Assembly (NCBI GenBank): GCA_025356395.1
Contig: JANXTA010000009.1
Location: 1 to 64,000, forward strand
DNA from: Betaproteobacteria bacterium
GTDB taxonomy: Bacteria > Pseudomonadota > Gammaproteobacteria > Burkholderiales > Burkholderiaceae_D
Direction: 5' to 3'
DNA: 64,000 nucleotides
In this document: positions 1 to 64,000 of the stretch, one piece after another
How the letters are laid out: each line of letters begins with the position of its first letter
How positions within the stretch are numbered: the stretch's first letter is position 1
The notes under the pieces: generated by a model
What the model was told of the DNA's origin: nothing
Databases searched by the model: none
What the model saw: the letters and a program-made list of their open reading frames with translations, nothing else
Program-made: the position numbers and the translations under genes

Positions 1-837
1 GCGCATCCGCAAAGCGACCTCGTCATCGAGGTCCGCGAGGTGCGGGGCATCGGCGAGATCCCGATCAAGAAACTGCCCGCGCGCGTGGCGAGCCTGACGC
101 GCGCCGCGCCGGACGTCGCCATCGTGAAGCTGCAGCTGCCCGCCGCCGAGCGCCTGCAGTACCTGCCCGGCCAGTACGTCGAGATCCTGCTCAAGGACGG
201 ACGTCGGCGCGCGTATTCGATGGCCGGTGCACCTGGCCTCGTCGACCAAATTGAACTGCACATCCGCCACATGCCCGGCGGTGTGTTCAGCGATCACGTG
301 TTCGGTGCCGGCGCCACGCAGATGAAGGAGCGCGACATCCTGCGTTTTGAAGGCCCGCTCGGTTCGTTCTTCCTGCGCGACGACAGTACGAAGCCGATCG
401 TCATGGTCGCGAGCGGCACCGGCTTCGCGCCGATCAAGGCGATCGTCGAGTACGCCGTGCTGAAGGCGATCGATCGTCCCATCACGCTGTACTGGGGCGG
501 GCGCCGTCCGCACGATCTCTACCTCGATGAACTGGCACGCGGCTGGGAGAACGCCCTGCCATCGTTCCGTTACGTGCCCGTGGTCTCGGATGCGCAGGCC
601 GACGATGCGTGGAAGGGCCGTACCGGGTTCGTGCACCGTGCAGTGATGGAGGATTTCGATGATCTCTCGGGGCATCAGGTCTATGCCTGCGGCGCGCCGG
701 TCGTGATCAATGCCGCGCGGTGCGAATACACCGCGGAGCGCGCTTTGCCGGAAGAGGAGTTCTACGCCGATGCTTTCACGACGGCGGCGGATCCGGTGGC
801 GGCGCCAGCGGTAGCGAGCAGTTCGCTCGCGGCATGA
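1..837 (+). CDS. NAD(P)H-flavin/ferredoxin-type reductase, CDP-6-deoxy-delta-3,4-glucoseen reductase-like; 5' end lies outside the window
   Basis: Frame 1 is open from base 1 (AHPQSDLVIEVREV...), so the ORF-track start at 40 is probably internal. FAD-binding RRAYSMAGAP and NAD-binding VMVASGTGFAPIKAI...LYWGGRRPHDLY motifs. Confidence 0.85.
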   Translation, partial: AHPQSDLVIEVREVRGIGEIPIKKLPARVASLTRAAPDVAIVKLQLPAAERLQYLPGQYVEILLKDGRRRAYSMAGAPGLVDQIELHIRHMPGGVFSDHVFGAGATQMKERDILRFEGPLGSFFLRDDSTKPIVMVASGTGFAPIKAIVEYAVLKAIDRPITLYWGGRRPHDLYLDELARGWENALPSFRYVPVVSDAQADDAWKGRTGFVHRAVMEDFDDLSGHQVYACGAPVVINAARCEYTAERALPEEEFYADAFTTAADPVAAPAVASSSLAA

Positions 838-875
838 GCCCGGTCAGCCCAGCGATTTTCCGAAGGATCGACCCC

Positions 876-2861
876 ATGTCTTTTCAACGCGTGAAGCCGT
901 TCGCGTGCAGCTTGGCGCTCGTGGTCTCGTGTTTACTTCCAGTCAGCGCCCAAGTGGTCGAGCAGGCTCCCGCGGCAGCCGCTCGACCCGGCCTTCCGCC
1001 GGTCGAGCGATTCTTCGGTCCACCGAGGTATTCCTCCTTCACCATTTCACCGGACGGCAAGCTGTTCGCGGCGATCGTGCCGGCTCTGGGTCGGCAGAAT
1101 ATCGCCTTGATCGACCTCGACAAGGGCACCGGCAAGCTTTTGAGTTCGTTCACGACCGAGGACGTCTACAGCTATCGGTGGATCGGCGACCGGACGCTCG
1201 AAGTCAGGACCGCCAATATCGAGGACGCCGGGGGCATCCGGATTCGCCGGATCGCGATGATCGACACCGATGGCCAACTCGTGCGCGACCTGCGCACCAT
1301 GGGCAATCGCGGGGCGGCGGCGATCCTGTCGACGCTCGATCGCAGCGGTGACGATCTCGTTGTCACTTCGTACGAGCGAAGCTACTCGAGCCTCGATGCA
1401 TTTCGTTACGCGCCGCGCACCAACCGCATGGAACTATTGACGCTCGAAAGTCCCGGGGACGTCACCCGGTTTGTCGCGGATCGTGCGGGTCAGGTGCGCG
1501 CGGCCGTCTCGGAATCGAAAGACGGGAAGCGCCGGCTCTTCTCGTATCGCCACGGCAACGACGACCAGTGGAAGGTGCTGCGGGACGAGCCGGTCGAGAG
1601 TGCGTCGCTCTTGCCGCTCTCGTTCGGCTTCGACAACAAGACGATGTACGTCCTGGCCACCGAGAAGTCGAACGGTGACCGACGCGCGATCTACGCCTTC
1701 GACCCCGAGACCAACCAACTTGGAGACAAGATCTACGAGAACAAGGCGATCGATGCTGGCGGCCTGGTGTTCGACGAGGTCCGCAAGGTGCCGATCGGAG
1801 TACTCGACGACTCGCGCGGCGGCGTGACGTGGTTCGACCCCGAGTGGAAGCGGCTGCAGGAATCGATCGACGCGGCGCTACCCGATACCCGCAACTTCAT
1901 GGCGTGGGCCCGCTACGACTCGTCGCGCATCATCGTACGGACCGAGTCGGACACGCAGCCGCCCATCTATTTCCTGCTTGATCGGACCACGCACAAGCTC
2001 GAAGAGGTTGCCGCGGCTTTCCCGTCTTTCGACGAGAAGGAATTGTCGGCTCGTCGTCTCGTCGGTTATGTCGCGCGGGACGGCCTGTCGATCCCGGCTC
2101 ATCTGACGATGCCCAAGCGTCCCGACGGCGCGAAGCCCCCGCTGATCGTGGATATCCACGGCGGCCCGTTCGTCCCGGCCAGCGGATTCGGTTACAGCCC
2201 CGTGGCGCAGTTCCTCGCATCGCGGGGGTATGCGGTCCTTCAGCCCGATTTTCGCGGGACGATTGGCTACGGACGCGCGTTCGAGCAGGCCGGCTGGAAA
2301 CAATGGGGCCTTGCGATGCAGGATGACGTGACCGACGGCGTCAAGTGGTTGATCGAATCCGGCAAGGTGGACCCCGATCGCGTCTGTCTGCTCGGCGGCA
2401 GCTACGGCGGTTACGCGACGCTCTGGGGCCTCGAGAAGGAGCCCGCCATGTTCCGCTGCGGCGTGGCCTACGTGGCGGTGTCGGACCTCGAGTTGCTGTT
2501 CGACGTGAACTGGTCCGATGTCAATCGCGGTGACCTGGATAACAGCTCGAAGAACTTCTATATCCGGACGATCGGCGACCCCGATAAGGATCGCGAGAAA
2601 TTGCGCGAAGTTTCGCCGCTGTACCACGTCGATCGTATCCAAGCGCCGTTGATGCTCGCGTACGGCGCTGCGGACATACGTGTGCCGTTGATTCACGGCA
2701 ACCGGATGCGCAGCGCGCTCGAGCGGAACAACAAGGCCTACGAGTGGGTGGTCTACAACGACGAGGGCCATGGGTTCAACAAGCTCGAGAACAAGGTCGA
2801 CTTCTATCGGCGCATCGACGCCTTCCTCGCGAAGAACCTCGCGCCGCGTACGGCTCGATAA
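876..2861 (+). CDS. S9 family peptidase (prolyl oligopeptidase-like alpha/beta hydrolase), secreted, copy 1
   Basis: In-frame ATG at 876 gives signal peptide MSFQRVKPFACSLALVVSCLLPVSA; catalytic GGSYGGYATLWGL, YGAADIRVPL and DEGHGF motifs. The ORF-track start at 720 overlaps the upstream gene. Confidence 0.88.
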   Translation: MSFQRVKPFACSLALVVSCLLPVSAQVVEQAPAAAARPGLPPVERFFGPPRYSSFTISPDGKLFAAIVPALGRQNIALIDLDKGTGKLLSSFTTEDVYSYRWIGDRTLEVRTANIEDAGGIRIRRIAMIDTDGQLVRDLRTMGNRGAAAILSTLDRSGDDLVVTSYERSYSSLDAFRYAPRTNRMELLTLESPGDVTRFVADRAGQVRAAVSESKDGKRRLFSYRHGNDDQWKVLRDEPVESASLLPLSFGFDNKTMYVLATEKSNGDRRAIYAFDPETNQLGDKIYENKAIDAGGLVFDEVRKVPIGVLDDSRGGVTWFDPEWKRLQESIDAALPDTRNFMAWARYDSSRIIVRTESDTQPPIYFLLDRTTHKLEEVAAAFPSFDEKELSARRLVGYVARDGLSIPAHLTMPKRPDGAKPPLIVDIHGGPFVPASGFGYSPVAQFLASRGYAVLQPDFRGTIGYGRAFEQAGWKQWGLAMQDDVTDGVKWLIESGKVDPDRVCLLGGSYGGYATLWGLEKEPAMFRCGVAYVAVSDLELLFDVNWSDVNRGDLDNSSKNFYIRTIGDPDKDREKLREVSPLYHVDRIQAPLMLAYGAADIRVPLIHGNRMRSALERNNKAYEWVVYNDEGHGFNKLENKVDFYRRIDAFLAKNLAPRTAR

Positions 2862-2922
2862 CCCCGTCAGCGATCGAAGGGCCGGTTCAGTACAAGCCGC
2901 CGGTCCGTCAAGGAGATCACGC

Positions 2923-4932
2923 ATGTCTGGAAAATGGTTGGTGGCTGCGCTGTTGTGCAGCCTCACGGGTGTCGCAGCGGCCCAGGCCACCGACGCGACC
3001 ACGTCCGTCGTCGCTCCCCGCGCCGGCTTCCGTCCCGTCGAGGACTTTCTCAAGAAGCCGCAGTACAGCAAGCTCAGCCTGTCGCCGGACGGCAAGCTGC
3101 TTGCTGCGCTCGTGCCGCTCAACGGCAGGCTCAACCTCGCGTTGATCGATCTCGACAAGGGCAGCGCGACGACCTTGACCGCGCTGCGCGATCAGGACGT
3201 CTATCAATACCGCTGGATCGGCGACGAGCGGCTCGAGGTGCAGACCGCCAACCTGAACGAGGTCGCCCGGCTCACCGAATTGAAGCAGGACAAGCTGCTC
3301 GACACGAGCGGTCGCGTGATCCGCGACATGGACAAGGGCTGGGACTATCAACCGCCACGCATCATCGCGGTCCTAGATCGAGCCGGCGACGACCTGCTGG
3401 TCGAGAGCCGGATGCGCAACGCACGCAGCCTCGACGTGTGGCGCTACAACGCACGCACCAACGCCAAGGAATTGCTCACGGCCGACTCGCCGGGCGACGT
3501 TGAGCGCTTCGTCGCAGACCGTGCAGGACAGGTCCGCATCGCCATCTCGGTGCCGCGTGGCGGCACGCGCTCGCTGCTTTACTACCGGCGCGACAATGCC
3601 TCGAAGTGGAAACTGCTGCGCGACGATCTCGCCGAAGAGGATCCGATCCACCCGATCGACTTCGGCTTCGACAACAAGACGCTCTACGTCCTCGCGCGCG
3701 GCAGCGACAAGGGTGGGCTGCTGGACGTTCATACCTACGATGTCGAGACCAACCAGTTGGGCGAGCGGCTGAGTTCAATGCAGGGCGTCGATGCCAGCAG
3801 CCTGCTGTTCGACTGGGTGAAACAGATACCCGTAGGCGTTCGCGACGGCTCGCGCGATGCGGTCTCCTGGATCGACGCAGCATGGAAGAGCGTGCAGTCT
3901 TCGATCGACACCGCACTGCCCGGTACCCGAAACACGCTGACCTGGGGACGCTACGAGCCGAGCCGCATCCTGGTCGCGACCGAGTCGGCGAGCCAGCCGC
4001 CGATCTTCTACCTGTTCGACCGCAGGAACGGCCGCATGCAGGAGGTCGTCTCAGCCTATCCCTGGCTGAAGGAGAAGGACCTGTCGGCGCGCGAGTTCGT
4101 GCGCTACCAGGCGCGCGACGGACTTTCGATTCCGGCTTACCTGACGATGCCGCGCCATCCCGATGGCGCCAAGCCGCCGTTGATCGTGGATATCCACGGC
4201 GGCCCCTTCGTGCGGACGGAAGGATTCGGCTTCAACTCCGATGCGCAGCTGTTCGCGTCACGTGGCTACGCCGTGCTTCAACCCGATTTCCGCGGGACGC
4301 AGGGCTACGGAGACGCCTTCTTCAAGGCAGGATTCCGGCAGTGGGGCCTCGCCATGCAGGACGACGTCACCGACGGCGTCAAGTGGCTGATCGAGACCGG
4401 CAAGGTGGATGCCGATCGGGTCTGCCTGTTCGGTGCGAGCTACGGGGGTTACGCGACGCTGTGGGGCCTCGAGAAGGAGCCGCAGATGTTCCGTTGCGGC
4501 GTCGCCCAGGTCGCCGTCTCGGACCTTGAACTGATGTTCGACGTCAGCTGGTCTGACTTCATGCAGGCCGAGCGCGGTGGCGACACTACCAACTCACTGA
4601 TCCGGAGGATCGGCGACCCCTCCACGGACCGAGAGAAGATGCGTGCCGTCTCCCCGGTCTATCACACCGAGCGCATCCAGGCGCCGGTCCTGCTGGCCTA
4701 TGGCGCGTCCGATCGGCGCGTGCCGCTGGTGCACGGCAAGGCGATGCGCAGCGCGCTCGAAAAGTACGGCAAGTCCTACGAATGGCTGGTCTACGACGAC
4801 GAGGGTCACGGCTTCTACAAGGATGAGAACAACTTCGACTTCTATCGAAGGGTCGACGCGTTTCTCGCGAAGAACCTCGCACCGCGGCCACCCTCGACCA
4901 CGACCGCAGCCACGACGACAAAGGCTCCATGA
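2923..4932 (+). CDS. S9 family peptidase, copy 2 (tandem paralog)
   Basis: ATG at 2923 with signal peptide MSGKWLVAALLCSLTGVAAA; GASYGGYATLWGL, YGASDRRVPL, DEGHGF. Full-length similarity to 876..2861. Confidence 0.88.
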   Translation: MSGKWLVAALLCSLTGVAAAQATDATTSVVAPRAGFRPVEDFLKKPQYSKLSLSPDGKLLAALVPLNGRLNLALIDLDKGSATTLTALRDQDVYQYRWIGDERLEVQTANLNEVARLTELKQDKLLDTSGRVIRDMDKGWDYQPPRIIAVLDRAGDDLLVESRMRNARSLDVWRYNARTNAKELLTADSPGDVERFVADRAGQVRIAISVPRGGTRSLLYYRRDNASKWKLLRDDLAEEDPIHPIDFGFDNKTLYVLARGSDKGGLLDVHTYDVETNQLGERLSSMQGVDASSLLFDWVKQIPVGVRDGSRDAVSWIDAAWKSVQSSIDTALPGTRNTLTWGRYEPSRILVATESASQPPIFYLFDRRNGRMQEVVSAYPWLKEKDLSAREFVRYQARDGLSIPAYLTMPRHPDGAKPPLIVDIHGGPFVRTEGFGFNSDAQLFASRGYAVLQPDFRGTQGYGDAFFKAGFRQWGLAMQDDVTDGVKWLIETGKVDADRVCLFGASYGGYATLWGLEKEPQMFRCGVAQVAVSDLELMFDVSWSDFMQAERGGDTTNSLIRRIGDPSTDREKMRAVSPVYHTERIQAPVLLAYGASDRRVPLVHGKAMRSALEKYGKSYEWLVYDDEGHGFYKDENNFDFYRRVDAFLAKNLAPRPPSTTTAATTTKAP

Positions 4933-4988
4933 CCGACGTCGTTCGAACGATCGCGGCCGCATCCGTCCCGACCCCGGAGTGACGCCTC

Positions 4989-5606
4989 GTGTACGTTCCG
5001 AAGCACTTCGCGCACGACGATCACGCCGACCTGCTCGCCGTGATGCGCGAGCACGCGTTCGCGACCCTGTTCGCGAGCGTCGACGGCGAGCCCTTCGCGA
5101 CGCACGCGCCGGTGCGCGTCGAACGCGCGGCCGACGGCACGCTCCGGATCGAGGGTCACGTGGCGACGATGAATCCCCACGCGAGGTCGCTGGCCGGCGC
5201 GCGCACGATGGTCATCTTCCAGGGACCGCACACCTACATCTCCCCCACGCTGTATCGCTCGCCGGGTCGAGTGCCGACGTGGAACTACATCGCGGTGCAC
5301 GCGATCGGGACGACGCGGACGATCGACGACCTTGCCGACAAGCACGCGTTGCTGATGCGTCTCATCGCCAACCACGAGCCGGGCTTCAACGCGACCTTCG
5401 AACAGTTCGACGCGCGGCATCGCGATGCGCTGCTGTCGGCCATCACGGGCTTCGAGATCGTCGTCGACAAGCTCGAAGGGAAGTTCAAGCTCGGGCAGAA
5501 CCGCCTGGCCGACAACGTCGCCGACATGCAGGCCGTCCACGAAGAAGGCGATGCCGATCGACGCGCCATCGCGCAGTGGATGAAGCGCCTCGGATACTGG
5601 AGCTGA
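4989..5606 (+). CDS. PaiB-like FMN-binding negative transcriptional regulator family protein
   Basis: GTG start; MYVPKHFAHDDHADLLAVMREHAFATLF..., FQGPHTYISPTLY, VPTWNYIAVHAIG are typical of PaiB. Confidence 0.88.
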   Translation: MYVPKHFAHDDHADLLAVMREHAFATLFASVDGEPFATHAPVRVERAADGTLRIEGHVATMNPHARSLAGARTMVIFQGPHTYISPTLYRSPGRVPTWNYIAVHAIGTTRTIDDLADKHALLMRLIANHEPGFNATFEQFDARHRDALLSAITGFEIVVDKLEGKFKLGQNRLADNVADMQAVHEEGDADRRAIAQWMKRLGYWS

Positions 5607-5618
5607 CGCGACGGTCGC

Positions 5619-6326
5619 TCAGCGTCCGATGCTTTTGCGCATGGCCCAGCGCCTGAGCGACCAGGCGATCACCAGCACGGCGACCGCGACACCGATCAGC
5701 GCGAACAGTCGCCCCCACCCCGGCTCGGCCAGCCACGCATCGAACTCGCTGGCCAGGCCCGCCATCACCGCGATCACCGGCAGGATGCCGATCGACGTGC
5801 CGAGGATGAAGTCCGCGAAGCCGATTCGCGATGCGCCGGCGATCACGTTCTGGACGGAATAGGGGATCGGCGTCAGCCGGACCAGCGCGACCGCGACGAA
5901 GCCGCGGCGTGCGAGCAGCCGGTTGAGGTTGTCGAGCCGCGAGCCGCCGCGTTTCGCGAGCCATTGGTCCACCGTGCCGCGTGCGCCGAAGCGCCCAATT
6001 GCATACACGACGCTTCCGTTGACCATCATTCCGGCGAAGGCATACAGGGTGCCGGGCCAGACGCCGAAGAGCAGGACCGTCGCGCCGATCACGAGCGTTC
6101 CGGGCGCGGCCATCAAGCCCGCGACGACGTGGAACGCGATCACTACCATGGGCGCCATCGGCCACGCCCGCACCTGCTGCTCGTAAGCGGCAAGCACGCG
6201 CGGATCGAGGAGGTGCGACAGCGGTGTCACGGTCCATGCGATGGCCAGCGCGACCAGCACGACTGCGATCGCCGCGGCCGCAGAGACGCGCGTGCGGAAA
6301 ACGGGAGAGGACGGTGAAGCCGGCAT
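5619..6326 (-). CDS. TVP38/TMEM64 (VTT domain) membrane protein
   Basis: Multiple TM segments; GARGTVDQWLAKRGG...RGFVAVALVRLTPIPYSVQNVIAGASRI matches the VTT core. Confidence 0.85.
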   Translation of the reverse strand: MPASPSSPVFRTRVSAAAAIAVVLVALAIAWTVTPLSHLLDPRVLAAYEQQVRAWPMAPMVVIAFHVVAGLMAAPGTLVIGATVLLFGVWPGTLYAFAGMMVNGSVVYAIGRFGARGTVDQWLAKRGGSRLDNLNRLLARRGFVAVALVRLTPIPYSVQNVIAGASRIGFADFILGTSIGILPVIAVMAGLASEFDAWLAEPGWGRLFALIGVAVAVLVIAWSLRRWAMRKSIGR

Positions 6327-6367
6327 CGCCGAAGTCTATCCGCCCGGAGCGCGGGCTCCGGACCGGC

Positions 6368-7107
6368 CTATTCGCCGAGGTAGGCGGCGCGTACCTTCGG
6401 ATCGTCGAGCATCGTCGACGCGGTGCCGGTCATCGTGATCAGGCCCGACTCCATCACGTAGCCGCGGTCGGCGGCCTGCAACGCGAGCCGCGCGTTCTGC
6501 TCGACTAGCAGGATGGTCATGCCCTGCGAACGGATGTCGCGCACGACCTCGAAGATCTTCTCGACCATGATCGGCGACAGGCCCATCGACGGCTCGTCGA
6601 GCAGCAGCAGCTTGGGGTGGCCCATCAGTGCGCGCGCCATCGCCAGCATCTGCTGCTCACCGCCGGACATCGTGCCGGCGAGCTGCGCGGCGCGCTCCTT
6701 CAGCCGCGGGAAGGTGACGAACATGCGCTCGATGTCGGCCTTGATCCCGGCCTCGTCGGTGCGCACGTACGCGCCCATGCGGAGGTTCTCGACGATCGTC
6801 ATGCGCGAGAACACGCCACGGCCTTCCGGGACCATCGCCAGCCCCTGTTCCAGCAGCTTGAAGGTCGGCATCCCGGCGAGACTTGCGCCGAGATAGCGGA
6901 TCTCGCCGCCGGCCGGTTGCAGCAGGCCGGTGATGGCCTTGAGCGTCGTGGTCTTGCCGGCGCCGTTGGCGCCGATCAGCGTGACCAGCTCGCCCACCCG
7001 GATCTCGAGGTCGATGCCCTTGACAGCCTTGATGCCGCCGTAGTTGACCTTGAGCCCCTGGATCGCGAGCATCGTCTCCGCGAGTGCCGGCTTGAGGACG
7101 GCGGCCA

Positions 7108-7108
<1 letters not shown>
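6368..7108 (-). CDS. livF: Branched-chain amino acid ABC transporter ATP-binding protein LivF
   Basis: Walker A GANGAGKTT, signature MSGGEQQMLA, Walker B LLLLDEPSMGLSP; last gene of the livHMGF order. Confidence 0.92.
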
Positions 7109-7932
<824 letters not shown>

Positions 7933-7934
7933 GG

Positions 7935-9161
7935 TCAGGCTCCTTCGGCCGCGGCGCGCTTGGCCTTGATGCCGCCGAGCCCCTTGCCGTGTTCGGGCGC
8001 GGGCCACAGTCCCGCCGGTTTGAGCAGCATGACACCGACCATCGCGAGCCCGTACAGCAGCTGGCGGATCACCTCGGCATCGACCAGCACGTGCCCGAAC
8101 AGCTTCTCCTGCACCGGCACCGCGATGTGCCGCAGCACCTCGGGGAAGGCCGCCAGCAGAACGCCGCCGAGCACGACACCGGGGATGTGTCCCATGCCGC
8201 CGAGCACCACCATCGCCAGGACGACGATCGACTGCAGCAGCCCGAACGACTCGGGCGACACGAAGCCCTGGAACGCCGCGAACATCGTGCCCGACACGCC
8301 GCCGAACGACGCGCCCATCGCGAACGCGAGCAGCTTGACGTTGCGCGTGTTGATGCCCATCGCCTTGGCCGCCACCTCGTCCTCGCGGATCGCGACCCAC
8401 GCGCGGCCGATGCGCGAGTTCTGCAGTCGCAGCGAGAAGAAGACGATGACGACGACCAGCGCGAGGAACAGGAAGTAATAGAGCTGCACCACCGAGAACG
8501 AGTAGCCGAGGATGACCGCGGGCTCGCCGAACGAGACGCCGCCGATCGAGACCGGATCGATCTTCAGGATGCCCTTCGGCCCGTTGGTGATGTTGACGGG
8601 CGAGTTCAGGTTGTTCATGAAGATACGGATGATCTCGCCAAACCCGAGCGTGACGATCGCCAGGTAGTCGCCGCGCAGCTTCAGCGTCGGGGCGCCGAGG
8701 ATGATGCCGAAGGTCCCCGCAACCAGGGCGCCGAGCGGCACGATCACCCACACCGGCAAGTGGATGCCGTGTGCGGTCACGTTGGCGCCGAACAGGTTGA
8801 CCAGCCACGCGCCGAGTTGCGGATAGGTGTCGACGAAGGACTGCAGCACGATCGCGAACTGCGGCGACGCGAGCAGCGCCGCCATGTACGCGCCGACCGC
8901 GTAGAACGCGATGTAGCCGAGGTCGAGCAGGCCGGCGAAGCCCACGACGATGTTCAGCCCCAGCGCCAACATGATGTACAGCAGCGCGAGGTCGAGGATG
9001 CGCACCCACGAGTCGCCGCCCGCGTGCGCCGCGAAGAAGGGCGCGATCAGCAGCACGACGACCAGCAGCGCCATGCCCTTGTAGGCCTTCGGGCTCGGCG
9101 CGCCCAGCGGCAGCGCCGGATCGATCTCCACGTCGTGCGAGGACGAAGACTGCATGCTCAT
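7935..9161 (-). CDS. livM: Branched-chain amino acid ABC transporter permease LivM
   Basis: In-frame ATG at 9161 (MSMQSSSSHDVEID...); ALGLNIVVGFAGLLDLGYIAFYAVGAY permease signature. Start overlaps livH stop. Confidence 0.92.
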   Translation of the reverse strand: MSMQSSSSHDVEIDPALPLGAPSPKAYKGMALLVVVLLIAPFFAAHAGGDSWVRILDLALLYIMLALGLNIVVGFAGLLDLGYIAFYAVGAYMAALLASPQFAIVLQSFVDTYPQLGAWLVNLFGANVTAHGIHLPVWVIVPLGALVAGTFGIILGAPTLKLRGDYLAIVTLGFGEIIRIFMNNLNSPVNITNGPKGILKIDPVSIGGVSFGEPAVILGYSFSVVQLYYFLFLALVVVIVFFSLRLQNSRIGRAWVAIREDEVAAKAMGINTRNVKLLAFAMGASFGGVSGTMFAAFQGFVSPESFGLLQSIVVLAMVVLGGMGHIPGVVLGGVLLAAFPEVLRHIAVPVQEKLFGHVLVDAEVIRQLLYGLAMVGVMLLKPAGLWPAPEHGKGLGGIKAKRAAAEGA

Positions 9162-10087
9162 GCGCGGTCCGCCACGCGTTCGCCCATGATCCCCGAGGGC
9201 CTGAGCGTCAGCACGATGATGAGCACGATGAACGCGAAGATGTCCTGGTAGTCGCTGCCGAGGAAGCCGTGCGTGACGTCGCCGATGTAGCCGGCCCCGA
9301 GCGCCTCGACGATGCCGAGGATCAGGCCGCCGACCATCGCGCCGTAGATGTTGCCGATGCCACCGAGCACCGCGGCGGTGAAGGCCTTCAGTCCGGGGAT
9401 GAAGCCCATGTAGAAGTGGGCGATGGAATAGTTGGCCGCGATCATCACGCCGGCCACGGCCGCCAGCGCGGCGCCGATCGCGAACGTGGCGACGATGACG
9501 CGATTCGAGTCGACGCCCATCAGGCTGGCGATGCGCGGATTCTCGGCGGTGGCCCGCATCGCGCGACCGAGCTTGGTCTTCTCCACCAGCAGCACGAGGC
9601 CGATCATCATCAGCGCCGCGACGATCAGGATCATGATCTGCGTCGGCGTGATCAGCGCCCCACCGATGTCGATGCCCGTGTTCGGCAGCAGCGGCGGGAA
9701 CACCTTGTAGTTGCGTCCGAAGATGATCATCGCGAGCGTCTGCAGAATGATCGACACGCCGATCGCGGTGATCAGCGGCGCGAGACGCGGCGCGTTGCGC
9801 AGCGGTCGATAAGCCACCCGCTCGATCGTCACGTTGACGATGATGCAGACCGGGATCGCGGCGATCAGGCCCGCCACCAGCAGCAGCGGTCCGGGGATGC
9901 CGGGCGCGACGGCGTGCAGCCCGGTGACCACCGCGTACGCGGTCAGCGCCCCGACCATCAACACGTCGCCGTGCGCGAAGTTGATCAGGTTGAGGATGCC
10001 GTACACCATCGTGTAGCCGAGGGCGATCAGCGCGTAGATGCTGCCGACGACGAGCCCGTTGAGGATCTGCTGAAAGAGGATTTCCAT
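9158..10087 (-). CDS. livH: Branched-chain amino acid ABC transporter permease LivH
   Basis: MEILFQQILNGLVVGSIYALIALGYTMVYGILNLINFAHGD, classical LivH start. Confidence 0.93.
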   Translation of the reverse strand: MEILFQQILNGLVVGSIYALIALGYTMVYGILNLINFAHGDVLMVGALTAYAVVTGLHAVAPGIPGPLLLVAGLIAAIPVCIIVNVTIERVAYRPLRNAPRLAPLITAIGVSIILQTLAMIIFGRNYKVFPPLLPNTGIDIGGALITPTQIMILIVAALMMIGLVLLVEKTKLGRAMRATAENPRIASLMGVDSNRVIVATFAIGAALAAVAGVMIAANYSIAHFYMGFIPGLKAFTAAVLGGIGNIYGAMVGGLILGIVEALGAGYIGDVTHGFLGSDYQDIFAFIVLIIVLTLRPSGIMGERVADRA

Positions 10088-10273
10088 CCATGGTCCCGCG
10101 CGGGGGCGGGGTCACTCCCTTCATTCAACGACTGCGGTCGGGTAGCGCGGCGGTCGGTTTCGACCTTTCGAACGACGCGGTGCGAATGCACTCGCGATCG
10201 TCCGGCGTGCAGACGCAATTGCCATGCCCAAGCGGAGAGCATGTTACAGGACGAAGTCCGGCGGAAAGGTCGT

Positions 10274-13200
10274 TCAGCCTCCGGTCAGCGTCATCAGCGA
10301 GGCGTTTCCTCCCGCGGCGGCCGTGTTCACGCTCTCTGCGAATTCGCGCATCAATCGCCACAGCTGGAGCACGGGCTCGGTGCTTTCGTCCCACACGATG
10401 ATCGCCACGAGCGGCCCCGATCGGGCGGCGCACGCCTGTTTGGTGCGTGCGCGATCGTTGTCAGGCACGGCCAGCAGCAGCGCCTGCAGATCGTCGAGGC
10501 TCGCGACGTCGCCGTCCCAGGGCTCGACGAAGGCCCGCAGCGACTGCGGCAGCCGATCGGCCCGTGCCGCCGGCACCACGCCGATCGATCGCGCGGCGAT
10601 CACCTGGCGGACCAGGTCGGTCGACTCGGTCGCGAGGCAGGCGATGCGGTCGCGCGGTCGCAGCGCGAGCGTGTTGGTCTCGCCGGTCGGTCCGGGCAGC
10701 ATCATCGTCGTGAGTCCGATGGCGGCCGCCTCGCACAGCACGCAGTGCATGTCGAGCCGGGCCCGGCTCGTCTCGTCGAGATCGCCGCACGTGGCGATGG
10801 CCCCACGCAGCGCATCGAGACGACTCGGGTCGGGGAGCATCGTCGTCTCGCGGGGTGCGGGCCTGAAGCGATGCGCGCCGCGGCCCTCGTCTAGACGCGC
10901 GAGATAGAACGGTCCGCCCGCCTTGGGGCCCGTGCCCGAAAGGCCTTCACCGCCGAACGGTTGCACCCCGACGGTGGCGCCGATCAGCGTGCGGTTGACG
11001 TAGAGGCTGCCGACGTGCGCGCGCGCCGAGACGCGGGCGATGTGCTCGTCGATGCGGCTGTGGATCCCCATCGTCAGGCCGTAGCCGGTCGCGTCGATCG
11101 CGTCGATCAGCGCGTCGAGCGTGCCGAACGCCCAGCGCAGGATGTGCAGCACCGGACCGAAGACCTCGCCGGGGATGTCGGCGACGTGGTCGATCTCGAT
11201 CAGCGTCGGTGCGATGAAGGTGCCGGCGGCGCATTCGGGCGGCAGCGGCAGCGCGTGGATCCGGTGGCCGCGCGAGCGCATCGCCTCGATGTGGGCCGTG
11301 AGCCGGTCGCGCGCCTCGGCGTCGATCGCCGGACCGATGTCGGTCGACAGCCGCTTCGGATCGCCGACCGTGAGCTCGCCCATCGCGCCCTTCAGCATCG
11401 TCAGCGTCGTCTCGTAGATCTCGTCCTGCAGGCACAGGATGCGCAGCGCAGAGCAGCGTTGACCGGCCGAATCGAAGGCCGAGATCAACGCGTCGCTGAC
11501 GACCTGCTCCGTGAGCGCACTCGAGTCCACGATCAACGCGTTCTGGCCCCCGGTCTCCGCGACCAGCACCGGATCGTCGCTGCGCTTCGCGAGCGTGGCC
11601 GCGATCGATCGGGCGACTTCGGTCGAGCCCGTGAATAGGACGCCGCCGATGGCCGGGTGCGCAACCAGCGGTGCGCCGACCTGGAGGCCGTCGCCCGGCA
11701 GGAGCTGCAAGACGTCGGGCGGGATGCCGGCCTCGTGGAAGAGGGCGACGGCGCGTGCCGCGATCAGCGGCGTCTGCTCGGCCGGCTTGGCGAGCACGCA
11801 GCGTCCGGCGGCGAGTGCGGCGACGACCTGGCCCGTGAAGATCGCGAGCGGGAAGTTCCACGGCGAGATGCAGACCAGCGGGCCTGCAACCGCAGCCGCG
11901 ACGACCGCGTCGTCCTCGATCTGTCGCGCGTAGTAGCGGCAGAAGTCGACGGCCTCGCGCACTTCGCCGATGGCATTGCCGAAGGTCTTGCCGGCCTCGC
12001 GGATCGCGAGCGCGATCAGCTCGGGGCTGTGGGTTTCCAGCAGGTCGGCACAGCGCATCAGCAACGCGGCACGATCTGCGGGAGAGCGACCACGCCAGCT
12101 GACACCTGCGGCCACGGCGCGTGCGACCGAGGCCTCGATCTGCGCCGGGGAAACCCTCGCGATCACGCCGAGGCGATCGGCGTGGTCCGCGGGATTCACG
12201 ATCACCGTGGTCCCGACGGTCGCCCCCCACGTGCAGGTGTCGAACGAGGCCAGCGCCTCGGCCATCGGTTCGAGCCGGCTCTCGTTGGCGGCATCGAAGC
12301 CCGCCGAGTTGACGCGACCGTCCGGATACAGCGCGGCGGGCAAGGCGATCTGCGGATGTGGCGTGCCGCCGGTCTCGCGCACGTGTTTCAGCGGATCGGC
12401 GACCAGTTCGGAGATCGGCACGCGCGCATCGACGATGCGGTTGACGAACGACGTGTTGGCGCCGTTCTCGAGCAGCCGGCGCACGAGGTACGCGAGCAGC
12501 GTCTCGTGGCTGCCGACCGGCGCGTAGACGCGACAGGACAAGGGCGTCGAGTCCGTCACGACCTGGTCGTACAGCGTCTCGCCCATGCCGTGCAGGCACT
12601 GGAACTCGTAGTCGCTCTCGGACACGCCGAGGCCGCGCGCGGTCTCGCGGACCCACGCGAGCGTGTACGCGTTGTGGGTCGCGAACTGCGGATAGATCGC
12701 GTCGGCCGCTTCGAGCAGCATCCGCGCGCACGCCTGGTACGCGACGTCGGTGTGCGACTTGCGCGTGTAGACCGGATAGCCGCTCTGACCCTCGACCTGC
12801 GCGCGCTTGATCTCGGAGTCCCAGTACGCACCCTTGACGAGGCGGACCATGACGCTGCGTCCGGCGCGTGCACGCGTGCGGCGCGACAGGTCGGCGACGA
12901 AGGTGATCACCGCGGGTGCACGTTTCTGGTACGCCTGGATCACGAAGCCGAGGCCGTTCCATCCGTCGAGGTCGCTGTCCTCGGCCAGCGCTTCGAGCAG
13001 GTCGAGCGAGAGGTCGAGGCGCTCCGACTCCTCGGCGTCGATGTTCAGCCCGATGTCGTGACGTCGCGCCGACAGCGCGAGCTCCTTCACGACCGGCAGC
13101 AGCTCGCGCATGACGCGGTCGCGGGTCGCGCGGCTGTAGCGCGGATGCAGCGCCGACAGCTTGATCGAGATGCCCGGGCGCTTGCGAACGTCGCTGCCCC

Positions 13201-13927
13201 GGCCCGGATCCTGTGCGCCAGCCGACTGGCCGATGGCTTCGATCGCATGCCGATACGACGCCAGGTAGCGCACCGCGTCGACCTTCGTCAGCGCGGCCTC
13301 CCCAAGCATGTCGTACGAATAGCGATAGCCGCGCCGCAGGTTGTTGCGGCCATTGTCGATCGCGTCCTCGATCGTCTCGCCGGTCACGAACTGGCGGCCG
13401 AGCATGCGCATCGCGAGGTCCACGCCCTTGCGGATCAGCGGTTCGCCGCCCCGCGCGACGATCCGCGTCAGCGACGCCGACAGGCCGCGGGCGCTGTGGG
13501 TCGAGACCAGCCGACCGGTGACGACGAGACCCCACGCCGCCGCGTTGACGAACAGCGACGGACTCTGGCCCACGTGCGCGTGCCAGTCGCCGCCGCCGAT
13601 CTTGTCGCGGATCAAGGCGTCGCGCGTACCCGCGTCGGGAATCCGCAACAGGGCCTCCGCGAGACACATCAGCGCGACGCCTTCGTCGGACGACAGGGAG
13701 AACTCGCGCATCAGCGCATCGACGCCGCCGGCCTTGACGCGCTTGTTGCGCAACGTCTCGACCAGTCGCGCCGCATCGGTCGAGACGCGTGCGAGCGAGG
13801 TCGCGTCGAGTGCCGCCGGTTCGAGCAGCGCCGCGACGCAGTCGGCTTCGGGCGGGCGGGTCATCGCGTCGATCGCCGAGCGCAGCGCGGGACGCGGGAA
13901 GGGAGAGAGAGAGAAGTCGAATCGCAT
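10274..13927 (-). CDS. putA: Bifunctional proline dehydrogenase / delta-1-pyrroline-5-carboxylate dehydrogenase PutA
   Basis: ProDH region (GISIKLSALHPRY, LNIDAEESERLDLSLDL, GAYWDSEIKRAQ) and ALDH region (CISPWNFPLAIFTGQ, FTGSTEVA, AETGGQNALIVDSSA, FDSAGQRCSALRILCLQ). ATG 13927 chosen over the ORF-track start at 13975. No N-terminal RHH visible. Confidence 0.93.
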   Translation of the reverse strand: MRFDFSLSPFPRPALRSAIDAMTRPPEADCVAALLEPAALDATSLARVSTDAARLVETLRNKRVKAGGVDALMREFSLSSDEGVALMCLAEALLRIPDAGTRDALIRDKIGGGDWHAHVGQSPSLFVNAAAWGLVVTGRLVSTHSARGLSASLTRIVARGGEPLIRKGVDLAMRMLGRQFVTGETIEDAIDNGRNNLRRGYRYSYDMLGEAALTKVDAVRYLASYRHAIEAIGQSAGAQDPGRGSDVRKRPGISIKLSALHPRYSRATRDRVMRELLPVVKELALSARRHDIGLNIDAEESERLDLSLDLLEALAEDSDLDGWNGLGFVIQAYQKRAPAVITFVADLSRRTRARAGRSVMVRLVKGAYWDSEIKRAQVEGQSGYPVYTRKSHTDVAYQACARMLLEAADAIYPQFATHNAYTLAWVRETARGLGVSESDYEFQCLHGMGETLYDQVVTDSTPLSCRVYAPVGSHETLLAYLVRRLLENGANTSFVNRIVDARVPISELVADPLKHVRETGGTPHPQIALPAALYPDGRVNSAGFDAANESRLEPMAEALASFDTCTWGATVGTTVIVNPADHADRLGVIARVSPAQIEASVARAVAAGVSWRGRSPADRAALLMRCADLLETHSPELIALAIREAGKTFGNAIGEVREAVDFCRYYARQIEDDAVVAAAVAGPLVCISPWNFPLAIFTGQVVAALAAGRCVLAKPAEQTPLIAARAVALFHEAGIPPDVLQLLPGDGLQVGAPLVAHPAIGGVLFTGSTEVARSIAATLAKRSDDPVLVAETGGQNALIVDSSALTEQVVSDALISAFDSAGQRCSALRILCLQDEIYETTLTMLKGAMGELTVGDPKRLSTDIGPAIDAEARDRLTAHIEAMRSRGHRIHALPLPPECAAGTFIAPTLIEIDHVADIPGEVFGPVLHILRWAFGTLDALIDAIDATGYGLTMGIHSRIDEHIARVSARAHVGSLYVNRTLIGATVGVQPFGGEGLSGTGPKAGGPFYLARLDEGRGAHRFRPAPRETTMLPDPSRLDALRGAIATCGDLDETSRARLDMHCVLCEAAAIGLTTMMLPGPTGETNTLALRPRDRIACLATESTDLVRQVIAARSIGVVPAARADRLPQSLRAFVEPWDGDVASLDDLQALLLAVPDNDRARTKQACAARSGPLVAIIVWDESTEPVLQLWRLMREFAESVNTAAAGGNASLMTLTGG

Positions 13928-14224
13928 GGCGTTGAAGTGTACTTGCGGGGAAATGGCCGACGCGCGAACTCGCACGTATTGCAGCGGTGCCGGCCGTTGC
14001 CGTCAAATCCGGTTGCGGGCAGTTGCATGAATCCGACGCCAGACGATCGGCGGTCCCGATGGGCAACAACGACTATTCGTTCTTCGGCGTTTCGTGTAAC
14101 TTCCTGCGGCCGCATGTTTGTGGAGATCGGGACCCCGGCCTTGCATGGCTCCCCGCTCGCTGACTCTGAATCACGGTTAACGCCACGCGCATGAATCGCG
14201 CGCTCATCTCCCTAGGAAGAACAC

Positions 14225-15415
14225 ATGAAAAAGACTTTGCTCGTCGCTTCGCTGCTGGCTGTCTCGATCGCCGGTTGCGGCAAGAAGGAAGAAGCCGCAC
14301 CGGTCGTGACGCCGGCACCGGTTGCCGCCGCGCCTGCGGCCGCCGAGATGGTGGTCAAGATCGGCCACGTCGCGCCGATTTCGGGTGCGCAGGCTCACCT
14401 GGGCAAGGACAACGAGAACGGCGCCGTGATGGCGATCGACGAACTCAACGCCAAGGGCGTGATGATCGACGGCAAGAAGGTCAAGTTCGAACTGCTCAAG
14501 GAAGACGACGGTGCGGTTCCCGAGCAGGGCGCCTCGGTCGCGCAGAAGCTGGTCGATGCCAAGGTGAACGGCGTGATCGGTCACCTCAACTCCGGCACGA
14601 CCATCCCGGCCTCCAAGATCTACTCGGCTGCCGGCATCCCGCAGATCTCGCCGTCCGCCACCAACCCGACCTACACGATGCAGGGCTTCAAGACGGCCTT
14701 CCGAGTCTGCGCCAACGACGCGCAGATCGGTAGCGTCCTCGGCAAGTACGCCGCCGACACGCTCAAGGGCAAGAGCGTCGCGCTGATCGACGACAAGTCG
14801 GCGTACGGTGAAGGCATCGCGACCGAGTTCAAGAAGGGTGCGGAAAAAGCCGGAGCCAAGGTCGTCGCGACCGAGCACACCAATGACAAGGCCACCGACT
14901 TCCAGGCCATCTTGACCAATGTCAAGGGCAAGAAGCCCGACGTCGTGTTCTACGGCGGCATGGACGCACAGGCTGGCCCGATGCTGCGTCAGATGAAGCA
15001 GCTCGGCATCGCTTCGAAGTTCATGGGCGGCGACGGCATCTGCTCCACCTCGCTCAAGGACCTCGCCGGCGACGGCATGACCGACGGCAACGTGATCTGC
15101 GCGGAAGCCGGTGGCATCCCGAAGGGCAAGGAAGCGCCGATGGAAGAGTTCAAGGCCAATTTCAAGAAGAAGTTTGGCGTCGACGTCGAGATCTACGCAC
15201 CGTACGTCTATGACGCCGTGATGGTCATGGCCGATGCGATGGTCAAGGCCAACTCGTCGGATCCGGCGGTTTACCTGCCGGTGTTGGCCAAGGAAGAGTA
15301 CGACGGCGTGACGGGCCACATCTCGTTCGACGACAAGGGGGACATCAAGAACGGCGCGATGACGCTCTACACGTACAAGGCAGGAAAGAAGGAAGTCCTG
15401 GAAGTCGTTCGCTGA
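14225..15415 (+). CDS. Branched-chain amino acid-type ABC transporter substrate-binding lipoprotein
   Basis: Lipobox LLAVSIAGC; VVKIGHVAPISGAQAHLGKDNENGAVMAIDELNAKG periplasmic-binding fold. Confidence 0.9.
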   Translation: MKKTLLVASLLAVSIAGCGKKEEAAPVVTPAPVAAAPAAAEMVVKIGHVAPISGAQAHLGKDNENGAVMAIDELNAKGVMIDGKKVKFELLKEDDGAVPEQGASVAQKLVDAKVNGVIGHLNSGTTIPASKIYSAAGIPQISPSATNPTYTMQGFKTAFRVCANDAQIGSVLGKYAADTLKGKSVALIDDKSAYGEGIATEFKKGAEKAGAKVVATEHTNDKATDFQAILTNVKGKKPDVVFYGGMDAQAGPMLRQMKQLGIASKFMGGDGICSTSLKDLAGDGMTDGNVICAEAGGIPKGKEAPMEEFKANFKKKFGVDVEIYAPYVYDAVMVMADAMVKANSSDPAVYLPVLAKEEYDGVTGHISFDDKGDIKNGAMTLYTYKAGKKEVLEVVR

Positions 15416-15435
15416 ACTTCCGCTCCTGCATCAGG

Positions 15436-15462
15436 AAGCCGCCTTTCGGGGCGGTTTTTTTT
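15436..15462 (+). terminator. Rho-independent terminator after the ABC substrate-binding gene
   Basis: CCGCC-TTTCGG-GGCGG hairpin followed by eight Ts, 20 bp after the stop codon. Confidence 0.85.
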
Positions 15463-15480
15463 GAGCGCCGCCGCCGTGGT

Positions 15481-15939
15481 TCAGAGACGGGTGCTGCCCT
15501 CACCTTTGGGACGCACGCGCAGGTAGGGTCCGACGCATTGCTTGGTCTCGGCGTCCACGCAGATCGCCATCTTGTCGCCGGTCGGGTCGAAGCGGATGTA
15601 GATCGTGACGACGTCACCGATCGGCGTGACCGCGTCGCCACAGTCCTTCTTGCCGTTGGACTTCACGACCTTGTCGACCCAGCGATACGCGCCGCGCGCA
15701 TCGGGCTTGTCGCCGACGTCGATCGCGCTCTCCGTCACTTCGTCGCCGCTGGTGACCAGGGTGGTGCCGTTCGCTCGCACGTCGTAAGTCTCGCTGCAAC
15801 CGTTGCCGGTCGGCGTCCCTGTCCACTGGCCGATCAGCGGGTGGTTCGCTACCAGGGGTCGGGGTGGCGCAGCGACTGTCGCGGCGCTGGCGATCGAGAG
15901 GACGAGCGCGGAGATCGGGTGGGTGATGCAAGGGCGCAT
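15481..15939 (-). CDS. Hypothetical secreted protein
   Basis: 152-aa ORF with signal peptide (ALVLSIASAATVAAP); convergent with the upstream gene. Confidence 0.65.
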   Translation of the reverse strand: MRPCITHPISALVLSIASAATVAAPPRPLVANHPLIGQWTGTPTGNGCSETYDVRANGTTLVTSGDEVTESAIDVGDKPDARGAYRWVDKVVKSNGKKDCGDAVTPIGDVVTIYIRFDPTGDKMAICVDAETKQCVGPYLRVRPKGEGSTRL

Positions 15940-15976
15940 GACGTCAATCGCGATAGTAAGGGTTGATCGGGAGACG

Positions 15977-16363
15977 CTACTTTTGCATCAGGACCCAGTG
16001 GGCGAGCCGTTTGGCATCCGCGTCGCTGACTGAGTCACTGGCCGGCATCGGCAGGATGCCCCAAGCCCCGGAGCCGCCGACCCGGATCTTGTTCGTGAGC
16101 CGCGCTTCGGCGCCGGGCTCGTTCGCATAGCGAGCGGCGATGGCCTTGAACGGTGGCCCGACCCGTTTCTCGTCGATCGCGTGGCACACCATGCACTTCT
16201 TCGATTTCACGAAGTCGGCGTCGTCGGCCCGCGCGGCGGAGGCGAAGCACCCGAGCAAGGCGAAAGCCGTGAAGCCGGCGCGCACGGCTTCACGCCATCG
16301 GCCCTTTGACTTTTCGCGGCGACTGCCGATAACGATGTGACGAATGGTGGACGGTCGGTTCAT
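15977..16363 (-). CDS. Monohaem c-type cytochrome (class I)
   Basis: KSKKCMVCHAIDEKRVGPPFKAIAARYA haem motif CxxCH and distal Met (ILPMPA); in-frame ATG at 16363. Confidence 0.85.
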   Translation of the reverse strand: MNRPSTIRHIVIGSRREKSKGRWREAVRAGFTAFALLGCFASAARADDADFVKSKKCMVCHAIDEKRVGPPFKAIAARYANEPGAEARLTNKIRVGGSGAWGILPMPASDSVSDADAKRLAHWVLMQK

Positions 16364-16487
16364 CGTCGAGTCAATCCGATCGACAAGCGTTGCTTCCGCG
16401 GCAGCGCGTGTCGCACAACACACAGACCGGCGATCAAACAGCGAACGCCTCGTATATATTCGATGTTCGATTTTCGGAGGGACGGCC

Positions 16488-16724
16488 ATGTGGTTCCTGG
16501 CAATCGGGGTCTTGCTGCTGTTGATGAAGTGGTTCGATTTAGGTCCCGTCGGACATTGGTCCTGGTGGATCGTCCTCTTGCCGTTCGGCCTCGCGCTGGC
16601 GTGGTTCGAGGTGATCGAGCCTTATTTCGGCTTCGACAAGAAGAAGGCGCACGACGACATCGAGAAGGTCAAGGAAGACCGGATCAAGAAGGCCGTCGGC
16701 GCGCGCCAGGTCCGCAAGCGCTAA
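16488..16724 (+). CDS. Small Trp-rich membrane protein (TIGR04438-like)
   Basis: MWFLAIGVLLLLMKWFDLGPVGHWSWWIVLLPFGLALAWF...KKKAHDDIEKVKEDRIKKAVGARQVRKR; RBS-like GGAGG upstream. Confidence 0.82.
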   Translation: MWFLAIGVLLLLMKWFDLGPVGHWSWWIVLLPFGLALAWFEVIEPYFGFDKKKAHDDIEKVKEDRIKKAVGARQVRKR

Positions 16725-16733
16725 CGCTTGCGG
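16712..16733. terminator. Perfect 9-bp inverted repeat spanning the stop codon, between convergent genes; possible bidirectional terminator
   Basis: CCGCAAGCG-CTAA-CGCTTGCGG; the TAA stop is in the loop. No strong T-tract. Confidence 0.5.
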
Positions 16734-16741
16734 CTCCCTCT

Positions 16742-18418
16742 TCAGCCGTCCGTGATCGCGCCACGGCTCGCCGTCGACGCGAGCTTCGCGAACTTGGCCA
16801 ATACCCCGCGCGTGTAGCGCGGCGCCGGCGCTGTCCAGCGCGACCGACGGTCTTCGATCACCGCATCGTCCACATTCAGTTGCAGCAGCAGGCGGTGCGC
16901 GTCGATCGTCACCGAGTCACCTTCCTCGATCAGTCCGATGGCACCGCCCACGAACGCCTCGGGCGACACATGGCCGACGACCATCCCCCAGGTCCCTCCC
17001 GAGAAGCGACCGTCGGTGATCAGGCCGACCGATTCACCGAGTCCCTGACCGACCAGCGCCCCGGTCGGCGCGAGCATCTCGCGCATGCCCGGACCGCCGC
17101 GCGGACCTTCGTAGCGGATCACCACGATGTCGCCAGCCACGATGCGCTTGGCCATGATCGCGGTCATCGCTTCGTCTTCCGAATCGAACACGCGCGCCGG
17201 GCCGGTCATCACCGGATTCTTCAGGCCGGTGATCTTCGCGACGCAGCCCTCGGGCGACAGGTTGCCGCGCAGGATCGCGAGATGGCCGTGCTCGTACATG
17301 GGCCGGTCCATCGGCCGGATCACGTCCTGGTCGGCGCTCGGCTTGGCCGGGATATCAGCAAGCTCTTCGGCAATGGTCCGTCCGGTGATGGTCATGCAGT
17401 CGCCGTGAAGCAGTCCGGCCTCGAGCAACATCTTCATCACCTGCGGCACGCCGCCGACCCGGTGCAGGTCGGTCGCGACGTACTTGCCCGACGGCTTGAG
17501 ATCGCACAGCACGGGCACACGCTGGCGGATGCGCTCGAAGTCGTCGATGGTCCATTCGACTTCCGCGGCGTGCGCGATCGCGAGGAAGTGCAGCACCGCG
17601 TTGGTCGACCCGCCAGTGGCCATGATCACCGACACCGCGTTCTCGATCGACTTGCGCGTGATGATGTCGCGCGGCTTGCGACCGGCCTTGACGGCCTCGA
17701 CCAGCACGCGTGCCGACTCGGCGGCGGAGTCGGTCTTCTCGCTGTCGGGGTTCGCCATCGACGACGAGCCCATCAGCGACATGCCGAGCGCCTCGAACGA
17801 CGAGCTCATGGTGTTGGCTGTAAACATGCCGCCGCACGAGCCCGCCGACGGGCAGGCCTTCTCCTCGATGGCATCGAAGTCGGCACGTGACAGCGTGCCC
17901 GCCGTCAGCTGGCCCACCGCCTCGAACACCGACACGATGGTCAGGTCCTTGCCCGCGTGATGTCCCGGCTTGATGGTGCCGCCGTAGACGTAGATCGACG
18001 GCACGTTGGTGCGCGCCATCGCGATCATGCCGCCCGGCATGTTCTTGTCGCAGCCGCCGATCACCACGCAGCCGTCCATCCACTGGCCCATCACCGCGAC
18101 CTCGATGCAGTCGGCGATGACCTCGCGCGAGACCAGCGAGTACTTCATGCCTTCGGTGCCCATCGCGACCGCGTCGGACACGGTCGGCGTGCCGAACACC
18201 TGGGCCTTGGCGCCGGCCGCTTCGAGCGCATCGATCGCTGCGTCCGCGAGCTTCTGCAAGCCGGCGTTGCACGGCGTGATGGTCGAGTGGCCGTTGGCGA
18301 CGCCGATCATCGGCTTGTCGAAGTCGGCACGCGTGTAGCCCATCGGGTAGTACATCGCGCGATTCGGGGCGCGCACGTCGCCCGCGGTCACGTGTTTCGA
18401 TCGTTCGTTGTGCGCCAC
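16742..18418 (-). CDS. ilvD: Dihydroxy-acid dehydratase
   Basis: [68 protein letters not shown]. Confidence 0.95.
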
Positions 18419-18557
18419 TTGGAACTCCTCGGGATTTTGTGGGTTTGGCTGCGGCAGCGAGGCCGCGCGACCACCGCGAGCGGACTGCCTCCGCGGATGC
18501 CTCGCTACACTCGTGATCTTATCCGACCGCTACGCCGCCTCGTCGAGGCGACTCCTC

Positions 18558-19355
18558 ATGCTCGTCCATCCGCAATTCGACCCGATCGCCTTCCAGATCG
18601 GACCGCTCGCCGTCCGCTGGTACGGCCTCATGTATCTGCTCGCGTTCACGCTCGTCCTCGTGCTCGGGCGCTGGCGCATCGCGCGCGGCCTGACGAAGCT
18701 GACGGCGCGCGACCTCGACGACCTGCTGTTCTTCGGCATGCTTGGCACCATCGTCGGCGGGCGTCTCGGCTACGTGCTGTTCTACAAGGCCGGCCACTAC
18801 CTCCAGCATCCGCTCGACCTGTTCAAGGTCTGGGAAGGCGGCATGGCGTTCCATGGCGGATTGATCGGGGTCATCGTCGCCATGCTGATTTTCGCGAGGA
18901 GGCGCGGCTTCACGTTCTGGACCATCGCCGACTTCGTCGCGCCGCTGGTGCCGACCGGCCTCGCTGCGGGGCGGATGGGAAACTTCATCAACGGCGAACT
19001 GTGGGGCCGCCCGACCGACGTGCCTTGGGCGATGGTCTTCCCGCAGCACGACGCGTTGCCGCGGCATCCGTCGCAGCTCTACGAAGTTCTGGGCGAAGGC
19101 GTCCTGCTGTTCATCCTGGTGTGGTGGTTCGCACGCCGTCCGCGTCCCGCCGGTGCCGTGTCCGGCGTGTTCCTGATCGGTTACGGCATCGCGCGCTTCT
19201 GCGTCGAGTTCACGCGCGAACCCGACGACTTCCTCGGGCTGCTCGCCGGCGGACTGTCGATGGGCCAGTGGCTGTCGCTCCCGATGATCGCGTTCGGCAT
19301 CGGCATCCTGATCTGGAGTCGACGCAACCCGCGACCGGGGCCGCTCGCAGCCTGA
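18558..19355 (+). CDS. lgt: Prolipoprotein diacylglyceryl transferase
   Basis: [66 protein letters not shown]; in-frame ATG at 18558. Confidence 0.94.
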
Positions 19356-19666
19356 GCCAGCGGTCGATCTGTCGACCAGGTTTATAGCCCGTCCACGATC
19401 ACGCGGACTGAGCCGACCGCAAAGCCTGTGCCTGCAAGACCTTGCGTCATGCAGCACGCGACTTGCGCAAAGTCGCGTTCAGTTTCCCATCGCGTGCTCC
19501 CCCGGATCTCTCGCGTCCACGGCCCGGAGCGATGACGATGACCGGAGTCCAGCCGACGGAATTTCAAGCGGCTCGCGACTTGGTGAATCCAGATCCTCGA
19601 TGGGCGCCGTTGTACGTGACGCGGCATTCCGTCTGTCGTTCTCGATTCCACGTCCAGAAGCTTTTC

Positions 19667-20540
19667 ATGAAACTCGCACGATTCCTTTTCGCCGCCGGCG
19701 TCATCGCCATCGGTCTCACGTCGCAGGCGCACGCAGTCGCGGTCTACGGCCTACCAGCACGGGTTCGCTGGTCGGCTTCGACAGCGCCGCGCCCGAAGCC
19801 ATCCGCACATAGGCTTGGTCTCGGGCCTGAACGCAGGCGCGTCGCTGATCGACATCGACTTCCGTCCCGCCACCGGCCAGCTTGACGGCGTGTCGTCGGA
19901 CAGCCGCGTCCACACCATCAACCTGACCTCGGGTGTCGCCAATTCCGTCGGCGGCGCGGGCGCGTTCCCGCTGAACGGCAGCGTCGGCGATATCGACTTC
20001 AATCCGACGGTCGATCGCATCCGCGCGGTCACGACCAACGACCAGAACCTGCGACTCAACCCGAACGACGGCAGCCTTGCAGCGACCGACACCAACCTGG
20101 CCTTCGCTGCAGGCGATGCGAACGCCGGCGCGAACCCGAACATCGCGGACGCTGCGTACACCAACAGCTTCGCGGGCGCGACTACGACGACGCTGTACGA
20201 CATCGACTCGACGCTCGGCATCCTGACGACCCAGGTGCCCCCGAACAACGGCCTTCTGAACACGGTCGATGCGCTCGGCGTGGCCACGTCGGCCAACGTC
20301 GGCTTCGACATCTTCTTCTTCGGTAACCAGGTCTTCGCATCGCTGGGTTCGGACGTGGGCGGCTACGGCTTCTACGCCATCAACCTCGCGAGCGGCGCCG
20401 TTTCGCTGGTGGGCAGCTTCGCGAGCGGGTTGCTGATCCGCGACATCGCAATCGCGCAGGTGCCGGAGCCGTCGACTATCGCGCTGCTGTCGCTCGGCCT
20501 GCTCGGCATCGGCCTCGCGATGCGTCGCCAGCGTCGCTGA
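19667..20540 (+). pseudogene. DUF4394 domain PEP-CTERM protein interrupted by two apparent single-base deletions
   Basis: Signal peptide MKLARFLFAAGVIAIGLTSQAHA in frame 2; TSTGSLVGFDSAAPEAIRT in frame 1; LVSGLNAGASLIDIDFRPATGQL to VPEPSTIALLSLGLLGIGLAMRRQRR in frame 0. Confidence 0.8.
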
Positions 20541-20558
20541 TCGGTTTCGGTCGATCGA

Positions 20559-20593
20559 CGGGGCGTACGTCGCGGGACGTGCGCCCCGTTTTC
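20559..20593 (+). terminator. Strong hairpin after the PEP-CTERM gene
   Basis: 13-bp stem (one G-T wobble) CGGGGCGTACGTC-GCGG-GACGTGCGCCCCG followed by TTTTC. Confidence 0.78.
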
Positions 20594-20607
20594 GTTTGAA
20601 GGCGAGG

Positions 20608-23193
20608 CTAGCGGTCGTACCAGTAGCGTCGATGGCTCGTGCGATAGCGATCGACCTCGATCCCGTCGCGTCGCAGCGTCACCGTGATGGCGCCGTCGCG
20701 ATCGTTGCGCAGCACGTCGATGTCGCGCGCGGCATAGCGGGCGAGCACGTCGGGTCGCGGATGGCCGAAGCGGTTGAGGTAGCCGGCCTGTACGATTGCG
20801 AGCTTGGGATGGACGGCGTCCAGGAAGACGGCGGTCGACGAGGTGCGGCTACCGTGATGCGGGACCAGCATGGCATCGGCCGCGATGCGCTCACGATGGC
20901 GTTCGACGATCGCGGTCTCCTGCGACTTCTCGATGTCGGCGGTCAGCAGCATGGCGCGACCCTGCGCTTCGACGCGCAGCACGCAACTGCGTGCGTTCGG
21001 TTTCGCGAGTGCCTTGCCTTCGCGCGGCAGGTAGACGTCCGGCGGCGGCCCGAGAAGGTCGAAGCGCACGCCGTCGCTGGCCCACGACTGACCGGACTCG
21101 CAACGAACGTGATCCGGCGACGCGCGCACGATCGGACTCTCGAATGCGAGTGAACTGCGGACCTCTGCGACCGCGAGGGCCTGCAAGACCGACAGCGCAC
21201 CGCCCGAGTGGTCGTTGTCGTTGTGCGAGACCACCATCGTGTCCAGCCTCGCGATGCCGCGGGCGCGCAGGAACGGCACGATGATGCGATTCCCCGCGTC
21301 GTTGTCGGGCGAGTACGACGGGCCGGTGTCGTAGAGCATGTTGGTGGCGTGCGTCTCGACCAGCACCGACGTGCCCTGCCCGATGTCGAGCGCGGTGAGG
21401 CGGACCTCGCCGGCCGCGGGTCGATCCAATGGCCACGCGAACAGCGGCACCATCCACAGCACGCCGGTCCAGCGCAGCGGGATGCCGCGCGGTGCCAGCC
21501 ACCAGGCCACGCCGATCATCGCGGCGACGAAAGCCCATGGGCCCGGCGCCGCGCCCGACCAGATCGCGATCGGCGTCGCACTCAGCCATTGCAGCCAGGC
21601 CGCCAGCAGCGCGACCAGTCCGTGCGCGAGATGCAGCAGCCACGTCCCGACCAGCGTCGGCAGCACCGCGCCTGCGAGCGCGAGTGGCGTGACGACGAAG
21701 CTGACGAGCGGGATCGCGACCGCGTTCGCGATCGGACTGATCAGCGACACCTGGTAGAAGAACAACAGCGTCAGCGGCGTGAGCGCCAGCGTCACGGCCC
21801 ACTGCACGCGGGCTGCCACTCGCATCGCTTGTCCGATGCGGCGCAGGCGCGTGTCGTCCGCGGTCGCTAGATCGAGGCGGCCCGACGTCACATAGAAGAT
21901 CGACGCGACCGCCATGAAAGACAGCCAGAAGCCCGAGCCCATCACGGCCCACGGATCGATCGCCACGACGACCGCGAGCGCCACGCACAGCACGCGCGAT
22001 ACCGACCCGATGCGACGGGTCCAGAGCGCGAGCGCGACGATGCCGATCATGTACAGCGTGCGTTGCGCGGGCACGCCGAAGCCGGCCAGCAGGCAGTAGA
22101 GCAGGGCGACCAGCGTACCCGCGGCGGCGGCTGCCTGGTGTGCCGGCAGTCGTCCGCACCACGCCGGATGACGTCGCCACCACGCGAATACGAGCCACGC
22201 GCCGAGCGCGGCCAGCATACTGACGTGCAGGCCCGAGATCGAGACGAGATGGCCGATGCCGGTCCGGTTGAAGACGATCCAGTCCGACTGCGCGATGGCG
22301 CGCTGGTCGCCGACGATCAACGCCACGATGACTCCGGCGTAAGGCGCGCTCTCGGCGATCGGACGGCCGTCGGCCAGCGCGGTCAGGACCCGATCGCGCA
22401 GCTTCGCGCGCACCCGCTCGATGACGTGGCCGATGGTCCAGACGAACTCGCTCGTCTTGCGCGTCGACGCGGGCGGATCGGGCGGCAGCGGGTCCTCGTC
22501 GGAGGCGTCCGCGTCCGGGTCCGCCGCGAGGTCTGCTCCGGGTCGGACCGAGCCGGTGGCCCGCAGCCCTTCCTCGAGCAGCCAGTATTCGTAGTCGAAG
22601 CCGGACGGATTCGCGCTGCCGTGCGGCCGCTTGAGGCGGACCGTCAGTCGCCAGCGCTGGCCCGGCTGGAGGTCCGGTACCGGACCATCGGCGGCCGCGC
22701 CGCCGCTGCGGGGCCGATACCAGCCGAGCGACAGGTGCGTCGGTAAGGGTAGCGGTCGACCCGCGCCATCGCGCGTGACGACGGACTCCACGGTGAACGG
22801 GAAGCGCACGCCTCGAGCGTCGCTGCCGGGCAGCGCCGACACCGTGCCCACGATGATGACGTCGCGACCCTCCAGATCGTGAGGCAGGGCTTCGGCGAGT
22901 CGAAGCTCGGCCCGCCATGACGCGTGAACGAAGCCGAAGATGAAGAGGCAGCCCGTGGCGAGCGCATGACCGACGATGCGCACCATGACGCTTCGGCTCG
23001 TCGCATGCGACGACGACGCGAGGCCGACCGCGGTTGGAGACGAACGCCTGCGTCGCAGTGCCCATCGCATGGTGCACACCGCCACCAGCAAGGCGCCGAT
23101 CGCACTCGCGACGGCAAGCCTCCCGTCAGGCAGATCAGCCTGCTGCTGCAGCCACCAGGCGCCCGCGACGAATGCGATGCAGGCGAGTCGCAT
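20608..23193 (-). CDS. comEC: DNA internalization-related competence protein ComEC/Rec2
   Basis: Competence TM domain (GLHVSMLAALGAWL) and C-terminal metallo-beta-lactamase-like domain (VVSHNDNDHSGGALSVL, LLTADIE, VPHHGSRTSSTAVFL). Confidence 0.92.
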   Translation of the reverse strand: MRLACIAFVAGAWWLQQQADLPDGRLAVASAIGALLVAVCTMRWALRRRRSSPTAVGLASSSHATSRSVMVRIVGHALATGCLFIFGFVHASWRAELRLAEALPHDLEGRDVIIVGTVSALPGSDARGVRFPFTVESVVTRDGAGRPLPLPTHLSLGWYRPRSGGAAADGPVPDLQPGQRWRLTVRLKRPHGSANPSGFDYEYWLLEEGLRATGSVRPGADLAADPDADASDEDPLPPDPPASTRKTSEFVWTIGHVIERVRAKLRDRVLTALADGRPIAESAPYAGVIVALIVGDQRAIAQSDWIVFNRTGIGHLVSISGLHVSMLAALGAWLVFAWWRRHPAWCGRLPAHQAAAAAGTLVALLYCLLAGFGVPAQRTLYMIGIVALALWTRRIGSVSRVLCVALAVVVAIDPWAVMGSGFWLSFMAVASIFYVTSGRLDLATADDTRLRRIGQAMRVAARVQWAVTLALTPLTLLFFYQVSLISPIANAVAIPLVSFVVTPLALAGAVLPTLVGTWLLHLAHGLVALLAAWLQWLSATPIAIWSGAAPGPWAFVAAMIGVAWWLAPRGIPLRWTGVLWMVPLFAWPLDRPAAGEVRLTALDIGQGTSVLVETHATNMLYDTGPSYSPDNDAGNRIIVPFLRARGIARLDTMVVSHNDNDHSGGALSVLQALAVAEVRSSLAFESPIVRASPDHVRCESGQSWASDGVRFDLLGPPPDVYLPREGKALAKPNARSCVLRVEAQGRAMLLTADIEKSQETAIVERHRERIAADAMLVPHHGSRTSSTAVFLDAVHPKLAIVQAGYLNRFGHPRPDVLARYAARDIDVLRNDRDGAITVTLRRDGIEVDRYRTSHRRYWYDR

Positions 23194-23211
23194 GGGCCAT
23201 CGTGTTGAAGA

Positions 23212-24117
23212 TCAATGCGATTGCGATTGCGACTGAGCTGCCGAGGCTTGCATCGCGTGCGCGCCAGTCGACTGCAGCATCGTATCGAGGCGCGGCAGGA
23301 CCGCGAGCGCATTGCGCGTGGTCTGCTGGGCGAGCGCATCGAGCGTCGTGCCGCGCAACGTGGCGATCTCTCCCGCGATGCGCGCCAGCTCCGCCGGCGC
23401 ATTGCGACCCGCGTGCCCGTCCGGTCCCCGCACCCATGCCGGCGCGATGTCCGGCGCATCGGTCTCGAGCACGATGGCTTCGTCGGGCAGGTCGCTCGCG
23501 AGTGCGCGGATGCGCAGCGCGCGTTTGAAGGTCGACGCGCCGCCGAAGCCCAGTCGAAAGCCGAGCGCGACGTATTGGTCGGCCTGTTGCCGGCTGCCGT
23601 TGAAGGCATGGGCGATGCCGGTCGCCGTTTTCTCGGCGCCATTCCGGCGGACGCGGCGCAGCCCTGCAAGCACCTGGTCCTGCGCGCGTCTGACGTGCAG
23701 CAGTACGGGCAGGTCGAAGTCGCGCGCCACCTTGAGCTGTTCGTCGAAGAACCAGGTCTGGCGTTCGATCGCTTCGGGCGTCGTCAGCGACGGCACGAAC
23801 AGGTCGAGGCCGATCTCGCCGATGGCGACGAAGCGCGGGTCGTCGATGGCAACGGCCACCGCGGCACGCAAGGTTGCGACGTCGTCTTCGCTCGCCCTCG
23901 GTGTGAGCAGCGGATGGATGCCGAGCGCATAGCAGCCGCCCTGCGTGGCATGGGCGAGCCGCGTGACGATGTCGAAGTTGGACACTGCGATGGCCGGGAT
24001 GACGATCGCGCCGATGCCCTGCGTGACCGCGTTGCCCTGCACGACCTCGCGATCGCGATCGAATTCCGCGGCGTCGAGGTGGCAGTGCGTATCGATGATG
24101 AAGGGCTGTCGCAACAT
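23212..24117 (-). CDS. TatD family metal-dependent hydrolase
   Basis: FIIDTHCHLDAAEFD, FVAIGEIGLDLF, VLLHVRRA, VLETDAPDIAP; in-frame ATG at 24117. Confidence 0.9.
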   Translation of the reverse strand: MLRQPFIIDTHCHLDAAEFDRDREVVQGNAVTQGIGAIVIPAIAVSNFDIVTRLAHATQGGCYALGIHPLLTPRASEDDVATLRAAVAVAIDDPRFVAIGEIGLDLFVPSLTTPEAIERQTWFFDEQLKVARDFDLPVLLHVRRAQDQVLAGLRRVRRNGAEKTATGIAHAFNGSRQQADQYVALGFRLGFGGASTFKRALRIRALASDLPDEAIVLETDAPDIAPAWVRGPDGHAGRNAPAELARIAGEIATLRGTTLDALAQQTTRNALAVLPRLDTMLQSTGAHAMQASAAQSQSQSH

Positions 24118-24199
24118 GCGAGGATTCTCGCATTGATGGCGAGGCCGTTCATCGTCGCAATGAACTACGCTTTCGCTTTCGCTTCCACGAACGTCTGTC

Positions 24200-25075
24200 A
24201 TGTCCTTCCGCAAGCATGTCCTCGCCAGCGCGGTTGCCTCGTTCTGCGTGGCTTCACAAGCCATGGCAGCGCCGCCAGAATGCACCGCGCAAACCCAGGT
24301 CGACGTGACGAAGATCGAGCCGCAGGTCATCCTGGTCGGCGAGGCGCACGGTACCAACGAGCTGCCGCGCTACACCGGCGAGCTGGTGTGCAGCCTGCTG
24401 AAGGCGGGCAAGTCGGTGGTCCTGGCGGTCGAGCAGGATGGCGACGAACAGGACGCGTTGAACCGCTACATGCGTTCGGCCGGCACCGCGAACGATCGCA
24501 AGATCCTGCTCAAGAGCCGCACCTGGGGCACCTATTCGGACGGACGCGGCAGCGCCGCGATGTTCGAGCTCGTGGAGTCGATCCGCACGCTGCGCCAGAC
24601 CGGCCAGCGCGTAGGGGTGCTCGCGTTTCGCCGTGCCGACAATCTCGAAGTGCCGATGGAGGAGCCCGACAAGGTCCGCCTCACGCCGGCGGACAACGCG
24701 TTGCAGAACCGCCTCAGCGACGTCGACATGGCCAACAGCATCATGTACGCGGCGATCCTGTATCGGCGCTATGTCGTCGTCGTGCTGGCGGGCTACTCGC
24801 ACACGTCGACGGTGCCGTACACGTCGAACGATCCTAACTTCATGTCGTACCTGCCGATGGGGCAGGTCGTCGCGGGCCAGATGCCGGTGTTCACCATCGG
24901 GATCCACTCGGGCGGCGGTGAATTCTGGACTGCCGGACCCGGTGGCGGCAGCAGGCAGCGACCCATCCAGGCAGGCAATCTGTTCGTCGCCGGCACGAAG
25001 ATCGATGCGGCCGTCCATATCGACCGCCTCACGCCATCGCCGCCCGTGCGCATTCCGGTGCCTGCCGCCAAGTGA
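24200..25075 (+). CDS. Secreted GExHGT-motif protein (ChaN/Tiki/EreA-like superfamily candidate), uncharacterised
   Basis: Signal peptide MSFRKHVLASAVASFCVASQAMA; QVILVGEAHGTNELPRYTGELVCSLLKAGKSVVLAVEQDGDEQ. Confidence 0.65.
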   Translation: MSFRKHVLASAVASFCVASQAMAAPPECTAQTQVDVTKIEPQVILVGEAHGTNELPRYTGELVCSLLKAGKSVVLAVEQDGDEQDALNRYMRSAGTANDRKILLKSRTWGTYSDGRGSAAMFELVESIRTLRQTGQRVGVLAFRRADNLEVPMEEPDKVRLTPADNALQNRLSDVDMANSIMYAAILYRRYVVVVLAGYSHTSTVPYTSNDPNFMSYLPMGQVVAGQMPVFTIGIHSGGGEFWTAGPGGGSRQRPIQAGNLFVAGTKIDAAVHIDRLTPSPPVRIPVPAAK

Positions 25076-25148
25076 TCTCGGGAAGGTGCGTTGACTGTCC
25101 TCCGGCGCGTATCTTTAGCCCGCGGCTTTGACTATGGAGACAGACCCG

Positions 25149-25986
25149 ATGCATCTGCTTGCCCGAACCTTGGTTGCAATCGTGTGTTCGACGTGCCTCG
25201 TCGCGAAAGCTGCAGAACCGGATTGCGTGCCGCAGACCCAGGTCGACGTGTCGACGATCGGGGCTCAGATCATCGTTGTCGGCGAGACGCACGGGACTCA
25301 GGAAATCTCACACTTCGTCGAGGGCCTCGTCTGCGCCCTGGTCCGCGCCGGAAAGGGAGTCATCCTCGGCGTCGAGATGAACGGTGACGAGCAAGGTCCG
25401 CTCAATCGCTACGTTGGATCTGTCGGATCAGATCAGGACCGCGCTGAACTGACCCGCCGCCGATTCTGGCGATCCAAATGCCAGTACGGCCAGACCGGTG
25501 CGGCGATGCTGTCGCTGATCGATTAGGTCCGGCAATTGAGAGCGAGCGAACAGCGCGTCGGACTGCTCGCGATCGACGCGCCGAACGGCGCTGACGTGCC
25601 GGCGCTCGGAACTGATATTTCGCCAGCGAGCACCGCGGACAAGCTTCTGTACGGGAGGCTGCGCGATCGCGGGATGGCCGACCGCGTCTTGTCGACGGCG
25701 CTATTTCGACGCGACTACACACTGGTCGTGCTAACCGGCTCGCTTCATGCGTCGACATCGAAGGGCAACGCGCGCGACCCCGAATACCTACCGCTGGCTT
25801 CCGTCGTGGAACAACAGCAGTCAGCTTTCATCATCGGTTTCGATGCCGGCGCGGGCTCTGCGTGGGTCGCGACCAGAGAGGGCTGCAAGGCCCAGGAATA
25901 TGGCCCTCGATCGCACTACGTGGACGGCACGCGTCTGGACTCGCGCCTGTGGCTCGCCGGCATCTCCGCTTCACCACTGGCGGTAG
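25149..25986 (+). pseudogene. Paralog of the GExHGT protein with in-frame TAG at 25524-25526; 3' end unclear
   Basis: QIIVVGETHGTQEISHFVEGLVCALVRAGKGVILGVEMNGDEQGPLNRYVGS before the stop; VRQLRASEQRVGLLAIDAP...MADRVLSTALFRRDYTLVVLTGSLHAST after it in the same frame, colinear with the intact copy. Confidence 0.75.
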
Positions 25987-26006
25987 CGGATCTTGATCGC
26001 TGGCGA

Positions 26007-26693
26007 TCAACCTTCGCCCAGCACCCCATCCGTCAACGTCAACGTACGCCCCATCTTCTCCGCCAGCCCCAGGTCGTGCGTCACCACGACGAAGCTGGTC
26101 CCGAAGTTCACGTTCAACTCCATCATCAGTGCGAACACCTCGGCGGCCGTGCCGCGGTCGAGGTTGCCGGTCGGTTCGTCGGCCAGCACGCAGGCCGGTC
26201 GCGTGACCAGTGCGCGGGCCAGCGCCGCGCGCTGACGTTCGCCGCCCGACAGCTCGCCGGGCCGGTGATGGAGGCGATGCGAAAGGCCCACGCGCGACAG
26301 CATCTCCGAGGCGGCCTTGCGGGCCTCGTCGGTCGACTGGCGGCGGATGCGCAGCGGCATCGCCACGTTGTCGAGCGCGCTGAACTCCGGCAGCAGGTGA
26401 TGGAACTGATAGACGAAGCCGAGACGGTGGTTGCGCACGGTGCCGCGCGCCACTTCGGACAGCGACGAGAAGTCGTGGCCGTCGATCGCCACGCTGCCCG
26501 AAGTCGGTATGTCCAGCCCGCCGAGCAGATGCAGCAGCGTGCTCTTGCCCGAGCCCGACGCTCCGACGATCGCGACGGTCTCCGCCGCGGCGATCGTCAG
26601 CGTCACGTCGCGCAGGACGTGCACGGCCGTCTCGCCGTGCCCGAACGACTTCGCGAGCCGGTCGCTTTTCAACACGGCCACGGCGTCACTCAT
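26007..26693 (-). CDS. lolD: Lipoprotein-releasing system ATP-binding protein LolD
   Basis: [53 protein letters not shown]. Confidence 0.93.
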
Positions 26694-27963
26694 ACCGCAG
26701 CGCCTGGGCCGGCTCGATGCGCGCCGCGCGCCAGCTCGGGTACAGCGTCGCGACGAGCGACAGCACCACCGACACGCAGCCGATCGCGATCACGTCGGAG
26801 ATCTGCAGGTCCGACGGCAGCTCGCTGACGAAGTAGATGTTCTGCGGCAGGAACTGCAGGTGGAAGACCTGTTCGATGGTCGTCACGATGTGCCCGACGT
26901 TCATGGCCAGGAGCACGCCGAGCACCACGCCGATCAGGCAGCCGAGCAGTCCAATCAGCGCGCCCTGCACGACGAAGATCGCCAGCACCGAGCGCGGCGC
27001 CGCGCCGAGCGTGCGGAGGATTGCGATGTCCGCCTCCTTGTCGCGAACGCTCATCACCAGCGACGACACAAGGTTGAACGCGGCGACCGCGATGATCAGC
27101 GCCAGGATGATGAACATCATCCGTTTTTCGAGCTGCACGGCCGCGAACCAGCTGCGGTTCTGCGTCGTCCAGTCGCGCACCAGTACGTCCTGATCGATGC
27201 TGTTCACCAGCTTGCGAGCCACCTCGGGCGCGGTCTGCATGTCGGCCAGCTTGAGGCGGATGCCGGTGTAGTTGCTCAGGCGATAGAGCTTTTCGGCGTC
27301 GTCGATGTTGATCAACGCTAGAGAGCTGTCGTATTCGTAGTGGCCGCTCTCGAACACGCCGACGACGTTGAAGGCCTTCTGCCGCGGGATCACGCCGGCC
27401 AGCGTTGCGCTGGTGTCGGGGACCAGCACCGAGATCTTGTCGCCAACCCGCACGCCGTAGGTCTTCGCGAGCTCGGAGCCGAGCACGATGTTGAAGTCGC
27501 CCGACGTCAGGTCGGTGAGCTTGCCGGCGCGCATCTCGGTCGCGATGTCGGAGACCTTGGCTTCGTCGAGTGGCTCGACGCCGCGGACCAGCACGCCGCG
27601 CGCGATGCCGTCGCGGATGATCATCGCCTGACCCTGCACGTAAGGTGCGGCCTCGCGCACTTCGGGCACGCGACGCGCCTCGTCGGCGAGCGCCTTCCAG
27701 TCCTTGATGCCGTTCTCGGGGTTGAATACTTCGACGTGCGCGAGTACTGACAGCATGCGATCGCGCACTTCCTTCTGGAAGCCGTTCATGACCGACAGGA
27801 CGACGATCAGCGCCGCGACGCCGAGCGCGATACCGGCCATCGAGATGGCGGCGATGAAGGACACGAAGCCGTCACCGGACTTGCCGCCGGTATCGACTTC
27901 GCCGCGGCGCTTGCCGGCACGCGTGTAGCGCAGGCCGACTTGCCATTCGAAGGGAAGATTCAA
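26686..27963 (-). CDS. Lipoprotein-releasing ABC transporter permease LolC/LolE
   Basis: [20 protein letters not shown]...[33 protein letters not shown], typical LolC/E N-terminus. Probable TTG start at 27963; the ORF-track extension to 28428 overlaps the upstream region and looks spurious. Confidence 0.88.
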
Positions 27964-28144
27964 GGGTTTTTGCCGGCGACATACGCGTTTCGAAGTGGGA
28001 TCGAAGGCGTTGCGCCAGCGGGAAATTCGGGGAGGCGCAGTGTGCCACAGCGGTTTTCCACAATCGTCTGCGCCGCTTACCGCACCGACGGCCTCGCTGG
28101 CCGCCCAGGCAATGTCGATGGGAATGGCGATAAACTCGGGCGGC

Positions 28145-29170
28145 ATGCTCGATCTCGATTTCCTGGTTCCGTCCGCCCTCGTCGACCCCTCGCTCGCGTC
28201 CGAACTTCTGCGTGACCAGACCTTGCCCGCGCTCGCGCGTATCGCGTCACGAGCAGGCTCGATCGAGGCCTTCGAGTTGCCGCCGCATGCATCGCCGACC
28301 GCGTGGCAGGCGATGATCTTTGGGGTTGAGAGCAACGTCGCCGAACTGTGGGCGATGGCCTGCGGCCTCGCGCCATCGGCCGATGGGCGACGCTTCCTCG
28401 CCGAGCCGGCCCACTTCAAGGTCGCCAACGATCACCTTCGGCTCGACGATCCCCATGACCTGGACGTGACGATCGCCGAGGCACGTACGCTGGCAGCGGC
28501 AATCGCGCCGGTGCTGGCCGAAGCGGGCTGGCGGCTCGCGCCGATCGAGCCTGCGACGCTCAGGCACTGGATGCTGCTGCGCGACGACGAGGCGCCTTTG
28601 TCGGCGGCCGCCATCGACAGGGCGATCGGCGACAACGTCGCGGCATGGCAGCCGCGCGCGCCGGATGCACAGGGTGACCCCGCGGCTGCGCTGTCGTGGC
28701 GTCGCTGCGTCAACGAGATCCAGATGATGTGGTTCGGTGATCCGGTGAACGAAGCGCGCGACGCGCTCGGCAAGCCCACCATCAACACGCTCTGGCTGTC
28801 CGGTAACGGCGCGCAGCGCCCGGCGATGCCGCAGTACGCGGCGATCGATTCGTCCCTGACGTTGCTGACGGCGCTGGCGATTGCGCCCGATGCACGACGA
28901 TCGCTGGAGAGCTTCGACGGCTTCATCGCCCCGGCGCGTCACGAGGACTGGAGTGGCTGGCGCGAACAGCTCGCGCTGTTCGAAGGACGGCTTGTGGAAG
29001 TTCTGCGCCTGCAGGCCACCGGCTCGGTGGGTGCGGTGACGCTGTTCCTGTGCGGACGCGACGGCGCGAAGATCCTGCGCTTCGGGCGACGCGATCTCGG
29101 TCGCTTCTGGCGCGACTGGCAGCGCGCGCCGGCTCTTGCCGAACTCTTCGGCGAAGGAAGTGCCGCGTGA
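28145..29170 (+). CDS. Hypothetical protein; cofactor-independent phosphoglycerate mutase-like/RpfE-like family
   Basis: MLDLDFLVPSALVDPSLASELLRDQTLPALARI...INTLWLSGNGAQRPA; immediately upstream of recJ with a 4-bp overlap. Confidence 0.6.
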   Translation: MLDLDFLVPSALVDPSLASELLRDQTLPALARIASRAGSIEAFELPPHASPTAWQAMIFGVESNVAELWAMACGLAPSADGRRFLAEPAHFKVANDHLRLDDPHDLDVTIAEARTLAAAIAPVLAEAGWRLAPIEPATLRHWMLLRDDEAPLSAAAIDRAIGDNVAAWQPRAPDAQGDPAAALSWRRCVNEIQMMWFGDPVNEARDALGKPTINTLWLSGNGAQRPAMPQYAAIDSSLTLLTALAIAPDARRSLESFDGFIAPARHEDWSGWREQLALFEGRLVEVLRLQATGSVGAVTLFLCGRDGAKILRFGRRDLGRFWRDWQRAPALAELFGEGSAA

Positions 29171-30873
29171 AGCTCGCGCAACGCGTGGTGGACGGCGCCG
29201 CGCACGATGCGCTGGTCGCGGCTGGCATCGCGCCGTTCTTCGCGCGGCTGTACGCGTCGCGCGGCGTCAAGCATCCGGGCGAGCTGGAGGCCGATCTCGC
29301 GCGGCTCCTGCCGGCGACGCTGCTGCTGCATGCCGATCGTGCCGCGCGCTTCCTGGCCGATGCTATCGCGGCCGATCGACGCCTGTGCATCGTCGCCGAC
29401 TACGACTGCGACGGCGCGACGGCCTGTGCGGTGGGATTGCGCGGACTGCGCATGCTCGGCGCGCGCCAGGTCGACTACATCGTCCCCAACCGCTTCGAGT
29501 ACGGCTACGGCCTCACGCCCGAGATCGTCGCGCTAGCGCAGGCCGAGCAGCGGCCCGATATCATCATCACCGTCGACAACGGCATCGCGAGCATCGAGGG
29601 CGTCGAGACGGCCAACCGACTTGGCATCGAGGTCCTGGTGACCGACCATCACCTGCCGGCGGCGCATCTGCCGCAGGCAGCCTGCATCGTCAATCCCAAC
29701 CAGCCGGGCTGTGGCTTCCCGAGCAAGAACCTGGCGGGCGTCGGCGTGATGTTCTACGTGCTGTTCGCGCTGCGTGCCGAACTGCGGCGGCGCGGGGTGT
29801 TCGAGGCAGCGGTGCAGCCGCGGCTCGACCGGCTGCTCGATCTCGTCGCGCTCGGGACGGTGGCAGACGTGGTGCGACTCGATGCCAACAACCGGCTGAT
29901 CGTGGCGCAAGGTCTCGAGCGGATCCGCAGCGGGCGCATGCAGCCCGGGGTCGCCGCGCTGTTCCGCGTCGCGGGCCGCGAGTCGCGCAGCGCGGGCGCG
30001 TTCGATCTCGGCTTCGCGCTCGGCCCGCGCATCAACGCCGCGGGTCGCCTTGCCGACATGACGCTGGGCATCGAATGTCTGGTCACCGACGATCCGGGTC
30101 GCGCGATGGAGATCGCGCAACAGCTCGACGCGATCAACCATGAGCGCCGCGAGATCGAGGCGACGATGCAGGAGAGCGCGCTGCGGGCCGTCGAGTCGCT
30201 GTCTGCCGAAGCCGACCCCGAGTCACGTTCGCGCGCCTCGCTCGTCTTGTTCGACGAGACCTGGCACCAGGGCGTCGTGGGCATCGTCGCGTCGCGACTG
30301 AAGGATCGTTTCCATCGCCCGACCATCGCCTTCGCGGTCAACGCGGATGGCTCGTTGCGCGGCTCGGGCCGTTCCATCGTCGGACTGCATCTGCGCGATG
30401 CGCTCGACCTCGTGTTCAAGCGCGAGCCGGGCCTGATCGCGAAGTTCGGCGGTCATGCGATGGCAGCCGGTCTGTCGATCGCGCGAGACCAACTGCCGCG
30501 CTTCGAGGCCGCTTTCGAGAAGGCGGTGCGCGCGATGCTCGATCCGGCGTTGATGACGCGGACCATCGAGACCGACGGTTCGCTCGACGAAGCCGAGGCG
30601 ACCATCGCCAACGTGCTCGCACTCGAGGCGCAGGTGTGGGGCCAGGGCTTCGCGCCGCCGCTCTTCGCCGACACGTTCGAGGTCGACAGCCAGCGCATCG
30701 TCAAGGAAAAACATCTCAAGCTGACGGTGCGCAAGGGGCGCAGCGTGTTCGATGCGATCTGGTTCAACAGCGTGGCGGTACTGCCCGATCGTGCGCACCT
30801 GGTCTATCGGCTCGCGTCCAACAGCTACAACGGCAACACGAAGCTGCAGTTTATCGTCGAGCAGGCGGAGTAG
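29167..30873 (+). CDS. recJ: Single-stranded-DNA-specific exonuclease RecJ
   Basis: IVADYDCDGATACAVGLRGLRMLGA, TVDNGIASIEGVE, VTDHHLPAAHLPQA, GVVGIVASRLKDRFHRPTIAFA; GTG start overlapping the upstream stop. Confidence 0.94.
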   Translation: MKLAQRVVDGAAHDALVAAGIAPFFARLYASRGVKHPGELEADLARLLPATLLLHADRAARFLADAIAADRRLCIVADYDCDGATACAVGLRGLRMLGARQVDYIVPNRFEYGYGLTPEIVALAQAEQRPDIIITVDNGIASIEGVETANRLGIEVLVTDHHLPAAHLPQAACIVNPNQPGCGFPSKNLAGVGVMFYVLFALRAELRRRGVFEAAVQPRLDRLLDLVALGTVADVVRLDANNRLIVAQGLERIRSGRMQPGVAALFRVAGRESRSAGAFDLGFALGPRINAAGRLADMTLGIECLVTDDPGRAMEIAQQLDAINHERREIEATMQESALRAVESLSAEADPESRSRASLVLFDETWHQGVVGIVASRLKDRFHRPTIAFAVNADGSLRGSGRSIVGLHLRDALDLVFKREPGLIAKFGGHAMAAGLSIARDQLPRFEAAFEKAVRAMLDPALMTRTIETDGSLDEAEATIANVLALEAQVWGQGFAPPLFADTFEVDSQRIVKEKHLKLTVRKGRSVFDAIWFNSVAVLPDRAHLVYRLASNSYNGNTKLQFIVEQAE

Positions 30874-31025
30874 TGGCGGTTGCCGCGTGCCGCGCGACGA
30901 TGTGGTCCGCGACCTACGCGGCAATCGGACTGGCAGCGGTTCGTGGCCGGCGATGCGATGTTTAAACTCTTCTGTGATGGCGGCATCGGACTGACCAGGT
31001 TCGGCCGCATCGACAGGAGACCTGC

Positions 31026-31376
31026 ATGAAGCGCATCACTCAATTTGCCGCACTCGCCCTGGTGGCCCTCCCGCTGTACGCTGGCGCCCAGACCGCCAAT
31101 ACGCCGGGCGGATCGGCGAGCACCGGTTCGTCCCTCGACCAGACCAACGGCGCGGCGCAGAAGGCCGCCCCCGCCACGACGTCGACCGCGACGAGCATGA
31201 CGAACCCGAAAGGATCCCTGCCCAAGGCAGACGAGTCGACTGAGCCGGGCAGTGCGACCACGGAGGCGTCACGCAACATGAAGTCGACCTCGCGCAAAAA
31301 CCTGGGCAAGACCAGCAAGCCCGGTGACGTCCCCTCTTATCCCGCCCCGGCCAAGGACGGCACGCCGACACAATAG
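31026..31376 (+). CDS. Hypothetical secreted low-complexity protein
   Basis: Signal peptide MKRITQFAALALVALPLYAGAQ followed by a Ser/Thr/Lys/Pro-rich region. Confidence 0.55.
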   Translation: MKRITQFAALALVALPLYAGAQTANTPGGSASTGSSLDQTNGAAQKAAPATTSTATSMTNPKGSLPKADESTEPGSATTEASRNMKSTSRKNLGKTSKPGDVPSYPAPAKDGTPTQ

Positions 31377-32653
31377 GCGACGGATGATCTGCGGAGCAGC
31401 TGCGAGACGCAGTGGCTGCTCTTGAGGGATCGCGCGAGTTGTTTGTAGAGCGGTCGCGGACATACCGTCCGCGAGATGGCATGCACGATCAGCGTCGCGG
31501 CCATCAGCGGCAGGGCCAGCACCGAGTTCTGTGTCATCCCGATCACGGTCACGACCGCGGGTAGTGGCGCCCGCACGACGCCCGCGAAATACGCGCCCAT
31601 GCCGAGCAGAAGCAACGCGCCCACCGGCTGCGACCGGAACAGCAGCGCGAGGTTGTGGCCGAAGCCGGTACCCACCGCGAGCGATGGCGCGAAGATGCCG
31701 CCCGGAATGCCGCTCAGGTACGCGACCAGCGTGGCCGCCAGCTTCGCGATGCCGACGCTCTCGCCGTGCGATTGACCCGTGAGCATCGAACGAGTCTCCT
31801 CGCATCCGGCGCCGAAGATCATGCCACCCGACAGCGCGCCGACGCATGCGAGCGCGAGTCCACAGAGCGCTGCGAAGCGCACTGGTCGCTCCTTCTGCCA
31901 CAGCGGCAGCACGGTGAGGCTGGCGTTGCTAAGCGCGGGCAGCGCGCGAACGAAGAGTCGTCCGACAAGGCCGCACATCAGCGCGGCGGGTAACGCGGCG
32001 GGGAGTTCGACACTTGCCGCCGCGCGGTCGAAATACGCGGGGTTGCCCTGCAGTCCGAGCGAAACGACGCCGGCGAAGATCACCGCGGTGACGACGATAC
32101 TGAGGGTGCGCTGCTCGAACGATCGCGCCATCCCCTCGATCGCGAAGACGATACCGGCCGCGCCGCGCGCGAGGATCAGGCCGCGCTGCATGCCCTCGTT
32201 GGGGAACGATGACGAGCGGGACAAGGCCTACATGATCGACGCGCCGACCTGCACCGAAGGACCCTCGCGACCGATCGACGCGAGTCCGATGATGGTCAGC
32301 ACGATCTTGCCGGCCGCAACCTTGAGCTACAGCAGTCGTCGGCGCGCCGCCTCGCCGAGCGCGAGCGCGGCGATTGCCTGTGAGATGCCGCTGCCCTGCG
32401 AGCCCGGCACCCAGCGGATGGTCAGCCAGCGGATCAGCGCGAAGCCGGTCGGCGCAACCAGGAACGCGACCCACGCACCCTGCCCGAGCAGGCGGTGGAA
32501 AGCCTCGTTCGCCGCGTTGGCGGCGAGCGCGAAGGCGACGGACACCAGGCCGACGATGACGGCACCGGTCAGGAACCACAGCCGTCGGTGCCAGATCGCT
32601 CGCGAAAAGAAGATCTTGCGAGACCGGCGATTGATGGTGATCTTGGGGCGCAT
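31337..32653 (-). pseudogene. clcA: ClcA-type chloride channel/antiporter with two in-frame TAG codons and an apparent internal deletion
   Basis: One continuous frame: GSQGSGISQAIAALALGEAARRRLL*LKVAAGKIVLTIIGLASIGREGPSVQVGASIM*ALSRSSSFPNEGMQRGLILARGAAGIVFAIEGMARSFEQ...YLSGIPGGIFAPSLAVGTG. TAG codons at 32327-32329 and 32228-32230 (reverse strand). Confidence 0.85.
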
Positions 32654-32789
32654 CGGCCAGCAGGCGAGTGAGGAAGACGCAGAAGACGGCGCGTCGGGTG
32701 TTGCGCCGAGCATACCGACGCGGCTCCCGTGACAACCCATTGCGCCGATCGTGCGGCGTGGGGGCGAGGGGCTATGCGACCATCCTTGG

Positions 32790-34157
32790 ATGTCGACGCC
32801 CGTCCCGCCGCCGCCCCCACCAGATCGGTCGTCGGCGACGAAGCCTCCCGGCTTCATCGGACGCCTCGCCGGTGGTTTCCATTTTTCGTGGCGCGACACG
32901 CTGATCGCCCTCTTGCCGGTCGTGGTGCTCATCGGACTGGTGGGCTACATCGCACAACGCCTCGTGCGTCCCGCCCCGCCGTCGACGATCGTGATGACCA
33001 CCGGCACGGCCGGGGGCGCCTACGACGAGTTCGCGAAGCGCTACCGCAGCATCCTCGCGCGCAGTGGCGTCACGCTCGAATTGCACAGCTCGTCCGGCGC
33101 CGTCGAGAACTACGAACGGCTGCGGTCGTCGCCCGCCGCGGACGGCGTCACCTACGACGTCGGCTTCATCCAGAGCGGCATCGGCTCGATGGAGGGGGCG
33201 CCGCATCTCGAGACCATTGCCGGCGTCTACTACGAGCCGGTGTGGCTGTTCTCGTCGCACCTCGACAACCTGGCCAAGCTGTCCGACCTGCACGGCAAGC
33301 GTATCGGCGTCGGCAGCCCCGGCAGCGGACTGCGCCGGCTGTCGCTGCAGATACTCGCCGCAGCCGGCATCACCGAGGGCAACGCGACCTTCTTCGAGGT
33401 GGCGGGCACCGAGGCGGCGCGGATGCTCGAACGCGGCACGCTCGACATCGCATTCATCATCGGCGCGCCCGAGTCGCCCTTCATCCAGGGCCTGTTCAAG
33501 GGGCCTCTGCACATCGTCAGCCTCGCGCAGTCCGAGGCCATCGGGCGCTACTTCCCCGCGCTGACGCCGCAGGTGCTGCCGCAAGGCGCGGTCGATCTGG
33601 CCGAAGGCCGGCCCGAGCACGACGTGAAGCTGCTGGCCGCCACCTCGATCCTGGTGTCGCGCGACGACTTCCATCCCGCGCTGGTCCACCTGCTGCTCGA
33701 AGCCGCGGCCAAGGTGCATGGCGGACCCGGGCTGTTCCAGAAGCGCGGGGAATTCCCGTCATCGAAGGTGCAGGACTTCCCGGTGTCGGAGCAGGCGACG
33801 CGCTGGTTCCAGTCGGGGCGGCCCTTCCTGCAGCGTTACCTGCCGTTCTGGCTGGCCAACCTGATCGAACGCCTGCTGGTGGTCATCGTGCCGATCGTCG
33901 CGCTGGCCATCCCCCTCACGCGGATCGTGCCGGCCTTCTACAGCTGGCGCGTGCGCTCGAAGATCTTCCGCTGGTACGGTGAGCTGCAGCAGATCGAGCG
34001 GCGGGCGCCGGACGGCTCCGATCGGCGCGCGGTGCTGCAGCGCCTGGTCGAGATCGAGGCCTCGGTCAACGCGCTCAAGATCCCGCTGGCCTTTTATCAC
34101 GAGGTCCATCTGCTGCGCGCCCACATCGACATGGTCCGCGGGCATCTGGCTGCCTGA
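32790..34157 (+). CDS. TAXI-family TRAP-type solute-binding protein, membrane anchored, with C-terminal TM and cytoplasmic helix region
   Basis: IVMTTGTAGGAYDEFAKRYRSIL...FIQSGIGSMEGAPHLETIAGVYYEPVWLFSSHLDNLAKLSDLHGKRIGVGSPGSGLR; N-terminal TM TLIALLPVVVLIGLVGYIA and C-terminal TM LLVVIVPIVALAIPL. Confidence 0.85.
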   Translation: MSTPVPPPPPPDRSSATKPPGFIGRLAGGFHFSWRDTLIALLPVVVLIGLVGYIAQRLVRPAPPSTIVMTTGTAGGAYDEFAKRYRSILARSGVTLELHSSSGAVENYERLRSSPAADGVTYDVGFIQSGIGSMEGAPHLETIAGVYYEPVWLFSSHLDNLAKLSDLHGKRIGVGSPGSGLRRLSLQILAAAGITEGNATFFEVAGTEAARMLERGTLDIAFIIGAPESPFIQGLFKGPLHIVSLAQSEAIGRYFPALTPQVLPQGAVDLAEGRPEHDVKLLAATSILVSRDDFHPALVHLLLEAAAKVHGGPGLFQKRGEFPSSKVQDFPVSEQATRWFQSGRPFLQRYLPFWLANLIERLLVVIVPIVALAIPLTRIVPAFYSWRVRSKIFRWYGELQQIERRAPDGSDRRAVLQRLVEIEASVNALKIPLAFYHEVHLLRAHIDMVRGHLAA

Positions 34158-34216
34158 CGATCGGGCAGGGCGTCACGTACAATCAGTGCCCTCCCAAACG
34201 CATCGATCGCAAGAAC

Positions 34217-35321
34217 ATGGAAGCCGAACGCCTCAACCAGATTGCAGCCTCCATCGCCGATCTGCGCGCCCGCGCAGACGAAGCGCGGAGGTATCTTTGA
34301 CTTCGATTCCAAGGCGAATCGGCTGAACGAAGTCAACGGCGCGCTCGAAGACCCCAAGGTCTGGGACGACGCCAAGCGGGCGCAGGAGCTGGGCCGCGAG
34401 AAGAAGTCGCTCGAGGACATCGTCACGACGATCGGCAAGCTCGACACCGACCTGACCGATGCCGGCGACCTATTCGCGATGGCCAAGGACGAAGGCGACG
34501 ACGACACGCTGGAGTCGGTCGAGACCGATACGGCGGCGTTACGCGCGATCGTCGAGGGCATGGAGTTCCGCCGCATGTTCTCGAACGAGGCGGACAAGTT
34601 CAATTGCTTCCTCGACATCCAGGCCGGCGCCGGAGGGACCGAGGCCCAGGACTGGGCGCAGATGCTCGAGCGCCAATACCTCAAGTACGCCGAACGCAAG
34701 GGCTTCAAGACCGAGCTGCTCGAGGAATCCGACGGCGAGACGGCCGGCATCAAGAGCGCGACCATCAAGATCGAGGGCGAGTACGCCTACGGCTTCCTGC
34801 GCACCGAGACCGGCGTGCACCGGCTGGTTCGCAAGAGCCCGTTCGATTCGTCCGGCGGTCGCCACACGTCGTTCGCGAGCGTCTTCGTGTACCCCGAGGT
34901 CGACGACTCGATCGAGGTCGAGATCAATCCGGCCGACCTGCGCATCGATACCTTCCGGGCATCGGGCGCAGGCGGCCAGCACATCAACAAGACCGACTCG
35001 GCGATCCGCATCACGCATAACCCGACCGGCATCGTGGTCCAGTGCCAGAACGATCGCAGCCAGCACCGCAACCGCGCCGAGGCGATGGCGATGCTGAAGT
35101 CGCGGCTCTACGAGGCCGAGCTGCGCAAGCGCCAGGTCGAGCAGGACAAACTCGAAGCGTCGAAGACCGACGTGGGCTGGGGCCACCAGATCCGCTCGTA
35201 CGTGCTCGACCAGTCGCGCATCAAGGACCTGCGGACCAACGTCGAGGTCAGCGCGACGCAGAAGGTGCTCGACGGTGACCTGGACGTGTTCATCGAGGCG
35301 AGTCTGAAGCAGGGGGTTTGA
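34217..35321 (+). CDS. prfB: Peptide chain release factor 2; programmed +1 frameshift: join(34217..34297,34299..35321)
   Basis: [27 protein letters not shown] then CTT TGA C then [22 protein letters not shown]...[44 protein letters not shown]. Confidence 0.96.
34285..34301 (+). promoter_or_regulatory. prfB: prfB programmed +1 frameshift site with internal SD-like element
   Basis: Sequence GGAGG TAT CTT TGA C; SD-like GGAGG three bases before CTT, in-frame TGA at 34298-34300, +1 frame continues from GAC at 34299. Confidence 0.93.
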
Positions 35322-35328
35322 AATCGCG

Positions 35329-35742
35329 ATGACCTGGACCATCCGGGCCATCGAAGCCCACGAGATCGAGGCGGTACGGCAACTGTTGCTCGCCAACGGC
35401 TGGGAAGGCGCGCGCTTCGCGCCCGATCGCTTTTCTCTGCTCGTCACGCATGCGCGCGAAGCACTGGTCGCGGTCGATGGAGACCGTGTCGTCGGCTTCG
35501 CGCGAACGCTGGGCGATGGCGTGTCGAACGGCTACCTGTGCACGCTGGTCGTCGCCGCGGAATATCGCAAGCAGGGGATCGCTCGGGCCCTGGTCGCCCG
35601 CGCGCTCGGCGACAACCCCGATATGACGTGGGTGCTGCGCGCTGAGCGGCCCGGGTTGCAGGCGTTCTACGAGAAGCTCGGCTGGCGGCGCTCGACGGTC
35701 GCCATGGAACGCGTGCGGGTCGCGCCCGTCAACGACGCATGA
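35329..35742 (+). CDS. GNAT family N-acetyltransferase
   Basis: TIRAIEAHEIEAVRQLLLANGW...GYLCTLVVAAEYRKQGIARALVARAL...GLQAFYEKLGWRR. Confidence 0.87.
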   Translation: MTWTIRAIEAHEIEAVRQLLLANGWEGARFAPDRFSLLVTHAREALVAVDGDRVVGFARTLGDGVSNGYLCTLVVAAEYRKQGIARALVARALGDNPDMTWVLRAERPGLQAFYEKLGWRRSTVAMERVRVAPVNDA

Positions 35743-36629
35743 AGTCGACCGAGGTCCCCATGGAACATGTGACCCTCACCGCCAACGGCGCCCGCTTCCA
35801 TGTCGTGACCGCGGGCGAGGGTCCGCCGCTCCTGCTGCTGCACGGCTGGCCCGAGTTCTGGCTGACCTGGAAGCCGGTGATGGAACGTCTCGCCGGTCGC
35901 TATCACCTGATCGCGCCCGACCTGCGCGGCTTCGGCGACAGCGACAAGCCGGCCGGCCCGTTCGGCGCGGCCGAGCACGCGCAGGACCTCGTCGCGTTGC
36001 TCGATGCGCTCGGCCTCGATCGCGTCGGCGTCGTGGGGCACGACGTCGGCGGCGCGATCATGCAGGCGCTCGCGCGAGCCGCTCCCGAACGCGTCGCCGG
36101 ACTGTTCTTCTTCGACTTCGTGTACCCCGGCATCGGCCGGCGCATGGGTATGCCCGACCGGCTCAACGAGATCTGGTACCAGTCGTTCCACCAGACCGAC
36201 CTCGCGATCGCGCTGGTGGGCCAGAGCCGCGCCTCGTGCCGCGCGTACTTCGAGTTCATCGTCGAACGCTGGACGCATCGCCCGCATCCCTTCGGCGACG
36301 ACTTCGAAACGCTGGTCGACAACTTCATGAAGCCCGGCAATCTCGCTGGCGGGTTCGACTACTACCGGGCGGCCCACGCAGGACGCGTCGCGATGATGAG
36401 CGGTACCGCACCGACGCTGCCGCCGATCGACATCCCGACCTGCGTGCGCTGGGCCGAGCACGACGTGCTGTTCCCGTTCGAATGGACCGATCGCCTCGGC
36501 GAGACCTTCACCGATCTCGATCTCGCGTGCTTCGAAGACGTTGGCCATTTCCCGCATCGCGAGGATCCGGATCGGGCCGCGCACGAGATCGGCCGTTTCT
36601 TCGATCGCGTGGTCGGCACGACGCGTTGA
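35739..36629 (+). CDS. Alpha/beta hydrolase (epoxide hydrolase/haloacetate dehalogenase-like)
   Basis: PPLLLLHGWPEFWLTWKPVMERLAGRYHLIAPDLRGFGDSDKP, VGVVGHDVGGAIMQALA nucleophile elbow with Asp, DVGHFPHRED His. Confidence 0.88.
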   Translation: MKSTEVPMEHVTLTANGARFHVVTAGEGPPLLLLHGWPEFWLTWKPVMERLAGRYHLIAPDLRGFGDSDKPAGPFGAAEHAQDLVALLDALGLDRVGVVGHDVGGAIMQALARAAPERVAGLFFFDFVYPGIGRRMGMPDRLNEIWYQSFHQTDLAIALVGQSRASCRAYFEFIVERWTHRPHPFGDDFETLVDNFMKPGNLAGGFDYYRAAHAGRVAMMSGTAPTLPPIDIPTCVRWAEHDVLFPFEWTDRLGETFTDLDLACFEDVGHFPHREDPDRAAHEIGRFFDRVVGTTR

Positions 36630-36651
36630 CCCGACCGGGGGCCGCATCACG

Positions 36652-38895
36652 ATGCCGATGCCCTCGCATCCCGTGACGACGCTGACGCGCGAGTACGCCG
36701 CCGGCGCGGCCAGCGTCCTGGCGGGGCTGGCGTCGGTCCTCACGCTCGGCATCCTGGCCTACGCGGCGCTGGGCTCGCAGGCGGCCACCATCGGCATTCC
36801 CGCCGCGCTGATCGCGACCGTGTTCGGGGGCAGCCTGTTCGCCGTGATCGCGCGCGGACCGATGCCGGCGGGCGGGCCGTCGTCGGCGCCCACGCTGATG
36901 CTCGCCGCGCTGGTCGCGGGGGTCGTCGCCGATCCGGGTTTCGATCGGGGCCGCGCGAACGACGTGGCGGCGCTGCTCGCGCTCACGGCCGGATCGGTCG
37001 TGGGCATGGGCCTGTTGCAGATCGCGATCGCGCTCAGCGGCCTGATGCGGGTGTCCAGGTTCGTGCCGCAGCCGGTGCTCGCCGGCTTCATGAACGGCGT
37101 GGCCGTGGTGTTCGTGTTGTCGCAGGTGCCGGCGCTGTTCGGCTGGACCTCGGGGCTGTGGGCCGCCCGGGGCCTGCATGCGCTCGCGGCTATCGAGCCG
37201 GCGACGCTCGCGATCGGCATGGCGACGGTCGTCGCGGTATGGGCCTGGCCCCGTCTCTCGGCACAGGACTGGATGCCCGGTGTTACGCGTTTCATGCCTC
37301 CGTCGTTCGCTGGACTCTGGCTGGGCTGCGCGCTGTATGCCGCGGTCGCCTGGCTCGCGCCCTCGGCGGCTCTCGGCGGCATGATCGGCGAGGTGCCGCG
37401 GGCCTTGCCGACGATCGACCGTCTCGTGCCCTGGTTCGGCGGCGACGTTTCGGGCTTGCTGCGACGTCACGCGCTAACGGCCGCCACCACCGCCGCGCTG
37501 ATGGCGATGATCGGCACGCTCGACATCGTGCTCAACGGCCTCGCGCTCGATCAGGCCTTGCGGTCGCGGACCGAACCGCGGCACGAACTGTTCGCGCTCG
37601 GCGCCGCCAACATCCTCTCCGGCGTGTTCGGCGGCCTGCCGCTACTGCTGGTCCGCGCACGCGCGCTGGCGACCTGGCGCGCGGGCGGTCGACGGCGTGT
37701 GTCGCTGCTCTTCGCCAACACGCTGTTCGCCGTGCTCGCGCTGGTCGGCACGCCGCTGCTCGCGCTACTTCCCGAGACGGTCCTCGCCGGGATCATGGTG
37801 ATGGTGGGCCTGCTGCTGTTCGACGCGTGGTCGTTGCGGCTCGTCGGCGCCTGGATACGGGGCCGTCGCTCCGCCGAGGCCCGGCACAACCTCGTGCTGG
37901 TTGGCGTCGTGTGCGGGGTGAGCGTGGTATTCGGCTTCGCGCTCGGCGTCGCGGTCGGCGCGGTGCTCGCCGTGGTGGTCTTCATCCGCAGCATGAATCG
38001 ATCGCTGGTACGGGCGCGACGCAGCGCGGTCGAGCAGCCGTCGCGACGGATCTATTCGGAAGCCCACGAGACGGTGTTGCGCGCGCAGCGGCCGTCGATC
38101 GCGATCCTCGAACTCGAAGGGGCGCTGTTCTTCGGCAGTGCCGATCGCCTGACACGCGAGGTGGACGCACTGGCCGGCAAGTGCCTTGCGATCGTGATGG
38201 ATTTTCGTCGCGTGAACCTGATCGACGCGTCGGGTGCAGTGGTTCTCTCGCAGATCCACGACCGCCTGCAGGAGCGGGGCGTCGCGCTGCGGCTCGCCGG
38301 CCTGGTGCCGGGCGATCGTCATGGGCATGCCCTGCGGGAGTTCGCCGGCGAGGCGTTGCCGACGTCCGCGTGGCATCCCGACGTGGATCGCGCGGTCGAA
38401 GCGGCCGAGATCGACGCGCTCGCGCGCGTCGCCTCGCAGAGCGTGGACGAAGCCGTACCGCTGTCCCGATCGGCGCTCGCGATCGGTCTCGATACCGGTC
38501 AATGTGCCTTGCTGGCCGGCTATCTCGAGACCTGCACGTTCCGCGCCGGCGAACGACTCTTCTCGCAGGGCGATCCCGGTGATCGGCTCTACGTGCTGAC
38601 TGTGGGTTCGATCAGCGTGATGGGGCACGTGGCGTCGACGGGATCGCGACGCCGCTTCGTCACCTGCTCACCGGGGATGATGCTGGGGGAAGTCGCGATG
38701 CTCGACGGCCGCGGCCGCAGCGGACAGGCCGTGGCGGACAGCCACAGCGAGACTCGCGTGCTGACCAAAGCGTCGTTGCAGCGCCTCGGCGCGGAGCATC
38801 CGGCGCTGTGCGCGCTGGTCTATCGCAACATCGCGCGGCATCTCGCGGATCGACTGCGCACGGCGTCGATCGTGCACGGTGCAGGCGAGGACTGA
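36652..38895 (+). CDS. SulP family anion transporter with STAS and C-terminal cyclic-nucleotide-binding domain
   Basis: SulP TM region; STAS (SIAILELEGALFFGSADRLTREVDAL...VMDFRRVNLIDASGAVVL); cNMP domain (FRAGERLFSQGDPGDRLYVLTVGSISV...CSPGMMLGEVAMLDGRGRSGQAVADSHSETRVL). In-frame ATG at 36652. Confidence 0.88.
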   Translation: MPMPSHPVTTLTREYAAGAASVLAGLASVLTLGILAYAALGSQAATIGIPAALIATVFGGSLFAVIARGPMPAGGPSSAPTLMLAALVAGVVADPGFDRGRANDVAALLALTAGSVVGMGLLQIAIALSGLMRVSRFVPQPVLAGFMNGVAVVFVLSQVPALFGWTSGLWAARGLHALAAIEPATLAIGMATVVAVWAWPRLSAQDWMPGVTRFMPPSFAGLWLGCALYAAVAWLAPSAALGGMIGEVPRALPTIDRLVPWFGGDVSGLLRRHALTAATTAALMAMIGTLDIVLNGLALDQALRSRTEPRHELFALGAANILSGVFGGLPLLLVRARALATWRAGGRRRVSLLFANTLFAVLALVGTPLLALLPETVLAGIMVMVGLLLFDAWSLRLVGAWIRGRRSAEARHNLVLVGVVCGVSVVFGFALGVAVGAVLAVVVFIRSMNRSLVRARRSAVEQPSRRIYSEAHETVLRAQRPSIAILELEGALFFGSADRLTREVDALAGKCLAIVMDFRRVNLIDASGAVVLSQIHDRLQERGVALRLAGLVPGDRHGHALREFAGEALPTSAWHPDVDRAVEAAEIDALARVASQSVDEAVPLSRSALAIGLDTGQCALLAGYLETCTFRAGERLFSQGDPGDRLYVLTVGSISVMGHVASTGSRRRFVTCSPGMMLGEVAMLDGRGRSGQAVADSHSETRVLTKASLQRLGAEHPALCALVYRNIARHLADRLRTASIVHGAGED

Positions 38896-38903
38896 AGCGA
38901 TCG

Positions 38904-40283
38904 TCACTCCATGCGCTTCTTCGCGTCCTTCAAGGCGGTCTGCAGCATCTCCTCGACGCTCGGGTGATAGAACGGCATGGCCAGCATGCGATCGACGGTG
39001 AGCTTCTGGTCGATGGCCGAGGCGAGCAGGTGCGCAAGATGTTCGCCCTGCACCGACACCAGACTCGCACCGAGCAGCGTGCCATCGCGTCGATCGGCAT
39101 AAACGCGCACCAGGTTGCCCTGGGCTCCGATGATCTTCGAGCGGCCGTTGTGATCGCCGCTGCCGGTGCCGACCACCACGCGATCGCGATGGACATCGTC
39201 GTGCCGCATGCCGATCTGCGCGATGTCCGGGTCCGAGAACACGATCGACATCGGGGTGCGGCGCCGCGGTCGTTTCAGCGCCTGTCCGCGCACCAGCGCG
39301 AGTGCCTGGTGCGCGGCAATGCGGCCCTCGTCGACGGCCTCGTGCTGCAGAGACCGATCGCCGTTCGCATCGCCGGCGACGAAGATCGTCGAGCGGCCGA
39401 GGCGCAGCGTGCGCGGGTCGATCGGCGCGTCGTCGTCCCCGTCCCATTCGACGCCTGCCCGATCCAGGTCGAGCGAGTCCAGGTTCGGTTTGCGACCGAG
39501 CGCGGCGAGGACCCGCTCGACGCGGTGCGTCGAGTTGCCGATCGCGAGTCGGAACTGCGTGCCGTCGCGGGTCACTTCGCCCTCCTGGCCGAGGGACATG
39601 TCGAGCTCGCTGCCGAAGGCCTCGATCGCGCGGCGGGCGATGACGGAGTCGGCGATGCCCGCGGGCCATGGCGCCTGCTCGACGGCCACCACACGCACGC
39701 CGAGTCGCGTCATCGCGAGTCCCAGTTCGATGCCGATGGCGCCGAGCCCGAGCAGGCCGAGCGACTTCGGAAGCCTGGTCAGCGAGAACAGCGAGTCGGT
39801 GGTCAGGATGCCTCGCGCGACGCTGGTGCCGTAGCGCGCGAGGGCCGGCGGCACCACGGGATGCGAGCCGGTCGCGACCACGAAGCCGCCCGCCTCGAGC
39901 CTGACCCCGGCGACCTCGATCGCATTCGGCGCGACGAAGCGGGCGCCGCCCGTCACGAGATTGCGACCGAGGACGGTCCGAGTGGTGTCCGCGGTGCCGC
40001 CCGCGAGATCGTCGCGCAGGCTGCGGACCTCGCGCCACAGGCGATCGCGCACCCTGGCCTGCATCGCCACGTCCCAGTGACCGAGCGTATTCGCTGTCGC
40101 GAAGCGTCGACCGGCGTAGAGCGCCGCCTTCGAAGGCATGCAGCCGACGCGCGCACAGGTCGTGCCGAGCGGCCCGTGGTCGACGAGCAGGGCGCGATGT
40201 CCGGCGTCGCGTACGGCGTGCCATGCGGCCAGGCCGGCGGTGCCTGCACCGATCACGATCACGTCTGCCTTGCGAGTCTTCAT
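38904..40283 (-). CDS. FAD-dependent pyridine nucleotide-disulfide oxidoreductase (dihydrolipoyl dehydrogenase-like)
   Basis: DVIVIGAGTAGLAAWHAVRDAGHRALLVDHGPLGTTCARVGCMPSKAALYAG; IFVAGDANGDRSLQHEA; MPFYHPSVEEMLQTAL. Confidence 0.88.
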   Translation of the reverse strand: MKTRKADVIVIGAGTAGLAAWHAVRDAGHRALLVDHGPLGTTCARVGCMPSKAALYAGRRFATANTLGHWDVAMQARVRDRLWREVRSLRDDLAGGTADTTRTVLGRNLVTGGARFVAPNAIEVAGVRLEAGGFVVATGSHPVVPPALARYGTSVARGILTTDSLFSLTRLPKSLGLLGLGAIGIELGLAMTRLGVRVVAVEQAPWPAGIADSVIARRAIEAFGSELDMSLGQEGEVTRDGTQFRLAIGNSTHRVERVLAALGRKPNLDSLDLDRAGVEWDGDDDAPIDPRTLRLGRSTIFVAGDANGDRSLQHEAVDEGRIAAHQALALVRGQALKRPRRRTPMSIVFSDPDIAQIGMRHDDVHRDRVVVGTGSGDHNGRSKIIGAQGNLVRVYADRRDGTLLGASLVSVQGEHLAHLLASAIDQKLTVDRMLAMPFYHPSVEEMLQTALKDAKKRME

Positions 40284-40383
40284 GGGGGCCATTCGAACGG
40301 GTTGCAGGAAAAGGTCGTTGCGCTTCGTTATGATCCGGCGCCGGGCTGCCCACGACAGTCGGCAATACACGGAGCGTGATCGC

Positions 40384-41139
40384 ATGGAAGTCGTCATCGT
40401 CACCGGCGCGTCGAAAGGTCTCGGCGCCGCCATGGTCGAGCAGTTGCTATCCCCCGATCGTCATGTGATCGGCATCGCACGTTCGCCGAACCAGGCGCTG
40501 GCCGCGTCGGCCACTAGCAAGGGCGCCTGGCTCGACTGGTATCTGCAGGACCTCGCCGATGCGGACGCGAGCGATCGGCTGGCCGCGTCGATCTGCGCCT
40601 CGATGCCGCGTGACGCGACGCGTTATGCCCTGGTCAACAACGCCGCCCTGATCGAGCCGGTGGGTGCGGTGGCGACGCTCGAGTCTGCGGCAATCATGGC
40701 GGCGCTGAACGTCAATCTCGCGGCGCCGATGCTGTTCAGCGCGCGCTTCCTCGCGGCCACCGATGATCGCGCCATCGATCGCCGGATCCTCAACATCTCG
40801 TCCGGCTCGGGTCGCCACCCGATGGATGGCAACGGCGTGTACTCGGCGACGAAGGCGGGCCTCGACATGTTCACGCGCTGCATGAAGGCCGAGCAGCTCG
40901 AACGCCCCGAGGGTCGTCGTGCCCGCGTGGTCTCGCTGGCGCCCGGCGTGATCGACACCGACATGCAGGTCCACGCGCGCAGCCAGGACCCGGTGAAATT
41001 TCCGCAGACCCGCTACTTCGTGCAGATGAAGACCGACGGCGTGCTGGTCTCGCCCGAGGACGCCGCGCGCAAGATCCTCGGCTACCTGTTCCGCGACGAC
41101 TTCGGCGACACCGAGATCGACGACATCCGCAACGCGTGA
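40384..41139 (+). CDS. SDR family NAD(P)-dependent oxidoreductase
   Basis: VVIVTGASKGLGAAMVEQLL, NNAALIEPVG, ILNISSGSGRHPMDGNGVYSATKAGLDMFTR; in-frame ATG at 40384. Confidence 0.88.
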   Translation: MEVVIVTGASKGLGAAMVEQLLSPDRHVIGIARSPNQALAASATSKGAWLDWYLQDLADADASDRLAASICASMPRDATRYALVNNAALIEPVGAVATLESAAIMAALNVNLAAPMLFSARFLAATDDRAIDRRILNISSGSGRHPMDGNGVYSATKAGLDMFTRCMKAEQLERPEGRRARVVSLAPGVIDTDMQVHARSQDPVKFPQTRYFVQMKTDGVLVSPEDAARKILGYLFRDDFGDTEIDDIRNA

Positions 41140-41175
41140 GCCTGCATGTGAAGCGTGCATTGTCTTGTCCAGCAG

Positions 41176-41205
41176 ACTGTGACACAATCTTGACACTGTG
41201 ACACA
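41176..41205 (+). promoter_or_regulatory. Candidate TA operator: two exact 11-bp direct repeats ACTGTGACACA
   Basis: ACTGTGACACA at 41176-41186 and 41195-41205, 19 bp apart (about two helical turns), directly upstream of the antitoxin start. A TTGACA hexamer lies between them at 41190-41195. Confidence 0.55.
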
Positions 41206-41220
41206 TTGCTGGAGTTCTTC

Positions 41221-41484
41221 ATGCGTGAACTGAGCGTGCGCGAGATGCGGGCCGGTTACGGCGCCATAGCCGAGGCGCTGGCCACCGAGGGCGAGCTGAT
41301 CCTGACGCACCACGGCAAGCCCTTCGCCAAGGTCGTTCCGCTCACGGTCGGTGTCGATGTGCCGGATGCCGCCGCCGAGCAGCGCGAACGCGCGCGGGCA
41401 TGGGCCGCGCGTCAGCGCCGCTTCCTCGCAGGACAACCCGAACTGCCGCCGTTCGACTGGGACGAATTCCGCGCGGATCGATGA
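41221..41484 (+). CDS. Type II antitoxin, Phd/YefM (prevent-host-death) family
   Basis: MRELSVREMRAGYGAIAEALATEGELILTHHGKPFAKVVPLTVG, typical Phd/YefM fold; followed by a PIN-domain gene. Confidence 0.85.
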   Translation: MRELSVREMRAGYGAIAEALATEGELILTHHGKPFAKVVPLTVGVDVPDAAAEQRERARAWAARQRRFLAGQPELPPFDWDEFRADR

Positions 41485-41539
41485 AGTCGGCGGTCCGGCC
41501 CAGCCCCTGTTCCCCGCATGGCCTGTTCCCCATCCTGGT

Positions 41540-41977
41540 ATGGATTACGTCGACACCTCCGCTTTGTTGAAGGGTTACCTGGTCGAGGCGGGAAGCCCCG
41601 CGTTCGTGAGCTGGTTCGGCGAGGAGGCCGATCCGTACATCAGCCCGCTGGCGGTGATCGAATTCAAATGTGCGATCCGGCGCCGCGAGCGCGTCGGCCA
41701 GCTGACCCGACGTCGTGCCCGCGTCATCCTCGACCGTCTCGAAGAAAATCTGGTCGACGAGAGTCTCGGGCGGCTCGCATGGCACGATCGCGCCTTCGCA
41801 CTGGGCAACGATCTGATCGATCGTGTCGATCCGATTCCTTTGCGAGCGCTCGACGCCCTGCATCTCGCCATCGCACTCCAGCATCGCTGCACAGGCTTCG
41901 CCACCGCTGATCGCGTCCAGGCTGCAGCGGCCGAGCGCCTGGGCTTCACCGTACAAACCTTCTTCTCCCTCGAATGA
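41540..41977 (+). CDS. Type II toxin, PIN domain (VapC-like)
   Basis: [19 protein letters not shown]..., [55 protein letters not shown] at 41540. Confidence 0.87.
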
Positions 41978-43488
41978 ACACTCCCCCGACCGAGCGACCC
42001 GACGAGAACCAGAGCATCGCGGAGCGTCGCGGCAAACTGGCCGAGATCCGCGCACGTGGCGTCGCGTTCCCGAACGACTTCGTCCCGACGGACAAGGCTT
42101 CAGCCCTGCACGACGCCCACGACGCGCGCGAGCCCACCGACTTCGACGCCGAGACGGCGGTCGTCTCGATCGCGGGTCGCATGATGCTCAAGCGCGTGAT
42201 GGGCAAGGCCAGCTTCGCGACCGTGAAGGACGGCAGCGGCACGATCCAAATCTACGTGCAGACCGACGCGGTCGGCCCCGAGATTTATGCCGACTTCAAG
42301 CGCTGGGATCTGGGCGACATCGTCGCGGCGACCGGCACGCTGTTCAAGACGCGGACGGGCGAGCTGTCGATCAAGGCCACGTCGATCCGACTGCTCACCA
42401 AGGCGCTGCGACCGCTGCCCGACAAGTTCCATGGGCTCGCCGATCAGGAGGTGAAGTACCGGCAGCGCTACGTCGACCTGATCACCAGCGACGAGACGCG
42501 CCGAACGTTCGTCGCGCGCAGCAGGACGCTGTCGGCGATTCGCGGCTTCATGACCGGCCACGACTTCCTCGAAGTCGAGACGCCGATGCTGCATCCGATC
42601 CCCGGGGGCGCTGCCGCCAAGCCGTTCGAGACGCATCACAACGCGCTCGACATGAAGATGTTCCTGCGCATCGCGCCCGAGCTGTATCTCAAGCGGCTGA
42701 TCGTGGGCGGCTTCGATCGCGTGTTCGAGATCAACCGCAGCTTTCGCAACGAGGGGGTCAGTCCGCGCCACAACCCCGAGTTCACGATGATCGAGTTCTA
42801 TGCGGCGTACGCCGACTACCAGTGGCTGATGGGCTTCACCGAGTCACTGATCCGCGAAGCCGCGATCGCCGTCACCGGCAGCGCGACGCTGAACTACCAG
42901 GGCCGGCCGCTCGACCTGTCGCAGCCGTTCGAGCGCCTGACCATCACCGGCGCGATCCGCAAGTACTTCCCCGACTATCGCGACGAGGACCTCGCGGACA
43001 TCGCCTACCTGCGTACCGAGCTGAAGAAGAAGGGCGCCGCGATCGACCACGCGCCGCTGAAGAACGCCGGGCTCGGCGCGTTGCAGCTCGCACTCTTCGA
43101 GGATACCGCCGAGAGCCTGCTATGGAAGCCGACCTACATCGTCGACTACCCGATCGAGGTCTCGCCGCTCGCCCGCGAGTCCGACACGCGGCCGGGCATC
43201 ACCGAGCGCTTCGAGCTCTTCATGACCGGGCGCGAAGTCGCCAACGGCTTCTCCGAGCTCAACGACGCCGAGGACCAGGCCGCACGGTTTCGCAGCCAGG
43301 TCGCGGCCAAGGAAGCGGGCGACGAGGAGGCGATGTACTACGACGCCGACTACATCCGCGCGCTCGAGTACGGCATGCCACCGACCGGCGGCTGCGGCAT
43401 CGGCATCGATCGACTGGTGATGCTGCTGACCGACTCACCGAACATCCGCGACGTGATCCTTTTTCCGCACATGCGCAAGGAAGACTGA
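41974..43488 (+). CDS. lysS: Lysyl-tRNA synthetase (class II)
   Basis: [123 protein letters not shown]. Confidence 0.96.
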
Positions 43489-43539
43489 TCGCGTTCGCAT
43501 GCATCGCTTTCGTCGTCGTTCATAAAAAAGGGAGACATC

Positions 43540-43953
43540 ATGAAAGCCTCTTCAGTACTTCTGGCCGCAAGCGGTGCGGTGCTGTTCGCGCTCGGCTTCG
43601 GGACCAGCCTGGTCGCGCAGACGCTGAGCGATTCACCGCAGCGGGTCGAGCAGAAACGCGCCGATCTCAGCGGCACCCCGAACATGGAAGTGATCGAGTC
43701 GATTGCCGAATACAAGAAGGGCGAGCGAGTCGATCTGCACCTGCATCACGGGCTCGAGGCGGCTTACGTCGTGCAGGGCTCGATGATCCAGCCCGATGGC
43801 AAGGACCCCGTACTGCAGCCGACCGGGACCGTGCTGCTCAATCTTCGTGATGCGAAGCACGGTGGCTACAAGATCGTCGGCGACACGCCGCTGAAGCTGT
43901 TCACCGTGCACATCGTCGACAAGGGCGCTCCGCTCTACGACTACCAGAAGTGA
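43540..43953 (+). CDS. Secreted cupin-domain protein
   Basis: Signal peptide; DLHLHHGLEAAYVVQGSMIQPDG...GTVLLNLRDAKHGGYKIVG cupin pattern; RBS AAGGGAGA upstream. Confidence 0.8.
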   Translation: MKASSVLLAASGAVLFALGFGTSLVAQTLSDSPQRVEQKRADLSGTPNMEVIESIAEYKKGERVDLHLHHGLEAAYVVQGSMIQPDGKDPVLQPTGTVLLNLRDAKHGGYKIVGDTPLKLFTVHIVDKGAPLYDYQK

Positions 43954-44009
43954 GTGGGGATGCGCGCGTCGCGCGATGACGCGCGCATTCGATCCACGCC
44001 GGGCACGAG

Positions 44010-45011
44010 ATGAGCGATGCCGACCTGCTGATCGTCGGTGGCGGCGTCGCCGGTCTCTCCGCCGCTTGGCACGCGAAGCGGGCCGGTCGCCACGTCACGC
44101 TCGTCGATGAAGGCATTCATCGGGCCAGCGATCTGCCGATCGCGCTGATCAATCCGCTGCGCGGCCACACGGGTCGGCTCGTCACGAACGGCATCGAGGG
44201 CATGCACGCGACGTTCGCGCTGATCGATACCCTGCGCGATGCCGGCCATGCGATCGAAAGCGGTCGCGGTCTCCATCGCCCGTTGATCGACGTCGCACCC
44301 GCAGCACGGCACGAGGCGTTCTGGCGGGCGAAGCTCGACGGCACGCTCGCCTTCGACTGGCATGTCCGTGCGCCGGAAGCGCTGGGTCTCGTCGAACCGG
44401 TGCCGTGCCTGCACCTGCACGATGCCGGATGGGTCGCGCCGCTCAGCCTGCTCGATGCGTTGAAGATCGCCAGCGACGCCACTCTCATCGTCGATCGCGC
44501 GACGGACATCGCGCGTGCGGGCCAGCATCATGTCGTCGGGCTCGCGAGCGGATCGACGCTCACCGCCCGATCGATCCTGTGGTGCGGAGGCGCATGGGGT
44601 GCGGCGCTGCTCGATCGGCATGCGACAACGGCGTCGGGCGATGCGCTCTACAAACCCGGCAGCCTGCTCGTCGTCGACACGCTCCTGACGGCGATGCCGC
44701 TGTCGTTCGGCCTGTACGCCGCACCTTTCGGCGCGGACCGCACGTTGATCGGACCCACGCGCGAAGGATCCAGCGCCACGTTCGCCGCCGATCCCGCATC
44801 GCCCGAGGTCGTCGCCCATCTGGCCGATCGCATCGCACGGGTCTTCGGAACGACGATGACGGCCCACGAGGTGTGGCGAGGCGTGCGCCTCGCGCGACTG
44901 TCGTCTTCCGCCACGGTCGCGCTCGATGGCATCCCGACCCTGACGGCACTGGGCTCGCGCGGCTTCCTGATGGCACCGTGGCTCGCGGTCGCCTGGGCGC
45001 GCTCGCTATGA
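44010..45011 (+). CDS. FAD-dependent oxidoreductase (DAO family)
   Basis: ADLLIVGGGVAGLSAAWHAKRAGRHVTLVDEG (GxGxxG) and C-terminal DGIPTLTALGSRGFLMAPWLAVAWARSL. Confidence 0.83.
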   Translation: MSDADLLIVGGGVAGLSAAWHAKRAGRHVTLVDEGIHRASDLPIALINPLRGHTGRLVTNGIEGMHATFALIDTLRDAGHAIESGRGLHRPLIDVAPAARHEAFWRAKLDGTLAFDWHVRAPEALGLVEPVPCLHLHDAGWVAPLSLLDALKIASDATLIVDRATDIARAGQHHVVGLASGSTLTARSILWCGGAWGAALLDRHATTASGDALYKPGSLLVVDTLLTAMPLSFGLYAAPFGADRTLIGPTREGSSATFAADPASPEVVAHLADRIARVFGTTMTAHEVWRGVRLARLSSSATVALDGIPTLTALGSRGFLMAPWLAVAWARSL

Positions 45012-45050
45012 TGCGCGGGCCCTGAAACATCCGACCCGAGAAAGTCACGC

Positions 45051-48000
45051 GTGACCACCGACCTGATCAAGAAGCCCATCGTCTGGATTGCCCTGCTGAT
45101 CGCGTCGGGACTGTGCGTCTTCACGGTGCTGCATTACTTCGGTGATGCGTTCTCGGTGCTGGACCTCGACGTGCGCATGTCGCGCGACGACGCGATCCGC
45201 GATGCGCGAAGGATCGCAGCCGACCAGAAGCTCAACGGCGATCGACCGGCGGCGACGCTGACCGAAGGCGTCGCGCAGTTCGGTGGCGACTCGGCCGCGC
45301 AGACCTTCATCGAACTCGAAGGCGGCGGCAAGCCCGCGTTGAAGCCGCTGGTCGACAATCGCGACGAGTTCTCGCTTTACAAGTGGCGCGTGCGGCTCTA
45401 CGCGCCGAGCGTCGAGCGCGAGGTGCAGGTCGCGTTCACGCCCGATGGCCGTCCTGCGGGTTTCTTTAGCAGGATCCCCGAGGCCGAGCCCGGCGCCGCG
45501 TTGACGGCGGACGCGGCGCGCGCGATCGCGACGGCCACGGCGACGCGCGACTGGAAGGTGGACTTCAGCCGCTATCGCGCGCTCACGGCTTCGGCGGAAA
45601 CGAAGCCGGGCAAGCGGGTCGATCACGAGTTCGTCTACGAGCGCATGCTCGACGGCGCGCCTTCGATCGGCGAAGGACGCCTGCGTCTGCGCCTGGTCGT
45701 CGCCGGTGACCGCCTGACGCAGCTGCAGCGGTTCATCTACGTGCCCGAGGCCTTCGCGCGGCGCTACGAGACCATCCGGTCGGTCAACAACAACATCGCG
45801 TCCGCGGCCAGCATCGCTGCGGGGCTGCTCTACGGACTAGGCGGCTGCCTGATCGGCCTGATCTGGCTGATGCGCCGCCAGGCCGTTCGCTGGGCACCGT
45901 CGGCCAAGTGGGCAGGCGTGGTCGCCGTGCTGATCGCGGGCGCGGGCCTCGCATCGATCTCGGGCAGCTGGTATGGCTACGACACGGCGACCTCGGCGTC
46001 GACGCACCTGATCACGCGCATCGGCGGGGTCGTCGTCGTCGGCGTGATGACGTGGCTGCTACTGACCGTGGTCTTCGCGACGGCCGAGGGCATGGGTCGG
46101 CTCGCGTTCGGCTCGCATCCGCAGTTGTGGCGGACCTGGCGCACGCCCTCGGCGATCTCGCGCGCGATCTGGGGCCGCACGCTGGCCGGCTATGCGTGGA
46201 TCGGCTTCGACCTCGCCTTCATCGCGATCTTCTACTTCCTCGTGCAGCGCTATCTCGGCTGGTGGTCGCCGTCGGACGCGCTGATCGATCCCAACATCCT
46301 CGGCACGCCGCAGCCCTGGCTCGGACCCGTGTCGATGGCCTTGCAGGCAGGGCTGATGGAGGAGTCGCTGTTCCGCGCGATCCCGCTCGCCGGTGCCGCG
46401 TTGCTGGGCCGTCACTTCAAGCGCGAGAAGCTGTTCATCGTCGTCGCGCTGGTGTTGCAGGCCATCGTGTTCGGCTGCGCGCATGCCAACTATCCGGGGC
46501 AGCCTGCCTACGCGCGACCGATCGAGCTGTTCCTGCCATCCCTGGTGTGGGGCGTGGTCTATCTTCGCTACGGCCTCGTGCCCGGGATGCTGTTCCATTT
46601 CGGCTTCGACCTCGTGCTGATGTCGATCCCGCTGTTCGTGACCGATGCACCCGGCATCGTGTTCGATCGAGCGATGGTGATCGGCATCCTCGCGCTGCCG
46701 TTGATCGTGCTGACCGTGCAGCGCATTCGCGCAGGGCGCCTGATCGATCTGCCCGACAGCGAACGCAATGCGGCCGCAAGCAGCGCTCCGCCATCGAGAC
46801 CTGAAGCTGCCGCCCTCGAAGCCGTCGACGACCTGAAGCAGGGACTGGCTTCGACCGCGCCTGCATCGGCAGCAGAGCCAGCCGAATATTTCCTGCCACG
46901 CACGCGGCGCGGGAACGCCCTGCTGGTCCTGCTGGCCGTGGTCGGCGTCGTCGGCCTGGGCCTGCGTTTCGCGCAGCCCTACGATGCGCCGGGCCTCTCC
47001 ATCTCGCGGAGCGAAGCTATCGCCATCGCCGAGAAGACGCTGGCGGAGCGCGGCGTGCAACTTGACGCGCGTTGGCATCGGACGGCCAAGGCTTCCGGCG
47101 TGGGCGACGAGTCCGGCACCAGTTTCGTGTGGCGTGAAGGCGGCGGCGACCTCTATCGCAAGCTGATGGGCAACGTCTTCTCGCCGCCGCACTGGGAGGT
47201 TCGCTTCGCGCGCTTCGACGGCGACGTCGCGGACCGCGACACGTGGCGCGTGTCGGTGGTCGACGATCGCGCGCCGCCCTACGGTACGCGACTGGTCGAG
47301 CACGACGTGCCGGAAGCGCGTCCCGGCAAGGCGCTCACCGTAGTCGAGGCTCGACCGATCGCCGAGGCGGCGATCGCGCAATGGTTGAAAGTCCCCGCGT
47401 CGGCGCTGCGTCCCGTCTCGGCGCAGGCGACCGAACAGCCGGCGCGCGTCGACTGGCTGTTTCGCTACGCCGATCCGGCGGTCGTGCTGCCATCGGGTGG
47501 CGAGGCGCGCATCGTGGTCGAGGTCGATGGCGACGAAGTCGCGCTGGTGGCTCGCAGCGTGTTCGTCCCCGACGCCTGGGCTCGCGAACAACGTCGTCGC
47601 AACGAGCGGCTGTTCATCCCAAGAACCTTGCTCGGTCTGCTGGGGGCCGCGCTCGCGATCGCGACCCTCGTCTCGCTGGTCCGCCGACTCGCACGCGGTG
47701 AAGCGTCGAAGCGCGCGGCCTGGGTCACGGCGCTGCTCGTCGTCGTCGCATTGCTCGCGTCCTCGGTGCTCGGCTTCAACGCGACCGAGTTCGGCTTCAC
47801 GGTCGCGGAGCCCTACGCCAATCAGCTCGTGCGCCTCGGACTGCAGTGGGTGGGCATCGCCGCGGCCGGCGCGTTGTTCGGTGCGCTGGTGGCCGGCGTC
47901 GGCGTGCGTATGGCGAGTCGCACCGAGGACCCCGCTCCGCAGTCCGCGACGCGCTGGCATCGCTGGGGACCGGCGGTCTCGATCGCGTTGCTGATCGCGG

Positions 48001-48497
48001 GGGCCGGCGGCTTCGCGACGCTCGGAGGACCCGGAGGAGATGCCCGCCTACCGTCCGTGGGAGCCGCCGACTCTTTCCTGCCGGCACTGGGCGCGTTCGT
48101 TGGCGGACTCGACTTCACCGGGACGGCTGCGGCCGCGTTGATCGTGGCGGCCGTGCTGTCGACCCGCCGTCGTCGCTTCGAGATCGCGCTCGCCGTGGGT
48201 TTCGTCGCGGTGGCGGCGCTGGGCCGTGCTTCATCGCCCCATGCCGGCATCGCCGACATCGCGGGAGCCGGCGTCGTCGGCCTGATCGCCTGGTGGATCT
48301 ATCGCACGCAACTGCGCGGTCGACCCGGCGTCATCGCACCAATGATGCTGTGCGTAGCCGTCCTCGGCGCCATCGTGACGCTCGCCCATCCGGCCTATCC
48401 GGGTGCGATTTTCACGACGGCCGCCGCGTTGATCGGCACGCTGGTCGGCTATGCGATCTGGCGCTGGCTGGTGAAGAGGGACGAGCTCGGCGATTGA
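45051..48497 (+). CDS. Large (1148 aa) CPBP-family intramembrane protease-like protein with two periplasmic sensor-like/TM modules
   Basis: CPBP motifs LMEESLFRAIPLAGAA, FGCAHANYP, GMLFHFGFDLVLM in the first module; second periplasmic domain and TM bundle after about aa 645. Confidence 0.82.
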   Translation: MTTDLIKKPIVWIALLIASGLCVFTVLHYFGDAFSVLDLDVRMSRDDAIRDARRIAADQKLNGDRPAATLTEGVAQFGGDSAAQTFIELEGGGKPALKPLVDNRDEFSLYKWRVRLYAPSVEREVQVAFTPDGRPAGFFSRIPEAEPGAALTADAARAIATATATRDWKVDFSRYRALTASAETKPGKRVDHEFVYERMLDGAPSIGEGRLRLRLVVAGDRLTQLQRFIYVPEAFARRYETIRSVNNNIASAASIAAGLLYGLGGCLIGLIWLMRRQAVRWAPSAKWAGVVAVLIAGAGLASISGSWYGYDTATSASTHLITRIGGVVVVGVMTWLLLTVVFATAEGMGRLAFGSHPQLWRTWRTPSAISRAIWGRTLAGYAWIGFDLAFIAIFYFLVQRYLGWWSPSDALIDPNILGTPQPWLGPVSMALQAGLMEESLFRAIPLAGAALLGRHFKREKLFIVVALVLQAIVFGCAHANYPGQPAYARPIELFLPSLVWGVVYLRYGLVPGMLFHFGFDLVLMSIPLFVTDAPGIVFDRAMVIGILALPLIVLTVQRIRAGRLIDLPDSERNAAASSAPPSRPEAAALEAVDDLKQGLASTAPASAAEPAEYFLPRTRRGNALLVLLAVVGVVGLGLRFAQPYDAPGLSISRSEAIAIAEKTLAERGVQLDARWHRTAKASGVGDESGTSFVWREGGGDLYRKLMGNVFSPPHWEVRFARFDGDVADRDTWRVSVVDDRAPPYGTRLVEHDVPEARPGKALTVVEARPIAEAAIAQWLKVPASALRPVSAQATEQPARVDWLFRYADPAVVLPSGGEARIVVEVDGDEVALVARSVFVPDAWAREQRRRNERLFIPRTLLGLLGAALAIATLVSLVRRLARGEASKRAAWVTALLVVVALLASSVLGFNATEFGFTVAEPYANQLVRLGLQWVGIAAAGALFGALVAGVGVRMASRTEDPAPQSATRWHRWGPAVSIALLIAGAGGFATLGGPGGDARLPSVGAADSFLPALGAFVGGLDFTGTAAAALIVAAVLSTRRRRFEIALAVGFVAVAALGRASSPHAGIADIAGAGVVGLIAWWIYRTQLRGRPGVIAPMMLCVAVLGAIVTLAHPAYPGAIFTTAAALIGTLVGYAIWRWLVKRDELGD

Positions 48498-48504
48498 GCC
48501 GAGG

Positions 48505-50706
48505 TCAGCGACTCGTTCCAGCGATCGCGCTGATGCCGGCTTCGAGCACTTCGTCGCGTCCCGCCCGGATGCCGGCGATGGTCGGACGCACCTCGATGTC
48601 GGGAACGATCCCCACGCGTTGCGTGGGTCGCTGATCGGGATAGAAGACGCCGAGTCCGCTGATCATGGTGCTGAGTCGGCCAGGCAGGGGGATCGTCGAG
48701 ACGTTGCCGTCCGCGCCGGCGGTCGTGCTGCCCACGACGACGGCGTCCGGCGCCGCGCGCAGGGCCATCGTCGTGTACTCGGCCAGGCTCTGCGAGGCGT
48801 CGTCGACGAGGATCACGACCTTGTCGCAGTAGTGCGGCGAGGCAGGCTGCAGCATCGACGGCGCATTCGTCCAGTGGAAGGCGCCGGGGTTGGCGACATC
48901 GGCATAGGTGAAACCGACGAAGGGCGTGGCCTGCTCCACCAGCAGGTTGCCCAGCGCATATACGACATAGGCGGACGGATCGTTGCGCAGGTCGATGCCG
49001 AGGCCCTTCGTCTTCGCCGCTGCCTCGATGTAGCCGGGCACGTCGGCGATATTGATCGACGATAGCTTGAGATAAGCCACCTCGTCGGAGAGCAGGCGAA
49101 AGGTCGCGCCGGGCAGGTCGTGCGTGACCCACGGGTCGGCCTCGGCCACGCGTACGGCGTCGACGGTGCGCTCGCTCTCGACGTCGGTCACGGCCAGGCG
49201 GATCGGCCCGCAAGGGCCACGGGTTATCTGCGAGGCCATGTCCCGCAATCGGGCTGCGTCGTTCGATGCCGCGTAGGACGGGGCTCGATCGTGGATGGCT
49301 GGTGCGATCGGCACGTCGTCGATCGCCGTGATCTCGTCACCGATCGCGATACCGACCGATGCGCGCGTGGCAGCGACAACGAGTTGCGTGCCTGCGACGA
49401 AGCGCAGGTCGATCGGCAGCCGGCATGCACCTATCGGCGGCCGCACGGCGAGCGAACTCCAGAGGTTGGCATGCGTGTCGCGGACCTGCGCGATCAGCGC
49501 CATCAACTCGCGCTGGTAGGTCGCTGCATCCGGCGCCATCACCATCTTCGGCAGCGCGACGCGCAGCGCCGCGTCCCAGTCGTCGATCAGTTCGCGATAG
49601 GGGAACCAGTACGCGATCACGTTCCAGAATCGATAGACGGCGAGCAGGCGGAAGCCGGCATCGTCGAGCGAGCTGGCGGGATAGTTCTTCTCGTGATCGA
49701 ACGTTGGGTTGCCGACGAGGCGCACGAGCGAGACGAAGAACTGCCGTTCCGCGTTCGGCCGATCGCGCACGATCGCCTGCAGACGTCCGCTCAGCGGCTG
49801 GCCCAGACGGGGCACGTCATCGATCCACGCCAGCGCCGGACGGGTCTGCAAGCCTTGCTCTCCCAGCGTCGCCCAGGGCTTGCATGGCTCACGCGGTCCG
49901 AGGCCGTCGATCCACGTCACCAGCGCTTCATTGACGGCCTCGCGACTGTCCTTCGCGAGCAGGACCAGGACGATGCGGAACAAGTCGTAGTTCCACTGCC
50001 GGGTGCCCGACGCGACGCGCGGGTCTTGATACCTGAGCAGCCCCCAGACCTTGCCGAGCAGGGTGAGCGTGTCGACTTACAGGTCGGTCAAGGCGGTCGG
50101 TGCGATCGGCGAGCCCGCGTCGAACGTGTGATCGCTCTCGAACGCGGTGCGGTGCAGGGTGTCGAGTGGCTGGCCGTCGACGAACACGCGGAGATCGTCG
50201 ACCCACGCCTTGCCGGCGCCGGACAACAGCGCACCGATGCGCACCACGTGTGCGTCCGCATGGATCGTCGCCCTGACCGTGAACTCGGCCCAGTCGGCGC
50301 TGCCCTTGAGAGGCCTGCTCTCCATGTTGTCGAACGCGACGGGGCGACCCGCGGCGTTGTCCTCCACGAGGAACAACCCGGCCATGCCGTTCACGTCCTC
50401 GACCTTGGGGAAACCGTGCAACTCGATCTGGTTCCCGGCGAAGTCGACCGGCAGGCTGATAGACACCGCGGAGTAGTCCTGGTCGCTGTCGGCTCGACGT
50501 TCGATCCTGACGGACTGACGGCCGCCGTGGAAGACCACGCGATCGACGGACGCGGTGCCCGGCACGTTCGCTGCCCAGCCACCGGGCACACCATTCGTCG
50601 CGGGTCTCTCGAACCCGAGGACCTCCAGGGCGACGCGTTGCTGCGCTTCGGCCGAGAAAGACGCGGCCATGCCCGCGCAGAGGACGACGACGGGGAGACG
50701 AATCAT
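48505..50706 (-). pseudogene. S41 family peptidase (C-terminal processing protease-like) interrupted by an in-frame TAA at 50077-50079
   Basis: N-terminal piece MIRLPVVVLCAGMAASFSAEA...IAPTALTDL*; same frame continues VDTLTLLGKVWGLLRYQDPRVASGTRQWNYDLFRIVLVLLA... to the S41 core (VAYLKLSSI, GLGIDLRND, VVILVDDASQSLAEYTTMALRAAPDAVVVGSTTAGADGNVSTIPLPG). Confidence 0.82.
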
Positions 50707-50781
50707 CGCGAAACGATAAGGGCCGCGCTCCCGCTTTACTCTCTCGCCTGTCCTGCCGATGCAACGACGCGGGTCGGCAAT

Positions 50782-51321
50782 TCAGATCGGAAACACCAGA
50801 CAAGTCGTGGTCGCAAACGCCAGCAGCTTGCCGGCGCTGTCGGTGAGCCGGCCCTCGGCGGTCGCGACCTGATTGCCGACCGAGATGATCTTGCCTTCCG
50901 CGCGCACGGGTCCGGTCTTCTCGGTCATGCCGCGCACGTAGTTGACCTTCAGCTCCAGCGTCGTGAAGCCCTTGCCCGCGGGCAGCGTCGTATGCACGGC
51001 GCAGCCGACGCACGAATCCAGCAGCGTGGCGGCATAGCCCCCGTGCACCGACCCTAGCGGGTTGTAGTGCTCCTTCCGTGGCGTGCCCTGGAACACGATG
51101 CGGCCATACTCGAACTCGATCGCAATGAAGTCGAGCACGCGGCCGATCGGCGGCGTCGGCAGCCTGCCGTCGCGGATGGCGGTGAACACCTCCATGCCCG
51201 ACATCGTCTTCATCGTCTCGAGCGGGATTGTGCCGGGCTCGCCCCACTTGACGCGGATGGTGGCTTCCTGCTCGCGCCAGCGATCGGCGATGTCGGAAGG
51301 GGGCAGGTCGACAGTGGTCAT
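50782..51321 (-). CDS. PaaI family thioesterase (hotdog fold)
   Basis: NPLGSVHGGYAATLLDSCVGCAVHTTLPAGKGFTTLELKVNYVRGMTEKTGPVRAEGKIISVGNQVATAEGRL. Confidence 0.9.
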   Translation of the reverse strand: MTTVDLPPSDIADRWREQEATIRVKWGEPGTIPLETMKTMSGMEVFTAIRDGRLPTPPIGRVLDFIAIEFEYGRIVFQGTPRKEHYNPLGSVHGGYAATLLDSCVGCAVHTTLPAGKGFTTLELKVNYVRGMTEKTGPVRAEGKIISVGNQVATAEGRLTDSAGKLLAFATTTCLVFPI

Positions 51322-51435
51322 GCAGGCTCCGGAAAGGAATGGGACGGACGATCGGATTGCGAATTAGGTGTATCTACACTATATTCCTTCGTTCCCGGCA
51401 TCTTTCATGTCGCCTGTCCGCCACTCCATTGGTCG

Positions 51436-51957
51436 ATGCTCCTTCCCGCCGAAGCCCCCAGCCACTACGACGGCGTCGATGCCCGGTCGGCAAAGCGCGC
51501 TACGGTCGACCTCGACCTGGCCGCGCAGATCCGTGGTTGCACCTGCTTCCGGGTGCGTCGACTGGCCCGTCGCGTGACGCAGATCTACGACCGCATCCTC
51601 GCGCCCTGCGGTTTGCGCACGACGCAGTTCTCGTTGCTGTCGCGGCTGGCCTGGAACGACGAGGTCGCGATGGGTGCGCTGGCGGTGTCGCTCGACACGG
51701 ACCGTACGACGCTCACCCGCAACCTCAAGGCGCTGCTCGATGCGGGGCTGGTATCGCTGGCGCGATCGGAACTCGATGCCCGGCAGCGCGTGGTGCGCCT
51801 GACCGAACCCGGACGCGTTCGCCAGGGCGAAGCGAAGAAGTTGTGGCGGATCGCGCAGAACGAGATCAACCGCACGATCGGCCCCGAGCAGACCGCCTCG
51901 CTGCATCGGCTGTTCGACGGGCTGATCGAGACGCTCAACGAGCACGAACGCACGTGA
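51436..51957 (+). CDS. MarR family winged-helix transcriptional regulator
   Basis: CTCFRVRRLARRVTQIYDRILAPCGLRTTQFSLLSRLA...LDTDRTTLTRNLKALLDAGLVSLARSELDARQRVVRLTEPG; in-frame ATG at 51436. Confidence 0.88.
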   Translation: MLLPAEAPSHYDGVDARSAKRATVDLDLAAQIRGCTCFRVRRLARRVTQIYDRILAPCGLRTTQFSLLSRLAWNDEVAMGALAVSLDTDRTTLTRNLKALLDAGLVSLARSELDARQRVVRLTEPGRVRQGEAKKLWRIAQNEINRTIGPEQTASLHRLFDGLIETLNEHERT

Positions 51958-51996
51958 TGGCCGAGCCGCTCATGAATCTTTCAGGACCGTGACCCC

Positions 51997-53253
51997 ATGA
52001 ACGCGACGACGGCAGGATCGAAACCATCCACCTGGCCGCTGATGCTCGCGGCCGCGGCGATCCTGATGATCACGATGGGCGCGCGCCAGTCGACCGGCCT
52101 GTTCATCTCGCCCATCAACACGTCGACCGGCCTCGGCATCGTGTCGATCAGCTTCGCGCTCGCGATCGGCCAGTTCGTGTGGGGCGCCGCGCAACCGATC
52201 TTCGGAGCCGTCGCCGACAAGCACGGCGCCTCGCGGGTGATCATCTTCGGCGCGTTCCTGCTCGCCGGCGGCATGATGATCACGCCGTTCATGCACAGCC
52301 AGGCCGGCCTGATAGTGGCGATGGGCATCGTCACCGCGGCGGGTGCCGGCGCCGGCAGCTTCTCGATCCTGATCGGGGCCACCGCGCAGCGACTGCCCGC
52401 CGAGAAGCGCTCGTTCGCCGCGGGCTTCATCAACGCGGGGGGATCGTTCGGCCAGTTCGTCTTCGCGCCGCTGATCCAGGCGATCATCGGCGCTGCAGGC
52501 TGGATCGCTGCGATCACGACGATGGGCGCGATCACCTTGGCGACCATTCCGCTCACGTGGCCCCTGCGCCGCAGTCGCGACCTGTTGCCGAAGGGCGTCA
52601 AGGCGGCCGATGCCACACCGGCCGCTGTCGACGGTGACATCGGTCTCAAGCGTCAGCTGAAGATCGCGATGCGCAATCCGAGCTACCTCTATCTGCACGC
52701 GGGCTTCTTCACCTGCGGCTTCCACATCGCGTTCCTCGTCACGCACCTGCCGGGAGAAGTCGCGCTGTGCAGTCTCTCGCCGCAGGTCGCGGCAAACTCG
52801 CTGGCGCTGATCGGCCTGTTCAACATCGCGGGTAGCCTGACCATCGGCTGGCTGGGCCAGCGCTATCGCATGAAGCACCTGCTCGCCCTGATGTACGCGA
52901 GCCGCGCCGTGCTGATCGGGCTGTACCTGATGGCGCCGAAGACGTCGCTGACCTTCTACATCTTCGCCGCGGGCCTGGGCTTCACGTGGCTCGCGACGGT
53001 GCCGCCGACGGCGGGCCTGGTCGGCAAGCTGTTCGGCATGCGCTATCTCGGCACGCTCTTCGGCCTCACGCTGCTGTCGCACCAGATCGGCGGCTTCCTC
53101 GGCGCATACCTCGGTGGTCTGGCCCTGGCTCGCGACGGCAACTACCTGTGGATGTGGTACGCCGACATCGCACTCGCCGTCGCGGCCGCGTTGATCAACC
53201 TGCCGATCAAGGAGAGCAGGCCGATACGGCCTGGAACGCTCCAACCGGCCTGA
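51997..53253 (+). CDS. MFS transporter
   Basis: 12-TM pattern; MGARQSTGLFISPINTSTGLGIVSISFALAIGQFVWGAAQPIFGAVADKHG. Confidence 0.9.
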   Translation: MNATTAGSKPSTWPLMLAAAAILMITMGARQSTGLFISPINTSTGLGIVSISFALAIGQFVWGAAQPIFGAVADKHGASRVIIFGAFLLAGGMMITPFMHSQAGLIVAMGIVTAAGAGAGSFSILIGATAQRLPAEKRSFAAGFINAGGSFGQFVFAPLIQAIIGAAGWIAAITTMGAITLATIPLTWPLRRSRDLLPKGVKAADATPAAVDGDIGLKRQLKIAMRNPSYLYLHAGFFTCGFHIAFLVTHLPGEVALCSLSPQVAANSLALIGLFNIAGSLTIGWLGQRYRMKHLLALMYASRAVLIGLYLMAPKTSLTFYIFAAGLGFTWLATVPPTAGLVGKLFGMRYLGTLFGLTLLSHQIGGFLGAYLGGLALARDGNYLWMWYADIALAVAAALINLPIKESRPIRPGTLQPA

Positions 53254-53376
53254 TCGCGCTGCGTGCGAAGTACGGCGGGTCGGGCCTGCGTCCGTTGCCT
53301 ATAATTCGCCGATGAACCGCACGCCAACCGCCCCCCATCCTTTCCCCGGCGGTTCCACAGCCGGCGCGGCCGGCGG

Positions 53377-55713
53377 ATGAGCGGTTCCGATCCGACCGTC
53401 GAGGACGAACAGAAGACGCGGGTCATCGACGCGCTGGTCGATCACCTCGACCCGCCGGATGCGCAGATCGTCCGCAAGGCCTGGGACTTCGCGTACGCGC
53501 TCTACGGCACCGGCAAGCTCGCGAGCGGCGAGGAGATCGTCGCGCACGCCATCGGCATCGCCCGCATCCTTGACGCGGTCCGCGCCGATCCCGCGGCACG
53601 CGCCGCGGGCCTGCTGTTCGCCGCGGCGGAGCGCCTGGCGAAGCCCGAAGAACAATTGAAGGACACCTTCGGCGAGGAGATCGCGACGATCGCGATCGGC
53701 GTGCGTCAGCTCGCACGCCTCGGCAACGCCACGCGACCGGCCTATCGCCACGCGGGGCCGCCAATGCAGGGCGCGACCGCCGACCCCAAACCGGTCGATC
53801 AGCAGGCAGGTGAACGTCAGGCCGAGACCCTGCGCAAGATGCTGCTGGCGTTTTCGACCGATATCCGGGTCGTGCTCGTGCGCCTCGCGTCGCGCCTGCA
53901 GACGCTGCGCTGGTATGCCGAGATCAAGACGCCGCTCGCGCAGTGGACCGACCCGGACATCGCGCGCGAGTCGCTCGAGCTGTACGCGCCGCTCGCCAAT
54001 CGACTGGGCGTTTGGCAGATCAAGTGGGAGATCGAGGACCTCGCATTTCGCTTTCTCGATCCCGAGTCTTACAAGCGTGCGGCGCGGATGCTCGACGAGA
54101 AGCGCATCGAGCGCGAGTCTTTCATCTTCCGCAAGACCCGCGAGCTGCACGCGCAGTTGCTGGCCGTGGGCATCGAGTCGGTGGTCACCGGACGGCCGAA
54201 GCACCTGTACAGCATCGTCGGCAAGATGCAGGCGAAGAAGTTGTCGTTCGCCAACCTTTACGACGTGCGCGCGCTGCGCATCATCGTCGCCGACGAAGCC
54301 GCGTGCTATGCGGCGCTGAGCATCGTCCGCGGCCGCTGGCAACCGCTGCAGTCCGAGTTCGACGACTACATCGCGAAGCCGAAAGAAAACGGCTACCGCT
54401 CGATCCATACGGTGCTTAAGGACGAGGAGGGACGACCCTTCGAAGTCCAGATCCGCACGCGCGAGATGCATCGCTTCGCGGAATACGGCGTGGCCGCGCA
54501 CTGGCGCTACAAGGAAGGCGGTGCGTCGACGAAGACCGCCGACAAGTTCGACCAGCGCATCGCGTGGCTGCGGCAGCTCTTTGCGTGGCGCTCGGAGATC
54601 ACCGGCGAGCAGCAGCGCGACGCACAGTCGCAGGCATTGGCGCAGGTCGGCGAGGCGCCTCCCGACGACCGCATCTACGTGCTCACGCCGGAGGCGCGCG
54701 TCATCGAACTGCCGGTCGGCTCGACGCCGATCGACTTCGCGTATCACGTGCATTCGGAGCTCGGCCACCGCTGCCGCGGAGCGCGCATCGACGGCGTGCT
54801 GGTCGGGCTGAACACGGCGCTGCAGACCGGCCAGACGATCGAAATCATCACCGCCAAACCGTCGCCGACCATGTCGCTCGACGCGCTCGGTCCGTCGCGC
54901 GACTGGCTCAATCTGCAGCTTGGCTTCCTGCAGAGCCATCGGAGTCGCGCGAAGGTCCGGCAGTGGTTCAACGCGCGCGAGCTCGAGGCGACGCTGGCGG
55001 CGGGTCGCGCGATGGTCGAGAAGGCAATGCAGCAGACGGCGCGCGTCAGCGGCAAGGCGATGCCAGGCTTCGACGCCGTTGCCGTGAAGCTGGGCTTCGG
55101 TCGTGCCGACGAGCTGTTCGCGGCTGCGGCGAAGGATGAGGTCAGCATGCGGCAGGTCGCGGAGGCGATTTCCGGAGAGGGTGGCGTCGCCGCATCGGAA
55201 CGCCATGCCGAAGAGCAGCTGCGCGCTCGTCTCGAACGCGGTACCTCCGCGGCCGACGACCAGCGCAGCGGCGTCCTCGTGGTGGGCGTCGACGCGTTGA
55301 TGACGCAGCTCGCGAAGTGCTGCAAGCCCGCGCCGCCGGACCCCATCGCCGGCTTCGTGACGCGTGGCCGTGGCGTGTCGATCCATCGCACCGACTGCTC
55401 CAACCTCGCCGCGATGCGCACGCGCGATCCGGAGCGGATGATCGACGTGGAGTGGGGCGAGGTCGGTGCCCGCAGCGAAGCCGTCTATCCGGTCGACGTG
55501 CAGGTCGTGGCGCAGGACCGCCAAGGCTTGTTGCGCGACATCTCCGAAGTGTTCTCGCGCGAGAAGATCAACGTGGTCGGTGTGCAGACCGAGAGCCGCA
55601 AGGGCATGGCCCGGATGGGCTTCACCGCGGAGGTCGGCGATGCGCGTCAGCTGGCGAAGGCGCTGACGGTGATCCGGGAAGTGGAGGGGGTCATCGAGGC
55701 GCGGCGGAAGTAG
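53377..55713 (+). CDS. relA: RelA-type (p)ppGpp synthetase (degenerate HD domain, RSH family)
   Basis: Synthetase YDVRALRIIVADEAACYAAL, YIAKPKENGYRSIHTVL; TGS IYVLTPEARVIELPVGSTPIDFAYHVHSELGHRCRGARI; C-terminal ACT. The HD..ED hydrolase signature is absent (LLFAAAERLAKPEEQLKDTFG), as in RelA. Confidence 0.92.
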   Translation: MSGSDPTVEDEQKTRVIDALVDHLDPPDAQIVRKAWDFAYALYGTGKLASGEEIVAHAIGIARILDAVRADPAARAAGLLFAAAERLAKPEEQLKDTFGEEIATIAIGVRQLARLGNATRPAYRHAGPPMQGATADPKPVDQQAGERQAETLRKMLLAFSTDIRVVLVRLASRLQTLRWYAEIKTPLAQWTDPDIARESLELYAPLANRLGVWQIKWEIEDLAFRFLDPESYKRAARMLDEKRIERESFIFRKTRELHAQLLAVGIESVVTGRPKHLYSIVGKMQAKKLSFANLYDVRALRIIVADEAACYAALSIVRGRWQPLQSEFDDYIAKPKENGYRSIHTVLKDEEGRPFEVQIRTREMHRFAEYGVAAHWRYKEGGASTKTADKFDQRIAWLRQLFAWRSEITGEQQRDAQSQALAQVGEAPPDDRIYVLTPEARVIELPVGSTPIDFAYHVHSELGHRCRGARIDGVLVGLNTALQTGQTIEIITAKPSPTMSLDALGPSRDWLNLQLGFLQSHRSRAKVRQWFNARELEATLAAGRAMVEKAMQQTARVSGKAMPGFDAVAVKLGFGRADELFAAAAKDEVSMRQVAEAISGEGGVAASERHAEEQLRARLERGTSAADDQRSGVLVVGVDALMTQLAKCCKPAPPDPIAGFVTRGRGVSIHRTDCSNLAAMRTRDPERMIDVEWGEVGARSEAVYPVDVQVVAQDRQGLLRDISEVFSREKINVVGVQTESRKGMARMGFTAEVGDARQLAKALTVIREVEGVIEARRK

Positions 55714-55833
55714 TGGCGTGCATGGCGCGTGGACGCCGTGCTTCGTCCGCGTCCGGAATGATCCGATCACCGATGTCGTGCGAGCCCGCCTGGCGCGACT
55801 GTTGGGCGATTCGACTTCGATCCGGAAACTTTG

Positions 55834-56064
55834 ATGGCCGCTGTGAAGAAGGGTCTGTACGCCAACATCCACGCGAAGCTGGAACACATCGCGCACGGTA
55901 GCGGCGAGAAAATGAAGAAGCCGGAAGCGTCGGGCGCGCCGCAAGCGGGCGCGTTCGAGAAGTCCGAGAAGACCGCGAGCACGAGCAAGAAGATTGCGGC
56001 AAAGAAGGCCACTGCGAAGAAGGCCACTGGCCGGAAGACGGCGAAATCAGCGTCGAAGCGCTGA
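55834..56064 (+). CDS. Small basic Lys/Ala-rich protein (KGLYANIxAK...GSGEKMxxP...GAP type)
   Basis: MAAVKKGLYANIHAKLEHIAHGSGEKMKKPEASGAPQAGAFEKSEKTASTSKKIAAKKATAKKATGRKTAKSASKR; ATG at 55834. Confidence 0.65.
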   Translation: MAAVKKGLYANIHAKLEHIAHGSGEKMKKPEASGAPQAGAFEKSEKTASTSKKIAAKKATAKKATGRKTAKSASKR

Positions 56065-56098
56065 ACGTCACGCGGGCATTCGGAGTGTCTCCAGGCCG

Positions 56099-57550
56099 TC
56101 AGCGAATCGACGAGACGTGCAGCGGCGGCACGCGATCCTTCCACGGCATCGCCTCTTCGAGCCTCGCGGCGAGCTGGAGCACCACATGTTCCTGCGCTGG
56201 CCCCGCCGCGATTTGAACCCCGATCGGCAGCCCCGACGTATGCATCGCCAGCGGCAGCGAGATCGCCGGCGTGCCCATGATGTTGTGTGGCAGCGAGTAC
56301 TGACAGATCGGTCGCATCAGGGCTTCGGGGAAATCGTCGATTTCCAGATCGTCGCGGCCGAGGTGGTACAGGCCCCACGGCTCGGCGACGCGCGGGGTGC
56401 TCGGCGTCAGCCAGACGTCGTGGCTCGCGAACACGGTGCCCAGCATCCTTCGATGCGTGTTGATTGATGCCATCGCGGCGATGAACTGAGCGGCGGTCAT
56501 CGCCTTCGCATATTCGTAGACCTTGAGGATCGAAGGCTCCAGCGTGTCGGGGCCGATCGGATGGCCACTGCGCTGCGAGTAGCCCGCGAGCCGCAGGTCG
56601 AAGCCGAAGAACCACACGTCGAGCATGCTGCGCATCGCCGCGAGTCCATCGAATGCGGGCGTGAAGGCTTCGACGTAATGGCCCATGTCGGCCAGCACCT
56701 GCGCGGTCCGCTCGACGGCTGCGGCCACTTCCGGATCGGTGGCGAAGCCCATCAACGGCGCGGTCGACCAGCCGATGCGCAGCTTCGGGAATGCGAGGCC
56801 GATCAGCTCTGCGTAGGGAAGCAGCGGTCGCGGAATGGTGAAAGGATCGCCGACCTGGGGCACCGCCAGGCAGTCGAGCATGGCCGCCGCGTCGCGGACC
56901 GTCCGGGTCTGCACGAAGTTCTGCCCCAGGCCGTAGCCGTTCTCGTCGAGCATCGGTGCGAACGAGATGCGACCGCGCGATGGCTTCAGCCCCACGCCGC
57001 CGCAGAACGACGCCGGGATGCGGATCGATCCCGCGATGTCCGAGCCGTGCGCGATCGGGACGACGCCGGCCATCACGGCGGCCATGGCGCCGCCGCTCGA
57101 GCCGCCGGCACTGTAGCCCTTCTTCCACGGTGTGGACGTGTTGCCGTGTAGCGCGGTTTCGGTCGTGCCGGCCATCGAGTACTCGGGGGCGGCCGATCGG
57201 CCCAGCACGTTGACGCCCGACGCCTTGACCAGCCTGCAGTACGCGGTGTCCTGCTCCGCTTTCATGCCGCGGCACAGGCGGCTGCCGAACTCGACGACAC
57301 GGCCGGCCTCGTGGCCGAAGACGTCCTTCATGAGGAAGGGCACGCCGCGGAACGGGCCGCTGCCGAGCGAGCTCTCGTCGAGTCCGTCGATGCGGTCCGG
57401 ATAGGTCTCGACGACCGCGTTGACGTCGCCATCGACGGCTTCGATCGCGCTTGCGGCGGTCTCGGCCAGTTCGCGTGGTGTGACCTGCTGGTCGCGTATC
57501 AGCGCCGCGAGTCCGAGCGCGTCGTACCGAGCGTATTCATCGAGCTTCAT
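56099..57550 (-). CDS. Amidase signature family enzyme
   Basis: GVPFLMKDVFGHEAG catalytic Lys, GYSAGGSSGGAMAAVMAGVVPIAHGSDIAGSIRIPASFCGGVGLKPSRGRIS; in-frame ATG at 57550. Confidence 0.92.
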   Translation of the reverse strand: MKLDEYARYDALGLAALIRDQQVTPRELAETAASAIEAVDGDVNAVVETYPDRIDGLDESSLGSGPFRGVPFLMKDVFGHEAGRVVEFGSRLCRGMKAEQDTAYCRLVKASGVNVLGRSAAPEYSMAGTTETALHGNTSTPWKKGYSAGGSSGGAMAAVMAGVVPIAHGSDIAGSIRIPASFCGGVGLKPSRGRISFAPMLDENGYGLGQNFVQTRTVRDAAAMLDCLAVPQVGDPFTIPRPLLPYAELIGLAFPKLRIGWSTAPLMGFATDPEVAAAVERTAQVLADMGHYVEAFTPAFDGLAAMRSMLDVWFFGFDLRLAGYSQRSGHPIGPDTLEPSILKVYEYAKAMTAAQFIAAMASINTHRRMLGTVFASHDVWLTPSTPRVAEPWGLYHLGRDDLEIDDFPEALMRPICQYSLPHNIMGTPAISLPLAMHTSGLPIGVQIAAGPAQEHVVLQLAARLEEAMPWKDRVPPLHVSSIR

Positions 57551-57699
57551 CGCGCTGTCCTGGAGGGGTTGGAAAACTGCAAAGGATAAGTCACGGCCCG
57601 TTCGGGCGGAGGCCGATGCCGTCTTTGCGATCGTTGTGATGCCCCTCATCGAGGCCACCGACCTCGGCAACATGAAGAAGCAACGAGTCGCTTGATCAT

Positions 57700-57783
57700 G
57701 CCATCGCTACCGTCCCCGAGCCTTCGTCGGTCGTGCTGCAGGGCATTGCCGCCATGGGCATGGCGCGCGCGAAAGCGCGTGGT
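57700..57783 (+). pseudogene. Orphan PEP-CTERM sorting tail remnant
   Basis: Frame from 57700 reads AIATVPEPSSVVLQGIAAMGMARAKARG; no open upstream domain (in-frame TGA shortly upstream). Confidence 0.45.
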
Positions 57784-58006
57784 TTCGTCTGGGCGCCGAC
57801 CGTCGCGTCGCGTGCGAACGATCCTGTAAGGTCTCTCGCTGCTTTATCTGCAGATCTTCCTCGACCCGCCCGCAGAAAGCTGATCGCGAGGATGGTGGAG
57901 GTTCCTGGCATACGAGGGTAGAGCGCCGTAGCTTGAAAACGCCACCCCTAACGATCTCTGGCGCCGATATTCCTGTTCGACGCACGCTGTCGGACGAGGC
58001 GGCGAT

Positions 58007-58984
58007 ATGATCGAATCGGCGATTCAGACAAGACCGAAATTTCTCGATCGACCGAGACCGGAGAGACAAGCCATGAGAGAGATGTTGAAAGCAGCTTTGA
58101 AGAACCTGCCTCCGATCAGGGGTCTCGTCGCCGAAAGGGATGCGATGGTCAAGGCTGGCGGTTTCGTTCCGCCGGGGCATTTTTATTCCCCCGTCGTTTC
58201 GATTGAAGAAGCGACGCGTGATCAGGCAAGAATATTCCGGGAACCAACGCGCAGCGTTCCGGGTATCGATTTCAACGAATCCGCGCAACTTGAATTGCTC
58301 GCTTGTTTCGAGGAATTTTATGCATCGATACCATTCCATCCACGCAAAACCGATGGGCAGCGCTATTACTACGAAAATCCTGCCTATTCCTATTCGGACG
58401 CGATCTTCCTGCAGTGCATGATTCGGCATCTGTCGCCGTCGCGCATTGTAGAAGTCGGCTCCGGGTTCTCATCGTGCGCGATCCTCGATACGAATGCCGC
58501 GTTTTTCGACAACCATATTTCGACGCTGTTCGTGGAGCCTTATCCCGCACTGCTGAATTCATTGATCACGGACGAGGATCGGCGGCGCATCGAGATCGTG
58601 CCGCAACGATTGCAGGATGTCGATCTCAAGATCTTCGCTGAACTTCGACCGAACGATATTCTCTTTGTGGATTCGACGCACGTCAGCAAAGCAGGAAGCG
58701 ATGTCAATTTTCTGTTCTTCGAGATTCTTCCGGTATTGAAGTCCGGCGTCTTCATCCATATCCATGATGTCTTCCATCCTTTCGAATACCCGAAAGAATG
58801 GATACTCGGCGGCCGATCGTGGAATGAAATGTATCTGTTGAGGGCGTTTCTGCAATACAACGCTCAATTCGAGATCGTATTCATGAATACGTTCATCGAG
58901 TGCATGCACGAGGACAGGATCCGGCAGAACATGCCGCTGTGCCTCAAGAATCCGGGCGGAAGCATTTGGCTCAGGAAGAGATGA
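58007..58984 (+). CDS. Class I SAM-dependent methyltransferase-like protein
   Basis: SRIVEVGSGFSSCAILDTN (SAM motif I), DILFVDSTHVSKAGSDVNFLFFEILPVLKSGVFIHIHDVFHPFEYPKEW; visibly lower GC than neighbours. Confidence 0.78.
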   Translation: MIESAIQTRPKFLDRPRPERQAMREMLKAALKNLPPIRGLVAERDAMVKAGGFVPPGHFYSPVVSIEEATRDQARIFREPTRSVPGIDFNESAQLELLACFEEFYASIPFHPRKTDGQRYYYENPAYSYSDAIFLQCMIRHLSPSRIVEVGSGFSSCAILDTNAAFFDNHISTLFVEPYPALLNSLITDEDRRRIEIVPQRLQDVDLKIFAELRPNDILFVDSTHVSKAGSDVNFLFFEILPVLKSGVFIHIHDVFHPFEYPKEWILGGRSWNEMYLLRAFLQYNAQFEIVFMNTFIECMHEDRIRQNMPLCLKNPGGSIWLRKR

Positions 58985-59033
58985 GCTGCGTCGCGATTCA
59001 CGATGTTGACGGCAATCATTCCGTCCTCGTGCG

Positions 59034-61124
59034 TCAGATCTTCGTCGCCTCTTCGAGCAGGAACTGCTGCCCCGAGAACCGCGCCTTGCCGGGCCGCTTG
59101 CGGTGATAGACCCCCTCGCTGTTCATCACCCACGCCAGCGCGTTGTCCTTCAAATGCACGCGCAGGCCTTCGTCGATCACGCGTTTCTTCAGCTTCGGCT
59201 CACGCACCGGGAAAGCCACCTCGACGCGGCGGAAGAAGTTGCGATCCATCCAGTCAGCGCTCGACAGGTAGACGTCGTCCGCGCCGCCATTCCTGAAATA
59301 GAAGATGCGGCTGTGTTCCAGGAAGCGGCCGACGATCGAACGGACGGTAATGTTCTCCGACAGCCCCTTCACGCCGGGTCGCAACGCACACACGCCGCGG
59401 ATGATCAGGTCGATCTTCACGCCGGCATTGCTGGCCGCGTAGAGCTCCTGGATCACGGCCGGTTCCAGCAACGAATTCATGCGCGCCATGATGCGGCCGG
59501 GTTTGCCGGACGCGGCGATCTGCGCTTCGTTGCGGATCGCGGCCACCGTGTTGCCGTGCATGCTGAACGGTGACTGCCAGATGCACTTCATCTTCTTCGC
59601 ACTGCCCAGGCCGGTGAGCTGCTGGAAGACCTCGTGTACGTCGCTGCACAGGTCCTCGTCGGCCGTGAAGAGGCCGAAATCGGTGTAGGCCCGCGCGGTG
59701 CCGGAGTGATAGTTGCCGGTGCCCAGATGCGCGTAACGGCGCAACGCGACCGTGCCGTCCTTCGCGTGCTCGCGCCGCACTACCAGAACCATCTTCGCAT
59801 GGGTCTTGTGGCCGACGACGCCGTAGACCACGTGCGCGCCGACTTCTTCCAGCCGCGAGGCCCAGTTGATGTTGGTCTCCTCGTCGAATCGCGCCATCAG
59901 CTCGACGACCACCGTCACTTCCTTGCCGGTCCGTGCCGCGAGCAACAGCGACTCCATCAGCGCCGAATCGCTGCCGGTCCGATAGATGGTCTGCTTGATC
60001 GCGACCACGTCGGGATCGGTCGCGGCCGCGTACAGGAAGTCGAGCACGGGCAGGAACGACTGGTACGGGTGGTGGACGAGGATGTCGCGCTTGCCGATCG
60101 TGCGGAACAGGTCCGCGCCGTTGATGTTGGCCTTGCGGATCTCGGCGGGCAGCGCCGGATGGAAGGGCACGAACTTGAGATCGGGCCGCGCGATCATGTC
60201 GGGCATCTGCATCAGCCGCACGAGGTTGACCGGGCCGGCCACGCGATAGACATCCTCCTCGTCGAGCGCGAATTCGCGCTGCAGGAGCTGCGCCATCGCA
60301 TCGGAACAGGTGTCGGCGATCTCGAGGCGCACCGCGTCGCCGTAATGGCGCTGCGGCAACTCGCCCTGCAGGGCCACGCGCAGGTTGGTGATCTCCTCGT
60401 CGTCGACGAAGAGATCGGAGTTGCGCGTCACGCGGAACGGATGGCAGCCGTGGACCTCCATGCCGGCGAACAGCTCGGACACGTAGGCCTGCATGATCGT
60501 CGTCAGCATCACGATGCCGTAGGGCTGGTCCGACAGCCGGTCGGGCAAGCGGATCAGGCGCGGCAACGCACGTGGCGCCTGCACGATGGCGACGCCCGAC
60601 TTGCGGCCGAAGGCATCGTGGCCGCCGAGCTCGACGGCGAAGTTCAGGCTCTTGTTGAGCACGCGCGGAAACGGATGCGCGGGGTCGAGTCCGATCGGCG
60701 TGAGGACCGGCAGGATCTCCTGCTGGAAGTAGGTGCGCGCCCAGGCGCCCACTTCCTCGTTCCAGTTGGTCGCGAGCTTGAGATCGATGCCTTCCTGTCC
60801 CAGCAAGGGCAGCAGGATGTCGTTCAGCAACGCGTACTGTCGAGCGACGAGGACGTGGGCGCGCTCGGCGACGCGCGTGAGCGTCTTGACGGCCGGCAGC
60901 CCATCCACGTCGGCGCGCGACGGATTGAGTCGCATCTGCGCCTTCAGCCCGGCGACGCGCACTTCGAAAAACTCGTCGAGGTTGCTGCTGGCGATGCAGA
61001 GGAAGCGCAGCCGCTCGAGCAGCGGCAGCGCGGCGTCTTCGGCCTGGGCGAGCACGCGTTCGTTGAAGGCGAGCAGCGAGAGCTCGCGATTGATGAAGTC
61101 TTGGGCGGGCACGCGCTTGTTCAA
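59034..61124 (-). CDS. ppk1: Polyphosphate kinase 1
   Basis: INRELSLLAFNERVLAQAED, DILVHHPYQSFLPVLDFL, AIKQTIYRTGSDSALMESLLLAA, MLVVRREHAKDGTVALRRYAHLGTGNYHSGTARAYTDFGL-type core. Confidence 0.95.
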   Translation of the reverse strand: MNKRVPAQDFINRELSLLAFNERVLAQAEDAALPLLERLRFLCIASSNLDEFFEVRVAGLKAQMRLNPSRADVDGLPAVKTLTRVAERAHVLVARQYALLNDILLPLLGQEGIDLKLATNWNEEVGAWARTYFQQEILPVLTPIGLDPAHPFPRVLNKSLNFAVELGGHDAFGRKSGVAIVQAPRALPRLIRLPDRLSDQPYGIVMLTTIMQAYVSELFAGMEVHGCHPFRVTRNSDLFVDDEEITNLRVALQGELPQRHYGDAVRLEIADTCSDAMAQLLQREFALDEEDVYRVAGPVNLVRLMQMPDMIARPDLKFVPFHPALPAEIRKANINGADLFRTIGKRDILVHHPYQSFLPVLDFLYAAATDPDVVAIKQTIYRTGSDSALMESLLLAARTGKEVTVVVELMARFDEETNINWASRLEEVGAHVVYGVVGHKTHAKMVLVVRREHAKDGTVALRRYAHLGTGNYHSGTARAYTDFGLFTADEDLCSDVHEVFQQLTGLGSAKKMKCIWQSPFSMHGNTVAAIRNEAQIAASGKPGRIMARMNSLLEPAVIQELYAASNAGVKIDLIIRGVCALRPGVKGLSENITVRSIVGRFLEHSRIFYFRNGGADDVYLSSADWMDRNFFRRVEVAFPVREPKLKKRVIDEGLRVHLKDNALAWVMNSEGVYHRKRPGKARFSGQQFLLEEATKI

Positions 61125-61270
61125 GGTGGACGAAACCGGCGAGGATCGCGATTGATTGTGGCAAGGGTACGACAGCGAGCACGGCGGAGCATGGCGCGAG
61201 CCGGAGGGCTCATCCGGGGGTCATTAGGTACCATCCGGCACGTACGTTCCTACCTCCACCTCGGTCCTTC

Positions 61271-62761
61271 ATGCCCGTTCCCGAATTGCTCGCCGCGGTC
61301 GACCTCGGGTCGAACAGCTTCCGTCTGCTGATCGGTCGAGTTGTCAAGACGCCTGCGGGGACGCAAGTCTACCCACTGGACAGCCTCAAGGAAACGGTGC
61401 GACTCGCATCGGGCCTGACGAAGGAGAAGAAGCTCGATGCCGAGTCGCAACAACGCGCATTGATCGTCCTGGAGCGCTTCGGCGATCGCCTGGGTGGTTT
61501 CCCGCCGCACATGGTCCGCGCCGTAGCGACCAACACGCTGCGCGTCGCGAAGAACGCGCGCGAATTCCTCGTTAAGGCCGAAGCCATGCTCGGCTTTCCG
61601 ATCGAGGTCATCGCGGGGCGTGAGGAAGCGCGGCTGATCTACACCGGCGTCGCCAACACGGCGCCGCTCGGTAGCGGCTCGACGCTGGTTGTGGACATCG
61701 GCGGCGGCTCGACCGAGTTCATCATCGGCGAAGGCCACGAACCGCGGCTGATGGAGTCGCTGTTCATGGGTTGCGTCAGCTACAGCCTCAAGTTCTTCCC
61801 GAACGGCGAGATCGACAAGCAGAACCTCAAGCAGGCCGAGCTCGCTGCGCAGAAGGAGCTCGAGGTGATCGCGCGCGACTATCTCGATGCGGGCTGGCAG
61901 AACGCGATCGGCTCATCCGGTACTGCCCGGGCGCTGGGCGAGATCCTCGAACAGAACGGGCTGGCGTCGCAGGGCATCACGCGCGACGGACTGGCTGCGT
62001 TGCGCGAGCTGATGCTGCGCGCGGGCAATGCCGATCGACTGAAGCTCGAGGCGCTGAAGCCGGACCGCATCCCCGTCCTGCCGGGCGGCTTCGCGATCAT
62101 GTCGGCGGTCTTCAAGATGCTGGACCTCGAAGCGCTCGCGGTGACCGACGGCGCGTTGCGTCAGGGCGTGCTCTACGACCTGCTGGGCCGCACCGAACAC
62201 CACGACATGCGAGACGTCACGATCGGGCAGTTCACGCATCGCTACGGCGTCGATCGGGCGCAATCGAGGCGCGTGGCCGCGCTGGCGCACGACCTGCTGC
62301 GTCCGTCGATCGATCCGGCTCGCGAGGCCGATGCCGAGATCGAACGCCGTCTTCACTGGGCGGCGATGCTGCACGAGATCGGACTGTCGATCTCGCATGC
62401 GGGTTATCACAAGCATTCGGCCTACATCCTGTCGTACGCCGACATGCCCGGCTTCTCGAAGATGGACCAGTCGAAAATCGCGCTGATGGCGCTGGGACAC
62501 ACGGGCAAGCTGACCAAGCTGGCCGGTGCGGTCGAGGATCCCAACGAGTGGCTCGCGGTGCTGTGCCTGCGCATCGCCGCGCTGATTCATCGACGCCGCA
62601 CCGACCTCGACGTGTCGCAGCTGCGCCTCGAACGTCACGGCTCGGGATTCACGCTGCATGCCGATGCGGCATGGCTCGCGGATCACCCGTTGACGGAGTT
62701 CAACCTGCGGCAGGAAGCCGCGGAGTGGTCGCGGATCGGGATCACGCTCGATCTCGCTTGA
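61271..62761 (+). CDS. ppx: Exopolyphosphatase (Ppx/GppA family)
   Basis: LLAAVDLGSNSFRLLIGRV, VVDIGGGSTEFIIGEG, HEIGLSISHAGYHKHSAYIL; divergent from ppk1. Confidence 0.94.
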   Translation: MPVPELLAAVDLGSNSFRLLIGRVVKTPAGTQVYPLDSLKETVRLASGLTKEKKLDAESQQRALIVLERFGDRLGGFPPHMVRAVATNTLRVAKNAREFLVKAEAMLGFPIEVIAGREEARLIYTGVANTAPLGSGSTLVVDIGGGSTEFIIGEGHEPRLMESLFMGCVSYSLKFFPNGEIDKQNLKQAELAAQKELEVIARDYLDAGWQNAIGSSGTARALGEILEQNGLASQGITRDGLAALRELMLRAGNADRLKLEALKPDRIPVLPGGFAIMSAVFKMLDLEALAVTDGALRQGVLYDLLGRTEHHDMRDVTIGQFTHRYGVDRAQSRRVAALAHDLLRPSIDPAREADAEIERRLHWAAMLHEIGLSISHAGYHKHSAYILSYADMPGFSKMDQSKIALMALGHTGKLTKLAGAVEDPNEWLAVLCLRIAALIHRRRTDLDVSQLRLERHGSGFTLHADAAWLADHPLTEFNLRQEAAEWSRIGITLDLA

Positions 62762-62767
62762 AAGCGG

Positions 62768-63664
62768 TCAGGCAGCGCGGCGGTGCTCGGTGAATGGGGT
62801 CGATGCCTCCATCGAAATACCAAAATGCTTCGCGTAACGCGGGTTCATCTTCGACAGCGACAGCAGCATGAAGAAGTCGGCCGTGTTGAAGTCCGGATCC
62901 CAGGCCGGATCGCCGCAGACCTCCGCCCCCAGCCGCAGATAGCCCTTGATCAGCGGCGGCGACTCGACCGCGAGCGTGTGCGTCAGGCGATCGAGTGGGA
63001 GCGCATTGCGCGGGAAGACGCGGAACTCCGGACTCGCGCTGTGCTCCTTTTCGAGACGATGAAAGAGGCTTGCGGCCTGATGCCCGCCGTCGCGCATGCT
63101 AACGCTGGCGCAGCCCATCATGTGCTCGTAGCCACCGGCGACCATGTAGCGCGCGAGCGCGGTCCACAGCAGCATGATCACCGGGCCGCTGCGGAAGTCG
63201 GGATGGATGCAAGAGCGCCCAAACTCCAGCAGGTTGGGTTTGATGGACGCGAGACGGTTCGTGAAGAACTCGGTGTCGGCGTAGTAGCCGAGGCGCGCGG
63301 CGACCTCGGGCCGCACGATGCGATAGGTGCCCACCACCAGCTGGCTGGCCTTGTCGCGAACGATCAGGTGATCGCACCAGGCATCGTAGATGTCCTCGTC
63401 GATGCCGCGCGTGACGCACGACAGATGCGCACCCATCTCGACGGCGAAGACCTCGTGGCGCAGGCGCTGCGCCTCGCGGATCTCGGACTCGACGATCGGT
63501 CCGCCGCGTCCGCCGGTCGTCAGGATGCGGACGCTGAACTGATCGGTCTCGAAGGCCAGCGCGATGCCGCGTCGGCCGGCGTGCAGGAGGTAGGGGTTGT
63601 GGTCGCGTTGCTCATCGCCGCGAGTGCGATACGACGTGGGGTGCGCGTTGAAGGAAGACAGCAT
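62768..63664 (-). CDS. GNAT-fold N-acyltransferase, OlsB-like (ornithine-lipid type) family
   Basis: EAQRLRHEVFAVEMGA, VGTYRIVRPEVAARLGYYADTEF, LLEFGRSCIHPDFRSGPVIMLLWTALARYMVAGGYEHMMGCASVSM. Confidence 0.83.
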   Translation of the reverse strand: MLSSFNAHPTSYRTRGDEQRDHNPYLLHAGRRGIALAFETDQFSVRILTTGGRGGPIVESEIREAQRLRHEVFAVEMGAHLSCVTRGIDEDIYDAWCDHLIVRDKASQLVVGTYRIVRPEVAARLGYYADTEFFTNRLASIKPNLLEFGRSCIHPDFRSGPVIMLLWTALARYMVAGGYEHMMGCASVSMRDGGHQAASLFHRLEKEHSASPEFRVFPRNALPLDRLTHTLAVESPPLIKGYLRLGAEVCGDPAWDPDFNTADFFMLLSLSKMNPRYAKHFGISMEASTPFTEHRRAA

Positions 63665-63745
63665 GCGGGCTCCGTGGACGAACGACGCCCGATGGTAGGA
63701 AGCCCAGGTGACCGACCCATGACGCGCGCGTGACGGTTCGTGCCG

Positions 63746-64000
63746 TCAGACGAGTTCGGGGTCGAGGACCGATCGCAGGGTCCATTCGGTGCTGCCGTCG
63801 CGCGACCGACGGACCAGCCACCAGGCGGACGCCTTCTTCACGCTCCAGTCGCCGTTGGCGTCGGTGAGCAGGCGACGCGCGACCTGGCCGATCCACGGCT
63901 GGTGGCCGACCATCACGAGGGACGGCGAGTCGCCGGTCCCCGATGCGATCGCCGCTTCGAGCGCGTCGAGCACTTCGCTCAGGCGTGCGCCGGGTGCGAG
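63746..64000 (-). CDS. sixA: SixA-like phosphohistidine phosphatase, N-terminal part beyond the window end
   Basis: LAPGARLSEVLDALEAAIASGTGDSPSLVMVGHQPWIGQVARRLL; VGHQPW motif; open to the window edge. Confidence 0.75.
   Translation of the reverse strand, partial: LAPGARLSEVLDALEAAIASGTGDSPSLVMVGHQPWIGQVARRLLTDANGDWSVKKASAWWLVRRSRDGSTEWTLRSVLDPELV

Follow-up and report, generated by a model that had tools for sequence, protein, structure and literature searches.

The window, the whole 64,000-nucleotide stretch of DNA that was analysed, comes from an assembly of 4.47 Mb in 175 contigs. On its + strand, the gene of an SDR oxidoreductase (ending at 41139) is followed by an 81-bp spacer, a small antitoxin gene, a gap of 55 bp, the gene of a PIN-domain toxin and lysS, the gene of lysyl-tRNA synthetase (LysRS). 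The features of this locus are the following.

40384-41139, + strand: SDR-family oxidoreductase gene (PF00106, E 4.5e-31), co-directional with and 5' of the antitoxin gene; it adjoins lysS in many relatives lacking the toxin-antitoxin (TA) pair.
41160-41188, + strand: best promoter-like match, TTGTCT-17-CACAAT, candidate antitoxin/lysS promoter (score 7.8; a consensus match only).
41178-41186, no strand assigned: operator box 1, TGTGACACA, of a paired box kept across the linked loci; the perfect pair occurs once in the window genome.
41197-41205, no strand assigned: operator box 2, TGTGACACA, 19 bp from box 1 and the other half of this perfect pair.
41221-41484, + strand: Phd/YefM-type antitoxin of 87 amino acids (PF02604; profile match to PDB chains).
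41540-41977, + strand: PIN-domain (VapC-like) toxin of 145 amino acids (PF01850; catalytic acids; AlphaFold2/Foldseek).
41974-41977, + strand: ATGA overlap of the toxin stop and the lysS start, identical in a congener (G001).
41974-43488, + strand: lysS, class II lysyl-tRNA synthetase, the sole LysRS of the genome (TIGR00499, NF001756).

The toxin gene ends with GAA TGA at 41972-41977 and the ATG of lysS is at 41974-41976, so that there is no intergenic space between the two genes, the lysS start falling within the final codons of the toxin gene. The coordinates of the antitoxin, toxin and lysS genes and the ATGA junction are exactly those of the original prediction, in which this junction was proposed to place lysS under TA control. 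Elsewhere in the window, at 5643-5738, ARAGORN calls an unusually long tRNA-Ala (CGC) of 96 bases.

The window antitoxin matches the Phd/YefM family PF02604 with an E-value of 4e-5, a match that, for this protein taken singly, falls short of the curated cut-off, and 22 of the 23 members of the antitoxin family match PF02604 at E<1e-3; the profile of this family matches the PDB chains 3dbo_A and 6jqy_A (antitoxin VapB46). The window toxin matches PF01850 (PIN) with an E-value of 2e-9, PF01850 is matched by all members of the toxin family (20/20), and the acidic quartet, D5, E41, D105 and D124, is invariant in the toxins of 20 relatives. The AlphaFold2 model of this toxin (pLDDT 95.9) has the PIN fold, and the Foldseek matches are VapC and FitB structures. 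The features of a type II Phd-VapC module are present, being the Phd/YefM antitoxin, the PIN quartet, a small antitoxin gene directly 5' of the toxin gene (the gap, measured at 23 loci, runs from -26 to 55 bp) and operator repeats over the promoter. Judged from these family and fold matches, the pair consists of an antitoxin of the Phd type and a PIN protein like VapC, which is predicted to be a ribonuclease. The same genome has a second PIN toxin (L115, G000:C155:45065-45487), which is about 31% identical and is not beside lysS; it is preceded by an apparent AbrB/MazE-type antitoxin, as read by eye.

The downstream gene matches TIGR00499 and NF001756 far above the cut-off, and its nearest named relatives are from Burkholderiales and other betaproteobacteria, on which basis the assembly is assigned to Burkholderiales. 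There is one class II lysS per genome in all 24 genomes tested, the copy of G033 being split over two contigs. A class I LysRS as a backup enzyme is rejected, as each match to PF01921 covers a piece of only about 35-100 residues (the best lie within long frames of about 850-1,250 residues), and none is a full LysRS; these pieces are read as parts of other class I synthetases.

The linkage of the toxin gene and lysS recurs widely in the order. A toxin profile built from three sequences was run against 399 Burkholderiales genomes, and its 21 best matches (E<=1.8e-31, the window included) are all directly 5' of lysS; among nine weaker matches that were fetched, only one is adjacent to lysS, and this is a contig-truncated toxin copy. 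With this copy, the congener G001, which has the identical four-gene order and ATGA overlap, and G053, of a genus near the window by lysS and with the order prfB-antitoxin-toxin-lysS, the linked set comprises 24 genomes of 12 genera and nine families, in which the toxin and lysS genes are separated by -4 to 48 bp. In one family (f43), the toxin is found in 59 of 117 genomes, and all 29 loci that were fetched are linked to lysS; the junction is confirmed in 48 genomes of nine GTDB families, since five of these 29 loci repeat genomes of the 24-genome set. It is conceivable that a junction seen in an assembly of 175 contigs is a chance adjacency or an assembly artefact of one metagenome-assembled genome, and the original prediction had named confinement to a single assembly as a finding against it; the recurrence in 48 genomes, including single-contig ones, leads to the rejection of this explanation as virtually impossible. 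A single 4-bp overlap is ordinary; the recurrence of the lysS junction exceeds chance.

Linkage beyond the order is rejected, as the strongest class- and phylum-level homologues outside the order (L150-L153 and L181-L183) are ordinary Phd-PIN pairs away from lysS. The toxin tree, which has 143 columns and poor resolution, groups the lysS-linked toxins together and is compatible with the linkage having arisen once. In the lysS tree, in which the TA-less members of the other families are under-sampled, the linkage is found mainly in a family group outside that of the window, and in addition in the genus of the window and in G053.

Two TGTGWCACA boxes lie 5' of the antitoxin gene, 19-20 bp apart, and overlap or bracket the -10 element; an example of this arrangement from family f43 is GTGTCACATTGGCTATAATTGTGTCAC. 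If one mismatch is allowed in each box, the pair is found in 11 of 23 upstream regions, where 0.01 is expected from dinucleotide shuffles. Both boxes are perfect in the window, and in a whole-genome scan of 24 genomes the perfect pair is found in eight, once in each and always before this antitoxin gene, while the control matches none. Most of the unlinked homologues that were examined have a related but different box, TGTGCTACA. By analogy with other modules of this type, the paired boxes are inferred to be a candidate operator, bound by the antitoxin or by the antitoxin-toxin complex.

The promoter-like signals were scored as consensus matches only: in the window the score is 7.8 before the antitoxin gene versus at most 3.9 anywhere within the antitoxin and toxin genes, and in 19 of 23 loci the sigma-70-like score before the antitoxin gene is higher than in every segment inside the pair. 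The -10 element of the window (CACAAT) is weak, and a stricter consensus promoter scan of the window locus finds no site. These signals favour the antitoxin promoter over a start inside the pair, where an internal lysS promoter unlike the sigma-70 consensus is possible.

The neighbouring genes limit the other sources from which lysS could be read. The gene before lysS in the TA-less relatives is nearly always co-directional, being prfB or the SDR gene in 86 of 104 loci, a count that includes the TA-bearing G001, wrongly placed among six opposite-strand cases. Family f43 includes 24 TA-bearing genomes in which the gene 5' of the antitoxin gene is on the opposite strand (mostly recQ, otherwise trxB-like, parA-like or urate-oxidase-like), which leaves the antitoxin promoter and the interior of the pair as the only possible starts for lysS transcripts. 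In the window and its congeners the upstream SDR gene is co-directional, as is prfB in several families, and read-through may therefore supply lysS in these genomes; in the window, such read-through would come from the SDR gene, 81 bp 5' of the antitoxin gene. In 24 loci lysS is co-directional with the pair, with a gap of -4 to 48 bp and without space for a promoter, as is characteristic of an operon driven by a TA promoter. Two other upstream neighbours were observed. In G479 a ParA-like ATPase gene (L124:257-1120) is divergent from the TA-lysS operon and may mark the border of an integrated element, and in G512 a JetD-like gene (L127:3-1223; DUF3322 and JetD_C, Wadjet) ends directly 5' of the operon.

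It had been proposed that lysS is wholly or partly under a TA-regulated promoter, and that the ATGA overlap marks translational coupling. From the first proposal it stands that some or all lysS transcription very probably starts from the TA promoter, considering the operator, the promoter scores, the short gap, the sole LysRS and the opposite-strand neighbours. The second proposal is not upheld. The overlap occurs in some linked loci only, most having a short gap, and it does not take the place of a ribosome-binding site present in uncoupled homologues: across L004-L112, the lysS starts are mostly without a Shine-Dalgarno sequence, whether the TA pair is upstream or absent, and a Shine-Dalgarno match of at least four before lysS is found in 13 of 104 TA-less versus none of 24 TA-linked loci (p 0.13). 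The missing Shine-Dalgarno sequence is rejected as evidence of coupling, and the ATGA overlap is weak evidence for it, because lysS of the TA-less relatives also lacks such a sequence.

A further comparison is within one genus of family f43 (g137), in which the species have a common recQ-operator-antitoxin-toxin-lysS locus with three dissimilar toxin types. The nucleotide identities (in %) between versus within types are 85-86 versus 86 for recQ, 67-70 versus 69 for the operator spacer, 89-90 versus 91 for the first 40 antitoxin codons and 86 versus 87 for the 5' part of lysS, whereas they are 48-61 versus 84 for the rest of the antitoxin gene and 50-55 versus 81-86 for the toxin gene. A similar pattern is obtained when pairs are compared as proteins (lysS 91%, antitoxin N-terminal half 95%, toxin 32%). 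One block, made up of the toxin and the part of the antitoxin that binds it, is thus exchanged, and the DNA-binding half, the operator and lysS stay. At the level of these alignments, this demonstrates a cassette swap with sharp boundaries inside a fixed regulatory and lysS frame.

The pair also appears to have been lost. In G002, a congener of the window genome without the pair, there are 55 bp between the SDR gene and lysS, and the 24 bases that immediately precede lysS agree with the 3' ends of the toxin genes of the window genome (G000) and G001 at 17 and 18 positions, respectively, in the toxin frame; none of 20,000 shuffles gives a match as good. In G036, of another family, a different small gene (L029:1064-1417; CZB-like by eye) occupies the slot between prfB and lysS, the flanks of which are about 86-90% identical to those of a TA-bearing congener, and the homology to this congener begins again at the final toxin codons, a short trace. 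Both are best read as losses of the pair, with traces of the toxin 3' end left before lysS.

These losses and exchanges bear on what the linkage is for. The chief rival explanation is that the slot before lysS is a landing site, in which a selfish TA pair is kept or exchanged because its deletion disturbs lysS; the pair would regulate itself without a role in tRNA charging, and the supply of lysS would be about constant. This explanation agrees with co-transcription and differs on its purpose. It accounts for the patchy distribution of the pair, the swapped toxin alleles, the scars in G002 and G036 (where another gene fills the slot) and the fact that TA-less relatives manage with prfB or the SDR gene upstream of lysS. 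It is nevertheless somewhat unlikely, when considering that the linkage is widely conserved, that the operator and the DNA-binding half of the antitoxin are constant while the toxin changes, and that most unlinked homologues have different boxes.

PIN toxins commonly cleave tRNA or rRNA, and the pair is linked to the sole LysRS, which could suggest a functional partnership: if the toxin cuts tRNA-Lys or another substrate the loss of which is relieved by extra LysRS, co-expression would buffer or reverse toxicity. MazF, of a different toxin family, is reported to cut tRNA-Lys in mycobacteria (PMC6620280, PMC7033543). Although the catalytic quartet is kept, about half of the bases or more differ between the toxin types of the same locus; this speaks against a single, fixed RNA target, and the partnership is improbable. 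A comparably low probability is given to a series of anti-phage defence alleles, in which phage selection swaps the toxin variants and lysS is only a safe flank for recombination. The sharp cassette boundaries and the diversity of toxins between species would fit such a series, and tRNA-cutting nucleases reportedly serve in defence elsewhere (PMC12409363). Against it, the toxins have no match among the PADLOC models, no homologue of the window toxin is found in the plasmid or phage collections, and the conservation of the operator is left unexplained; on the first two of these results, identity with a known defence gene and an origin from a mobile element, respectively, are rejected.

The explanation that best accommodates these data is a conserved antitoxin-toxin-lysS operon, in which the antitoxin promoter is probably the main or a shared promoter of the sole LysRS gene. 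Co-transcription of the three genes is well supported by the arrangement and signals of the locus, and TA regulation of tRNA charging is plausible by analogy. Following the precedent of Phd and VapB, the antitoxin, alone or complexed with the toxin, would bind the paired boxes and repress the promoter, and on loss of the labile antitoxin the antitoxin, toxin and lysS genes would be derepressed together. The consequence may be an effect on tRNA charging, or merely that the dependence of lysS on the promoter of the TA pair makes this pair hard to lose. More tentatively, and with doubt outweighing confidence, the TA repressor could be a dedicated regulator of an essential aminoacyl-tRNA synthetase: when translation falls, the antitoxin would be depleted and lysS derepressed, giving a LysRS feedback that senses translation and in which the toxin cassette is exchangeable.

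The usual view of chromosomal TA pairs is that they are dispensable and mobile, whereas here, in nine families or more, such a pair is coupled to what is probably the promoter of the sole LysRS gene, and the locus offers a natural setting in which the action of TA autoregulation on an essential gene can be tested. As the regulatory part (the operator and the DNA-binding half of the antitoxin) is split from the exchangeable toxin, the purpose of chromosomal TA pairs can be addressed directly at this locus.

The gene order, families, fold, catalytic quartet and operator boxes overlapping the promoter are those of type II Phd/VapC modules; unlike in these modules, the sole lysS follows without promoter space in many families of one order, and the toxin and the C-terminal half of the antitoxin are swapped in a fixed lysS frame. 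Aminoacyl-tRNA synthetases are also regulated by T-box elements or attenuation, which tie synthetase expression to the state of translation. The locus described here would provide a similar link, by a protein repressor of the TA type instead; an Rfam search of the window finds no T-box or other RNA element.

A TA pair tied to lysS was not found in the literature searched, which included few subscription papers and so gives a weak negative, and the only precedents found there are mazEF systems. In Staphylococcus aureus mazEF-sigB, the TA promoter drives the downstream operon by read-through (PMC3920265), as the sequence suggests for lysS, but that TA pair is not autoregulated (PMC3920265) and the operon after it codes for a sigma factor rather than an essential tRNA synthetase. 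In Escherichia coli mazEF-mazG, a third gene is co-transcribed with the TA pair (PMC3920265), as is probably the case here, but mazG acts on TA signalling, whereas lysS is a housekeeping gene and, as the sole LysRS gene, essential. The parts are known, namely Phd-VapC pairs and TA genes co-transcribed with sigB or mazG (PMC3920265); what appears to be new, as judged from the literature searched, is the conserved linkage of an essential tRNA synthetase gene to a TA pair that has a dedicated operator and an exchangeable toxin.
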